Positions 1 to 64,000 of a DNA stretch of 64,000 nucleotides are shown here, piece after piece. The first letter of the stretch is position 1. Every line of letters begins with the position of its first letter. Under the pieces are notes generated by a model. The model had not been told where the DNA came from. It saw only the letters and a program-made list of their open reading frames with translations, and did not search any database. Position numbers and translations under genes: made by a program. The stretch is from Tetraselmis striata (taxonomy: Eukaryota; Chlorophyta; Chlorodendrophyceae; Chlorodendrales; Chlorodendraceae), in the NCBI GenBank assembly GCA_006384855.1, contig VCJN01001798.1, positions 38,209 to 102,208 on the forward strand, read 5' to 3'.

Positions 1-248
1 TAATTTCGCAATGTTTATTGTTGAAGTAGCACGGCGTAATGGATACGGCGAGTGAATCCGGGATAATGTGTGCGTTGAATGTGCGCGCGCAGCGTTGTGC
101 GGCGGTGTGCGGCGGTGTGCGGCGGTGTGCGGCGGTGTGCACCGATGTTAATATAGTGTGAATATTATATCGGCCGTAGACGATCAGGTCTGGCAGCACC
201 GCCCGTGCTTGTAAATAAGCGACAATGGGTCTAGTCTCCCGCTAGTCT

Positions 249-1412
249 GTGCACCGCAAGTGCACTCCGCAAGCCTCGCCTCCATCCGCGTCGGAACCGG
301 TAGTAAGTGTTGTTGTGTGCGCACATCGTGACAACATTACACGGTGGCAATTGCAATTATTAGCGGTGGATAATGTGAAGGCGTTTTCGAAATCGACAGA
401 GAATGAGGCGGTGCTGGCGGAGTGCATTGGCGGTGCACAGAATAGCGTGTTGCTGGGGTTTTGGCTGCATCGGACGCCGTATTCCCACCCATCCGGCACG
501 GAATGTCCGGTTTTCACACATTTGTGTGTTAATAAAGCAGTGTGAATATTACGCGTCTTTTACGCCGGGTGGATGGGCATCCGGCGTCCGATGCACCCCA
601 ATTATTTGCAGCACGCTACTCTACGCACCCCCAACGCACTCCGCAAGCCTCGCCTCCATCCGCGTCGGAACCGGTAGTAAGTGTTGTTGTGTGCGCACAT
701 CGTGACAACATTACACGGTGGCAATTGCAATTAGCGGTGGACAATGTGAAGGCGTTTTCGAAATCGACAGAGAATGTGGCGGTGCTGGCGGAGTGCATTG
801 GCGGTGCACAGAATAGCGTGTTGCTGGGGTTTTGGCTGCATCGGACGCCGTATTCCCACCCATCCGGCACGGAATGTCCGGTTTTCACACATTTGTGTGT
901 TAATAAAGTGTGAATATTACGCGTCTTTTACGCCGGGTGGGTGGGCATCCGGCGTCCGATGCACCCCAATTATTTGCAGCACGCTACTCTACGCACCCCC
1001 AACGCACTCCGCAAGCCTCGCCTCCATCCGCGTCGGAACCGGTAGTAAGTGTTGTTGTGTGCGCACATCGTGACAACATTACACGGTGGCAATTGCAATT
1101 AGCGGTGGGTAATGTGAAGGCGTTTTCGAAATCGACAGAGAATGAGGCGGTGCTGGCGGAGTGCATTGGCGGTGCACAGAATAGCGTGTTGCTGGGGTTT
1201 TGGCTGCATCGGACGCCGTATTCCCACCCATCCGGCACGGAATGTCCGGTTTTCACACATTTGCGTGTGAATATATATATTGTGAATATTCCGTAGGCGT
1301 CTTTTACGCTGGGTGGATGGGCATCCGGCGTCCGATGCACCCCGAATCTCACCAACACGCTACTCTACGCACCCCCAACGCATTCCGCCAGCCCCCCCTC
1401 TTTCCGCGCAGG
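249..1412. repeat. Tandem repeat of ~370-bp modules, copy A (3 units plus a diverged partial)
   Basis: The motif ACTCCGCAAGCC starts at about 264, 638 and 1,006, giving spacings of 374 and 368 bp. A diverged partial unit (ACGCATTCCGCCAGCC) begins near 1,376. Each unit holds two arms that are imperfect reverse complements, for example 467-497 and 564-594, separated by about 66 bp. The second transposon copy carries two full units, so unit number varies between copies. Open frames through these units, in both directions, follow the repeat and are not taken as genes. Confidence 0.9.
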
Positions 1413-1622
1413 TCCTACGTTCCATTGTATGTATATACATACGTACATGTACTGCTCCGAAACCAGCCCAAACTTAATGAGTGCACAAGTGTAAATGGGG
1501 GGGGGGGGGGGGGTGGGGGGGGGATGTGGCGGCGGGGCATCCACTCACACATACCCCGGCGATGCATGACAAATATTACATGCCGTGGCGGGTCGGCGGG
1601 CCGACCCGGCGGGCCGACCCGG

Positions 1623-1655
<33 letters not shown>

Positions 1656-2318
1656 CGTCTATTCAACTACACGTGCGACAGTGTCGTTTCGTGGAGCAGT
1701 ATATGTGCCCGGCCTCATTTATACCGCCCCCTACCTGCGCTGCATGGTCTACCCCTAAGAATTACTTAGCACAAACCGCCATTACTTAATAGGAACCTAG
1801 CACAGCCAGGCTTATATGCCCGCTTTTTCCCGATCAACTTCTACGCACTTTCCGTCCCTCAACCGCCGGACATGGGGGTTAAGCCGCCAGCCTCGGCAGT
1901 TGCTTAGCCAGACTTGGCATCCCGTACCGTGTCCATGGCTTCGCAGCTCTGCCGCTGGCACACGCCGAGTCCGGCGCTTGCTGCCGCGGGGTTGCGCACG
2001 CATGCACGCACGGTAATACGCCGCCGACGCCGCCACGCTTACTTCCACCACCTTCGCCAGCCGCAGCTTCGCACGCCTTTCCGCCGACATACGAAACGCA
2101 CGAATCCCCCCCCGTCCCCGCGTCATGTATATTATATTCGAGGCGACTATGCGGGGCGCAGCACACGCCGCGGCGTGGGTCGGCGGAGCGACAGGCGGCG
2201 GGAGCCCTAATGGCCGGGCAGTATCCACACCCACACAGGCACCGCCGCTCACCTCCGACGCGGATGAACCGCCTCCCAAAGGAAACATGCCGGTTGGTGG
2301 TAAGCCCAGCAGGCGTGC

Positions 2319-3020
2319 GTGGGGTGCCGGTGCCGGTACTGGTGCGACGGAGCTGTCGCGTCAGGAACCGCACCGCATGTGGAGCAACACATGGCGGTGC
2401 CGGCCCCACCTATGTCTAGGGCCACCTCCTCACAACACCCCGCCACGATGGCGTCGGCCACCGCCGACGGCGCCGTTGCGGGGGGGGACGCCCTGCCAGG
2501 CGACGATGATGCGCCTGGTGCGCCGCGTCAGGAGGCGGAGGAGGCCGTGGTCGAGGCGACTGATCGGGCTGAGGGGATTGTCGAGGCGAGCGAGGCTGCG
2601 CTCGCGCCACCCGCCCCGCAGCCACCTGCGGGACATGCCGACTTGCTCGTCGCCATGTTGACCGGAGCACTACGAGCAGTGGCGGGAGGCGGCCACATGC
2701 ACTATCATGTGCGTGTCCTGGCCGGACGCCCGTCATGCGTGGACTGCGGCCAACGGACGGACTGGGAGTGTTGCTGCGACGGCACCCCGGCTTTGTGCGG
2801 CCCCAAGTACCCATGCATGGCGACCCATCAGCGGGCAGTCCCCTGCCCGACCACGGCCACGAAGAGGGCGGAGTTCCGCCATGTCAGGGACGCGTTCCAC
2901 GACGCGACTCGCGCCGCCGTGTGTGAGGCTTCCGAGAAGGCACGCGCGGCTGGTAGGGTGCGCAGGGTGAGGCGGCGGACGGCCCAGGAGCTGAAGGAGA
3001 GCGAGACATGCCGTCAGTGA
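2319..3020 (+). CDS. Transposon-borne cysteine-rich ORF, copy A
   Basis: A 233-residue open frame ending at TGA 3,018-3,020. The N-terminal half is Ala/Pro/Glu-rich. The C-terminal half has closely spaced cysteines: CVDC, then ECCCDG, then LCGPKYPC and a following histidine, compatible with a small zinc-binding fold, and ends in an Arg-rich stretch (GRVRRVRRRT). The second copy (52,775-53,248) preserves the last 157 residues with only a few substitutions, which supports real coding. A Cys/His tail of this spacing is reminiscent of the C-terminal domain of PiggyBac-type transposases, but the element's ends and target duplication do not fit PiggyBac and no DDE catalytic region is seen upstream. 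The start is uncertain and an upstream exon is possible. Function unknown. Confidence 0.4.
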   Translation: MGCRCRYWCDGAVASGTAPHVEQHMAVPAPPMSRATSSQHPATMASATADGAVAGGDALPGDDDAPGAPRQEAEEAVVEATDRAEGIVEASEAALAPPAPQPPAGHADLLVAMLTGALRAVAGGGHMHYHVRVLAGRPSCVDCGQRTDWECCCDGTPALCGPKYPCMATHQRAVPCPTTATKRAEFRHVRDAFHDATRAAVCEASEKARAAGRVRRVRRRTAQELKESETCRQ

Positions 3021-3197
3021 GGTCGGGCGCAATGTCATTGGGTGGGGCACACGGACGTGTAACACTTGCACTTTGCGCGTACTGCTGGGTTACATCCAGG
3101 CTGCGTCACACTATGCAACCGGAAAGGCTGCGTTGCTACTGCAAACAATGCGACGCCTCACTCTGTAGCAACCGCTGCCGCGCCTATCAAACAGCCG

Positions 3198-3228
<31 letters not shown>

Positions 3229-3740
3229 GCGCGGGATCCCCGCCATCAGCAGCTTGCACTTGCACTTTGCGCGTACTGCTGGGTTACATCCAGGCGGCGT
3301 CACACCGGAAAGGCTGCGTTGCTACTGCAAACGATGCTACGCCTCACTCGGTAGCAACCGCTGCCCCGCCCATCCCACTCGGGATGCTGAGAGCAGCTAA
3401 AGGGCACCGGGGGCGGGGCAAGAGGGAGCAGGGCCAAAGATTGTGGAAGAGCGGGGACCCGCTTGCATGCCATCGTATTATATCTTGCACAATATCTGTT
3501 GCTGCACTCATATCTCACATCACTAGCTTAGCTATAGTGATCCCCCCCCCCCCCCCCCCCGCACCGCGTACGCACAAGCCTGGGTATACGCATCAACTGC
3601 CCGCCGGGATGAGAAACTGGTATTGGTAGTGTGTCTGTGGGGTGGAGGGGGGGCAAAAGAGCTGCCAATTGCTGCCAAGCTGGTGCGTTACATTGGGGCA
3701 GGCGCTGGGCAGACAATTGGGGCTCGCTTCAGAGCATTGT

Positions 3741-4775
3741 CTAATGCCTATGCGGCTGCGCCGCCTCCGCCGCATGCAGACTCTGCGGGCTCACCAGCAC
3801 CGCCACCTCAGTCATGCGGCCCTGCATCCCGCAGCCCGCCGCCGTCAGCCAGATCAGAGGTATCCAGAAGCCAGTGCTGGGGTTGTTGCGGCATGACCGC
3901 ATAGTTTTCAGCGGCTGCCGTCCACAGCTTGTAATGCATCCCTTTCCGCCGATTCCGCTGTATGCGCTGTCTTGGCGCCGCGCTGCCCCGGCCGCCGCGC
4001 CTTGGCGCCGCGCTGCCCCGGCCAAGGCGCGCTGCCCCGGCCGCCGCGCCTTGGCGCCGCGCTGCCCCGGCCGCCGCGCCTTGGCGCCGCGCTGCCCCGG
4101 CCGCCGCGCCTTGGCGCCGCGCTGCCCCGGCCGCCGCGCCTTGGCGCCGCGCTGCCCCGGCCGCCGCGCCTTGGCGCCGCGCTGCCCCGGCCGCCGAGCC
4201 TTGGCGCCGCGCTGCCCCGGCCGCCGCGCCTTGGCGCCGCGCTGCCCCGGCCGCCGCGCCTTGGCGCCGCGCTGCCCCGGCCGCCGCGCCTTGGCGCCGC
4301 GCTGCCCCGGCCCGCGCGCCTTGGCGCCGCGCGGGGTATTGAGTCCTCCCCTCCCTAGTGAGCGCGTCCACCTGCGCCTTGCGCTCGGGGCCGTCCTCCT
4401 CCGTCACCACATTCTGCAACCCCCACCGCGTGACGAACCACGCAGCTCCTTGCATGCGCTTGTACATGTGCCCAAGCACCGCCTGGGGACGCGAAGCTCC
4501 TTCTCGGTCATGATCGCCTTCACCCGGGCCTCCTCGAGCAGCGGACCGGCGTTAAGAATGGAAAACGTTTCCATGTGGTGCAAGCAGTCCTCCATGACCC
4601 AGCCGGACTGCACCGTCACCTTGCCTGACCCTGCAGTCATGGAGGGGAATGCCGTCACGCCCACGCCCACGCCCACGCCCACGCCGCCCCACGCCCGGGG
4701 GGGGGGGGGGTGGTTACCTTTCGATTCTTGGACACTGCAAACGAAGGGCGCAACCGTCCATACCGTCTTCGCCAA
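3741..4775 (-). pseudogene. Transposon minus-strand ORF with 10-residue repeats, frame broken (copy A)
   Basis: Minus-strand coding potential matches the intact frame of the second copy (53,968-54,597). Read on the minus strand, a region with MEDCLHHMETFSILNAGPL is followed by one containing MYKRMQGAAWFVTRWGLQN, then by repeats of ARRQGAAAGA encoded by a 30-bp minisatellite. In this copy a ~20-bp irregular unit near 4,021-4,040 shifts the frame, so the original tail (3,741-4,025) is no longer joined to the head. The first two parts are also in different frames, which could be an intron (an acceptor-like CCCCAG lies at their junction) or decay. No family recognised. Confidence 0.4.
3971..4332. 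repeat. 30-bp GC-rich minisatellite, copy A (12 units)
   Basis: The core TTGGCGCCGC recurs every 30 bp from about 4,051 to 4,321, with two further occurrences at 3,972 and about 4,002 and one irregular ~20-bp insertion near 4,021. Twelve occurrences are seen here against nine in the second transposon copy. The 30-bp period is a multiple of three and encodes ARRQGAAAGA on the minus strand, so whole-unit gains or losses preserve the frame. Confidence 0.95.
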
Positions 4776-5133
4776 CGGGGTCCTCCCCCACGCCCATCAC
4801 ATCGTCCACCTTCGAGCCGCCGTCGTCCGAGACCGGCGCCGGCGGGCCGTTTCCGACGGCTGCAGCTACTCCTGCTGCCGCCCCTGTTGTTGCTGCTGCT
4901 GCTGCTGCCGCCCCTGTTGCTGCTGCTTGTGATAAGGCGGCCTTGCGGCGCAACTTAGCCGCACGCTTCAACGAGTGGCTACAGTTCGGGTATTTCCGGA
5001 AGTGCCGCTCTCGCGCCGTCCTTTCACTACTACCCGTCACGATGCCGTGGCAGTGCTTGCATGTGTACACGCCATCCTTCGACACACTCGCTATCCATCC
5101 CTTTGCCGGCATGCCTGCTGCCGCGCGCGGCAC
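4714..5133 (-). CDS. Transposon-borne CxxC...H...C zinc-finger-like ORF, copy A
   Basis: A minus-strand frame of 139 residues. Near the N-terminus is DGVYTCKHCHGIV, followed about 15 residues later by ERHFRKYPNCSHS. The Cys-x2-Cys ... His ... Cys spacing resembles a BED-type or related DNA-binding finger, a common N-terminal module of eukaryotic transposases. A basic stretch (KRAAKLRRKAA), an Ala/Thr-rich linker and an acidic segment follow. The second copy carries the same ORF (55,505-56,014) with a longer N-terminus. Here the terminal inversion at 5,131 replaced the sequence upstream of the start, so any promoter there has been changed. Assignment to a particular finger family is an inference from spacing only. 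Confidence 0.45.
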   Translation of the reverse strand: MPRAAAGMPAKGWIASVSKDGVYTCKHCHGIVTGSSERTARERHFRKYPNCSHSLKRAAKLRRKAALSQAAATGAAAAAAATTGAAAGVAAAVGNGPPAPVSDDGGSKVDDVMGVGEDPVGEDGMDGCALRLQCPRIER

Positions 5134-5725
5134 TGTGAGATTCAGATGTGACGTAAATGTGCCCTACTGGTGACGAACGACGACATACGGGGACGATACG
5201 GGACGGACGAGGGACGTGGATTTCATACCCAGTAGCGACGACTATCGCGCGCGACCTGTAAAGTACTATATGAATTTCTCGTTTCCATAATTTCATCAAA
5301 TTGATATGCGCACGCGGGCTCGCGTGTCGCCCGCCGACGCGGAGCACCCGGGCTAAGTACAGGCGGATGTACGCACTCATTGCACATCGCCGCACATCGC
5401 TGACCGCACATCGCTGACCGCTGACCCCGCGGTGTGCCGCGATGTGCGGCACGACGGGCGGAGGTGTGGGCGGATGTAGGTGGTACGGTAGGTGGTAGGC
5501 GGTAGGTGGTGTTCGTAGGTGCGCGTTTTAATGCAGCCGCCCTAACTGCTGATGATTGTGTAACGCCCCAGCACGCGCATGAAGTACGGGGTCGCCTCAC
5601 GGTCACCGCCGCTCACCGTTGAATCAAGCGCGGACAGCCGCGCACTCGCATCTGTGTTGCCTGCCGGTGGTGGGTTACATCCACCCCAACTCTCAACCCC
5701 CCCCCCCCCCCCCCCCCCGCCCCCC
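5131..5725 (-). repeat. Inverted right terminus of transposon copy A
   Basis: This segment is the reverse complement of 55,911-56,502, the right end of the second copy. It starts exactly at the outermost CACTG of the element and ends in the C-run that is a G-run in the second copy. The flanking sequence after 5,725 (GTATAGTGGTCC) is unrelated to the transposon. Confidence 0.85.
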
Positions 5726-7973
5726 GTATAGTGGTCCAAGGTGGGACCTCTAACAAAGTGGCCCCTCCAACATGGTTCCCTTAATAAGGACTACATATAC
5801 AGAAAACTAAATATTGTTTTGTCGTTGGTACGGGGCGCGGGACTATCACTGTACCCGCAACGAAGAGTAGTGTTAATATCATCTTACGAGAACAAGTAGA
5901 CAAAGACAGCACCTGACGCGGACGCAGCACCGTGCGCGGCACGCGCGCGTGCAACTTCATCGGCTCTTAGCGCGTGCGGATATAGCCGTGCCGCCATGGC
6001 GCCGATCGCGTGCGTCTTGAGGCCGCGCCCATTGTCGGGCGGGCCTCTTTCCCCTTGTCTTGCATGTGAGACGCATAGGCGGCTGAGCGTGTGCACGAGA
6101 CTTTGAGTGACGGCGCGTAAAGCTGGTATTCGCATAAGCGGTACGGCATGCACGGCTCGCTAGATGAGCCGTGTACCATATGGCGATTTTACTATTATTC
6201 TCATTACGGCCCACGGCTCCCGAGCTGTGTGCCGGTCAAAAAAGAACACGGCTTTGGCGGCGAGTACATTCGATTGTTCATAGCATATGAAAGCGCGACC
6301 CCTGCGCGCCCGTACCGTTTCTGCCTCTTGTTCCACCCGCATATGGCTACAGTCACCACCCGCCTCCGACATTCACCACGGTCCGCCACATCCGCCAGCA
6401 ATATGGCGCCCGCGTCCCGGGCCGGACTTGCTCGATAGGCCTCCGGGCAGCCCCCGCCCTCCCCCGCCCGCACGAGATGCCGGTCCGCACCGTTGACGTA
6501 CGGTAGCCCGCCGACCAGTGGCCGCTACCGCCGCCCGCCCGCGAAGCTCCTCTCCCCGATGCTAACCCCCGTACTTGCTTGAGCTCGCCCAAGCACCCAG
6601 CCGCCATCCTCTCCTACCGCGCGACCTGCCTGCATTCTGGCTCGCAGTCGCCAGGGTTGCGCGCGGGCGCTACGGCGCTTCTTACGCCCGTCCGCGGTGC
6701 GAGAGATGTGTGGATGGTGGAGCGATACACGACCGGTGCCGAGTAGCCATGTTCCGACAGTGCGATAGACGACCCGTATGTACTGCGACTCGAGCTGTAT
6801 ACCGGCCCCCATCACAATAGTGCGAATACTAGGGAACGGGAAGAACATATTTTCGGATTTTGGGAACACGGCCGGAGCTGCGAGCCGAGTATCGCAACAA
6901 GCCGTGTTCATAAGAGCCGTGTACCATTTTCTATCGCGAATACAAGCTTTAGGAGTTAAGAGACGGAGATCGGCGTGAGAGACGAGGATCGCAGCGTGTG
7001 AACACTATAATTTGCGGCGGCAGCCGGGAGGAAGGGCAAGGGATGAAAGGCCTAAGAGGGTTGACACTGTCACATGGGCGGTAGAGGGTAGTATCAACAA
7101 ATTACATATGCGTCGCACTATTATCATGATCATCGCCATACTTAATTGCATCTTGTTCACCGCTGACTTGATTGCCATGCATTATGCTAGCACTCCCCAC
7201 TTTCTGCTTGGCACTTTCCTCTCGCTAATGCTAAATTGTTGCCCCATGCTCGCATGCAGGTTTACCTAGCATGTATTTACGGGAGGCAATGTGACGCAAC
7301 TGCGGAATTGCCCAGAAGCGCTCTCTGTCCGTCGTTGCATGGTAGTTGCTTTGCGTGGTTAGTATTGGATCTATCGCTACCTCCCTGACGACTCACTGGT
7401 ATTCTGTCATGCTGGACAGGATATCCAAATTGGACACTCGCCTAGTAGGGCAGAGTGATGACCCATTGGAAACCCTAAATGTAAAAACACATCCTAGAAA
7501 ACATTTTGAAATGAACGAGAAATCACTTTCCACGAATAACGCGCAAGTACTGTCTGCATACAATTATATGCAAACCCGATTTGTATATTATAGTCCGCCC
7601 CAGTTTATGGGTTTCCTCCTTGCCTGACTACCGCTTTTCCGGCTACATGTGATGCTAAGGGGTACGGGTTACTAGTTCACCCCTCGCTGCGCCCGTTCAT
7701 AATGTGCAGCAGGAGTAGACATAGCGACTAAAACCTGCCGTATATATAATAATAGCTGAGCCTGCTGCCATCTTCCAGTGCTGGCGGAAAAGTTTCCCTG
7801 TGTTAATGCACAAATAAGGATTAAACCACACGCAAATTTACCAGACTTGAAACAATGTTGCCAGTCCTGTCCCGGCCGGAGCCGGAAAATATCTGGTATC
7901 AGCAGTGGCGCGACCTGCCGCCACCTGCGAAAGGACCGCGTGTAGCAGCAGCAGCAGCAGCGATCGACGACGA

Positions 7974-8004
<31 letters not shown>

Positions 8005-8392
8005 CGGCAGCAGTTTTCCCCCTACTTGGCCATCGCACCACCATCAGAATGGCGGCACTCTGGTAGCCGTCTCTGCCTCTGGCAGCTCAGGAACGCTAAC
8101 CCTGGCTAGGGCGCATCACTCTTGAATCCTCCAGCCCCTCGGCCGCTCTTGGTTCGTGGTCGCCGAAGCTTGTGCAAGCTCAGAACGCCGTTTTCCGGCC
8201 GGCGCCGAGCGGATTTCCTTTCGAGCAGACTGCCAGGGAGGGTGGGCACCGCGGAGGGCGCCTGCTGTAGGCCAGTGGCCGGCCGGAATAGGTCCAGACA
8301 CGGCTGTGCCATCGGCGAGGGCTTCGTGAAAGGGCCCCGGCGGGAGGGGGGGGGGTAAAATAAAGAAAATTGTTTAACTTGGTTCGACGACG
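5726..8392. other. Intergenic, no gene recognised
   Basis: No convincing coding sequence. A perfect 8-bp-stem hairpin (CACGGCTC / GAGCCGTG) lies at 6,151-6,173, and the string GAGCCGTGTACCAT recurs near 6,915. A GAC trinucleotide run at about 7,966-8,003 makes an open frame at 7,855-8,109 rich in aspartate, which is judged low-complexity. Short frames around 7,012-7,627 show no recognisable domain. The last part probably contains the promoter and 5' leader of the next gene. Confidence 0.5.
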
Positions 8393-9447
8393 ATGGCGTG
8401 GCCGCGCTACTGCTTGCTGGCGCTGCTGGCGCTGTCCGTCGCCTCCTGCGGTGGTAGCTCCTACCCCACGCTCCCCATCTTCTTCTCGGGCTCGGGCAAG
8501 ACGGCGCCCACCAAGAAGGCAGGCAGGGAGCTGCCAGCGCTGCACTACTGGCTGGACTTTACGCTGCCGGAGGTCGACCCGCGGCGGGCGCTCGCGGTGC
8601 GCTGACCTGGCCCACCGTCACGAGGACAAGGGCGCTGCCGGCTGTGGCAGGGGCCGGCTGCTGCGGGGTGCCGATGGCTGATTCCGATACCAAGCGAGAT
8701 AATGAGGGGTGGCTGGGCCGTCCCGAGCGGTAGCAAGCACGCAAGCAGGCGCGTTGCGGTCTGACGCCTGGCCCCGCTCCGCCGGCCTCCGCTAGCTGTA
8801 CCACAGGATGCTGCCGATTGCCGGCCAGGCAGGCCTGGGCTCGCGAGGGATCATCATGTATGGCGAGGGTCACACCCTGCAGCAGGGTAATGCCCGCGCC
8901 TGGTCTGCCTGCAGCGCAGCGTGCCTGTCCTGTTGCCGAACACGGGCGGGCGCTGCTGCCGACATCAGCTACAATGAATAGTAGTTTAAAATTAACACAA
9001 GAACAGCAGCTGCCGCCACTGACCCACACCTCCCTGGCGCTGCCTCCAGGCGTCACCATCCTGTCCAGAGCGGCGCGCGTGGCGGCCCGCGCGCTGCAGG
9101 CGCACCCCTGGCTCAGCGTCACCGTCTTCACGACGCGGCAGACCTTCACGGCATGGGCGGCGCTGCAGGCACAGCGCGGCGCCTCCACCAGCTACCCCTT
9201 CCAGTCCGCCATCTTCTTCGAGGTGCGCCCGGGGTGGCCATCTGCGCCGAGCAAGCTGGGCCTGGCCAGGTGCGCGTTGGGCTTTGCCCGGTTCTGCCCT
9301 GGTTCTGCAGCCTTGAAACAGCTCCGCCGGCCCCGCAGGACATCCAAATGCCCACGCTGGAGCTGCCCCAGCCGCCCTCCAATGTCACGCTGGACCCCGC
9401 CGCGCAGTCCGCCCGGCAGCAGGAGCACGTACTGCCACATCCCCCTC

Positions 9448-9479
<32 letters not shown>

Positions 9480-11137
9480 TGCCAAGCCATCGCCTTGACC
9501 TCATCCCCCCTCACCTGCGCTCACTTTGCTGCCTCGCATGCCGCCGTGTCGCCAAGCAGCAAAGCAAGAGGTTCTTCCAGCGGAAGATTGCCGCCATGCA
9601 GCTCAGGTGGGCCCATCGAGCCGTATGCCTCTTCCCCTCCCTCTCTAACCCATTCTACACTTGCCCCCCACTCAGACACCCGCTAGCTTCTGGTGCCCCC
9701 AACGCACCGATCTCCCGCTGCCCCGCCCCGCCGCGCACAGCCCGTACGAGCGCACGCTGTACATGGACCCGGACACCTGCGTGTGCGGGCAGCCCGGCGA
9801 GCTGGAGCACCTGTTTGGGGAGGTCCTGGACGAGTACGACATGGCGGCGGCCACGGAGCACGCGGGCCACGAGCAGGACGCGCCACATGTGTATGCGCAG
9901 CTCATCCCGGGTGCGCTGCCTGACCCGCGAGCGCCGAGCCGGCTTGTTGGACGTCCAATAAGAAAATCAGTTTCTAACCAATGAGAGATGATAAAGTTTC
10001 GGTCTATCAGGTCGTAATGCAACATCCGGGATCTGTCTATCATATGGTGTATTATTTGGTATATGAATATGTTTACATGATAGCTGTATTCAGTGATCAA
10101 TGTAGCTGTGATACATTGAAGTAAACGGTATCCATTCCCGATTGCTGCGAACAATGATTGGGTCCGCATCATGCCACATTTTCACTTATGAGGGCACCCA
10201 CCCGGCAGCGGCACCTGGCACCCTGGCCTGTTTTTTTGTTGGGCAAAGCAGCCAATCCTCAGTTGGGCGCTGCTGCCGTCCTGCTGATGCCGCCAGCTGC
10301 GTGTGCTGCCGCCACTTTTCCGGCGCTGCAGAGAAGATTTCCGAGCGCTACTGGGGCCTAGTGCTATACAGGAAGACCGACACCATGATGCGCCTGCTGG
10401 ACACAATCATGGTGTGGCGCCCCCCTAGGTGTTTGTGCCTTTGAAGAGAGCGATGATTGGATTTCAACACCGTACTTGTTGCGGTCGCTTGAGGGGTTGT
10501 GGCTGCATGTGTTGCTCTCAGCGGGGTGATCCCTGGGCGTCACTAAGCACGTCACATCTGGCAGGAGCTGTACGTGGTCGCCTCCAACCGGAACCTCGGC
10601 CACCGGAATGAGCAGCAGGCGGTCCGGGAGGCCATCTACCTGGCAAGCACCCCATGCAACCGCCACATGCCGCACCCCTTTGCGTGTGCTGTTGGGGAAG
10701 TCCCCAACGGGCTCGGGGTGAAGTCACAGACCCAGAGCCCCAGAGAGGCCGACTGAGAACGGGGCGTTTGTTGTCCAACAGTCGAAAGGGGAGCTGATGG
10801 AGAAGATGCTGAACGAGAACCGGGATCTGTGCCGCGCCAAGAGCGCCCGGCTGCAGGTGGGCGCCGCCTGCGCCCGGCTGCCCTGACCTCGTGCCTGTCC
10901 TATTCATTGGTGTGGTTGCCTCTGATCGCGTCCCCCCCCCCCCCCCCCCCCTCCCCCTTGGCGCAGAGTGCGCCGTCGTGCCCCGCCAAGCCGCAGCCGC
11001 TGTGCAGGAAGTGCACGCTGGTGCAGGACTTCTGCGAGTGCTGGTCCAAGCCCAAGGCCAGTAAGGGCTCCAAGAAGAACAAAGCTACTACACCGCGGGA
11101 CGAATCGAGCTTTCCTCCCCTCGACCTCATTGCATGA
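8393..11137 (+). CDS. Putative glycosyltransferase (nucleotide-diphospho-sugar transferase-like), 9 exons
   Basis: Phase-consistent exons: 8,393-8,596; 9,010-9,222; 9,339-9,428; 9,560-9,606; 9,741-9,910; 10,332-10,411; 10,565-10,642; 10,782-10,856; 10,967-11,137, giving about 375 residues. The N-terminus (MAWPRYCLLALLALSVASC) looks like a signal peptide or signal anchor, suggesting a secretory-pathway enzyme. The core SPYERTLYMDPDTCVCG, followed by LDEYDMAAATEH, matches the region around the DxD metal/nucleotide-sugar motif of GT8-like transferases; downstream GLVLYRKTD and NRNLGHRNEQQAVREAIYL fit the acceptor half of that fold. A basic Cys-rich tail (CRKCTLVQDFCECW) ends the protein. The exon ending at 10,642 would use a GC donor (GCAAGC); a GT at 10,718 is an in-frame alternative adding 25 residues. 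Substrate unknown. Confidence 0.65.
9453..9478. repeat. (CA)13 microsatellite in an intron
   Basis: An uninterrupted CA run inside the third intron of the putative glycosyltransferase gene. Confidence 0.95.
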
Positions 11138-11698
11138 CACCCACCAACTTAATCGCAGCTGCAGCATGGTTGCTTTCCCGCTCTCACCATTGCTGCTACT
11201 ATTGTAACACTAAAATGCGGCCATCGCAGTCCCACTGACGGGCCTATCTGACTACCCACTTTTGGGATGCGGCGATGCCTTTAAACCACATTCAGCTCCA
11301 TGTAAGGATGCCCTCTCCATCTCTTTCTCTCTCTGGGGCCCTGCTGTGAGCTGTGGGCACATCGCCCTGCTGCTGCTGGGAACCTGGCCCCTCTCACCAT
11401 CACCATCACCCTTCCACACCGCAAACATGAAGCAACGGCTTAACATGCCTGTGCGTCTGACTTGTGCGCTCAAACGTGCACTTGGGCATCCCCACGTAAC
11501 TGCCACATTGCCCCATCTTGTGGTCATTGCCAGTCACTTGTGGTACATTGCATGTTGAAGTGTCAAAGTTAGTAGCTACCTGTAGCCCATGATCGCCACA
11601 TCCATGTGGCAATCATGCAGCGGCAGCTCTAAGGCAGCGCGATCAGTGGCCCGTGACCATGGCAGCGGCGGCTTTGAGGCGGACGGTGGTGCTAGTAT
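11138..11698. other. Convergent intergenic region
   Basis: A 560-bp gap between the stop of the plus-strand glycosyltransferase-like gene and the stop of the minus-strand dynein light chain gene. It should hold both 3' untranslated regions. The small open frames across it show no domain and I see nothing further. Confidence 0.5.
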
Positions 11699-12013
11699 TT
11701 ACATGGTTGCGGGGTCCTGGATGACCACCAGGTAGTAAATCTGGTTGTTGTCAAAGTGGGGGGCGATGATGATCTCGTGCTTCTTGGACCTCACGCGCAC
11801 AAACTGGAGCTCGTCCTCCGGGTCCGGCGCCTTCACGCAGCTGCGCGCCTTCTCCGTGAACCGGCTGATGAGTGCCGCGTGCTGCACGGTCTCGTCGTTC
11901 CCCATGGTGGTGCGGATGGCGATGCCGTCCCCGTTGATAATCATGCTGCCTATCACGCCCTTGTGGGACGAGATGCGCTTGATGGTCTCCTCCACCTGGG
12001 CAATGTCCGCCAT
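11699..12013 (-). CDS. Dynein light chain, LC7/roadblock family
   Basis: A single-exon 104-residue protein starting MADIAQVEETIKRISSHKGV and ending VVIQDPATM. The whole length matches the Roadblock/LC7 domain, including GSMIINGDGIAIRTTMGN and the C-terminal YYLVVIQDP strand. Family members are 95-105 residues and form dimers that bind dynein intermediate chains in cytoplasmic dynein and in axonemal outer arms. Presence of the gene fits a flagellated alga, although cytoplasmic dynein alone would also explain it. The start is fixed by length and by the conserved N-terminal helix. Whether it is the LC7a or LC7b paralogue cannot be decided here. It is transcribed towards the upstream neighbour (convergent). 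Confidence 0.93.
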   Translation of the reverse strand: MADIAQVEETIKRISSHKGVIGSMIINGDGIAIRTTMGNDETVQHAALISRFTEKARSCVKAPDPEDELQFVRVRSKKHEIIIAPHFDNNQIYYLVVIQDPATM

Positions 12014-12510
12014 CCTGACTGACTGCTACGCTGAGGGCCACTGAGGCTCCGATAACGGCAGAGCTCACTCGACCTGCTGCTTGCCGGAAGCGGATGATTC
12101 TTTTTTTCCCGAAACACACCGTCGCCGTGTTGCTGTGCCTGGGCGACTCTCGCGGGCCGCGGATATGCACCGCGCGCAGCTGCTCCACCGGTACCTGCCT
12201 TGCTCACCCGCGGACGGCACGACTTCAGCTCTGGTAGCGAGGCCCAAGGCTAGCTTGACACGTTCTAGCTGGGAGAATGGGGTGGGGTGTGTGGGCCCTG
12301 TAGGAAGATGGGGCCAGCCGGCATGTGCCGCGCGTGTCGCCGCATGCCGCGCGCCAAGCGCCTTCGCTCGTCACGGCGATAATCTTCGCTCGATAATCTT
12401 CTCTCGTCGCGGCGATAGAGCGCGTTCCCACGCTCGCGCGGCCCCCGCCCGGTCGGCCCGCCTGATTCGGCCGCTTCTAAGTACCCAGGTGCTGATTACC
12501 TCGGAAACAG
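12014..12510. other. Upstream region of the dynein light chain gene
   Basis: Expected 5' leader and promoter of the minus-strand gene. A partly duplicated segment rich in CTTCGCTCG and ATAATCTT lies near 12,360-12,420. No coding sequence is recognised before the inverted-terminus element that begins at about 12,513. Confidence 0.4.
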
Positions 12511-12512
12511 TG

Positions 12513-14695
12513 CTGGTGTGAATTACAGAAAAGGCCAGGAATGATTCTACCCCTATGAAATAGACGAAACTAAAATAAAACAAGTTATTACTACATCAGG
12601 GCTTTCACAAACCCTATAACTAAAATAGAAACTGCTTTTAATAGAAAACTAAATAAAACCGTAAAGCAGACGGAGAAGTACAAAATGACCAACACAGCAA
12701 GTAGTCGATATTAGCACTCTGAACCGTGCGCGCATGACTCATCCATCCCGCCCCGTGCGGCATGCGGGCCGCTTTTAGGCGGCTTGCTGTGTCGATATTT
12801 TATTTAAGGATTACTGCCGGTACTGTAGTAATAATGGGGTGTTAGCCCCGACCTCCTGGATACGCCCTCCATGCGCACGCAGCTGTCCAGTAGTACAAGA
12901 AGTCCTATTTGGGGGCCTCGGCATCGGCGATAATGTGGTTATCGCAGATGCCTCCCACATCGGCGATGCCGCCCTTGTGGTCGGCCAAGCTGTGACTTTC
13001 CTCCGCGCTCAACACGCCACCCTGAGCGATGCCGGGGCGTTCTTTTCCGACCCGTCCGGCGTATTCAGCCCTCATAGCCTCTACCTTGTTGGGGCGTCCT
13101 CGATCCACCATGCTTTGGCCACCCCAGCGTTGGAGCTCGATGCCGGCGCCAAAGTGTCGGCGCCGATGTGGGCTGTCGAGCTTCGCGCTGCTCATACCCG
13201 TGTCGTTGACGAGTGTGGAGACGCAGTGCTCGAGGATCTAGCGGGGCCGCTGGCCTCTGCCCTAAAGTTGCTCCCCTCCAAGCGCTCCCACGTTGCCCGT
13301 GCCGGCTGCTCGGCCGCCGGGGCTGAGCCGGCGTCTGCAATGCGCTCGGCGGCCGACCTCTAAGCTATCCCGCGTTACTCGGATTTCCCCTTGCACTCCA
13401 GGCGGAAAGTACAGGAAACCATGAGCCACCGCATTCACACCGTCCGTTTCACAAAGCTTGCTGCGCGTATGCCTACAAGCGGCCCTGACAGCAACCGCTT
13501 CCGAGGCCGCCTCTTACGCGCTACGACAGTGTTCCTGGTGACTGATCCTCCAAGTGAGGGTCGCCTTGGTGACGTCCGTGAGCGTTCCCCTGCGTACTAC
13601 GATTCCATGTTCCGCGTTGCCGCTTGCCGCCCATTTGGCCTTCCGGCGGCTCTTGTCCTCTCCCTTGGCGAGCCATGCCCTTGTGCTTTTTGCTCCTTCC
13701 CGGTACAAGGTATGCTGGCCCGTTTTGAAGATGCTTGAGTATATTTCACTCCAACTTCGGCGGTCGCGTACGCTGATCACGTGGCACGTTGCTCTGGGGG
13801 CGACTCCAATCCCGCCGCACACGAGTGGCGGCACATGGCCTTTCCGACACTTGCCATGGCGTGAAGTCCGCGCTGGGCGTGGGTGTCCAGATCCTGACGG
13901 ACCCGTCGGTGCTTGTTTCTCTTCCGAAGGGCAGCGACGGCCGGCCGGCCGATGTTGGGCTTTTGGGGTATGGCGGTATCCGCGGGAACACGGTTGTTGT
14001 CGATACCACCATTGCCCCTATCCTCGGCGTGTCGAGCTCGGATCCAACGACTGCTTTGCGGGCTGCAGAGCGCCACAAAATCCAGAAGTATGACGAGGGT
14101 GTAGTCCGAAACGCCACCGGCATGCTTCGCTTTGTTCCTTTCGCCGTTTCGAGTTTGGCTCGCTGGCCCCGCACGCTGAGGCTGTCTTGGTGGAGATCGC
14201 GAAAGCTAGCCACACACACACTGGCCAAAAAATCGGCCAGCTCTTGTCTGCGTGGCGCCGCCGTTTCTCCTTGCTCATCAACATGGCACATGCAGACAGC
14301 GTTCTTGGCGGGGTCGCGGCCGCGCGTGCGGCACGTGATGGTGCTCCTGCACCTGCGTCGCGTCGCTCGTCGGCCTATGCCTGTGTTGCTATGACCCGGG
14401 TCATTGGCTGCAAGCGTCCTCGCCGCGGCTGATAGTCTACCCCGGGGCGGTGGTCCCTTTGGTTCCTGGCAGCTAAGCGACTTCGTGGTTCCCTTGGCTC
14501 CTCCTTGGTTCTTGGCTCCCTGGCCTCCTGCTCGACCTTGGTTTCAGGCTTATGTCTCTCTTTTGCTGGAAACCGTTCATAGTTGCTGTTAGTTCTGTTT
14601 CTGAAAGCCCTGATGTAAATAATACCGGTACTTTACAGGTAGCTTTTCGCGGTAGGTGGATCTGTTACGGGTACTGGCCTTTTTGTAATTCACAC
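12513..14695. mobile_element. Inverted-terminus element enclosing a retroelement-like relic
   Basis: The left end reads GTGTGAATTACAGAAAAGGC (about 12,514-12,533); the right end, 14,671-14,695, is its near reverse complement (GGCCTTTTTGTAATTCACAC). A second pair lies further in: CTACATCAGGGCTTTCA (about 12,590-12,606) opposite TGAAAGCCCTGATGTAAA (about 14,602-14,619). Together they define ~2.2 kb with imperfect inverted termini of roughly 95 bp. I cannot see a clear target-site duplication. The inner motif AAAGCCCTGATGTAAA recurs at about 33,949 and GGTGTGAATTACA at about 57,761, suggesting further family members or remnants. DNA transposon, DIRS-like element and foldback element all remain possible. 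Confidence 0.6.
12839..14433 (+). pseudogene. Decayed C-terminal region of a non-LTR-type reverse transcriptase ORF
   Basis: Coding-like frames at 12,839-13,363, 13,391-13,738, 13,789-14,160 and 14,187-14,433 are broken by shifts. The clearest part (about 13,860-14,420) reads LPKGSDGRPADVGLLGYGG, then TVVVDTTIAPILGVSSSDPT, then AAERHKIQKYDEGV. This is the pattern of the domain that follows the reverse transcriptase in many algal and protist non-LTR elements (RPAD..., D-x-T-x-x-x-P, then a Lys/Tyr helix). The frame slips by one base near 14,150 (at TCGAGTTTGGCT), after which FGSLAPHAEAVLVEIAKAS continues the expected order. No catalytic YxDD box is visible, so only the tail is present. Family assignment is by remembered pattern and is moderate. 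Confidence 0.45.
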
Positions 14696-14906
14696 TAGCA
14701 TACATCAATTATTACTATACTATCAGGACGAGTTCTCCTGTCAGCAGCGCATCAGCAGCAGTCCCGCCAGCAGGCAGCACACTTCGCCGTGCCCACCTCC
14801 ACCTCCCCACCCGCTTCAATTATATCCAACCAGCTGTGCTGGGGGAAAGCAGGCCTAACACCAAGTCCGTGCCGTTGCCACTCACTCTCAGCCTCGCGGC
14901 GGCGCC

Positions 14907-17900
14907 ATGGATGTCGCCAGCGCGGCCGCGGAGCTGGAGGAGCTGGAGCTGTGCCGGGAGATGGAGCCCTCACTGCTGCGAGAGCGGGACAGCATAGTGT
15001 GCGAGCCCGTGGAGGAGCGCATCGAGTCGCCGCAGCAACAGCAAAGGCGACAGGGGCGTGGGCGAACTTCCGAGGGTAGCGCCGTCTCGCCCGGCGCGGC
15101 GTCTGGACGCCCGGCTGCAGGCGCTGCCTCGTCTGGCGGCGACGACCACCTCGGGGCGGAGTCGTTCGACCATTCCACTTACCGCTTCGGTGTGTATTCG
15201 CTTGACTTTCGGAACCGAACGCCCACCGCGCCGGCTTGTGCTGACGGTCGTGCCAGCAGCACAGCTGCAGGGGCCGCCCGACATCGCTGCGTGGCTGCCC
15301 GTGCGCACACGCCGTCGCTTCGTCAGCGCGAGGCTGACGCGCTGTGGGTGCCGCCGCCCACCGCACAGAGCCTCTCAGCACACTGCGGCACCAGCGAGTC
15401 AAAGTGGGGAGCTGGTCAGGGATGAAGGCCGCTTGCGGCATCAACTGCCCCGACTACGCGCTCATCAACAAGGGCGCCTCCGTGGGAGAGTCCCCGTTCA
15501 TGCAGGACACCCTCATACCCACCTTCAGGTCAGCCACGCAGCCGCAGCACCTGCGCCACCCACCCTGTGCGACCTTGCCTCTCAATAAAAAAAAACCCCA
15601 CTTTTGCTTCATCTTATTACTCTTTGGCATAATAATAATAATAAGTCTATGTGCTAAACGTATGTGCTAAAACTATCGATACTCACATCACCTCGCGCGC
15701 GCCCCCTCTCCTCGCAGCAAACAACCCCTGTCGGTCTGCCGCCTGCCCCTGCTGCGCCCCGACAACCTGGCCCTGCGCTACTGGGACTACCTCAGCATCG
15801 CGGTGGACACCTGCTACACCGCGTTCATTGTGCCCATCTCCGCCTGCTTCTCCACCAGCCTCACCTCGGGCGGCTTTGCCATCCTGGACTTCATCGCCGG
15901 TGCGGCACCCCCGCTCTCCCCCCTTTCCCTGTGGGTGGGGTGGGGTGAAGGCGGGGGGGGGGGGGGGGGGGGGGGGGGGGATGCTCGGGCGCCATCCCCC
16001 GGGGGGGCGCCATCCCCCACCCCCCACCCGCCGCACACACTCTAACGCGCCACGTCGCCATGCACCTTGCAGGCCTGATGTTTGTGACCTCCCTCATCCT
16101 CGGTTTCCATGTCGGCTTCGTGGCCCACAACAACATGCACCGTCTCCTGGTGCTGCACGGGCGCTACGTCGCGAAGTTTTACGTCCGCCAGGGCACCTTC
16201 GTGGTGGACCTCCTGGCCTCCATCTCCTTTGCTGCGCAGGTGTTGCCCCCACACTGCCGGCCCGCCTTTCGGCCAGAGTCTCCCGCCCCTCAACAAGGCC
16301 GCATCAACCCTTGAACGATCGATACTTTGCTATCATTCAAAAGTAAAGGTCGATGGGCTGATGCGATCTCATTTTCTCTGATGTTCATTAGCGACTGCCA
16401 TGATGGCTATCCAAATTATTGCAACTGCACACCAGTACTCGGTTGGAGTCGCACCTACCGACCGGCAGCACTCGTCGAAACGGGGTTCGCCTAACCGCGC
16501 TTAACACGGTACTTGTACTGTATCCGTACTCAATTAGGTTAGGATCTTGCCAAAGAAATGGAACCGGAAACATGTAGGGGATGGATCCGCTCCACAGTTA
16601 ACGGGATCATGGTCTCAGCACCAGCCACGGGCTTGGCGTAGTTCAGCTCAACATCAGAGCATTGGGACATCGGATTGATCTGTTGATGTCTCACTGACGC
16701 GCCGGGTGCATCCAAGCTCGAGCTGTGATTGACCCTCCATGCGGGCGCTGGCGCTCGAGGCGCCCCTGCACCCGGCCACCCAACTGACCCCCTTGCTCCG
16801 GCTCGGGGCCCCCAGATCGCCTTAATTGTGGCGGTTCAGGTGACAGGCAAAGACACCAACAGCACTGCGGCGCGCTACATCGTGAACGCCATCCAGCTGG
16901 CGCGCATGAGCCGGCTGCTCGCGTTCAGCACGCACTACCAGCAGCTGCTGCTGCGCTGCCTGACGTCGCGCAACCGGGTGAGCCAGTGGGTGTCGTCCTC
17001 GTGGATGTACATGGGGCTGGTGGGGTACGCCATCCTGTGGGTCATCAACCTCATGGGCTGCCTCTGGTGAGCATGCCTGCCCGCTGGGCCTCCCCCGCTG
17101 CCCGCCCCCCGCGTCAGCGCCAGGCCTGCCCTTGTCTGGACACACAGCCGTTGGACACCATAAACACACTTTGGGATCGCACAAGTTTATGAAAATTGCT
17201 GCCCTGGTCAGTAGGTCCTGGCACAGTATGACCAGTAGTTGTCGTGACCTGAGGCGATACGGGATGCGAGTGGGTATGTTTGAGCACATGCCCCCCCCCC
17301 CCCCCCCCCCCCCCCCTTTCTGCGGAGCAGGTTCTACGTGGGATCCTGGAACGCCGTGAAGGGCGAGATGAACTGGATCGCCAACTACATCGGCAGCCCC
17401 CTGCTGGACGCTGGCTGCGGCCTGGTGGACTTCATCTGGCAGCCGAACGATCACATGGAGCGGCTGCCGCAGTCGTGTGCGGGGCAGGAGCCGCCCGTGC
17501 TGACCATGGGCCCGGCGTGGGTGTACTCGTGCTACTGGGCGCTCACCACGGTGGGGGCGCGCCCTCATGGGAAGGGTTGCTGCACAGCCACATCCATCTG
17601 CCTGGTGTACCCCCTGGCCATCGATTATAGCTGTGAGTAGATACCGAGGCGCATTTCGTGGTACCAGCCGTACTACACACCCTGGTGCTATTCGGAGTAA
17701 TCTGAAGACAGAAGGCAAAGTGTTGCCGTCCCGTTCAAGTCGTCGACCCCCGGTATTCTTATCTACTCACCACGACCACCACTTGTAGCCGGCGATGTTT
17801 ATGATACTACACAGCGTACTCAATTGGCTCTCATTATGCTCCCTGCCCCCAGCTTTACGTAGTGCAACGTCAGTATAGTCTCGCTAGTTTGCACCGCCGT

Positions 17901-20900
17901 CATCGGCGCAACAGCGCAGAGTAGTTAGGACCTTGTCCATGCTGGGGGAACTCCTTTCCCAGTGTCAGTCGCAGCGCTCTCCGTGACCGCGATGACCCCC
18001 CCCCCCCCCCCCCCCCCCCCCCATTTTCACAGATGTCAACAGTGGGCTACGGCGACATCCTGCCCACTGTGGACCACGAGTACTGGTTCGCTGTTGCCGT
18101 CATGGTGGTCGGCGTGGCCGGGTTCGCCATCCTAATTGGCTCCATCCAGGAGATCTTCCAGGCACGCGCCTACCGGCCTGTTGTGCCCAACTCACACCCT
18201 GTTCTTCCTGCGACTCGCTCGTTGAAGTTGCTGCCGCATTTCGCATATTTTGGCCCTGAAACGCCCTTCCTTCCTCCTTCCCCTTCTTCGTTTTCTCCTC
18301 CCCCGGCTTCGCACCACAGAGTGCCACATCGACGAGCAAGATGTCTGCGCAGCTGTACAACAAACTCCGTGCCGTCAACAAGTGGATGAAGAAGATGCGC
18401 CTGCCTCCGAGCATCCAGGGCCAGATCAAGAGGTACATCCCCGTTGTTGACAGCGCCTGGGAACAAGCCCCCCCCCCCCCCCCCCCCCCCCCCCCGCCAG
18501 CCCCCCTCACCCCCGATTTAGACTTACCACACCTCCCTTGGCCTGGCTGCCCACGCAGATTCTACTTCGAGGTGTGGAGCGGCCAGGGGGATTCCTGCGT
18601 CGACACGGAGATCTTTCAGGACGTTCCGGACCAGCTGCGTAGCGTGCTTGCGCGCCACATGACGCAGGACGTCATGGCTCGAGCGCGCGCGTTTTCGGAG
18701 CTCAGCGAGGACGAGAGGCTGTGCCTGGCGCCGCTGCTCTCGCCCGTCACCGTGGGCCCCGGCGTGGACATCTGCATGGAGGGCGAGCCCGCGGACTGCA
18801 CGTGGATCTTGCAGGAAGGTGGGTGCAGGGCAGGGCAGTCCCCCGACAGCAGGGCGGCGAAGCCCCCTGGAGGATGGCGCCATGTAACAACGTTTCTCTG
18901 CCGCAACCCCAGGCATCATGCTCTCCCTGTACGCGGAGACCGCTACCGAGGTGGAGGAAGCGCCCACGCTGATCGCCGAGTCGGCCATCCTCGCCGACCT
19001 GGACCCGCAGTTCTCCAAGAGGCCGTGCGGCTACCGCTCATCCACCCACTGCTTCCTGTGAGCACCCCTACGGCCTGCCGTTGTACGTGGATGTGCCATG
19101 TCTTTCGAGATCTAGGCCTGTTGTGGAACCCCGTATAAATGAAGATGAACATACCGTTTAATTGGGTTTGCGGGTCAAACATTAATTGTTTAGCAACATC
19201 AAGTCGGAAAATGCATGTATAATTGTGGTGTGTTGTGATATTTCAGAATGAATACAGTTTCCTCTCTTCGCGTGGGGGAGGGGGGGAGAACGATGGTACA
19301 CTGCCAACTCAAGGCGTGGGTACGGGTACAAGTCGTTGAAACATTTCTGAATTACTAAACCCGTCACAGTGATGAAACATTTGCTACTCTTGTATGTGTC
19401 TGTCAATTACACCTTCGTAAATGCCCAAGTGATGCATCGTTGCGTCGAAGGTGCAAAAACATGCCCATGCAGTAGTAGTAAAGGAAAACACAGGATGGGA
19501 TATGCGCCCCGCCCCCCCCCCCCCCCCCCCTTTGATGAAGGTACAGGGGCAAGCGCAGATTACATGATGACATTACACACATTACATTACATTACATTAC
19601 ACGACATGGCACGGCATCCGGTACTATTATGCTATCATGGCATTATATCTTAAAATGCCGGCTCCCCTAGTATGTCCAGCCTATCATGCTCAAATATGTA
19701 TCAATTTGCTCCCTCGTGACCTCCATGCACGAGACAGAGAGTGCCTCACTCCCCATAATGCGCTGGCATTTGCTGTCAGGTGGGAGCTCAAGCTGAAGGA
19801 TCTGCGCAAGGTTCTGCGGAGGCGCCCGGCCGCTGCCGAAACCCTGTACTGCGCCATCGCTGACAACGTGCTCGCGCGCGCCTCGAAGACAACAGCGCTG
19901 TATGACCGCACCCCCCCTGGCACTCCTCCGCGCCCCTATCCAAATCCGGCAGTCCGCTCTCGGAGCTCCCGTCCTCACCCGCTCCTGCTGTGTTGTGGCA
20001 CACGCAGGGGCAGAATGCTGACGCTGGGCGCCCTGGAGAACGTGGCGAAGAATTCCTCCCGGCGGAGCACCGAAACCAGGGTGAGCAGCGACGTCGCCCG
20101 CGAGGCACTCGACAGCATGGACCGCCCCGACAGCGGCCCCTTGCCGGGGCCATCTGCCTCCGGTGCCAGTGCCTCCGCCCTGCCTGTGATCACAGAGGCG
20201 GGCAAAGAAGTCGCAGCTGCAGGCCTGTCGCCCTCCGGGACCCCCAAATCCGCCGGCGACCTATCAGGTGAAGATCCCCCGCAGCTCGTCGTATTTTGTT
20301 GGGGTTCGCGGGTCGCCAGAATGATGAGAAGTTGTGCACTGCCGTACATTTAAATACGATCTGCGGGGCTAAAAATGAATGAATTTGCATCTTCGTGTCG
20401 GAATATTCATTATTCGTTATTTGTGCTGCATTCTGAGCTATTTCTCAATTATACTAGTAGTCCGTCTTGCGCAGGAGGTGGGGTGCAGAAACATATTCAT
20501 CCGCTGACCGTTTGTGTTTATACAGTATATGTCAACTCAGAATTTCCCGCGCTATATTCTTTTTGTTTTTCCGGATACCTTTACTTCTCCCTTCCTCAAG
20601 AGGGGTGAGAAGACAATGATTCATAGCGAGCCCACAGCTTGGTCACGGCATGCTTATGCTTCCCCTCTCTGAGACTGCTATCAGCGGGGACCCACCCTCA
20701 ACGCCGCCCTGTGGCTCATGCCCGTGTGTTGCCCTCGGCGGCGCGCTCCAGGCGGTTCACTCGCACACGGCGGCGCGCCCGTCACCGGCGCGGACATGTC
20801 GAAGCACGTGGAGGTCAGCGGCGTGGGCCACCTGTCGCTCGGCCGCCTTGTGACGTTGTCGCACGCTCTCAGCCGCATGAAGGATGCCAAGGCGGCGGCG

Positions 20901-21663
20901 ACCGACGACGGCGTTGCGGACAGCAGCGCGCTACCACCGGGTCCACCATTAGACGACGGTCCATGTGAGTGCAGATGGAAGCCCCCCCCCCCCCCCCCCC
21001 CCTCCTGCGCCCTCGCTTCCACCCTCATATCTTTCAGCTGCTTGCTGAGACTGGCTGCCATCCTCTGGCAGGCAGATAGATGTCTAGGTACTGATTTCAA
21101 GCGGATGCCTGTGCCCGCCGACGCAGGTCGCGATGCCTCCGGGAGGCGCTCTTTGCAGAGTGATTCCTCCGAGGGAGACGAACCTCGCGGCGGTCGCGAC
21201 ATGAGGCGATTCTCATGGCGGCGCGCTGCGCAGGCGGCGATGGCCTTGCGCCCCAGCCCGCCACGCAAGGCGGCGCGCGGAGGCGATGCTCCGGCTGCGA
21301 CAAGCGGCGGCGTCCCTGGCATTGACGACATGGGAGTGCAAGACTGTGCGCAGGCCTCGCCTCTCGCCCCTTCTCCCCCCCCCCTCATGTGCATGCAGGC
21401 CCTCCTGTGCGATTTAGTAGGTGTTCCACCTGCGCTGACTTCCGGGGCTGGCCGCCCTCACCTGATGTGAAACAGTGGTTTCCATCATTCTCGGGGAGGT
21501 GCAGCGCCTCGACGCTCGCATTCAGGCGATGTCCACGCCATCCCCGCGGCTACAGCCCGCGGCCGCGCTGGAGCCTCCTGTGCCTGCTCCAGCGGAGGCT
21601 GCCCACGCGGAAGCCGCGGAAGCCCCAAGCGCATCTGTAGATGAATCTGAGCCTACGCGATGA
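14907..21663 (+). CDS. Voltage/cyclic-nucleotide-gated-type K+ channel (CNG/KCNH/HCN class), 14 exons
   Basis: Fourteen phase-consistent exons: 14,907-15,189; 15,369-15,528; 15,718-15,899; 16,073-16,239; 16,816-17,066; 17,331-17,550; 18,033-18,161; 18,320-18,432; 18,559-18,818; 18,913-19,057; 19,780-20,267; 20,674-20,964; 21,127-21,345; 21,476-21,663; about 1,031 residues. A cytosolic N-terminus precedes S1 (~170-195), S2 (~210-228), S3 (~247-270), a weakly basic S4 (~280-300) and S5 (~326-348). The pore joins across an intron as WALTTMSTVGYGDI, with the K+ filter TVGYGD at ~424-429. S6 is followed by a C-linker (KLRAVNKWMKKMRLP) and a diverged cyclic-nucleotide-binding fold (~540-660), then a long Ser/Pro/Ala-rich tail ending in a short coiled coil. 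The channel should sit in the plasma membrane or flagellum. The intron 18,162-18,319 appears to be GC-AG. First-exon boundaries and the last four exons are the least certain. Confidence 0.85.
19511..19602. repeat. Intronic C-run and ATTAC repeat
   Basis: A ~20-bp C-run at 19,511-19,530 and a short ATTAC pentanucleotide repeat near 19,575-19,600, both in the long intron 19,058-19,779 of the K+ channel gene. Confidence 0.85.
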
Positions 21664-24474
21664 CCTGGCCCCCTAGCGGGTGGATACCACGATCGGCTGA
21701 CCGTTTCAAGTGGATTGGGGAAGGTGTTTTGTACTGATCGCCTTAGGATTGCCACGATTTCAATGTTCTGGTACCGATTTTTTTAATTACTGTGTAAATG
21801 AGAAAACGATTCATCGTAGGCTCAGGAGCTAAGTACCAGATTTCAAGGTGATGGAGAAAACCGTGGAAGAGCTGCCTGTGCCCGTACCCTCCGCTATTTG
21901 CCCACATTCTGTGAGGTTTCATGGCACCTCAGGGTCCCATGTAGTCCATGGCGCGGTCCAGGGTGCCAGCAGCACTTCTTGAATGCCTTTTCCTTTCACC
22001 CCTCTCCCGGCTCAGCGCCACACCCTGGTATGTGCCTTGAGTGTTGTGCCTATGTGCATCGAATCATTTGCTTTTTGCTGTAACTTTTCGTGAACATGCA
22101 ATACTGGATCATGCGGATAACATGTGTGATGGTAGCAGCCGCCGGGGCTATCTAACCAGGAGCAAACCTACTCCTGATCTAACTATCCCGCTGGCTATGC
22201 GGCTGTAAGGGTAAGCAATTGTCCCTTTGCCAGCTACGTCGTCCAGTCGTCTTGTTCCCGCGAAAATATGCACTGCCAGGCAGCATTCTACCATACCATG
22301 CCACACCGGTATGTCTGGCCCCGCGTCAGGCAATTATTAGTTGCTTCTCATAGAATCATCGTCGTTATTTTGGATATTCTGTCTCGTCCACAGCGAATTC
22401 AGATGAGAACTATCGGCCACGGCGTCCGTGCTCCATGCGCAGTGAGTATCAGGTCAGCAGGTTTTCTTCTGCAGTGTGTCTCTGCCACTGTCCACGGCAC
22501 TTTGGGTGAACTTCTAGCTGATGGAGTCCAGTCATCGGCCTCCATGTGCTCTGCGGGGGGGGGGGGGGGGGGGGGGGGGGGGTAACTCTTGCTTGGACGA
22601 GCTCGGCTGATTATTATAGGGTTATCTTGTCGGTTCATTTTGGCTAGTCATGGTCACCTTTTTGCTGGGTCTCTGGGAACTTTTTACCCTTGATGCTGTG
22701 ATTCGCTATAATGTTCCACCTGGGTAGCTACAGCAGGCCACAAAAATCGGCATTTTTTTATATATGTGATTTCGGTCGGGGCGCTTCTAGTCCATAAACC
22801 TACGCAAATAACCTATGCTGTTGAGGTAATTGAGGGGCAACTCATGAGAGGGCGTGCACGTGGTATGCTAGGTCAATGCGAGGGTGTGCGGCGGTGCGTG
22901 CGGCACTAATCATTTGGCAATATCATTCTAACACGAGGTGAAAAAGGGGTTGTGGCAGTCCAAGCATGGCACGCCGGCATTTGAACAGCATAAAGAACCG
23001 CGTGTGTGTCTCTCATGGTCGTCGAGATACATGTGTTAGCCACCTCGGTGCATGCTTTAGTGTCTATGGTCAGCTAGCGCGCTGCATGCGACATTCGCAA
23101 ACTTGCGTTCGCCATTTGGCCCTGCAAAGGGTAGTACTCTTGCAATCACGCAAAATTTTACAAAATTTCGCCGTTGTATCAGAATTTGGTTACAAATAGC
23201 GGACTAGAAAGCCCGTGAGCATGGGCTTTCTTGAAAGATCACTCATCATCACACCATTCCGATAAAAGGGAGCATTTTTCCCGCATGTCAGATACCCTCT
23301 GCTCTGGTATATGCCAGCCAACCACCTCATTGTGGGTGGGGGCGCACGACGGGGGCATGTAGTGTGCCAGCACTCCACGCAAGCTTCCAGACGCGAGGGC
23401 CTCTTGGATGGCCCTCAAAGTCGCGTCGACACCGTTGTCATTTCAGCTCCTCCCCTTTGATCATGGGTCATGTGCTACAACATGCGCTCGGATATATCTG
23501 TGCGCTAGTCGTGAAATTGTTGCTGATGGGGGCAAGCCCGCGCTAAGCCCACGGTGCGGGTGGTATAAGCACGCCCCTGTGGAATCGAAAGCACTTTATT
23601 TGTAATACTTTACCCCGTGAGGCACAGCCAACGGCGCGTAACTTGCAGCTTGAAAAATGGTAGGATTGGAAATTGTGGAGAATTGCCATGTCCGCATCAT
23701 TATTGACACACTCTCATGGAAATGACCACGCATCGCAACGGTAGCATGCATTGATTCGGCTCAAAGTTGCGCGCCATAGATCCCATGCATATATATCCAC
23801 CCACCGCCGTGAGTGCGCGTGCAAATGCGACGGACGGTAGCTACACCGCCAACTAAAATGTTGCTCCCCTGTGTGCTAACCGCGTTAACCGCTTTATTCT
23901 AGCCTTGTGCCAAACAACGCCATGGCCGGAAAACATTTTTTACAAGTGCGACAATCGGACGAAATGGTTGCCTCCTTGGCGTAGGAGGCTTGCATGCACT
24001 GAAACGCGAGGCTCCATATAGCCCCGTAGCACCATGGCTTGCTTTTGGGCACCAAGGCAAAAATACGCGCGGATTTCTATATGTGCAGACTTGTGTGGAG
24101 TATTGTACACATCGGGTAGGGTATAGTAGTCACTTCACTTCAGCATCATCGATCAGTTCAGCAGCATGTCAGTTGCCAAAATTCAGCTGGCGCAGTGGCG
24201 CTCTGCCTTGACCCCGGCGAGCGGACGGAGCGATGACCGCGCCCTCGGCGTCGTAGGGGCGCGCGCCGCGCGCTGATTTGTAAAGATCGCGATAGACGAC
24301 GAACGACAAAACGACGATCGACGCGCAGTTCGCAACAGCCCGCCCACCAAGCAACAGGGATATGGAGATAGTTTGCTACCCGTCGTTGGATTCAATGCAC
24401 TTGTTTTCTTCAAGCAATGACCAGTAATGCAATGATCAGTATTGTTTACGCTTAGCCGTTTGGGTTTCCTCTTC
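21664..24474. other. Intergenic, no gene recognised
   Basis: 2.8 kb with no convincing open frame or domain. It contains a G-run at about 22,555-22,582 and a perfect 9-bp-stem hairpin (AGAAAGCCC / GGGCTTTCT, loop of 8) at 23,206-23,231. The segment just after 21,663 should be the 3' untranslated region of the K+ channel. Confidence 0.5.
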
Positions 24475-24760
24475 CCTTGTCTACTTAACATGCGCGGTAC
24501 GGCACCAGTACGTTGCTAGTATGTCCACGCGGCGTATCTGTACCGCCCAAGGAGCTGCATCGACCCAGCAGCCCCTCGGCAATTTCATCGTCCGGCGGAA
24601 GTTGCCGTGTGCCCGTACGGCACCACCCGTGCGCAGTTCCAAACGCAGCCATCCCGGAGAGCGCTGCTTCTGCATGTTGCTTTGTCGTTTGCTAAAAAGC
24701 ATCATGGGGCGTGTCTGTCCCCATCTTCCCTTGTCGCGGCGCACCCACCATGGACGAGTT
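24475..24760. repeat. Left flanking direct repeat of the satellite block
   Basis: Similar in the same orientation to 29,020-29,320. Shared strings include GCATCGACCCAGCAGCCC, CGTCCGGCGGAAGTTGCCG, AAAAGCAT and the order of motifs between them. Identity looks like roughly three quarters by eye. The pair encloses the satellite array. Confidence 0.7.
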
Positions 24761-24967
24761 TCGCCGCGACAGAGCTTGCGTCGTCGCTCGTGACTTGCAC
24801 GGTCTTTGGTGTACAAACCACTTTAGTGATCCCCCGCGCCCAACTCGAGGACATGGTTCGCTGGCCGAGAAGTGGTCGACGATTGACCATATGACACCGT
24901 GCGCTGGCTCCTCGAAGCCGAAAATCAGTGTCCCACACGGACAACCGTTTGATTGATTCGGGGAAGG

Positions 24968-25000
<33 letters not shown>

Positions 25001-25129
25001 CTTCACGCCTTGCGACACAAAAGCACCCCATGTCGCCGGCATATGGCTCGCCGGCAAAGAAGACCAGCATTTTCGGGCATGAACGATCCGTGCGTCGGTG
25101 AGACATGCGGCTTCAATGCGCTACTCCGC

Positions 25130-28100
25130 GCCACAACCGGGCTGCCCTTTGTAGCCCCATGCACGCAGTTGGTCGCCACCAACCGCCCACCATTGTATGC
25201 CGCCTCCGGGCCACCCACGCAGGCGGCTGGCACCATCAAGCCTCCGATGCACCCTGTGCTCTGTTCGCTTTTGCGGTCTTGACACGCAGTTTGGTCGGCG
25301 CCATCGGGCCGCCACTGCACCCTATGCTCCGGCTGCTTCCGGAGTTGGTCGACGACATCATCGGGGCACTGCTCCACCATGTGCCCCATGGTCGCTTCCC
25401 CGTCCCGGGCATGCAGTGGGTCTGCGCCAACGGGCCGCCGATGCACTATGTGCATCAGTTGTTTCCGCAGCCCGGGCACGCAGTTGCCGCCATCGAGCCG
25501 CCATTGCACCACGTGCCCCGGTCGTTTCCGCGGCCAAGGTACCCAGCTGGTTGGCGCCATCGGGCCGTCGTTGTACCCTTCACCCCGGTCGCCTCCGCGG
25601 CCCGGGCACGCACCGCCTCATCGGCGCCATTTGACCGTAGTCGTTGCACATTGTGCCCCGATCGCCTTCAGCGCCCAAATACGCAGCTAGTTGGCGCCAT
25701 CGGGCCGTCGCTGCACATCGTGCCCCTCTCCCCTCCACGGCCCGGGCACGCAGCGGCTTGATGCCAACTTGCCGTTGCTGCACTCGGTGCCCCGGTCGCT
25801 TCCGCAACCCTGGCACGCAGCTGTGTTGGTTGGCGCCATATCAAGCCGTCGATGCGCCCTGCACCACAGACGCTTCCGCGGCCCGGGCATGCACTGCACC
25901 ATGTGCCATGGTCGCCTCCGCGGCCCAGGCTCGCGGATGGTAGGCGCCATCGGGACGAAACTGCACCGTCCATATGCCATGGTTGCTTCCGCGGTCCGAC
26001 CTCGCACCTGGTCGGCGCCAACGGACCGTCGTTGCATATTGTGCCCCGGCCGTATTCGCACCCCGGGCACAGAGCTGGTCGGCACCATCGGGCCATTAAT
26101 GCATCCACGCAGCTAAAAGGCGCCAATGGGCCGCTTGCACCTTGTCCTCCGGTCGCCTCCGCAGCCCGGGCACGCACCTCGTCGGCGCGTTCCAACGGAC
26201 CGCCATTGCACCCTCTGCCCCGGTCGCCTCCGCAGCCCGGGCGGGCTGCTAGTCAGCGCCAACGGGCCGTCACTGCACCTTGTGCCCCGGTTGCTTCCGT
26301 GGCTCAGGCACGCAGCTGCTGGTTGGCGCCAACGGGCCGCCGCTGCACACTGTGCCCCGGTCGCTTTCGCATCGCCGAGCACGCAAATGATCGGCTACAT
26401 CAGGCCGCCACTGCACCACGTGCCCCGGTCGTTTCCGCGGCATGGGCACGCGGTTTGTCGGTGCCATCAAGTCGCTGATGCATATTGCGCCCCGGTTGCT
26501 TTCGCGGCCCATGCACGCAAATGATCGGCACCATTAGGCCACCACTGCACCATGTGCCCCGGTCGTTTCCGCGGCATGGGCACGCAATTGGTCGGTGCCA
26601 TCAGGCCGCCGATGCACATTGTGCTCCGGTTGCTTTCGCATCCCCAGGCACGCAGCTCGTCGGCGCTATCGGGCCGTCGCTGCACATTGCGCCCCGATTG
26701 CTTTCGCACCCCCGGGCACGCAGATGGTTGGCGCAAGCGGGCCGTCGCTGCACTTTGTGCCCCGGTCGCTTCCGCAGCTCGGACACACACTTGGGTGGCG
26801 CCAGCGGACCGTCACCCCATCATGTGCTTCTGTCGTTTCCGAGGCGCGGGCACACCACTGGTTGGCACCAACGGGCCACCACCGCACATTGTGCTTCGGT
26901 CGCTTGTGCACCATGGGCACGCAGCTGGTCGGCGCCATCAACGGGCCGCCACTCCTCTATATGCCCCGGTCGCCTCCGCAGCCCGGGCATGCCACAAGTT
27001 GGCGCCATCAAGTCGCCACTGATCCTTTGCCCCGGTCGCTTCCAAAGTCCGGGCACGCGGCTGGTTGGCGCCATGGGGCCGCCGGTGCAATATGTGCTCC
27101 GGGCGCCTCCGCGGCTAAGGCACGCAACTAGTCGGCGCCAGCGGGCCGCCATTACACCTTGTGCCCCGGTCTCCTCCGCAGCCCGGGCATGCGGCTGGTT
27201 GGCGCCAACTACGGGCCGGCACTGCACATTGTGCCATGGCCGCCTAGATCCACGGCCCGGGCACGCAGCTAATCGGCGCCAGCGGGCCGCCACTACACCA
27301 TGTACCTCGGTCTCCTCCGCAACCCGGGCACGCAGCGGGTCGGGGGCGCCAATCGGGCCGCAGCTGGTCGGCGCCAACTGACCACCGTTGCACACTCTGC
27401 CCCGGTTGCTTTCGCAGACTGGGCACACAGTTTAGTTGGCGCCATCGGGCCGCCACTACACATTGTCCCCAGGTTGCTTTCGCAGCCCCGGGAACGCAGC
27501 CGGTCGGCACCATCGCGCTACCACTGCACATTGTCCCCAGGTTGCTTTCGCAGCCCGGGCACGCGGTTGGTCGGCGCTGACCAACTGTGTGGATGCAGTG
27601 GCGGCCCGATGGCGCCGACCAACTGCGTGCCCCGGCTGCGAAAGGAACTAGGGGACTATGTGCAGTGGCGGCCCGATGGAGTCAACCAAGCTGCGTGCCC
27701 AGTCTGCGAAAGCAACCTGGGGACAATGTGCAGTGGCAGTGCGATGGTGCCGACCATCGGCGAGCCCGGGCCGCGGACCGAAGCGACCGGAGCACATGGT
27801 GTAGTGGCGGCCCGCTGGCGCCGACTAGCTGCGTGCCCGGGCTGCGGAGCTAGGCGACCATGGCACAATGTTTCGTGGCGGCCGCCACTGCACCATGTGT
27901 CCCGGTTGCTTTCGCAGCCCCGGGCACGCAGCTGGTCGGCTCCAACGCGCCGTCACTGCATCTTTTGCCTCGGTCGCCTCCGCAGCCCGGGCGCGCAGCT
28001 GGTCGGTGCTATCATGCCGCCACTGCACCATGTTCCCCGGTTGCTTCCGCGACCCGGGCACGCAGGTCGTCGGCGCCAACGAGCGGCGACCGCACCATGA

Positions 28101-28770
28101 GTCCCGGTCGCCTCCGTAGCCCAAGCGCAGCTGGACGGCGCCAACGGGCCGCGACTGCTCCCTCTACCTCAGTCACCTCTGCCGCCCAGGAACGCAGTTG
28201 GCGCCAACGGACCGTCGCTGCACATTGTGACCCGGTTGCTTTCGAAGCCCGGGCACGCAGCTGGTCGGCACCATCGGGCCACCACTGCACCCTCTGCTCC
28301 GGTCGCTTCCGCGGCCCGGGCACGCAGCTAGTCGGCGCCATTGGGCCGCCACTACACCGTGTGCCCCGGTCGCCTCCGCGGCCATGGGCACGCAGTTGGT
28401 CGGCGCCAACGAGCCGCCGCTGCACATTGTGCCCCGGTATCGTTTGAGGCCCGGGCAAGTTGTTGGTCGGCGCCATCAAGCCGCCACGGTACCATGTGCC
28501 CCAATCCGTTCCGCGGCCCGGGTACATAGTTCGTTGGCGCCATCAAGCCGCCACTGCACCTTGTGCCCGGTTGCTTTCGCAGCTAGTCGGCGCCGACGGA
28601 CCGTCGCTGCACATATTGTGCCCGGTTGCATTCGCATTCTTGGGCATGCTGCTAGTCGGCGCCATCAAGCCGCCATTGCACCTTGTGCCCGGTTGCTTTC
28701 GCAGCCCCGGGCACGCAGCTGGTCGGCGCCATCGAGCCGTCGCGGCACTACTCTTGGCTCGCCGGGCTGC
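25130..28770. repeat. Satellite array of ~67-bp units (about 50 copies)
   Basis: Diverged tandem units with the recurrent order TGCCCCGGTCGCTTCCGCAG, CCCGGGCACGCAGCTGG, TCGGCGCCATCGGGCCGCC, ACTGCACCTT. One consensus unit counts to 67 bp, so the array holds on the order of 54 copies. Because 67 is not a multiple of three, open frames across the array rotate through the unit and long apparent ORFs on both strands (for example 26,485-27,381) are repeat artefacts. Units vary by small indels and substitutions, so the array is old. Confidence 0.93.
27575..27880 (-). repeat. Inverted block within the satellite array
   Basis: From about 27,575 to 27,880 the units run in the opposite orientation: GTGGCGGCCCGATGGCGCCG, ACCAACTGCGTGCCC and CTGCGAAAG replace their complements. 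Normal orientation resumes at GCCGCCACTGCACCATGTG near 27,882. About four units are inverted. Confidence 0.88.
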
Positions 28771-29019
28771 CCATGTTGCAGTCCTACCATGCGCGGAGCA
28801 GGCTACATACTAATACATCGTCCCCCCCCCCCCCCCCCCCCCCCGCGCGCCCTTCGCACTCCCCGCCGTGCAACGGTAGCCAACCGTTTTTAATCAGGGG
28901 CGGTAGCTGATCTCCCGCCCGGCCGGCGCCCAAGATATATCTCGGCAATGTGCATGCGCCCCCTCCCTCCTTAGTTTGAAATGATTACCACTAGTAGTAG
29001 TTGGTGGGATCGTCCCTTT

Positions 29020-29320
29020 TCCCTTGTCATCTACTTAGCAACCGCGGTACAACACAAGTGCGGTGCTGCTATGTGCAAGTGGCATTCCCGTGCCGTCCGA
29101 TAACCTGCATCGACCCAGCAGCCCTTTGGCAATTTCACCGTCCGGCGGAAGTTGCCGCCCACCCGTACGGCATCACCCCGCACGCGGTTCCCGACTACGC
29201 AGCCATCTCGGATGGCGTTGCTCCCGCATGCCGCTTCGCCGTGTGCTTAAAAGCATAATGGGGCTTGTCTGTCCCGATCTACTTCCTTTGTCGCGGCACT
29301 CACAGTGGGGTCGCGCGCCG
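29020..29320. repeat. Right flanking direct repeat of the satellite block
   Basis: Partner of 24,475-24,760 in the same orientation, about 4.5 kb apart. Another short repeat, TCGGCAATGTGCATGC followed by CCCTCC, occurs at about 28,943 and 29,408 around this copy. Confidence 0.7.
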
Positions 29321-29330
29321 CGACGGCCAC

Positions 29331-30656
29331 ACTCACCCTCCCGTCACTTCGTGGCTTTCTGGCCCTTCCCAAAACCTTGTGATGAGAAAATTAAAAAAGA
29401 ACCTTGTCGGCAATGTGCATGCACCCCTCCCGCCCTGCTTGAAATACGAGCACTGGCCGTTAACTATTGTCTAATTACCTGCGGGAATAGCTGCCGGTAC
29501 CATAAATGATGTTAGTAAATGTTCCGGCGACTAGCTAGAAGTAAAGTTCGCCCCGAGTCATCGGGCGAAGCCGCCCTTGACTGCAATCGTAGATATGGCA
29601 ATCATAGCCATTAGACCGTTGCCTCATTCGAACCCCGAAGGCCTAATGCATCAGCCGGGTAAACCCGGGACACGGGCCAAGGCGATATTGCCCGGAAATG
29701 ACAGTCGGGGATCGAGCCGTGGACCTCATGAGGAGGAGTTCGCCGCTCTAGTCGCGACTATGAGATATGAGATTACATGTGCTAGATGCAACATTCAAGA
29801 AATCCATACAGAAATCCAGAAGGAAATCCATCCATGGGCCACCAGAGGCGGGAACCGCCATGGCAGCCACCGACCAGGCATCGCCACCCGCCAACCGCCG
29901 CTCCACGCAGTAGGGACGCTCACCCCAGCACACAATCCCGGGCCACTCCAATAGCGGTACTAGGCCGAATGTGAGGTGGAGGCGGCGACAAGAAAGGGGC
30001 TTCAAAGAGGTCTTGCAGCAAGGAGCGGGAGTGGGGGGGTTCAACCCAAAACGGGGCGCCACGGGCGGGGAGCCGACGCAGGCCTCCCAGCGCTATATCC
30101 GCCGCCAGCTCGGTCGCGTCCCTTTCCACCGAACGTAGAACTCCATCCCCAGCACAACATCCCGGGGCACTCCAATAGCGGCACTAGGCCGAATGTGAGG
30201 TGGAGGCGCCGACATGACAAGAAGGGAGGGGTTGCTCATCGAACAGCGAACGAGAAGTTGACCGGACCAGCAACGACATGAGACGCCGGTGTCCAGCTCG
30301 CAGTGGTCCTCCGCGGTAGTGACAACACCTACGGGCGGGTCCAAGCAAGGCTACCAAGGTGCCACCCGTGCACGAGCCCCGCTCCCATCCCCATCCGGGG
30401 GTGGAGGCGGACGGAGGCCTCGCGATTCAGAGGGCCGAGGACGGTCGTCGGGTCCACCCATGCAGAGGGTGGGTGGGGGGAGGGAGAGAACTATGAGATA
30501 TACGCTGAGCAACATCAGCCACTGGACAGCTGCCATGCTACGGGTACATCGCTAAATATCATATATGTACGAGTACTCGTATCGGTATTATATTGACGGC
30601 GCGGCACGCGGGCGCATTACAGTACCTGTAGTTCCATGTCTTATGGTTATTACCAG
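29331..30656. other. Repeat-rich stretch with gag-like low-complexity frames
   Basis: No recognised gene. A segment with the string ACTAGGCCGAATGTGAGGTG occurs at about 29,959 and again at about 30,184, a local duplication spaced 225 bp apart. Near 29,541-29,577 an inverted pair (TTCGCCC / GGGCGAA) is embedded in a motif that recurs at 57,981-58,017. An open frame at 29,577-29,954 is rich in His, Pro, Gly and Arg with no recognised domain; a retroelement gag remnant is possible but unsupported. Confidence 0.4.
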
Positions 30657-30785
30657 TGCATGGCAACCGCTGCGCGCGTCCGCCTGCGTACGCGTTACAA
30701 ATGTGGCGCGCATGCGATGCTCGCAGCTAAAACATCGTACTTGAAAGCACGCTTCAACACCCGAAATCTGCCCAGGAAGAAATCT
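30657..30785. repeat. Direct repeat, left side of the DIRS-like relic
   Basis: Similar in the same orientation to 33,017-33,145. Shared strings: ATGGC(A/G)ACCGCTGCGCG, GGCGCGCATGCGATGCTC, ATCGTACTT(G/A)AAAGCACG and CTTCAACACCCGAAATCTGC. The right copy has an extra ~16-bp insertion. Confidence 0.8.
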
Positions 30786-31402
30786 GCCGTACACACGATT
30801 TTTTATTATACGGGTTTTAATCAGGGTTTTAGGGTTTGTTGTTAGGTTTTATGGGTTTCGAAACCCGAGCAACCCTAACAAGCCGCCATCCTCCGACCGC
30901 CGATACAGTCTTTTTGGGCGCGACTAGCCGACTTCTGCGTGTATGCTGACAATTGACGATTTAGAATCGCACCTTCGAAAGGCAAGCGCTAAAACATCGC
31001 GCACCTCTTCTCAAACAAGGCCCCGTTCCAACCGCGCCTGCTGCGCGGGCGGGTTGGTGGTACTGGTGGCCCATCTGTGCGGCCTCACAATGGCGCGCTC
31101 CATCTTGGCGTCAACTGCTCGGCGCCTCGGCCTAGCTGGCCGATTCCGTGTGAACATCTACCTCGGGACTGGCAACGATTCCGTGTCCGGCTGGTGGCCG
31201 ACCCGACTATACCGTGACCGCACGAGCTACTCCCTCCGGTCGGTTACTCCTGTCGTAGCGCGCAACTAGCACGCAGCCTAGGGCGACCGTAGTCACTCCG
31301 GAGCGAGGACGAACCCGAACGGGCCACGCGCGTAGCCCTGTGGACTCCGGCTCGCGTGCCGACTCGTGCACCCATGAGTCGGACTACATGCACCACCGAT
31401 GA

Positions 31403-32780
31403 GTGCGACGCGATTGGCAGGCCTGGGCGGACATCGGCGCTTGCCGCCGGGTCGTCGACATGATCCGCAACGGCGTGCGCATCCCGTTCAAGAACGGGCC
31501 GCCTGCCCCTTTCAACCAAGGGGGTCTCGATAGAGGACGCGACTTTCGACCAACTACGCTTCATGGACGACGAGCTGGCCCGCTTTCTGGCTAGCGGAGC
31601 ATGGGAAAAAAGCCACCACTGGCGGTAGATTTCTCGGTTGTTCCTCGTACCTAAGCCGGGCGCCAATAAATGGCGGCTCATCATCGATCTACGACCCCTC
31701 AACCGGTACTGCGAGGAGCGAAACCTGACTTTCGAGACTCTCACGCGGCTGCGTCACCTGGCTCAACGGCTCAGCCGGGCGACTACATGCTCTTCATGGA
31801 CTTACATGACGGCTTCTACGCCGTCGGCATCGCTTCCGAAGACCGATAATATTTCACCGTAAACTACCGAGGCAAGCTCTACCAGCTGGCGGGGCTCCCC
31901 GTGAGGTGGGCGAGCATGAGCCCCTACTACTTCGGCTCGCTTACGGCGACGCCCCGACGACTTCGCGGTGACCTCCCAAGGAGTGCGTCGCGCCAAGCTG
32001 AGCATGGGGTGATGCCAAGCGATGTGCGGCCACTTCCGTGGCGGCCGCATGCTCCCCTACATGGACGACTTCCTGTTCTTTGCATCCAAGCGCATCCTAA
32101 ACTGTGCGCGACCGCCTCACTTCCCTGCTCGGACGGCTGGGTCTCAGCCGACACCCCGACAAGGGCCAATGGGAGCCGGTATAACGGTCGGAGCACCTCG
32201 GTCAGGAGATCGACTCGCGGAGCGTTACGATTCGACCCCCCCCCCCCCCCCCCCCCCTCGGAAGCTCGATTCACCCGCTGCTACAACCCTCAGCCTCATC
32301 TGCCGGGCTAAGCGAGACATGCGATCGCTGCATGTGTGAGAGCTCGCATCCATGGCAGCGGGACGTGCTCAATTCATGTTTCTCGCCATCAAGCCGGCGC
32401 GGTTCTACCTGCGCGAGCTGCACGACGTGCTCCGCACGAAGGACTCGTGGAGCGGGCGCGTCAAGATGACGCACCATCTCCGACGCTACCATGGAGATTG
32501 CGAGGCTATTGCGCTACAATTCCGGCTGGCGTGACCCTTGCATCGAGGCCACCGACAGCCTGCGCCTCACCGATGGCGCGTGGTGTCGTGAGCACACCTG
32601 GTGCAACCCCCCTTGGGGCCTCATTGACAACCTCGTCATCAAACTCCACATCTCTGGCGCGGCGGCCACCGTCATCGTGCCCTACTAGCCCGACCGCGGC
32701 TGGCATCAGCGCGTCTCGGAAATGGTATCCGAGCTGGTTGTCTTCCCACCATCCCCGGACTTCTTCGCGCGCCGGGCCCT
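31403..32780 (+). pseudogene. Decayed DIRS-like retroelement: reverse transcriptase and methyltransferase-like region
   Basis: Broken by several frameshifts and stops. In order: DMIRNGVRIPFKNGPPAPF, then FLVPKPGANKWRLIIDLRPL (31,639 onward), DYMLFMDLHDGFYAVGIASE, YFTVNYRGKLYQLAGLP, and the reverse transcriptase box LPYMDDF with YMDD at 32,058-32,069. A region with KPARFYLRELHDVL follows, then WCNPPWGLIDNLVIKLH with NPPW at 32,605-32,616. NPPW is the catalytic motif type of N6-adenine (Dam-like) methyltransferases, and DIRS-group elements are known to combine reverse transcriptase, RNase H and such a domain. Stops interrupt at about 31,849 and 32,685. No tyrosine recombinase is recognised. The relic lies between the direct repeats at 30,657 and 33,017. 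Confidence 0.65.
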
Positions 32781-32950
32781 CTCGGCGTGCGTACTGGCGT
32801 CGGTCCTCCCAAGTGGCCAGTGGTCGCCTTATGGCTCCCCCTTTGGGCTCGGTGCCCCGGCCACGGATTTTTACCGCCTCTCGTCTGCCCCTCGAGTCGG
32901 CCGGCGCCAACCCGCGTCGTGCCCCAAGATCAAGCTCGGCAAACAAACCA

Positions 32951-32981
<31 letters not shown>

Positions 32982-33016
32982 TTGAAATGTTTAGCTTTCG
33001 GGTTTCTTTATCCGCA

Positions 33017-33145
33017 TGTATGGCGACCGCTGCGCGACAAATGTATGTGGCGCGCATGCGATGCTCACAGCTAAAATATCGTACTTAAAAGCACGGTAGT
33101 CCGCGTAACGGTATGCTTCAACACCCGAAATCTGCATGGGAAGAA
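33017..33145. repeat. Direct repeat, right side of the DIRS-like relic
   Basis: Partner of 30,657-30,785. The pair is ~2.36 kb apart and brackets the reverse transcriptase/methyltransferase relic, so they may be its terminal repeats. Confidence 0.8.
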
Positions 33146-34502
33146 AACTGGCGTCCGAACGAGCACGGTCAACTCCAACACCACGCTGCGAGTCGACCGC
33201 AATCGAGATAGAATTCCTATAAGAGATAGCGGGCTATCTGCTGACCCCATCTTCCATCGATCTTCGCGCCCCGCCTACCATGTGGCGGGCCGTCTCCCTC
33301 CCTCCCTCCCTCACTTCGTGCTTTCTTTTCTGGCGGGCTGCCGACAGGCTCCTGACTTTAAAACAGTATAACCCAAGCCAAAGCTCATTTTCGGCACAAC
33401 ACACAGCCCCCCGCGCCCCAACCCCCCGCCGTGGAAATACAGTAGCAGCATGCGCGCAAGTGCATAGCGACCAGTCGCTAATCCTTACTGCTTACTAATA
33501 ATGCTTACTGCGGGCTGTTTTGCGGATCTAAATTGCAGCAGCGACATACATGCGCGCCGGCAAGATCGCGATCCAACGGTTTAGGAACTTCTGTCTTTGA
33601 CCCCTATTTAGTCTTGCATTCGAGCGCTGTAATATATTACGGCGGTTAAAGTCGCGCAAGTACTGCAGCTGCATACCATGTTACGTATGCGCGCCGGGGG
33701 GATTGCGATCCAACGGTGCTGGAGATTCTGTCACTGGCCTCTAACTATTTTTTAGCGACTTGTACCGGGCCGGGGTAAGTCGCTATTGCAGAAAGCCGCT
33801 TCGGCAAAACAGGTAGCGACTGTACACGTACTTGCGCTGATGAATGCAATCCTCCTGACGGGGCGTCGCCAAACCGGGCCATATACCGTCGATATATGTT
33901 ATTTATATATGTGAAACAGATCGACTCATTGTAGTGCGTATATGCTAAAGCCCTGATGTAAAACAACTATGAAACCGATCGACCTGTTTTAAGAAGGATT
34001 GGATTGTCGCCATATAAAATTATAAAATAATCTTGCGCGCGCCGCCAGCAGAGTACACGCAGCACACTTTTTTTTTCCCGCACACCTTATCCACCGCCGC
34101 CTCCTCATCCTTCTCGCGTATATACGCATTGCGGCTATCCCGTACCTGTACAGGTACTGCCTCCGCCGGCGGCGGCGCGCCGGCAGTAGCAGCACTCGGA
34201 AAGTTCCGGAACCCGCCCCGAGTCGTCGAAACGAAGCGGGCGGCGCGAGCGGCGATGGGCATGGTCGTTATGTTTACGTTATCATAGCGTTCTATTGGCG
34301 AGTTGGCTACCGCTAGTGATCGGCGACGAGTGCTGCCATCATCGTAACTCCAGCGTCGACGAGCCTCGTCCAACCGGCCTCCACACCCACACCCCTCTCT
34401 CCATCCGACCGCCGTACCTCGCTTCGCGCCTCCCCGAACGACGCCCTGTCCCGCGTCTACCCGGCGATCTCAAGGATCAGTCACTACATCACGCTCGGCA
34501 TC
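33146..34502. other. Intergenic region upstream of the chaperonin gene
   Basis: No gene recognised. A ~140-bp local duplication is visible: GCGATCCAACGGT occurs at about 33,570 and 33,708 in similar contexts. AAAGCCCTGATGTAAA at about 33,949 matches the inner inverted repeat of the 12.5-14.7 kb element. The last few hundred bases should hold the promoter and leader of the chaperonin gene. Confidence 0.45.
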
Positions 34503-37179
34503 ATGCAGAACGTAGCAATGCAGCAGGCTGTCAGGTACAATGCGTCGCTGTCCGCGGGCGCCATCACGCCCTCCGCCCCCCCCCCCCCCCCCCCCTCCTG
34601 CCCCCGCCGCCGGCCGAACTCCTCGGCGCCGCTGGCCGGTCACTGCGTCCGCCTGCGACTGCCCTTCCCTCTGTCTCCAAAACCCCTGCCTAGCGCTGCG
34701 TGCCCAACTCTGGGATCCCCTGCCCCTGAGCGGGACCCCGCGGCGTGGCAGCCGATTTGCACATCATCCCGTTCGCTGCCGCCGGCATCTAAGCTAAATC
34801 ACGTTAATCAGTCGCGATTATTATTGCCCGTCGACCCCCCCCCCCCCCCCCCCCCCCCCCCGGGACTTGCGCCGCGCTGCGCCCCGATTTGCGCAGAGAA
34901 TCTCTGACCGACGACACACCGAACGTCGATGACGTTTCCTTCAGCTGGTCTTGTTCGCCGAAGTCCCACCCACTCCCCCCCCCGGTGCCGCCGGAGTCGC
35001 GACGTGCCCCCCCCCCCCCCCCCCCCCCCCCCGCCCTTTCGGCCGACCGGACGGTCCCCCGCCCGTCACCCTCTGCAGCCCCCAGCGCGCGCGCCCGACA
35101 CGTTGTTTTGGGAATGCTGAACGCGGTTGCCCCACCGCCACCCCGTTCCGCCAGGCCTGGCAGCTTTCTCAGCGGCACGCGCGTGGCGTCCCGCTCCGCA
35201 TCATCGGCGGCCCCAAAGTCCCGCGCCGCCGTGGTCACCCGCGCGGCCAAGCAGCTGCACTTCAACAAGAATGGTGAAGCGCTGAAGAAGATGCAGGCCG
35301 GCGTGGACAAGCTGGCCACCGTGGTCGGCGTCACCCTCGGCCCCAAGGTTCCCCAGCCCGCCAGCCCACGCAGAGCTGGCCCCGCAGACTGCGCCAGCCA
35401 GTCAGATTGCGCTCGGACAAGGGGGGCTATGTCCCCCCCCCCACTGTTGCATTTACAAACATGTTGTTTTCAACAATGCATGTAAAACTACAGGAAAGAG
35501 TTATCTCCATAACTAATATGTAGCTCGTAATCATTTTTTTGCATTTAGAACTAGTTGTGTTGGTGTCTGCTGCGTCTGCTCACCTCACCCGCCTCCCCCA
35601 TGGCCGCAGGGCCGCAACGTGGTGCTGGAGTCCAAGTACGGCTCGCCGCGCATTGTAAACGACGGCGTGACGGTGGCGCGCGAGGTGGAGCTGGAGGATC
35701 CGGTAGAGGACATCGGCGCCAAGCTCGTCCGCCAGGCCGCCGCGCGCACCAATGACACCGCCGGCGACGGCACCACCACCGCCACCATCCTCTCGGCCGC
35801 CATCATTGCCGAGGTACAGGCCCTCTGAACTTCTCTTCCGGCTCCTCCGTGTCATGAGACTGAACCCTCCCCCCCCCCCCCCCCCCCCCCCCCCCCCAGG
35901 CCAATGCGCGGTCACTCTGTTGTCTGTGGTGTTAATAGTGAGGACGGGGAGGGGGGTGGGAGGGCAAAGGACGAAGAGGCGCAGGCCTGCGACCCAGGGC
36001 CCCAGGCTGCACAACATGCAGCTGCTCCCCTACAATGATTCTGCTCCTTTTGGTTCAGTAGCGACCCCGTCCACTTAGGACCCTGTCCAGTACAGCTTGC
36101 TGCTCTGCCGGGCTGACTGGCGGAGGTGAGGGGAACCGTCCCTCACCAAGAGGGTAGGATGGTTGGTGGGGGGGGGGGGGGTCTGCCACTGTGCAAACTT
36201 GTCGATCTGTTCTGGAGGGATGGGCACAAGGCAAGCTGAATTGACACCCGAGGTTCAGGTCCAATCCATCAGAATGAGTCATGTCCCGATTCGCCGTTCC
36301 ATCTGCCCTCATATCTGTCAGTGGTAGCCTCGGATCCCCAACCTAGCGCGGCACCTCCGGTAAACGCCGAAGCTGCGGCTGTCGCCGAGGGGCGAGGTCA
36401 CCGATGATGATGTGTTGTCGTGGTGTGTGATTTGGGGTAGATAGACGTGTTGACTCGCCGGTTGGTGGTGGTGGTGGATGTGAGAGCAGGATGAGGAAGG
36501 GAGGGGTTCCTTGCTTTCTGATTTTATGTATGCTTCTGCGCTGACGCCTCGCCTCGCCCGGCCTCCCTTCCCTTGCCGCCTCCCTGCTCTCCCCCGGTGT
36601 GCGCTCACACAGGGCATGAAGATCATCTCGGCGGGCACCAACCCCGTGCAGCTGACGCGCGGCATCCAGAAGACAGTGGACTACCTGGTGGGCGAGCTGG
36701 CGAATCTGTCCACGGAGGTGGCGGACGGCGACCTCGTCAACGTGGCCGCCGTTTCCTGCGGGCGGCAACATGGAGATCGGCCAGCTGATTGCGGATGCGA
36801 TGGAGCGCGTGGGGCGGCAGGGCGTGGTGTCCATGGAGGAGAGCCGCACCGCGGAGGACAATCTCTACGTGGTGGAGGGCATGCAGTTTGAGCGCGGCTA
36901 CATCTCGCCTTACTTTGTCACCGACCCCGAGCGCATGGTGCGCCCCCCCCCCCCCCCCCCCCTGATGCGCTTCTCCTATCATATATGCTTCCCCAATCTC
37001 GCACCGCTCGACGCTATCAACCCTATGAAATCCTAATCCCTCTGAAACTCCGATAGCCCCCCCCGGCTCGCCGTGATCCTCTGCGAGGACGACACAGGCA
37101 GAGAGTGCCTGCTCGTGGCGGTGTAGCTTTTTGCTGATGTTTGGCGTTTGGGTCGGTGGTACTACTTGGGTGCGGTGCC

Positions 37180-37213
<34 letters not shown>

Positions 37214-39590
37214 GGGAGGAGGAGGAGGGGGGGGGGGGGGGGGGGGGGGGGGCTGCGTCACCCGGCCACAGGCTCGCGGTGCGTTGGCTACTCGTAGGAC
37301 GGACGCTGTAACCAATGCGTACAAGTACCTAGGTACAACAGTATTTGGTTACCTCGCTCCTTTGACTGTGGGACGGCAGTAATTTGTAGGAGGTTGAGGC
37401 GGGTGGGTTGGTTTAGGATGGGAAGGGAAGGGGGAGCAGCTGCGTATTCTCGGGTACGAGGGTGGCTGGGTGCCCATCCAGATCCCCTATCCCCTATCCC
37501 TTCCCATAAAAGCGTCGCATCAGCAACAGCGACACACGCATTTGAGGGGTACGGTATGACAACATACTCGGATGCAGTGCCGCCGCCACCAACATTGCCA
37601 CCAGAAAGGGAACGTAGGAGTGGATGGGGGCGAGTGAGGGGGGTGAAGTTTAAATGGGAGCTATTTGAAGCTTGCCTGGGGACCGTTCTTGCTGTGCTCA
37701 ATGTGGCCGTATTGCGAGCCCTTGGCATGTGCTAACCGCCCCCCTCCCCCCCCTTTTCCTCCTTCACTTTCCAGACCGCGGAGTACGAGAACTGCCGGCT
37801 GCTGCTGGTGGACAAGAAGATCAGCACCGCGCGTGACATGGTGGGCATCCTGGAGGAGTCCATCCGCGGCGGCTTCCCTATCATGGTGATGGCGGAGGAC
37901 ATCGAGCAGGAGGCGCTCGCCACGCTGGTGGTCAACAAGCTGCGCGGCAACCTCAAGGTCGTCGCCGTCAAGGCGCCCGGCTTTGGCGAGCGCAAGACGA
38001 GCTACCTCGAGGACATCGCCATCCTCACCGGTGCCACCGTCATCCGCGACGAGACCGGCCTCAGCCTCGAGAAGGTGCGGCGGACGCGGCGCTTGCGCTG
38101 CAGTGCCGTACAAATACTAGGGCTGGGATGCCTAAAACCCTGTCCATGCCCTATCTCATCATAGTATTACACGGGGGGAAAATTGCAATCGTATTGTACA
38201 TCGCAGCTTGCAATCAGGACATACGCGCTGGCGCAGTTCGAGCCCTAGAAGAGACCCTGATGTTAGGATGCCCTGAAGTATCCAGGCTCGACCTGAGCAT
38301 GATGCCCTAAACTCTTAATCCTAGTTAATGCTATGCACAACGTTTCAAGCCAATGCTGCCTGTGTCATGTCCCATAAGCATGGCCTGACCCACATTCTCT
38401 CCGCTGGCAGGCGGACACCACCATTCTGGGCCTGGCCGCCAAGGTGACCGTGTCCAAGGATAGCTGCACCATCGTTGGCGATGGCAGCACCGAGGCGGAG
38501 GTCGCGGCGCGCGTGAAGCAGATCAAGCGCATGATTGAGGACACCGAGCAGGTGATGCGCGCCGCAAAAAAGTCGTATCATGGCGGCCCAGGAGAGATGC
38601 CGGGGGTTTGGCCAGAGTCCCTAATGGGTCAGGGGCGGGGTTTCTAGGGTATTTAGGGCTTGCCTTTCAAAATTCTACGACCTAAAGTCCTGAACTGTGC
38701 ATTGCCGACGCCACGCTCATGGTGCTTCTTCATAGCCATGACACCCAATATTTGCCCCATGCACACGCATTGATGCCTGTTAACCCTAGGCTGGCTCAAA
38801 CATCAATCAACACTGATTTCAACATTATTGACTCCATTATGATGTGTGATTGTGGTTATGACATTATGATGCTCAGTATGCTCTCGAGCAGCCCTAGCAT
38901 TTGGTTGTTTTGTGGAGCTGTAGACGCCTTATTGGCCTATTTGTTCACACGCGCCTGGTGTATGCGTCCCTCATGAAGGCGCAGCCTCGTTGACTCACGT
39001 GCGTCGCTTTTTGGCCCTGGATCCATCAGGAGTACGAGAAGGAGAAGCTCAACGAGCGCGTGGCGCGCTTGTCGGGCGGCGTGGCCATCATCCAGGTGGG
39101 CGCACAGACGGAGACGGAGCTGAAGGAGAAGAAGCTGCGCGTGGAGGACGCGCTCAACGCGACAAAGGCGGCGGTCGAGGAGGGCATCATCATTGGCGGC
39201 GGCTGCACGCTGATCAAGCTGAGCGCCATGGTGGACGGCTGGAAGGACAGCCTGCCCAACCTCGAGCAGCAGATGGGTGCCGACATCGTCAAGCGCGCGC
39301 TCACATACCCGCTCAAGCTGGTCGCCGAGAACGCGGGCGTCAACGGCAGCGTGGTCATGCAGCGGATCCTAGACAGCGGGGACCCCAACATGGGCTACAA
39401 CGCCGCCACCGACATCTACGAGGACCTCATGAAGGCTGGCATCATCGACCCCACCAAGGTGGTGCGCTGCGCGCTGGAGAACGCCGGCTCCGTCGCCCGC
39501 ACGTTCCTCACCGCCGACGTTGTTGTCACCGAGATCCCGGAGAAGCAGCCCGCAGGCAACCCCACCGGCGCGGAGATGGGCGGCTACTAA
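34503..39590 (+). CDS. CPN60B: Plastid chaperonin 60 beta subunit, 7 exons, one-base frame disruption in exon 4
   Basis: Exons: 34,503-34,534; 35,155-35,347; 35,610-35,813; 36,613-36,937; 37,775-38,074; 38,411-38,551; 39,030-39,590. The product would be ~584 residues if the extra base in exon 4 is discounted. Exon 1 and the start of exon 2 give [18 protein letters not shown] and a Ser/Arg/Ala-rich stretch, a likely chloroplast transit peptide; the mature part starts near [11 protein letters not shown]. Family landmarks: [20 protein letters not shown], the ATP-site motif GDGTTTAT (~127-134), [45 protein letters not shown] and [12 protein letters not shown]. These fit plastid Cpn60 beta, which assembles with alpha subunits to fold proteins such as Rubisco large subunit. 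In exon 4 an extra T near 36,754-36,757 breaks the frame before [14 protein letters not shown]. All other exons are intact, so sequencing error or a very recent lesion is likelier than an old pseudogene. Exon 1 is the least certain. Confidence 0.9.
37181..37252. repeat. (TG)n microsatellite and G-run in a chaperonin intron
   Basis: A TG run at about 37,182-37,211 is followed by a G-rich segment ending in a ~25-bp G-run at 37,228-37,252, all inside the intron between exons 4 and 5. Confidence 0.9.
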
Positions 39591-40030
39591 GCAGCGCGGC
39601 CACCCTCCCACTATCCCTTTCCCCGGGATAGTGCGGACGGCTAGCCCCATCTCGTGCCCCGGGATGCCCACGTAGCAGCGTTTTAATCAAGAGAGAGTCA
39701 TTATACTGCATCGTCAATGTACCATGATGTGTTTCTACCCTCATTTGGTCATTCCCGCGCCACGCGGCAGAGGCTGCGATTCGAATCTGATTTTATTTAC
39801 AACGCACAACTGTGCCACTCCCCCGCCACTGGATGAAACGAGTACTAGACCACTCCCTTCGTGCGTATGATCGAACCCTTCCGATGCCGAGAGAGTGACG
39901 GCGCTCACACACCGCCCGCCCGCCGCCGAAATTCCTACGGACTTGGGCTGCGGCTGCAGGTTCGAGCAAAGATTAGAAGTGGTGGTACCCACCCTGGCTG
40001 GAGCTGATCTTGCTGTCCGGCTGCGCGCAG
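39591..40030. other. Chaperonin 3' region, no gene recognised
   Basis: The 440 bp between the chaperonin stop and the MCM7-like exon should include the chaperonin 3' untranslated region. No upstream MCM7-like coding sequence could be found in it. Confidence 0.4.
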
Positions 40031-40372
40031 CAAGAGATTGCAAACCGCGCCACCCGCGTCCTGGAGATCGACCTGCATGACCTGCAGGCGGTGCATTGAT
40101 CCACGCCCTCTGCTCTCCCATGGCTAGATCGGTGCCTTTCCCGCCTGTCCCTCAGCCATACGAGTACGCGTGCACCTCCTTCATCAAGCGCCCGCTTGCC
40201 TGACTCACAGTACCAGAACTGTCTTTTATAGTGATGAGCTGGTGGACGCTGTGGTCGGGAACACCAAGCGCTACATGTCCGTCTTTGCTGCCGCTGCGGA
40301 CGCGGGCATGCCCATCCGCACTGTGCTCCACGGCGGCAGTGACATGTTTGACGTCATCACAGACGGTATGGT
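40031..40372 (+). pseudogene. MCM7-like N-terminal fragment (two exon-like pieces)
   Basis: Piece one, 40,031-40,090, is bounded by a CAG acceptor and a GT donor and reads QEIANRATRVLEIDLHDLQA. Piece two, about 40,232-40,372, reads DELVDAVVGNTKRYMSVF followed by AAAADAGMPIRTVL and SDMFDVI. Order and spacing match the N-terminal domain of the replicative helicase subunit MCM7, where an (L)QxIxxR...(D)LDD segment precedes ELV...NxxRYxxLFAxAxxxLxP. With the visible splice sites the two pieces join out of phase; an 8-bp microexon (40,156-40,163) would restore the phase but is speculative. No further MCM exons, including the ATPase core, are recognised over the next 2 kb. A truncated or displaced gene copy is the simplest reading. 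Confidence 0.5.
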
Positions 40373-42695
40373 ATCCGTGGTGGTACTCGTAGCAGTGCCG
40401 CCTCATCTAATGCTGCAATCCTTAGTAATTCTAGCTTTTTCTGCATTCGGGCGGCAAAATGTGTGCGAGTGCGCAGCAACTAGCCAGTAGCAAAATAGGA
40501 TGACCATGTCAAGACAATATATTGAAGCGCCAATGGCGTACTAGGGCATGGACTTGTGATGATGCGTGAGGGCTACCACATCGACCTACCTCTATCACGG
40601 ACAATGAATCGTAGCTTTATTACGATGAGCATTCAAAATATCGGTAGACTCACCAAAATATATATACAATGAATGCCCCTGTAACGAACCTACAGGCTGC
40701 AAAAATCAGGCCTAGATTAACCTGTCTAACCCTAATTATGCACTCCTGACGTCTCAAATAACGCGTTGCGCATAATCTGCCAATGACACCATGAACATTT
40801 GCATTTTTTGGTGATAGCACGTACCGCCACACCCATTGCTGCAAGGGGCATGGGTTACTTCGAACCCGTATACTGAAGAAAATATAACGATTCCACGCCA
40901 TGTGGTGTGCAGCATACTCTGGGATGTGCACCCTCACGTGTTATATTGACGTCTATAGCATATACTCTACGTAGCTGAATGGTCTGGTGCTGTTGTACTG
41001 ATTAGTCACAGGGGTGCTGGCGCCCGCAGACATCGATGGTACGCTGATGATGACAATCGCGATGCCACACATACACCACTGCACATAAGCCTGTGCAGGA
41101 GCCTTGTGCCCAGGCGATACTGTTTCGGTACCATTGTGCAAGCCTCCTACGGACAATGAAGAAGAAAAAAGAGAACAGTGTGCAAGCCTCCTACGCCAAG
41201 GAAGCGGTCGTTCCTTTCACGGTGTATTATTGAGATTGCAAGACTGCTATTCATCAATTGCATTTGGACATTCTCTACTCGATAATGAAGAGACGATTCT
41301 ATCGCCTGCTAGAAAGCAGCAACGCATTAGGTCAACAACATTTCTGCAGCATAGCCACCGTATGTTGCACATGCACAGGTGCTACCCTTGGCGCGAACTT
41401 GAGTCCATTTATCGCACGCTGGTGTTAGAATGCATGCCTATACTCCGCCGTAAGAGTATGCCAATCATGGAGACACTATGTTTGGGCCGGTTTTCTTTGA
41501 GTGGAGGAGCGGCGTTGGCTGCACCTCGCTGGTACGTTCCGCATTGGCACGCGTGATGTGCTTTCGATTCCAGAGGTCCCAAAGCTTCCAGTGTACCATC
41601 ATCTTCTCGCGCAAGCTCCTCCTCCACCTCCTCCATCCGTGATCATCTCCCTTCCGCATGCGCTCTGTTCTTCACACAGGAAACACCGGCTTCCTGCGTA
41701 TTGCCCTCCATTCTTCAGCCCATCCACGTTTCAAAACTCTGCCCCTCCCCTGACTTCCTATCCCGCCCCCACCTGCTCTACTTGCCTCCACAGCCGCCCT
41801 CACTCTCATCCCACTCGCTTCACCCAAGGGTTATGGCGTGCGTTGTATCTCGTGTTCCGGTGCGCTTTCCGCTCGTGCATTCGGCTGCTCCTTCAGCATC
41901 GAGCACCCCTGCCTGTTCGCAGCAGCCCTCAGTGCACTGCCGATGCTGTGGCGGATGGGATGGCACCAGTACGTCCGGGAGGGCCTGCATGTACAAGAGG
42001 CCCTATCCGGGGGCAGCGGAGGCCCCAATGTCTGCGTTATTCCACAATGCGTGTGCGATATTCTTAAGATACAAAGCGCACATCGAGGGCAACGCTTCAC
42101 AGTGCTCAGTAAGATATTCAGTGCCCTGCTACTGTCCGTCTGCAACAGCTATAGGCTATAATCGACACTGAGGGGGGCAGATAAGCGCGCTGCAACGACC
42201 ATTCTGCGGGGCGCCGGGTCTAGTTGCCAAGACAAATGCGCTGTTTCCATCCAGGTCATGCTACCAGTGGTTTGGAAGCAACGTGGAGCATGTAGCAAGC
42301 GTCGACATTGGGGACGTCTGGCGTTGAGCCGCCAGTACTGACTGGCATGGTGTCACGCCTCAGACACTGACCCATCCTTGATTCCTTGCCGAGGCTTCAT
42401 GCTTAAAAATATCCGACAATGACATTGTCTCAAAATGACCTTAATTGGATCTCATATCACTGCTATTATTTCGCTTCTGTGTCGACAGATGTAATCGCCA
42501 TCTCCTACCTGCTGTTATCATTTACGACTTCACAAAAATGGTGCTAGCTAGGGGTATCTCCCTCTGAGATTGGCGGTCAGCGTGGGGGCGGCTGGAGGCC
42601 AGCCAGACGTGCCAGCCCTGGCAGCTTCAGGTGGCACTGGCTGCCAGCGAGCGGCGCCGCATCCGGGTGCAGACGGGCGTGCCCTGACATGCTGT
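40373..42695. other. Intergenic, no gene recognised
   Basis: 2.3 kb without a recognised domain. The string GTGCAAGCCTCCTACG occurs twice, near 41,137 and 41,180. Open frames at 41,104-41,556 and 41,501-42,171 lack family features and overlap each other in several phases, so none is called. Confidence 0.45.
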
Positions 42696-43022
42696 TCAGT
42701 GCTGCAGGGCGCGCTTCAGGGCCGACTCCACTTCCTTCCGGCTGGCTGGGCTCAGGATGAGCACCTCCTGCATCGTCTTCCCCTTGCGCGCCACCAGCTT
42801 GTACTCCGCCGCGGACCTCCCCTCGGCGCCCGCCGCGTCGGGGCTCCCAGACAGCCGGAGGCTAAACGTCTCGGCGCGGCCTCGCGTGCGGGAGATGACG
42901 CCCGGCACGATGCGCCCGCCACCCAGCTCCTCGGCCAGCTTTGTCAGCAGAGGGATGAGGCCAGGCAGGTGGGTCGAGTGGTTCAGCACCAACCGGGACA
43001 TACTCGCCCGTGCTTCTGCCAC
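42696..43022 (-). CDS. DUF2103 family protein (predicted metal-binding)
   Basis: A single-exon 108-residue protein. After MAEARAS the sequence SRLVLNHSTHLPGLIPLL opens the domain, followed by GGGRIVPGVISRTRGRAETF and KLVARKGKTMQEVLIL. This order (NHSTHLPGLIP, PGVISRTRGRA, ..ARKGKTxQEV) is the signature I associate with DUF2103, known mainly from cyanobacteria and annotated as predicted metal-binding; molecular function is not established. An alternative start is the internal Met at residue 8 (42,999-43,001). No clear plastid transit peptide is present unless an upstream exon exists. A cyanobacterial-type protein in an algal nucleus fits transfer from the plastid ancestor, which is an inference. 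Confidence 0.75.
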   Translation of the reverse strand: MAEARASMSRLVLNHSTHLPGLIPLLTKLAEELGGGRIVPGVISRTRGRAETFSLRLSGSPDAAGAEGRSAAEYKLVARKGKTMQEVLILSPASRKEVESALKRALQH

Positions 43023-43879
43023 ACGCTTTTTCCCCTGCAGCAGTCAATCAGGGTCGGGGCGCCTCGACCAGTGGCCCGACGCCTCGACACGACGCTGCAG
43101 AAAGGATGCCAGCGCGGTGTGGTGAGAGTGAGGCCCACTTACCTGGCCGTCTGCTACCCTCACGTTATTTTAAAAAAAAACGCGCGACGGCGGCGGACGA
43201 TTCATGAGCAGACGTGTAGTCATTCTCGAATACTGTAATAATCTGTTTACATGGCTTTAATGAATAGCGACTATAATTATACTTTTTGGTTAATAATGAA
43301 TAGTAGCGACTATAATCCTTCAGAAAAGTATTTCACTGTAGACGATGACGATAGTAAGGATATTAGACTAGTTTAGATCAAAAATTGGTCGCTAAACCCC
43401 CGCCCCACATCCAGCAATCGATCCTCCGCTGCGCGCCGCCGCCGCCGTAACCAGAGCAGCGACGCGAGATAAGCAGCGGGCTGAACCGGCGGCCGATGTG
43501 GTACTGGGAGCACTCCCCTCCCGCACAGACATACAGCCACGCCGCCGCCGCCCCACCTGCACGGAGCGACCGCCCGGCTTAATCCCTCCTTTCACCCAGT
43601 GAAACCGCAGGTGCGGCACTGCGTTCTGCCCATTCCGCCCTCGTCACAGCGGACGACCGCCAGCAGTGCTTCACGGCGCCCGCCAGCGCAGCGCCAATTC
43701 TGCTCAACGGACGAGGCCGTGCTGTCGCCCCCTAGGAGGGAGGGAGGGGAGACGGAGGTCGGCGGACAGCCACCGGGGGGGGGGAGGGGGGGGGGGGTTA
43801 ATTTGGACAGCCTGTCAGCCTTGGGAGGGAGTGATAAGGGGAGACGGAGGTCGGCGGAGAGTCCTCCGGGGAGAGGCCG

Positions 43880-43915
<36 letters not shown>

Positions 43916-44883
43916 AATCCGGACAGCCTGTCAGCGAGCAAGCGGAATCGGGCGCGGGGGGAAGGGGGCAGCACTTGCAGCTTCCAGTTTTTTTGTTTTT
44001 TTGAACAAACGCCCAACGCAACGGAGACAGGACGGCGCGGTGCATAAGCGGCGGCGGCACTGGTTACCGAACTAACACGCAACCGCCGTTCCATCGCTGG
44101 CACTATGATTCAGTGTAGCGAATCAAATGAGAGCGTAGGGGTCCTCGCGCTTCATACAGCAAGATACGAGCGTGCCGCGCCGGTGGACAGCGATTCCCAG
44201 TGTCCCATACCGGGCGAGAGCAGGGGTGGTGATACGGACGGGACGGCCCCGGGAGACTGTCCCACCTCTAGTGTGGGCGGTGCACAGTGTGCGGGGTTGC
44301 CAATTAGCTTTTGATGTAAAAGTTGGTGAAACCTCGCTGACTTTCGTTTTGTGCCTTCCTTCTCCGTGGTATACATCGTTCCCGTTTTGTTTACTTGCTT
44401 CTCGCTTCGCATCCGCCACCTCACAGTGCACATGATTCTTGGGTGGTGTGCGTGCGTTCTTACTCATAGTGTGCCCAGTGTGTCGGGAAGGGATGTAGGT
44501 ACCCGCGCCAAGGGCTCGCACACACCCATTAGCACCCGCCAGGACGAGAGTATCCCGGTAGCGCTGCGAACGGCATAGCTATGAGGGGCTGTCCCGCCTC
44601 CTCTTGCCAAGTCCTGGCGTGCCAGCATTGCCAGCAAAGGGTTGGGATTTTGCCTGACCCTGCAGGCCTGGTCCCCCTGCGGTCTGCCCAGCTCATGCCA
44701 CACGCTGCCCAATCCAGCGGGGCGCATCTCAGGCGCGGTGGGGGGGGGGGGGGGGGGGTCACGGGAGGCCAACTCAGCGTGCTAACACCTCAGCCTGCCT
44801 GGCCGCTGCTTAGGTTGACTACCCCGCGGCAGGCAGCACCGCACTTGATAGGGCCTGCGCGGAGGGCGCAGCAAGCCGGCACC
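43023..44883. other. Divergent intergenic region with a local duplication
   Basis: Lies between the divergent DUF2103 and eIF3J genes and should contain both promoters. The strings GGGGAGACGGAGGTCGGCGG and GGACAGCCTGTCAGC each occur twice (about 43,747 / 43,838 and 43,805 / 43,920), a tandem duplication of roughly 90-115 bp with G-runs at the junctions (43,780-43,797 and 43,883-43,914). No gene is recognised in 43,200-44,880. Confidence 0.5.
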
Positions 44884-45840
44884 ATGGCGGACGACTGGGA
44901 GGACTGGGAGGACGACAGCTTTGTGCCGCCCAGCGTCACGACGGCTGTGGGCAACGCCAAGGACAAGTTTGCGGACGAGGACGAGGAGGCGGAGGAGGAC
45001 CTCGCGGCGGTGGAGAAGTCCCAGCCCAAGGTGCGCGCCGCCACGCAGCCCACCCGATGATCAGCATGCCGCCGTCCTGCCTACTGTGTCTCCCGCCTCC
45101 GCACAGTTGGAGGGGAGGGGGGTGATTGAAGGTGATGCGAGCATGCGTGGGATGGTGCAGGCCAAGGCAAAGAAGCCTGCGGCTGCCGGGGAGAAGCCCA
45201 AGTTTGACGAGCCGCTGGATGACCCCGTCGCAGAGAAGCTGCGGCAGCAGAGGTCTGCCCCCCCCCCCCCCCCCCCCCCCCCCACACACACACACCCAAA
45301 TGCTGGGCCGCTCTGCTAATGTCCACAAGCACAGAATCCGGAAACACGAGACGGGTGGGGAACGTTTGGTCTCTAGGGAGGGGGAGGGGGTTCCTTGCAA
45401 GTTTAATTCCCTCTGCCGGCAGCTGATCACGTGCGCTGCCCTGGCAGGCTAGTGGAGGAGGCCGACTTTGCGGCGGTGCAGGACCTGTTTGGGACCGACA
45501 AGGGCCTGGAGACGTTTATCCCCAAGACTGCCAAGGACTTTGAGCAGCTTGCGCGCATGGTGGCGCACAAGTTTCTGCTGCCCCATGCCGACAGCAGCCA
45601 CTACAAGGCGCGGCACCCGGCTCCCCCCCCCCCCCCCCCCCCCCCGGCGGGCCTCTTTTTTCTGGAAAGAGCGCCGGCCGTGTGTGCGGGGGCGCGAGGG
45701 AGGGGAGAGAGCGGGTGGCATGTTGCCCCCAACTCATCACGACTGCATTTGAAGCTATAATCAAACAATGACTCGCAAGGTGCACCGCACAGTATTGTAC
45801 CCGGGTCATTCCCGTGCAATCCTTTCTTTCGGCTGACGAG

Positions 45841-45872
<32 letters not shown>

Positions 45873-46699
45873 CGGCCTGCGCCCCCAATAGACACTCATG
45901 AAGACCCTGAACAAGGTGGCGCTGGTGAGCATGACGGCGCAAGAGACAAAGGACGTGGAGACGAGCTTAGCGGGCATGCGCACCGACAAGCTGAAGCAGG
46001 AGCGCGAGGCGGTGAAGCAGAAGAAGGGTGCGGGGCCGCGCCCAGTGCTTGTCGCGATGGCGCCCGGCGTGCCTTCCATGATGCTTGCCTTCAGGCCTTG
46101 CCGCCACCAGCTTCACAACACCCCGGCCCTGCGCTACCAGGGCACATTCAAGCGGGTAGCCCCGGCATCCGACCACAGTTTGGCGAATTATTGATGGAAT
46201 ATAAATCTGCTATAACAAAGGACATGATTTCGTCACCCAAATCTGACCTTTAAAGTTGGTTTCCGCCATCTTAACGATTTTGTGATGTGTTTGCGTGTTG
46301 TTTGTCATCGATTCTGTACTCAAGAGGGCTGGGCGGGTGGAGTGCGCCTGGCAATGATGGTATCCAAACGGGTGCCCATTGCATTGGTCAATATGCCGGT
46401 TATTCCCCGCGCTCGCTCGGTCGCTGAGCATAAAGTCACCACAATTCATCATTGTGTATGCGAGTCGCGTGGTACTCGCGATGTGGAAGAGGATGTACCG
46501 TCGCGGCAAAACCAGGTGTTGTTGGCTAATAAACAGGTATTATTCCGCTGCTTGTGTTGCAGATGTTGGCAAGAAGAAGGACCTGAACTACGGCCGCGGC
46601 GGCACCACCAAGGGAGGCGACAACATCCTGGGCGGCGACGTGGACGAATACCTGGATGACGGCGCCCTGGACGTCGATGACGAGTACGACTTCATGTGA
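44884..46699 (+). CDS. EIF3J: Translation initiation factor eIF3 subunit J, 5 exons
   Basis: Exons: 44,884-45,030; 45,161-45,252; 45,448-45,607; 45,892-46,027; 46,563-46,699, giving 223 residues, close to the family's usual 220-260. The N-terminus MADDWEDWEDDSFVPP is the typical acidic Trp-rich start. The middle has LVEEADFAAVQDLFGTDKG, then ETFIPKTAKDFEQLARMV and TLMKTLNKVAL; the C-terminus is KKKDLNYGRGG ... DDEYDFM. eIF3J is the loosely bound eIF3 subunit that contacts the 40S decoding centre during initiation and recycling; it acts in the cytosol. All exon phases agree. The intron 45,608-45,891 starts with GC (AAG|GCGCGG) and ends in AG, with two C-runs inside. The start is fixed by the conserved acidic N-terminus. 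Confidence 0.9.
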
Positions 46700-48261
46700 A
46701 GGGGCAACCCGCAGTTTCTGTTGTTAGCGTGGGAGTCTCAGCATGTAAAAAAATCCTACCAAAACGGAAACCGCAAGTCACGCTGCCAGACGCCGTGTGT
46801 CCATGGTCGTGCAACAGCTGGATGGCACCAGCATTGTGTTGAAGTATGGCATGTCTCGAAGTGCACTCGTCAGTGTGTCCACCGCGTCCTGCCGCCACCT
46901 CAAGCGCACCCATCTTTTGAGTCCTCAGTGTACGTTGCATTCGAGGTACCTTGTAGTTGCATGCCATGTACCTGCAGTGACTCCATGATATCATTTATGA
47001 ATACATACCTTCCTTGCCTAGATGGCACGCTGCCGTAACCGACCGGTCGTCATGGCTTTTGCGCCTGGACCCACGGCAGGTTCCTCGCCCGGCGTGTTAC
47101 TTGCGCGCATGCGCTTGACCGCGAGGCCTCGTTTTATTTCTCCCCCCCCCCCCCCCCCCCCCCCCCCCCAACGACGGATTGCGCAAATCTAGCCCAGTCA
47201 ACCGACCCAGCCCGCCGCATATGACCAAGCGGCCACCAGCAGAGATATAGCTAGCCGCTGCGCCGACAGATCAAACGTGAAGGTGTGTTGGTTTGCGTCG
47301 TCAAGGGCGAGGGGGGGCTCGGCGGGGCTGTAGGGGTGGACCTCTGCATGTATGATTGTCTGTAACCAATTATATACAATCTGGCAGAAAGCTGCGCGAG
47401 TGACCTACTGCTCCTTGCTGCCGGCCGCAGAAAATATGATATATAGATCAACGGCGGCGCGTGGGCGGGAGAAGGTGTCGGCCCTATCCTGCGGTATTTA
47501 TGGGATATGCATCGCATGGTGGTGGGATAATTGTGCGCGTAATGCCAGCCCTGTCCCGGGGCCGGGAAAAATATTCGCGTGACAATTTGATGAATTCGAA
47601 ATATAAATAATTCGAATTTATATATTGAATTACATAACGAAGTATAATGGATTCGAATAGCGACTACTCGAGCCATGCAGCACTTCAGCAGTGCGATCGA
47701 CTGCTCGGAATATACTATATAGTGCCAAAGAAACTGTACAGATATTGTACTATTGGTAGCATGTAGATAATATAGGACAGATATATGAATAGCAGATATA
47801 GGGGTATGCTCATAGTGCTCTTTCATTTTCGGAGATGGTATGATAGATATTGGTTACATGAGCTAGCTTCAAAAGGCGAACAGGAAACCACCCGAAAGGC
47901 AATAGAAAACGTCCACTACAACAATTACGCGGTGGAAGCAGCACAAGAAGAGGGTGCGGAATGAGCACGGGCAGACGCATCAGACTTGGCCGTTTGCACT
48001 TTAACAGAGAGAATGCCGCCCAAGGTACCATGCACGCAAGCAAAGTCTCGCTGCAACAACCCCCGCCGCGTGCGTGACAGATGATGCATGGCGGCACTCG
48101 GCACGTTGGCTGGCAACAAAGTTCCGAAGAGCATGGACGGATTGACCACGAAGGAAGCATATAGTCGGGGCGGGAGGACCGCCAGGGAAGTTGCGAACAG
48201 CAAGTAACACTGCGAAGATGTAGACCACCGTTAAAGCGGATTTTCCGAGGTGACCGCGGTC
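46700..48261. other. Intergenic, no gene recognised
   Basis: After the eIF3J stop there is a 3' region, a C-run at 47,142-47,169 and an AT-rich part at 47,580-47,790. A minus-strand frame of 191 codons (47,251-47,826) has no recognised domain, unlike composition from neighbours and no paralogue in the window, so it is not called. Confidence 0.4.
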
Positions 48262-48297
48262 CTCAACCACAAAAGGGTAGTACCGGTGAGTGAACAG

Positions 48298-48986
48298 TCA
48301 CCCTACATAGGGGCGGAAGACGCCCGGTCCGCCGCTAGCTTGTTGTGCTCCGCCTCGGTTGCTGCGATCCCCGGGATGCACCAGCGGAAGTCGTTGCCCC
48401 AAGTGGAGGTCGTGGAGGACACGCACGGCCGCGAAAGCGATCATGTAATCGCACAACGGGCCCCCCCACCCCGCCAGCGTCAAATCTAACGACCGCGAGC
48501 GGTCCGTTGGGCGCAGCCCACTCGTCTCAAGGGTCAAGTCGCCGACTCCCGAGCGGTCCCGGTCGAGCACCGCCCCCGCTTCAATCGCCACGAAAGCCCA
48601 CAAATCGTTCAAAGCGGTATGCATGCGGTGCTTGTAGTTTGCACCGGGGCAGATGGGCATATGATTCACGACGAAATCCGTGGCGTTCCGGTTCGAGCCA
48701 TCCGTAGAGAGAAGCCATAAGGGGTCAATACCACACGTGGGGCCAGGGCACGTGACAAGCGCGGAACCCCCGCGCGGGCGAAGGCCCAGCACCCGCGCAG
48801 CGGCGGCCGAATAAGCAGCATGGGGAATCTTGCGGGCTGACTCGTGATCCGACTGGACAAGCGATAGGGAGCCCGGCCCGCACGCGCTGTACAAGCGCAG
48901 GGTATCAAGTCGCGAGGCTGCGGCACCGGTACGCTGGAAGCCAAGAGCGAGGGCCACGAAGTCACGCAAGCGAATCGCACGGCTGA
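48298..48986 (-). pseudogene. Non-LTR-retrotransposon-like ORF tail, interrupted by the gypsy element
   Basis: The minus-strand frame 48,298-48,969 encodes 223 residues, including SDHESARKIPHAAYSAAAA, MPICPGANYKHRMHTALNDL and SLDLTLAGWGGPLCDYM. A Cys/His segment, then HRMH..L, then a D-x-T segment and a helix is the layout of the region after the reverse transcriptase in algal non-LTR elements, as at 12.8-14.4 kb. The frame stays open upstream to the gypsy boundary at 48,986 and resumes across it at 62,236, where the minus-strand reading gives MVVQRHLSRAIRLRDF (joined over the junction). The gypsy insertion therefore split an older, presumably already non-functional, reading frame. Family call is tentative. 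Confidence 0.4.
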
Positions 48987-49121
48987 TGTTAGGGTTACCA
49001 CCATAACCCTACCTGCATACCTATATCCGCACACCTATACAATCATACTCGTACCACTCACTTCCTTATATTAACGCAACTACTACATGCAACTAAGCTG
49101 CTGATCCGCCCACACACATAT
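48987..49121 (+). repeat. 5' LTR of the gypsy element, first part
   Basis: These 135 bp are identical to 61,874-62,008 of the 3' LTR. They end with TAT (49,119-49,121), which is repeated at 56,503-56,505 across the inserted DNA transposon. Confidence 0.95.
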
Positions 49122-49843
49122 CACTGTGAGATTCAGATGTGACATACAGGTGACGAAGCACTACTAGTAGCGACTATTATTTATCCGTGAAGGCTGCTGC
49201 TGGTGGCGGCACGTCCATCCAGTTACGTGCGAGTACATCCGGCGTTATTGCCGGCGGGCGATAAATCCTTTTTGTCATCATTGAGGAAGTCGTACCAGCC
49301 CGGTGAAGCGCTACATGGCACTGACGTACAAGGTACAAGGTTGTCCGTGTAGTACCGGGTAGTACGCGATATATTTATTACGCCGGTACCGGGTATTTAG
49401 TACCCGGTACCCGGTACCCGGGCACGATGACGAGTGGTCCTGTGGATAACTACGACTATTAGTACATGGGAGCGCAAATCTCAGCCGTACTATTCGGTAA
49501 CACTGGGGAATTTTGTGTACATTATAGCTAGTACTGCTGAACGGGCCTGCCAGCCGTCCGATCAAAGGTCATCAGATGGGCGGTTTGGCTGCCATGTTTT
49601 GCCAAAGAGTGCTCACGTTACATAAATATTCGCGAGGGGGAGGGGGGGGGGCAGGCAGCGGTTTGCCGAAGAATGTTTGAATTACAATATTCGAGACAGC
49701 TGCCATCGGGGATTGTGGCCCCCGGGGGGGGGGGGGGGGGGGGGGGTGCGGGGGCGGGGGGACCACGCCCCCCCCGCCCCCCCCCCCGCCCCCCCTCGCC
49801 GCCAGCCGCTCCCGCCTGGGGGGGGGGGGTAAGGGGGCGGGGG

Positions 49844-50125
49844 CTACTGCTTGTTCTTGTTCTTGCGTGCCCGGGGGACCCTCCGCTTCGACGATCTCGC
49901 TGCCTCCGCCTCCGCCTCCGCCTCCGCCTGCGCCTGCGCCTCCGACTCCGCCTCCGACTCCGCGACCGTCAGTTTCTTACCTCGGCGTTTCTTCACTGGC
50001 CTCTTCCGCTTCTTGTCATCCGTCAGTGTCTTCACCACCCCGGGAGGCTGTGCCGTCGACGACGCCGCCATGAGCTTCCTTACCTTCGCGTCGGGACGCC
50101 CCCTGTGCGCAGACACCCACAACAA
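49844..50125 (-). CDS. Transposon-borne basic/acidic repeat ORF with nuclear-localisation-like stretch
   Basis: A 93-codon minus-strand frame with DDKKRKRPVKKRRGKK, then alternating Glu-Ala-Gln repeats (SEAESEAQAQAEAEAEAEA) and a basic tail ending RARKNKNKQ. The Lys/Arg cluster resembles a nuclear localisation signal. Immediately upstream on the same strand, 50,144-50,566 is open for 140 codons and ends VVAEEAASSAA before a stop; the two may be exons of one gene or a frameshifted frame. No family recognised. The repeat part is encoded by a CCTCCG-rich hexanucleotide run, so expansion could have built it. Confidence 0.35.
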   Translation of the reverse strand: MLWVSAHRGRPDAKVRKLMAASSTAQPPGVVKTLTDDKKRKRPVKKRRGKKLTVAESEAESEAQAQAEAEAEAEAARSSKRRVPRARKNKNKQ

Positions 50126-50853
50126 GCCACAATCGTTTCGCCTTTAAGCGGCTGAGGATGCGGCCTCCTCGGCCACCACGAGTTGCGCCGCTGGCACTGT
50201 GGAAGCCTTGGCGTTGAGGTGGGCCTTACGGCGCTCCCGGACGAACCTGCGCGCGGCACAAGTTAGCCACGAGTGGGTGCGTGCTAATGTGGAGGATGGA
50301 GTGTTTTGTTGCGCGCCCACCTTGTCACGCGTTTCCTCATGTCTTTCTCGTCCTCCTCGATGCCGGCGGCGCGGACACGCGAGACAGCAAGGCTCGCCGC
50401 CCACTTTTGCCCGGGGGGGCGAGGTCGGCCATGGCGCTGTGAGCGGTGAAGGGGGGGGGGGGGCGGCCGAGGTGGAGAAACTAACACCCAGTCGACGACC
50501 GCCTTCCGCAGCAGTCAACGACACATCGGAGGCGAGGAGCAGCGCGCCACTACTATTTATATGCACGTATTGTCAAGAGCTAGTCGGTGCGGCATTGTGT
50601 CGGTGTAATTTCGCAATGTTTATTGTTGAAGTAGCACGGCGTAATGGATACGGCGAGTGAATCCGGGATAATGTGTGCGACGAATGTGCGCGCGCAGCGT
50701 TGTGCGGCGGTGTGCGGCGGTGTGCGGCGGTATGCAGCGATGTTAATATAGTGTGAATATTATATCGGCCGTAGACGATCAGGTCTGGCAGCACCGCCCG
50801 TGCTTGTAAATAAGCGACAATGGATCTAGTCTCCCGCTAGTCTGTGCACCGCA

Positions 50854-51640
50854 AGTGCACTCCGCAAGCCTCGCCTCCATCCGCGTCGGAACCGGTAGTA
50901 AGTGTTGTTGTGTGCGCACATCGTGACAACATTACACGGTGGCAATTGCAATTATTAGCGGTGGATAATGTGAAGGCGTTTTCGAAATCGACAGAGAATG
51001 AGGCGGTGCTGGCGGAGTGCATTGGCGGTGCATAGAATAGCGTGTTGCTGGGGTTTTGGCTGCATCGGACGCCGTATTCCCACCCATCCGGCACGGAATG
51101 TCCGGTTTTCACACATTTGTGTGTTAATAAAGTGTGAATATTACGCGTCTTTTACGCCGGGTGGGTGGGCATCCGGCGTCCGATGCACCCCAATTATTTG
51201 CAGCACGCTACTCTACGCACCCCCAACGCACTCCGCAAGCCTCGCCTCCATCCGCGTCGGAACCGGTAGTAAGTGTTGTTGTGTGCGCACATCGTGACAA
51301 CATTACACGGTGGCAATTGCAAATTATTAGCGGTGGATAATGTGAAGGCGTTTTCGAAATCGACAGAGAATGAGGCGGTGCTGGCGGAGTGCATTGGCGG
51401 TGCATAGAATAGCGTGTTGCTGGGGTTTTGGCTGCATCGGACGCCGTATTCCCACCCATCCGGCACGGAATGTCCGGTTTTCACACATTTGCGTGTGAAT
51501 ATATATAGTGTGAATATTACGTACGCGTCTTTTACGCCGGGTGGATGGGCATCCGGCGTCCGATGCACCCCGAATCTCACCAACACGCTACTCTACGCAC
51601 CCCCAACGCACTCCGCCAGCCCCGCCTCTTTCCGCGCAGG
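50854..51640. repeat. Tandem repeat of ~370-bp modules, copy B (2 units plus a diverged partial)
   Basis: ACTCCGCAAGCC starts at about 50,859 and 51,230, and a diverged partial unit with ACTCCGCCAGCC begins at about 51,610. This is one unit fewer than in copy A. The same imperfect inverted arms occur in each unit. Confidence 0.9.
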
Positions 51641-52774
51641 TCCTACGTTCCATTGTATGTATATACATACGTACATGTACTGCTCCGAAACCAGCCCAAA
51701 CTTAATGAGTGCACAAGTGTAAATGGGGGGGGGGGGGGGGGGGATGTGGCGGCGGGGCATCCACTCACACATACCCCGGCGATGCATGACAGATATTACA
51801 TGCCGTGGCGGGTCGGCGGGCCGACCCGGCGGGGGGGGGGGAGGGGGGGGCGTCTATTCAACTACACGTGCGACAGTGTCGTTTCGTGGAGCAGTATATG
51901 TGCCCGGCCTCATTTATACCGCCCCCTACCTGCGCTGCACGGTCTACCCCTACGAATTACCCCTACGAATTACTACGAATTACTTACTACGAATTACAAA
52001 CCGCCATTACTTAATAGGAACCTAGCACAGCCAGGCTTATATGCCCGCTTTCCCGATCAACTTCTACGCACTTTCCGTCCCTCAACCGCCGGACATGGGG
52101 GTTAAGCCGCCAGCCTCGGCAGTTGCTTAGCCAGACTTGGCATCCCGTACCGTGTCCATGGCTTCGCAGCTCTGCCGCTGGCACACGCCGAGTCCGGCGC
52201 TTGCTGCCGCGGGGTTGCGCACGCATGCACGCACGGTAATACGCCGCCGACGCCGCCACGCTTACTTCCACCACCTTCGCCAGCCGCAGCTTCGCACGCC
52301 TTTCCGCCGACATACGAAACGCACGAATCCCCCCCCCCCCCCCCCCGTCCCCGCGTCATGTATATTATATTCGAGGCGACTATGCGGGGCGCAGCACACG
52401 CCGCGGCGTGGGTCGGCGGAGCGGCATGCGGCGGGAGCCCTAATGGCCGGGCAGTATCCACACCCACACCGGCACCGCCGCTCACCTCCGACGCGGATGA
52501 ACCGCCTCCCAAAGGAAACATGCCGGTTGGTGGTAAGCCCAGCATGCGTGGGGTGCCGGCGCCGGTACTGGTGCGACGGAGCTGTCGCGTCAGGAACCGC
52601 ACCGCATGTGGAGCAACACATGGCGGTGCCGGCCCCACCTATGTCTAGGGCCACCTCCTCACAACACCCCGCCACGACGGCGTCGGCCACCGCCGACGGC
52701 GCCGTTGCGGGGGGGACGCCCTGCCAGGCGACGATGATGCGCCTGGTGCGCCGCGTCAGGAGGCGGAGGAGGCC

Positions 52775-53248
52775 GTGGTCGAGGCGACTGATCGGGCTGA
52801 GGGGGTTGTCGAGGCGAGCGAGGCTGCGCTCGCGCCACCCGCCCCGCAGCCACCTGCGGGACATGCCGACTTGCTCGTCGCCATGTTGACCGGAGCACTA
52901 CGAGCAGTGGCGGGAGGCGGCCACATGCACTATCATGTGCGTGTCCTGGCCGGACGCCCGTCATGCGTGGACTGCGGCCAACGGACGGACTGGGAGTGTT
53001 GCTGCGACGGCACCCCGGCTTTGTGCGGCCCCAAGTACCCATGCATGGCGACCCATCAGCGGGCAGTCCCCTGCCCGACCACGGCCACGAAGAGGGCGGA
53101 GTTCCGCCATGTCAGGGACGCGTTCCACGACGCGACTCGCGCCGCCGTGTGTGCGGCTTCCGAGAAGGCACGCGCGGCTGGTAGGGTGCGCAGGGTGAGG
53201 CGGCGGACGGCCCAGGAGATGAAGGAGAGCGAGACATGCCGTCAGTGA
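52775..53248 (+). CDS. Transposon-borne cysteine-rich ORF, copy B
   Basis: Matches the last 157 residues of the ORF at 2,319-3,020, including CVDCGQRTDWECCCDG and LCGPKYPC, with a few substitutions (for example Glu to Ala near VCAASEK and Leu to Met in AQEMKE). Upstream the frame is lost relative to copy A because a G-run near 52,710 is shorter, so either this copy is broken at its 5' end or translation starts inside. The high conservation of the Cys-rich half argues for a real product in the source element. Confidence 0.4.
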   Translation: MVEATDRAEGVVEASEAALAPPAPQPPAGHADLLVAMLTGALRAVAGGGHMHYHVRVLAGRPSCVDCGQRTDWECCCDGTPALCGPKYPCMATHQRAVPCPTTATKRAEFRHVRDAFHDATRAAVCAASEKARAAGRVRRVRRRTAQEMKESETCRQ

Positions 53249-53967
53249 GGTCGGGCGCAATGTCATTGGGTGGGGCACACGGACGTGTAACACTTGCACT
53301 TTGCGCGTACTGCTGGGTTACATCCAGGCTGCGTCACACTATGCAACCGGAAAGGCTGCGTTGCTACTGCAAACGATGCGACGCCTCACTCTGTAGCAAC
53401 CGCTGCCGCGCCTAGCCCACAGCCGCTGCCCCCCCCCCCCCCCCCCCCCGCGCGCGGGATCCCCGCCATCAGCAGCTTGCACTTGCACTTTGCGCGTACT
53501 GCTGGGTTACATCCAGGCGGCGTCACACCGGAAAGGCTGCGTTGCTACTGCAAACGATGCTACGCCTCACTCGGTAGCAACCGCTGCCCCGCCCATCCCA
53601 CTCGGGATGCTGAGAGCAGCTAAAGGGCACCGGGGGCGGGGCAAGAGGGAGCAGGGCCAATGATTGTGGAAGAGCGGAGACCCGCTTGCATGCCATCGTA
53701 TTATATCTTGCACAATATCTGTTGCTGCACTCATATCTCACATCACTAGCTTAGCTATAGTGACCCCCCCCCCCCCCCCCCCCCCCCGCACCGCGTACGC
53801 ACAAGCCTGGGTATACGCATCAACTGCCCGCCGGGATGAGAAACTGGTATTGGTAGTGTGTCTGTGGGGTGGAGGGGGGGCAAAAGAGCTGCCAATTGCT
53901 GCCAAGCTGGTGCGTTACATTGGGGCAGGCGCTGGGCAGACAATTGGGGCTCGCTTCAGAGCATTGT

Positions 53968-54597
53968 CTAGTGCCTATGCGGCTGCGTCGCCTCCGCCGC
54001 ATGCAGACTCTCCGGGCTCACCAGCACCGCCACCTCAGTCATGCGGCCCTGCATCCCGCAGCCCGCCGCCGTCAGCCAGATCAGAGGTATCCAGAAGTCA
54101 GTGCTGGGGTTGTTGCGGCATGACCGCATAGTTTTCAGCGGCTGCCGTCCACAGCTTGTAATGCATCCCTTTCCGCCGATTCCGCTGTATGCGCTGTCTT
54201 GGCGCCGCGCTGCCCCGGCCGCCGCGCCTTGGCGCCGCGCTGCCCCGGCCGCCGCGCCTTGGCGCCGCACTGCCCCGGCCGCCGCGCCTTGGCACCGCGC
54301 TGCCCCGGCCGCCGCGCCTTGGCGCCGCGCTGCCCCGGCCGCCGCGCCTTGGCGCCGCGCTGCCCCGGCCGCCGCGCCTTGGCGCCGCGCTGCCCCGGCC
54401 GCCGCGCCTTGGCGCCGCGCTGCCCCGGCCGCCGCGCCTTGGCGACGCGCTGGGTATCGAGTCCTCCCCTCCCTAGTGAGCGCGTCCACCTGCGCCTTGC
54501 GCTCGGGGCCGTCCTCCTCCGTCACCACATTCTGCAACCCCCACCGCGTGACGAACCACGCAGCTCCTTGCATGCGCTTGTACATGTGCCCAAGCAC
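53968..54597 (-). CDS. Transposon minus-strand ORF with ARRQGAAAGA repeats, copy B (open)
   Basis: 209 codons, open through the 30-bp minisatellite. The head contains MLGHMYKRMQGAAWFVTRW and NVVTEEDGPERKAQVDAL; the middle is about eight to nine repeats of a 10-residue unit; the tail includes NPSTDFWIPLIWLTAAGCG. The true start may lie upstream, since a segment with MEDCLHHMETFSILNAGPL (54,522-54,788) precedes it and could be joined by splicing at a CCCCAG acceptor-like site. No family recognised. Confidence 0.4.
   Translation of the reverse strand: MLGHMYKRMQGAAWFVTRWGLQNVVTEEDGPERKAQVDALTREGRTRYPARRQGAAAGAARRQGAAAGAARRQGAAAGAARRQGAAAGAARRQGAAAGAARCQGAAAGAVRRQGAAAGAARRQGAAAGAARRQDSAYSGIGGKGCITSCGRQPLKTMRSCRNNPSTDFWIPLIWLTAAGCGMQGRMTEVAVLVSPESLHAAEATQPHRH
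54198..54452. repeat. 30-bp GC-rich minisatellite, copy B (9 units)
   Basis: TTGGCGCCGC or close variants start every 30 bp from 54,199 to 54,439. The last unit is diverged (TTGGCGACGC). Copy A has 12. Confidence 0.95.
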
Positions 54598-55148
54598 CGC
54601 CTGGGGACGCGAAGCTCCTTCTCGGTCATGATCGCCTTCACCCGGGCCTCCTCGAGCAGCGGACCGGCGTTAAGAATGGAAAACGTTTCCATGTGGTGCA
54701 AGCAGTCCTCCATGACCCAGCCGGACTGCACCGTCACCTTGCTTGACCCTGCAGTCATGGAGGGGAATGCCGTCACGCCCACGCCCACGCCGACGCCGGG
54801 GGGGGGGGGGGGGGGGGTTTACCTTTCGATTCTTGGACACTGCAAACGAAGGGCGCAACTTGGTTCAAAGTTGCTGGGTATCGGGACTAAAGCCTGGCGC
54901 CGGTCTTCCTGCTTCATAGCTCGGAATCCAATGTGGCCCTGCACGGTGACAAATTTCCTCCAGAAGTCCCTTCCCAAGCCAAAAAAAAACAGGTGGAACG
55001 GCGCGAGGGGGAAGAGGTTGACCATGCTGACATAGCCCACGACCACATGCACATGGCACACGCCATGGCAGCCAGTGTTCTGCTTGGCCTCCGCCAGCCG
55101 GGTTGTGTTGAACGCACGCCGGGCAAGGTGCGTGATTCACTGGACAAG

Positions 55149-55544
55149 TCATCGCCTTGATGGACGGTTACCAAGCGAGCCTCCCCGTCCGCATCCACAG
55201 GGGGGTGCTCCTGGGCAGCCGCCATAGCCTCCACAACCTGCCACGCCGACCGGGCGGGTGCGTGTGATTCCATACAACCGCAGTTGAGTGGTGCCACCAG
55301 CACGCAGGCCGGGCCCACTCACCTCTGAACGCAGAAGGCCCACAATGTCCCCGTCCTCGAAAACAGCGCGCCACTGGGTCGCCCCGCCGTAGTCCTCCAA
55401 CACCCACTCGGTAACGACGCCGGTTATCACGCCGTAGTGCCATACTCCCCGGAACTTCTTGGCGATGACCTTCATGTAGAAGTCGCCGTGATCGCCTTTC
55501 CATATCACGCCCTCATCGCGGGTTCCACGCCCGCCGGCGGCCAC
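55149..55544 (-). CDS. Transposon-borne exon-like segment, possibly Tudor/Agenet-like (absent from copy A)
   Basis: On the minus strand: FYMKVIAKKFRGVWHYGVIT, then WRAVFEDGDIVGLLRSE, followed by a strong donor (GTGAGTGGGC) near 55,319-55,328. The pattern V-x-K-x-F-x-G-V-W-x-x-G-x-V ... V-x-F/Y-E-D-G-D resembles small Tudor-type beta barrels that occur in some chromatin-associated and transposon-encoded proteins. It probably follows the finger-like ORF 55,505-56,014 in the same transcript. The assignment rests on pattern only. All of it falls within the ~700 bp missing from copy A. Confidence 0.35.
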   Translation of the reverse strand: MAAGGRGTRDEGVIWKGDHGDFYMKVIAKKFRGVWHYGVITGVVTEWVLEDYGGATQWRAVFEDGDIVGLLRSEVSGPGLRAGGTTQLRLYGITRTRPVGVAGCGGYGGCPGAPPCGCGRGGSLGNRPSRR

Positions 55545-56014
55545 GCAGGCGCGTCGATGTCCATACCGTCTTCGCCAACGGGGTCCTCCCCCACGCCCAT
55601 CACATCGTCCACCTTCGAGCCGCCGTCGTCCGAGACCGGCGCCGGCGGGCCGTTTCCGACGGCTGCAGCTACTCCTGCTGCCGCCCCTGTTGTTGTTGCT
55701 GCTGCTGCTTGTGATAAGGCGGCCTTGCGGCGCAACTTAGCCGCACGCTTCAACGAGTGGCTACAGTTCGGGAATTTTAGGAAGTGCCGCTCTCGCGCCG
55801 TCCTTTCACTACTGCCCGTCACGATGCCGTGGCAGTGCTTGCATGTGTACACGCCATCCTTCGACACACTCGATATCCATCCCTTTGCCGGCATGCCTGC
55901 TGCCGCGCGCGGGGGGCGGGGGGGGGGGGGGGGGGGTTGAGAGTTGGGGTGGATGTAACCCACCACCGGCAGGCAACACAGATGCGAGTGCGCGGCTGTC
56001 CGCGCTTGATTCAA
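55505..56014 (-). CDS. Transposon-borne CxxC...H...C zinc-finger-like ORF, copy B
   Basis: 169 codons on the minus strand. It contains SVSKDGVYTCKHCHGIV, then ERHFLKFPNCSHSLKRAAKL, an Ala/Thr-rich linker and the acidic SDDGGSKVDDVMGVGEDPV. Residue differences from copy A in the finger are conservative (RKY to LKF), so selection or recent common origin preserved it. The first ~40 residues come from sequence that copy A has inverted away. DNA binding is an inference from the Cys/His spacing. Confidence 0.45.
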   Translation of the reverse strand: MNQARTAAHSHLCCLPVVGYIHPNSQPPPPPPRPPRAAAGMPAKGWISSVSKDGVYTCKHCHGIVTGSSERTARERHFLKFPNCSHSLKRAAKLRRKAALSQAAAATTTGAAAGVAAAVGNGPPAPVSDDGGSKVDDVMGVGEDPVGEDGMDIDAPAWPPAGVEPAMRA

Positions 56015-56502
56015 CGGTGAGCGGCGGTGACCGTGAGGCGACCCCGTACTTCATGCGCGTGCTGGGGCGTTACACAGTCATCAGCAGTTAGGGCGGCTGC
56101 ATTAAAACGCGCACCTACAAACACCACCTACCGCCTACCACCTACCGTACCACCTACATCCGCCCACACCTCCTCCCGTCGTGCCGCACATCGCCGCACA
56201 CCGCGGGGTCAGCGGTCAGCGATGTGCGGTCAGCGATGTGCGGCGATGTGCAATGAGTGCGTACATCCGCCTGTACTTAGCCCGGGTGCTCCGCGTCGGC
56301 GGGCGACACGCGAGCCCGCGTGCGCATATCAATTTGATGAAATTATGGAAACGAGAAATTCATATAGTACTTTACAGGTCGCGTGCGATAGTCGTCGCTA
56401 CTGGGTATGAAATCCACGTCCCTCGTCCGTCCCGTATCGTCCCCGTATGTCGTCGTTCGTCACCAGTAGGGCACATTTACGTCACATCTGAATCTCACAG
56501 TG

Positions 56503-56726
56503 TATGCCGCGTGCTTGCCACACGTCATGCCCTCGTCAGCCGTTATGCCCCGATGACTCCCTGATGACTCCAAGCCTAGATTGCATATCCAAGCCTAATG
56601 CCTGCATGCGAACGGCTGCCAAGCCGATAGTTGTATAAAGCCGTGTACACCTCGGTACACGTAACAAGATCCTTTGCTGCAAACCTTTTCCTTGTCTATG
56701 CTAAAGTCTCTCACCTAAAGCTTACA
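56503..56726 (+). repeat. 5' LTR of the gypsy element, second part
   Basis: Matches 62,006-62,230 of the 3' LTR apart from one base (GGTACACGTAAC here, GGTACACTGTAAC there). It contains a TATA-like GTTGTATAAAGCC near 56,629-56,641 that could be the retrotransposon promoter. A possible primer-binding site, TGGTTTCGCTGAGC, begins at about 56,728. Confidence 0.93.
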
Positions 56727-56776
56727 TTGGTTTCGCTGAGCTCTGGTTAAGATCCCCCGCTGCGTTTCCACTGCAC

Positions 56777-57240
56777 GTGCCCGTCCCCCGCCGCGCCTGC
56801 CACTGCTGCCGGTCACCCCCCACCCCCCCCCCCTCCCTCCCCGCACCTGCCATCGTGAACGACCAGCCTATCACCGCCGCCGCCGCCGCCGCCGCTAACC
56901 AACGAAATACATATCGACACCACCCGGTGGCCCGTGTAATCCGGGCCGAGCTGGCCAAACCCACGACCCGCGCCCTAGCCACGGACATCATCCACGCATC
57001 GCCACTGAACGTCACTTTGCCCCCCCCCCCCCCCCCCCCCCCACCACCCCCGGCCGCACGCTCCCCCACGCCGCCACGCATCCCACTGCCACTAACCCTC
57101 AGCACTGACCGAATATGACGGCATATGCGATGGATGTCGCCGAACGGGCGACTCCGTCAACAAATGCTCGTCGACGAGCAAGGCACAACAGTGGCACCAG
57201 AAATTGGCTACCATAAGGCAGCTAAGGGAATTACCTAGCT
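56777..57240 (+). pseudogene. Gag-like region of the gypsy element
   Basis: A Pro/Ala-rich frame starts near 56,777 (NDQPITAAAAAAANQRNTYR, HHPVARVIRAELAKP) and is cut by a C-run at 57,020-57,042. A following frame near 57,110 has YDGICDGCRRTGDSVNKC, a cysteine cluster that could be a remnant of a gag zinc knuckle but lacks the CCHC order. Position between the 5' LTR and the pol relic fits gag. The assignment is by position and composition only. Confidence 0.35.
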
Positions 57241-59509
57241 GAACTCGCACCGCCTTCCCGGTTAACGACGGTTTGGGGCCAGCCTAGATTTGATTTCGAA
57301 TTGAAAACCAATCGATAATCTGTCTGACTGGCCGTATTGTTCCCCATTCCCGAGACTATGCCTGTTGGTTTGCCCCCAGTGAACGAGCTAACTCCTGAGA
57401 GCGCGGCCGAGCCCTGCGTGCCGGTGTCTGCGCATGACGGGGCCTCCTCTTCAGGCCCGTTGCCTGTCGAGTCGACACACTCGTTGCCCTCGCACGAGCT
57501 GTGCCGGTTCCTGCTAGCATCTGCCTGCTTTGCCGTCCCAGCTGACACAGCTGCTGCCACATGTTATCCGCAATAGCGAAACATGCTGCTACGCGAAAAT
57601 ATTGCCGACCCCCCTGGCCCGGCACTGACAAAAACCCTAACCTGCCTGGCCAACTGCCTGCCACCACTGCTTCAGTCATCGTGACGACCCCACTTGCATC
57701 CGCCTATACCCGTAGTTATTATTAATTAACGACTGGCGACGGACCTATATAACGACTACTGGTGTGAATTACAAAGAGGACACTGACCGAACGACTACTG
57801 GTAGCGACTACAGTTCGCTTATCGTTAAATGTTTTTCTTCTGCGTTACCACGGCCTATCCGAGTTTTTGTACGTGCGATAGTCAGTCTACTACATCGGAT
57901 ATCGGCCATACTGTGTTCATTCACCTCCCACATTACGCATTTGCGCCATGTATGATAAATTAGGATTCGTGGTATGCTACTAAAAGTTCGCCCCGGGACA
58001 TCGGCCGAAGCCGCCCCAGCACTTGACCTCGTGGTATGCTACTGTTCATGAGTCATAGTATCGAGGAGATCACGCCTTAACATACCCAGCATAATTAAAA
58101 TATACTGGGGATTACAGCCACATGCCTGTCACATGCCATAAGTATCTTCCCCCGCTAGAAATACAGGTAAGGATTAGCGACTACTAGTCGCTAACTGTAG
58201 CGAGTAGCGCCTAGCGAGTTGAGTTACCTCGGGAAGTCCTAGCGCCCCATCCAGTTCAAAACCGCCTCATCCCCTGTTACCCTGAAGACGCATATTTCGG
58301 CCACATCGCCACATCTGCCACTGACAACCTGCCTATGCCACCGACCAACTGGGTCGTCGATGCTTATCTTGCGGACAGCACTGTCGATACGCAGGCGACC
58401 ACCGCGCACAGCCACAGTATGCGGTCTGAACACGTCAAGGCTCTTGAGCTTGAGCCTGAAGGTAAGACACATGTGCCCAATAATATTGCCATCAGCCCCG
58501 CTTTGCAATCCAAAAACGCTTCGTAACGACCTCTACGTCCGATAATGATTTACTACTATCAGGCATACTAATTTACTACTATCAGGCACTGCTAAAACAC
58601 ACATTACCCGACCGTCCACATTGTTTTATAAAATGCTGTTAAACTCCGGCGGTGCGACACACTGTTTTGTAAATAACGCCTAGAGGCCCGCCTGCCCGCA
58701 AATATTCAATGATACTGGTATACCGGTACATGTACCGCGCCACTGGGAAATTATCAAATTATCCCGTATATATACAGCCCTACACGTTACTACTGTACGG
58801 ATGCCCGCCGCGGCCGTATTACGCCTTTAGCGTCTGAGTCCTGCACATTTCAGTTGCACATTTATAGCAGAGGTTAGTTTGACCAACTTGCAGAATAATT
58901 TCAACGTGTTCTCGTGTGTCATTTCTCATAATCACTACCTAGCCAATAGCTAAACTGCCGGCACCCAAATTACGCTTCCCGGCGGCCACACTGTCACCTA
59001 TATCCGGCCGAACCCCGCTCTATTGATACACATGCCAACACCATTGATGCGATATACATGCCAACACCATGGCTTTACAAGGATCCATGTGATGTCTTCT
59101 CTTACGCCGTAATTCGTGAGTGCGACGCAACGGACGCACTGTTGCTCAATCAATTAAATCGCGATTTTTCCGTTGTTACCACCGAGTGATCTATTCTGCT
59201 CATTATGTACTATAACGAATTGAAATCTTTATACTTAAACATATAAACAAGCATGCCAGCCGTTGAAATTCCCTTCAAGCGATAGCGCCCCGGCTTCAAC
59301 TTCGAAATGCCATTGCTCTAAGATGCCCACCTACCGCCGGCAAAACACATTGCCACTCAGCACCTGCCGAATCAGAAAAAAAACACACAACGCAATTAAG
59401 CGCCCTTTTAGACACAGAATTTATTGGGTAATTGCCTCCGCGCCTTATGCTGCACTTATCCTATTTGTCCGAACATGCAATGCTGGCATGCGCATTTGCA
59501 TTGACTCCC

Positions 59510-59512
<3 letters not shown>

Positions 59513-59547
<35 letters not shown>
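59513..59547. repeat. (AT)n microsatellite
   Basis: About 17 AT repeats inside the gypsy element. Confidence 0.95.
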
Positions 59548-59548
<1 letters not shown>

Positions 59549-59583
59549 CCGCCGAATAAGATTCCCATTACCACACGCCACCA

Positions 59584-61440
59584 TGCTCACAGTAGATATG
59601 CTATCCGGCTATATTGTATATATTCCGCCCTCGACAGAGTTTTAGGCTAACACCATCCTGCAATCAAACATATACGGATGTCCACACAGTATCGTTCAAA
59701 ACTCAGTTCGGTCTTTTCGAATTCCAGGTCATGACATTTGGACCGTCCAATAGCCCAGCGGCGATTCAACGCTTGATGCTGGGTAACGTTATTTTGCATC
59801 CGCATAACACCGCGTTTATTCCTGTCTAGTTTGACAACGTTTTGGTATTGGTATCTCCCTCAATGAACACTACATACACCTGAAAACCACACTTGTTTTG
59901 CTTGCCAAACATCACATGCTGCTGCAACTGCCTTAACCAACAAGAATAGTTGGGCCATTACATAGCCAACGGGGCACGCGCCCTTCCAAACATTGTGGCC
60001 ATTCGCAATTGACCCCCGCACCACAATTAACGTTATTATTTTTTGAATACGGCAGTTTATATCGTAAGGATGGAATGAATATACATACTATCGCATGACC
60101 ACACCCCTTTCATAATATTTGTGGCTTACCTTTTACGCACTTACAGAAAATATATATGCTTATGCATACGCCTTAACCGCTATCTTACTTTAGGAAGCTG
60201 CAAAGGGACACTTCCGACGGCAGTGCGCCTATAATACCAAAGTTTCACGATATACCCACGCCAAGTACGGCACCTATGCCCAGTAAGAACTTTTTCGCAT
60301 TAATACGCTTTGACAATATGACGCTGCTTTATACAAAATGGTTCTTAGATCACGCTCAGACCACACTATGCATACCACTCTCCGTCACCTGCCCGCCCAA
60401 GCCGCCGTCACTCACTACCATACCTAGCAAACCACTGACCCCCGCCCACATCTGGAAGCCCGTGCTCGACATATTATATTGCAATAAAAAGCTCTTAGAA
60501 TGAGGCCGATGCACGGTCTCGTCGTCCGGATTTACGCCAATACTTAACAAAACACGACATTCAACTTCTTGACACAGACCTACCAACACGTTGCCCGATC
60601 TTCTCTCGTATTTAACATGCACTACTTCCACCTTCAAGTGAATCCCGAATTGATAATCGGCCATTCGCCACAACTATACCACCGAAGCAAACTACGACTA
60701 TTGTAACCGTATTCGCAATCACGTAATAGAATTCCAGCAACGGGTTATGCTGGATAGTATATATGCATGCCCGCCTCGGACATGTTCTGTCTTGATTTGG
60801 TCATTCCGGAAGTACTGTACCCACGCTGCCGGCCACCTTGCTTGATGCCGCACTACTATTTGGAAAACATATGGTGACCCATTATGCGCAATAGGGCTTG
60901 CCCACAGACTTGCCTACCTGCCAACCTGCGATAATTTTCATAACAACCTATAGGCCCCGTGTCTCCCGTACATCCACACATCTGCCCCTAGGTATTTTTT
61001 CCCATAAAATTTGTTATCACTGGCCTGCCGCCCTCTGTGAAATATCTTTGCCGCTACACCCACACTTGTATACACAATTTACAAACCCACTTCATCCCTT
61101 GTCGTATCCACCTAGACGCTCATCGGCTTGTGCGTTTTCTTATTTACAATATTTTCCGCCCCCACGACCTTTGTCGCTTAATAATGGAAGACCGCACTCC
61201 CCGCTTCACCTCGGTTATGACAAAACATGATCCGCTCGTGCTCGTTACATAATGACGCCTGGCCAAATAACTTATCCCTCGTCGGTTTCTACCAATCCGC
61301 AACTACATGCACTCCGCTTGACGCCCGCTACGGAACAAACCCGCTCACACCCGCTAACTTCTTATAACAAGACGTGGACTCTGCGGATTACATTGACATC
61401 GCCAAAATACCAGATGCAGAAATACATTACTAAAAGTTAG
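59584..61440 (+). pseudogene. Decayed gypsy pol region (reverse transcriptase, RNase H end, integrase)
   Basis: Near 59,584: TVDMLSGYI, then FKTQFGLFEFQVMTFGPSNS followed by PAAIQRLMLGNV, the reverse transcriptase segment before the catalytic box; FDNVLVLVS stands where Y-x-DDxLV is expected, with a stop (59,827-59,829) at the Tyr position and Asn in place of the second Asp. LNEHYIHLKTTLVLLAKHHM follows in another frame. Near 60,496 NEADARSRRPDLRQYL is the usual end of the RNase H domain. Near 61,181 IMEDRTPRFTSVM corresponds to the integrase core strand with the second catalytic Asp. The order RT-RNase H-integrase is gypsy type. Many stops and frameshifts make it inactive. Confidence 0.75.
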
Positions 61441-61521
61441 AACTTGCCAATACCTGAGTATTAAGCATATGTAGCATATGCCAACCGTTAAACTCGCCCC
61501 AATACAGCATGGATATCAACG

Positions 61522-61660
61522 TCACACATATTGCTTCGCAGTCAGCTTGTCAAATTCCGCCTGCCAACTCCGCTTGCCTTTTGCTATGGCAACGTCACAC
61601 ATATTGCTTTGCAGCCAGCTTGCCAAGTCCGCCTGCCAACTCCTGCCAATTCCGCTTGCC
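61522..61660. repeat. Short tandem duplication near the end of the gypsy interior
   Basis: Strings such as GTCACACATATTGCTT and CCGCCTGCCAACTCC each occur twice, about 66 bp apart. Confidence 0.8.
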
Positions 61661-61873
61661 TTCAACTATGCACTGCCATCCCGTATTCCACGATTCCTGG
61701 GGGCCATATGCTAACCTGAATTTTCGTAGTGATATGCTCCATGGTTATGCCCGACACAATCTTGTCCCTGTGGTTATGCTTACGCACACTGATCATCGTG
61801 CCCTGTCCGCCGAATACCCCGCCCGCTTCCCTTGCGTATCCCATGGGTCTACTTTTATGGGGCCGGGATGGAA

Positions 61874-62230
61874 TGTTAGGGTTACCACCATAACCCTACC
61901 TGCATACCTATATCCGCACACCTATACAATCATACTCGTACCACTCACTTCCTTATATTAACGCAACTACTACATGCAACTAAGCTGCTGATCCGCCCAC
62001 ACACATATGCCGCGTGCTTGCCACACGTCATGCCCTCGTCAGCCGTTATGCCCCGATGACTCCCTGATGACTCCAAGCCTAGATTGCATATCCAAGCCTA
62101 ATGCCTGCATGCGAACGGCTGCCAAGCCGATAGTTGTATAAAGCCGTGTACACCTCGGTACACTGTAACAAGATCCTTTGCTGCAAACCTTTTCCTTGTC
62201 TATGCTAAAGTCTCTCACCTAAAGCTTACA
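61874..62230 (+). repeat. 3' LTR of the gypsy element, uninterrupted
   Basis: 357 bp, from TGTTAGGG to CTTACA. It serves as the empty-site reference for the DNA transposon insertion in the 5' LTR (single TAT at 62,006-62,008). A purine-rich tract precedes it and GCTGA follows it. Confidence 0.95.
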
Positions 62231-62336
62231 GCTGAGGTGGCGTTGGACAACCATGGTCGTAGGTTGATCATCGGAGGCAGCGCCCGTACCCGTACCCGAG
62301 GGCGGAACATTAGTACTATTATTTCAATACAACATG

Positions 62337-62870
62337 TGTTGGGATTGTACCTCGTACAATCCTGTGGTGTGGTAGGTCCTCGGCCCGGTTCATACGGGTA
62401 TACAACTTCTACAATATCGGATAACGACATCCAAGTCCGATCGGCACCTTTTTCGAGCTTGATATATCAACATGGTTTCGGAGCTTAGGTGGCGAGCCTG
62501 TATGGCAACAGACCCGGGTTCGACTCCCGCTCGAAGCATTTCAAGATTTCATGCATGGGACCTCCTTCCGCTATATCCGGTGTAAGACCGATTCGTAGCT
62601 TCCGGTGACGCGATCATCAATTCCCAGAAATTCTCCTACAACAAGGCTCAAGTGCGGATGATTCCGGCTTCTATGGCTCACGTCCTAGGATCTCTACCCA
62701 AACTATCCTGGCCTCCCTCTCCTCGGAACCAGGAGGGGTGTTGGGACAGTACCTCGTACAGTACTGTGATGTGGTCCTTGGCCCGCTTCAGACGGGTATA
62801 CAAGCTCTACAATATCGGATGATGATATCCAAGTCCGATCGGCACCTGTTTCGAGCTTGATATCTCAACA
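62337..62870 (+). mobile_element. TRIM-like miniature LTR retrotransposon
   Basis: Two direct repeats, 62,337-62,472 (136 bp) and 62,739-62,870 (132 bp), both start TGTTGGGA and end TCAACA, giving the TG...CA termini of LTRs. Directly after the left repeat, TGGTTTCGGAGC matches 10 of 12 bases of the initiator-Met tRNA primer-binding site TGGTATCAGAGC. Directly before the right repeat is the purine tract AGGAGGGG. Flanks ACATG and ACAGG agree at four of five bases. The interior is only ~266 bp and non-coding; it has a B-box-like GGTTCGACTCC at 62,517-62,527. Total size 534 bp fits terminal-repeat retrotransposons in miniature. Confidence 0.75.
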
Positions 62871-63651
62871 ACAGGTATCCGCAGAGCATTTTCATAGCGC
62901 ACCAACAAATAACATTCGGACGATGACGATGATGAGGCCTCAGAAGGTGCACATCTATGTACTACATGCGTCAACATTGATGAACGGGTAGGTCTTAATC
63001 CGTGCGCAGCCTGCATGCCATATGACGCCAAACCGATTGCTGCCCTGTGGGCATATATCCTCATCTTCCCTCGTGCTATAGCCGGCCCTAGTAGCCGCAC
63101 AATGGTGGACATGTAGTCGATGGCGTATGGTGGACACATAATCGCTACTCATTTAATATATCTAGCATTGGTGAAATGCTACATCTTGCCAGATGTAAAT
63201 GCGTTACATCGCATGTATATGTGGTGTACATCTAGATTATTTAGGGTATTTGTATGCCCTACTGGAATGATCTAAATGTGTTTATGGGGCTTCCTAACAC
63301 TTTAACTGTCCTAGTGCGACCCGTATGGTCTGTCTGTGGTTTCAACCGGTTAAATATCTGGTGCCATTATCGGGTTTCAGTACGGGCTGCCCCATCCCAT
63401 CGCCCGCGAGCCCTCCGCTCCCGGGTGGGGAGCTACTTAGGACAGCCACCAGCAGCTCGTCTGCCATCCTCCAGCTCGCTGCCATCTGCAGCGGCTTCGC
63501 GTACTTGTGCGCGCGAGGGTCACATAGGCTGAACAAGTCCGCACCGAGGTTCATCCACCCGGTAGTGAGTCGTCGTGCCGCGCACATGCGTTACAACATC
63601 AGGCAACGACATACCGACACTCAGTAATGTGGTTTTCCCTACTCGTGCGCC
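62871..63651. other. Right-hand spacer with a possible primer-binding site
   Basis: Minus-strand frames at 62,807-63,139 show a Ser run but no domain. At 63,359-63,374 TGGTGCCATTATCGGG resembles the TGGCGCCGTTGCCGGG primer-binding sites of some plant LTR elements, so another LTR element may begin to the left of it. I do not see a clear LTR end. Confidence 0.35.
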
Positions 63652-63948
63652 GTGGTCGTTTTTCCCGTTTGCCATGGCTTTGCAGCTGGGACTTCTTCGG
63701 ATAGCGATGCGCACGGCAAGGAATTGGAGCTGGGGGGTCCTCGTTGGGGGGGGTTTAAGCCTCAACGCGAGCAGCCGTCGCTGGTGCAGCAGCGGCGGCC
63801 GCCTCGCCGATCTCCGCGAAACTTTGACCCACGGCGACAGAAAGCAACCCACGGGTCTTCTGCGACGTCACGGACAACCGACCCCGACAGACCTAAGAGC
63901 CGGCGGTGCGACACGACCACACAGGGTCCCACGTTCCCACGCCCCTAA
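63652..63948 (+). CDS. Unrecognised ORF, possibly the start of a gag gene
   Basis: 98 codons from ATG at about 63,673 or an upstream alternative start, rich in Arg, Pro, Ser and Asp, ending in TAA at 63,946-63,948. It contains GKELELGGPRWGGFKPQREQ. Position ~300 bp after a possible primer-binding site suggests gag, but there is no diagnostic domain and the window ends 52 bp later. Confidence 0.25.
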   Translation: MVVFPVCHGFAAGTSSDSDAHGKELELGGPRWGGFKPQREQPSLVQQRRPPRRSPRNFDPRRQKATHGSSATSRTTDPDRPKSRRCDTTTQGPTFPRP

Positions 63949-64000
63949 GCGTCGTGCGTTTCACCCGCCGCCCTTCTTGCGAGGCGGCGAAACAACCACC

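Follow-up and report, generated by a model that had tools for sequence, protein, structure and literature searches.

The closest described systems are the CACTA/EnSpm transposons (CMC, Transposase_21). According to PMC12730594, a C(2)C motif following the second D is common to CMC-type transposases, ends in the wider clade are mostly CA..TG with target site duplications (TSDs) of 2-5 bp, the combination of CAC..GTG ends and a 3-bp TSD is consistent with EnSpm, and the TSD of Zisupton is 8 bp long. Ulp1/C48 genes are known in plant CACTA elements; grapevine Cactavine (PMC2528002) and Chenopodium Jozin (PMC8978399) combine a C48 protease-like region with a CACTA-type transposase gene. Plavaka and fungal EnSpm elements (CMCT clade) are also among the closest systems; the published Plavaka ends, TGT..ACA or CATCA..TGATG, differ from those found here, and at the protein level the comparison consisted of Pfam scans.

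The element analysed here, 7.4 kb long, lies in a window of 64,000 nucleotides (the whole stretch of DNA studied). It shares with CACTA/EnSpm the CAC..GTG ends (CACTGTG..CACAGTG), the 3-bp duplication and the large size, and its lineage has a D-D-CxxC-E transposase candidate, a second gene and high-copy, internally deleted derivatives. In contrast to CACTA/EnSpm, the ends start with CACTG rather than CACTA, and no Pfam model, Transposase_21 included, detects the candidate transposase gene (gene 1), which has C(3)H in place of H(3-4)H and carries a Tudor-like segment near its N-terminus. The dSpm-type non-autonomous deletion derivatives of CACTA/EnSpm are what we take to be the close counterpart of the window family. 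With a probability of about 0.84, the element is non-autonomous and derives by deletion from a larger DNA transposon of CACTA-like (CMC) type, and the family is presumably moved in trans by rarer, larger relatives with an open transposase gene.

Termini, target site and copies of the family

A perfect 22-bp terminal inverted repeat (TIR) bounds the element, with the left terminus at 49122 and the right terminus at 56502. The features concerned are:

49122..49143, plus strand: left TIR, CACTGTGAGATTCAGATGTGAC, with 1,250 + 1,143 genome matches at no more than 3 mismatches (control 0)
56481..56502, minus strand: right TIR, by sequence the reverse complement of the left TIR
49119..49121: left copy of the TSD TAT (flank comparison, empty site)
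56503..56505: right copy of the TSD TAT (flank comparison, empty site)
61873..62230, plus strand: paralogous, pre-insertion form of the target repeat, the empty site (in-window match to the joined flanks)
1..5722, plus strand: second copy of the same family, damaged and cut by the window start (sequence match)

Specifically, the element is set in its flanks as ...CATAT/CACTG...CAGTG/TATGC, and three occurrences of the terminus 18-mer were counted in the window, where the expectation is 0.01. The flanks joined with a single TAT were matched at 40 of the 40 places scored (out of 1,506 first-look candidates), each as one junction-spanning match. The empty site within the window reads CCACACACATATGCCGCG through the insertion point and shows a one-base length difference from the joined flanks about 150 bp past the junction. 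Of 21 copies, 10 have identical 3-bp flanks, with a chance probability of 2.6e-13, and the other 11 are without matching ones; these flanks are TAT for the window element and other 3-bp sequences in other copies. In addition, subterminal 8-mers are repeated three times at the left end, a level reached by 4.3% of 300 shuffles, and four times at the right end, reached by none of the 300. The matched TIRs, the TSD and the empty site confirm that the element is real, and the assignment to the CACTA class, made in a preliminary description from the ends and the target duplication, holds. Two other classes were compared. PiggyBac does not fit, its target duplication being TTAA, at odds with the 3-bp duplications seen here. 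For KDZ, the 8-bp TSD of Zisupton was not observed, gene 1 has no KDZ match, and a search of the organism's own genome, with no positive control, was empty.

The genome-wide terminus search suggested in the preliminary description returned thousands of ends (2,393 matches in all), and not the absence of further copies that would have spoken against it. Both ends and most of the interior are common to all 20 fetched copies, with internal gains and losses, and mean divergence from the consensus is 1.4% (range 0.6-5.9%, 21 copies); the family is young and comprises about a thousand very similar copies. The junction left by deletion of the transposase core, present in 20 of the 21 copies, has 882 matches in the genome, as compared to 69 for a 28-mer marking the intact core (control 0 for both). 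A literature search of mostly open texts yielded no paper recognised as describing this family, and viral contigs gave no match to patterns from the 1000-aa gene-1 frame.

Gene 1 of the fuller relatives and its relics in the window

Gene 1 of the fuller relatives has the same C2HC finger and Tudor-like segment as the window element, the latter being so called by its appearance; the finger-like and Tudor-like ORFs are therefore relics of the element's own gene. By comparison with the relatives C925 and C105, the following relics and deletions can be placed:

55323..55894, minus strand: relic of the first coding segment of gene 1, with C2HC-type finger and Tudor-like segment (start worked out by hand from ORF coordinates)
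55238..55322, minus strand: putative gene 1 intron of 85 nt, GTGAGT...GCAG (shared splice sites)
55126..55133: core-deletion junction, at which the window copy lacks 1,351 bp relative to C925 and 1,353 bp relative to C105 (alignment)
54448..55125, minus strand: middle relic of gene 1 (RAFNTTRL...GRDFWRKF...QSGWVMED...HMYKRMQGAAWF), with a disruptive deletion of 25 bp in this subtype
53450..54447: segment in the place where C105 has 1,250 bp of the gene 1 3' half (alignment)
56034..56230: site at which C925 has a further 1,458 bp, including a 322-aa ORF in the opposite orientation; C105 is also without the insert
50653..50772: gene-2 deletion site, in whose vicinity C105 has an extra 3,265 bp that contain the Ulp1-like gene
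50020..50652, minus strand: remnant of a third, small ORF region that a 490-bp deletion interrupts at 50403/50404

The finger motif (MPAKGW...CKHC...H...C.H) and the Tudor-like motif (KFRGVWHYGVITG...WRAVFEDGD) lie in different frames in the window copy and in one ORF in C925. Of 20 other family copies, 19 (all but L028) have the same splice sites of the putative intron as the window copy, and so do C925, C1397, C142 and C1543 (84 nt, GTGAGC); the donor is unmatched in C105. The 25-bp deletion that disrupts the minus-strand ORF is absent from 7 of 21 copies.

Following the first segment of gene 1, an open frame of 885 aa is found in C925 and one of 1000 aa in C1397, and the core frame of C105 stops after 352 aa. 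C925 has the exact 22-bp terminus, and its outer 272 bp are 99.6% identical to the window element (56231-56502). C105 is without the left terminus and C925 was read from the right only; C142 has both ends, flanked by CCG, and is without the core, so that no gene-1-bearing copy with both ends is among the copies read. Of 123 matches to the core protein, 34 span residues 1-334 or 1-335, and 27 of these are stop-free by hand count. The Ka/Ks of the core is 0.53 for C1397-C925 (12 N, 7 S changes), and C105 gives 0.78 with C925 and 0.86 with C1397, pairs with C1543 being left out because they span frameshifts; these values may hint at purifying selection on the fuller copies, a signal too weak to prove selection.

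In the open gene-1 frame, the candidate D-D-E triad, chosen by eye, is D169, D237 (67 residues between) and E625, and the C(2)C motif of the CMC clade is present as CPWC (256-259) between the last two. Between the second D and the last E the H(3-4)H motif is absent, with C-x3-H at 606-610 instead. Transposase_21 motif I, as printed in PMC1636069, gave no regular-expression match in the C1397 frame, in which GIRCEDMPPH...SNWHPVAL has a similar layout. All forms of gene 1 tried against Pfam at E <= 10 gave only chance-level matches, with no Transposase_21 and no KDZ, and a sequence search of the PDB gave no match. The preliminary description had seen no standard transposase, and none of the products could be matched to a known transposase family: even for the open gene-1 frames, Pfam matches stay at chance level. 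Searches of the organism's own genome for PF02992 and PF18758 returned nothing and are uninformative, because 14 control genomes were likewise empty, with no positive control among them.

Proposed mobilisation in trans and the second gene

The window element has lost the transposase region by deletion and so encodes no such enzyme. Its non-autonomous nature, one of the options first put forward, is supported by the loss of about 1.35 kb of transposase core, of the gene 1 3' half and of the second gene, and by the recurrence of one core junction 882 times. The other option, a diverged autonomous lineage, fits the fuller relatives as candidates for autonomy and not the window copy. In the mechanism that we propose, gene 1 would encode a transposase with a C2HC finger and a Tudor-like segment followed by a D-D-E core; its product would bind the shared 22-bp ends CACTGTGAGATTCAGATG, excise the element and insert it with a 3-bp stagger, and the window family, having lost the core, would be moved in trans. 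Accessory functions would fall to gene 2, which is Ulp1-like, and to the remaining small ORFs.

It is unlikely that a different, unrelated transposase mobilises the family, gene 1 being a passenger ORF of the fuller elements. The lack of Pfam or PDB support for gene 1 as a transposase and of the strict motif I would suit a passenger, but gene 1 adjoins the same terminus as in the window element in both C105 and C925, and dozens of copies have an open core with the D-D-(CxxC)-E layout of CMC transposases; searches of the own genome for PF02992 and PF18758 were also empty, albeit with no positive control.

In C105 gene 1 and the protease-like gene 2 are convergent and lie on opposite strands, an arrangement that differs from Cactavine and Jozin. 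Peptidase_C48 is the sole Pfam match of the gene 2 ORF at E <= 10, and a weak one (E 0.0013, 19.1 bits against a cut-off of 20.7). A tentative and rather doubtful extension of the trans-mobilisation reading is that the fuller relatives form a deep, so far unprofiled CMC branch with a convergent Ulp1-type protease gene, in which the finger and a Tudor-like reader would steer insertion to particular chromatin, the window family being the dominant parasite.

What appeared to be a transposase-free, undescribed system would become a case of parasite and host among transposons, as the 882 junctions against 69 core markers suggest; the find is largely ordinary, and the enzyme behind it would be unusually divergent. 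As the transposase lineage is unseen by Pfam, such elements would tend toward annotation as unknown repeats. The lineage also provides a natural setting in which to see if transposon landing sites are biased by a Tudor-like segment.

Open reading frames and repeats inside the element

The finger-like, Tudor-like, 10-residue-repeat and Cys-rich ORFs initially described all exist in the element, and the odd ORFs are mostly leftovers of its own gene. Beyond the relics of gene 1, the interior holds:

52649..53248, plus strand: Cys-rich ORF
53480-53601: duplicated motif, second copy, within the segment 53450..54447 (copy comparison)
about 54198-54467: 30-bp minisatellite giving the 10-residue-repeat ORF (copy comparison)
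50835..51636: direct repeats with a spacing of 371-380 bp, two units here and more in some other copies

Ten ORFs of the element showed no convincing Pfam family match, the best score being DUF2011 (E 0.0009, below the cut-off) for a charged low-complexity ORF, and PDB sequence searches gave chance-level matches or none. The ORFs had been called conserved, which is right in that they are shared between copies; the word needs care, as this sharing follows from the youth of the copies. Codon positions give no clear sign of selection among the 21 copies.

It is highly improbable that the 7.4-kb element is autonomous in its own right and that one of its ORFs is an unrecognised transposase. Several ORFs longer than 150 aa remain and some copies keep the 25 bases, but gene 1, alone in having transposase features, is without its core and 3' half, and the finger and Tudor-like segments are out of frame with each other; we dropped this reading in view of the deletions and the lack of a clear codon signal. 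Equally little credit goes to a carrier that would have captured Tudor and finger genes of chromatin type from the host: the two segments resemble chromatin proteins by eye, but lie, with the intron, directly 5' of the core on the same strand in C925, C1397 and C105, as the 5' part of gene 1, so that of the capture first suggested only the Cys-rich ORF stays unexplained.

Most of the DNA of this ORF (52375-53154) is absent from C105, and the ORF is also present, with a broken frame, in C142. A resemblance to the piggyBac zinc domain was considered and dropped, Pfam and PDB giving no support for it, and an AlphaFold model of 52853-53245 (mean pLDDT 54.5) was too poor for use. Finally, the 10-residue-repeat ORF corresponds to a 30-bp tandem repeat whose copy number varies between copies of the element.

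Ends and insertion site of the window element

The 7.4-kb element at 49122-56502 reported in the preliminary description proved to be real, being bounded by perfect 22-bp inverted-repeat ends with TAT on each side. The terminus 18-mer occurs three times in the window, against 0.01 expected, and its third occurrence is part of a second, damaged family copy at 1-5722. When the two flanks were joined through a single TAT, all of the 40 scored genome places, out of 1,506 first-look candidates, matched this sequence, every one by a single junction-spanning match. One of these 40 places lies within the window itself, at 61873-62230, and reads uninterrupted across the insertion point. Therefore, TAT flanks and empty-site matches together indicate that the element landed within a member of a different repeat family, duplicating 3 bases. 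The target (48987-49121, 56506 onwards and 61873-62230) is a multicopy repeat, the scored empty-site matches showing 94-100% identity.

The second copy is truncated by the window start and lacks consensus positions 6247-6945. The right-terminal part of this copy, about 590 bp long, lies in reverse orientation at 5131-5722, with an exact, wrongly oriented terminus right after 5130, possibly as a result of an aborted transposition or an assembly join.

Copy number, deletions and reading frames of the family

The genome-wide search for the CACTG terminus suggested in the preliminary description, run over the 224-Mb genome and tolerating as many as 3 mismatches, returned 1,250 matches in forward and 1,143 in reverse orientation; the reversed terminus, used as a control, had no match. 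Of the end pairs that face each other 6-9 kb apart among the first 100 places of the list, 20 were fetched. The window element shares its two ends and the bulk of its interior with every one of these 20 copies, apart from gains and losses inside the element. Measured against the majority consensus, the 21 copies diverge by 1.4% on average, L021 by 5.9% and L022 by 3.7%. Identical 3-mers flank 10 of the 21 copies (chance, 2.6e-13). The 3-bp flanks do not match, despite intact ends, in the other 11 (L010, L011, L013, L015, L019-L021, L023, L025-L027), a number above expectation for a family so young; since the ends of those copies are intact, the mismatch probably reflects exchange by recombination among family members or joins made during assembly. 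Two copies contain foreign inserts, at element positions 244-1657 in L016 (about 1.4 kb) and 3771-4390 in L017 (about 0.6 kb), the latter with a direct repeat of about 200 bp, by eye, at each of its ends. Long poly-G/poly-C runs are unusually many in the window element (49718-49830, 51720-51850, 53430-53455, 53764-53795, 54799-54818, 55907-55936), and their lengths seem to differ among copies.

Compared with C105 and C925, two larger relatives in the same genome, the window element lacks 490 bp at 50403/50404 and, with respect to C105, 3,265 bp between 50652 and 50773, including the Ulp1-like gene 2. In addition, 53450-54447 replaces 1,250 bp of C105, and 56034-56230 replaces 1,458 bp of C925. 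At 55125/55134, 1,351-1,353 bp (versus C925/C105) are missing from the core of gene 1, the candidate transposase gene of the larger relatives, in which a C2HC finger and a Tudor-like segment precede the core. This junction is present in 20 of the 21 copies, L028 having a larger loss at that place. Genome-wide, the junction has 882 occurrences when as many as 3 mismatches are tolerated, against 69 for a 28-mer taken from the intact core; the controls had none.

Directly after the Tudor-like segment, the window copy has a putative 85-nt intron with GTGAGT/GCAG borders, common to 19 of the 20 other family copies and to the relatives C925, C1397 and C142 (84 nt in C1543); its donor was not matched in C105. 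Removal of this intron maintains the frame across the core-deletion junction. The shared intron and the frame kept over the junction thus identify the finger and Tudor-like ORF as the 5' part of the element's own gene 1, and the earlier idea that these ORFs were captured genes is not supported.

As for the other frames, the minus-strand ORF is broken in the window subtype by a 25-bp deletion; the 25 bases are retained in 7 of the 21 copies, L021 being not scorable and L025 having a larger loss. The ORF with 10-residue repeats does exist, but it corresponds to a 30-bp tandem repeat whose copy number varies among copies. A further ORF is the following:

52649-53248, plus strand, Cys-rich ORF; present in the family, in C142 with a broken frame, and with most of its DNA missing from C105

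We take this ORF to resemble the piggyBac C-terminal zinc domain, a reading that found no support in Pfam or PDB. The family seems not to be coding at present: across the 21 copies, silent changes were not clearly and consistently in excess in any candidate frame relative to the adjacent ones, the counts per frame being small.

Larger relatives and the identity of gene 1

C142 (13.85 kb, CCG flanking both sides) carries between its ends a minus-strand ORF missing from the family. A search with this ORF produced 565 candidates, of which 146 were scored, and at least 153 matches; those listed have 54%-100% identity and are mostly stop-free. Joined positions 9091-13943 of C142 form a 4.85-kb stretch that splits the right end in two. 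Most of this stretch bears no relation to the family of the window element, and a portion of it is about 82% like the DNA just beyond the C925 end.

In C105, one of these matches (18 kb read), one terminus with 1 mismatch was found, together with the finger, the Tudor-like segment and a 352-aa frame closed by a stop, past which gene 1 continues in a different frame. With the C105 core as query, 275 candidates came up, 120 of which were scored, and there were at least 123 matches; 34 of the matches had full coverage, 27 of them stop-free by hand count. C925 combines an open 885-aa frame with an exact terminus, and its outer 272 bp agree with the family consensus at every base and with the window element at 99.6%. 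In C1397 the frame is 1000 aa long. Each gene-1-bearing larger element was read at one end at most. Ka/Ks is 0.53 for C1397-C925 and 0.78-0.86 in the C105 comparisons, so that selection on the fuller copies is no more than weakly visible.

Searches of gene 1 against Pfam (E <= 10) and PDB chains gave nothing beyond chance level. Its layout is, by eye, what we take to be that of CACTA transposases. Specifically, it contains, in order, CPKGCVAF...CPEC, GIRCEDMPPH...NWHPV..GPPEP, VFLGTWVCDAQG...GCPWC and LHSAVCRMIH...ELWMENLMVFLK, with D169, D237 and E625 (picked by eye) as candidate acidic residues and a CxxC at 256-259. H(3-4)H, the partner motif of CxxC, is replaced by C(3)H, and gene 1 does not match motif I of Transposase_21 as printed in PMC1636069. 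We therefore grant the element, with its CACTA-type ends, the look and probably the mode of action of a CACTA transposon, but do not count gene 1 as an established member of Transposase_21. Because two defining features of the transposase were not found, we treat the element as a variant, not as a plain CACTA member.

Most likely, the gene-1 protein would be made by the rarer, larger elements, bind the ends common to them and to the family, and move the core-deleted copies in trans, presumably cutting with a 3-bp stagger. Of this mechanism, the ends, the duplicated TAT with its empty site, the terminus that both groups carry, the deletions and the copy numbers were observed, whereas catalysis, movement in trans and the roles of the Tudor-like segment and gene 2 are inferred. 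As a non-autonomous CACTA-like family present in many copies, the window element and its kin are unremarkable. The greater interest lies in the divergent gene 1, whose distance from known families was judged by Pfam, PDB and open papers only.

Gene 2 and further ORFs of the larger relatives

The convergent ORF of C105, gene 2, weakly matches Peptidase_C48 (E 0.0013; 19.1 bits, below the cut-off of 20.7), its only Pfam match. Plant CACTA elements are known to carry Ulp1/C48 domains, according to PMC2528002 and PMC8978399. In C925, a 322-aa ORF lies on the opposite strand between gene 1 and the element end, and its first half falls within DNA common to C1397 (99.3%), up to the fetched C1397 limit. 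Apart from those without a match, the other ORFs of the C105 region gave sub-cut-off Pfam matches to CHAD (E 0.012 and 0.11) and YmcE_antitoxin (E 0.015).
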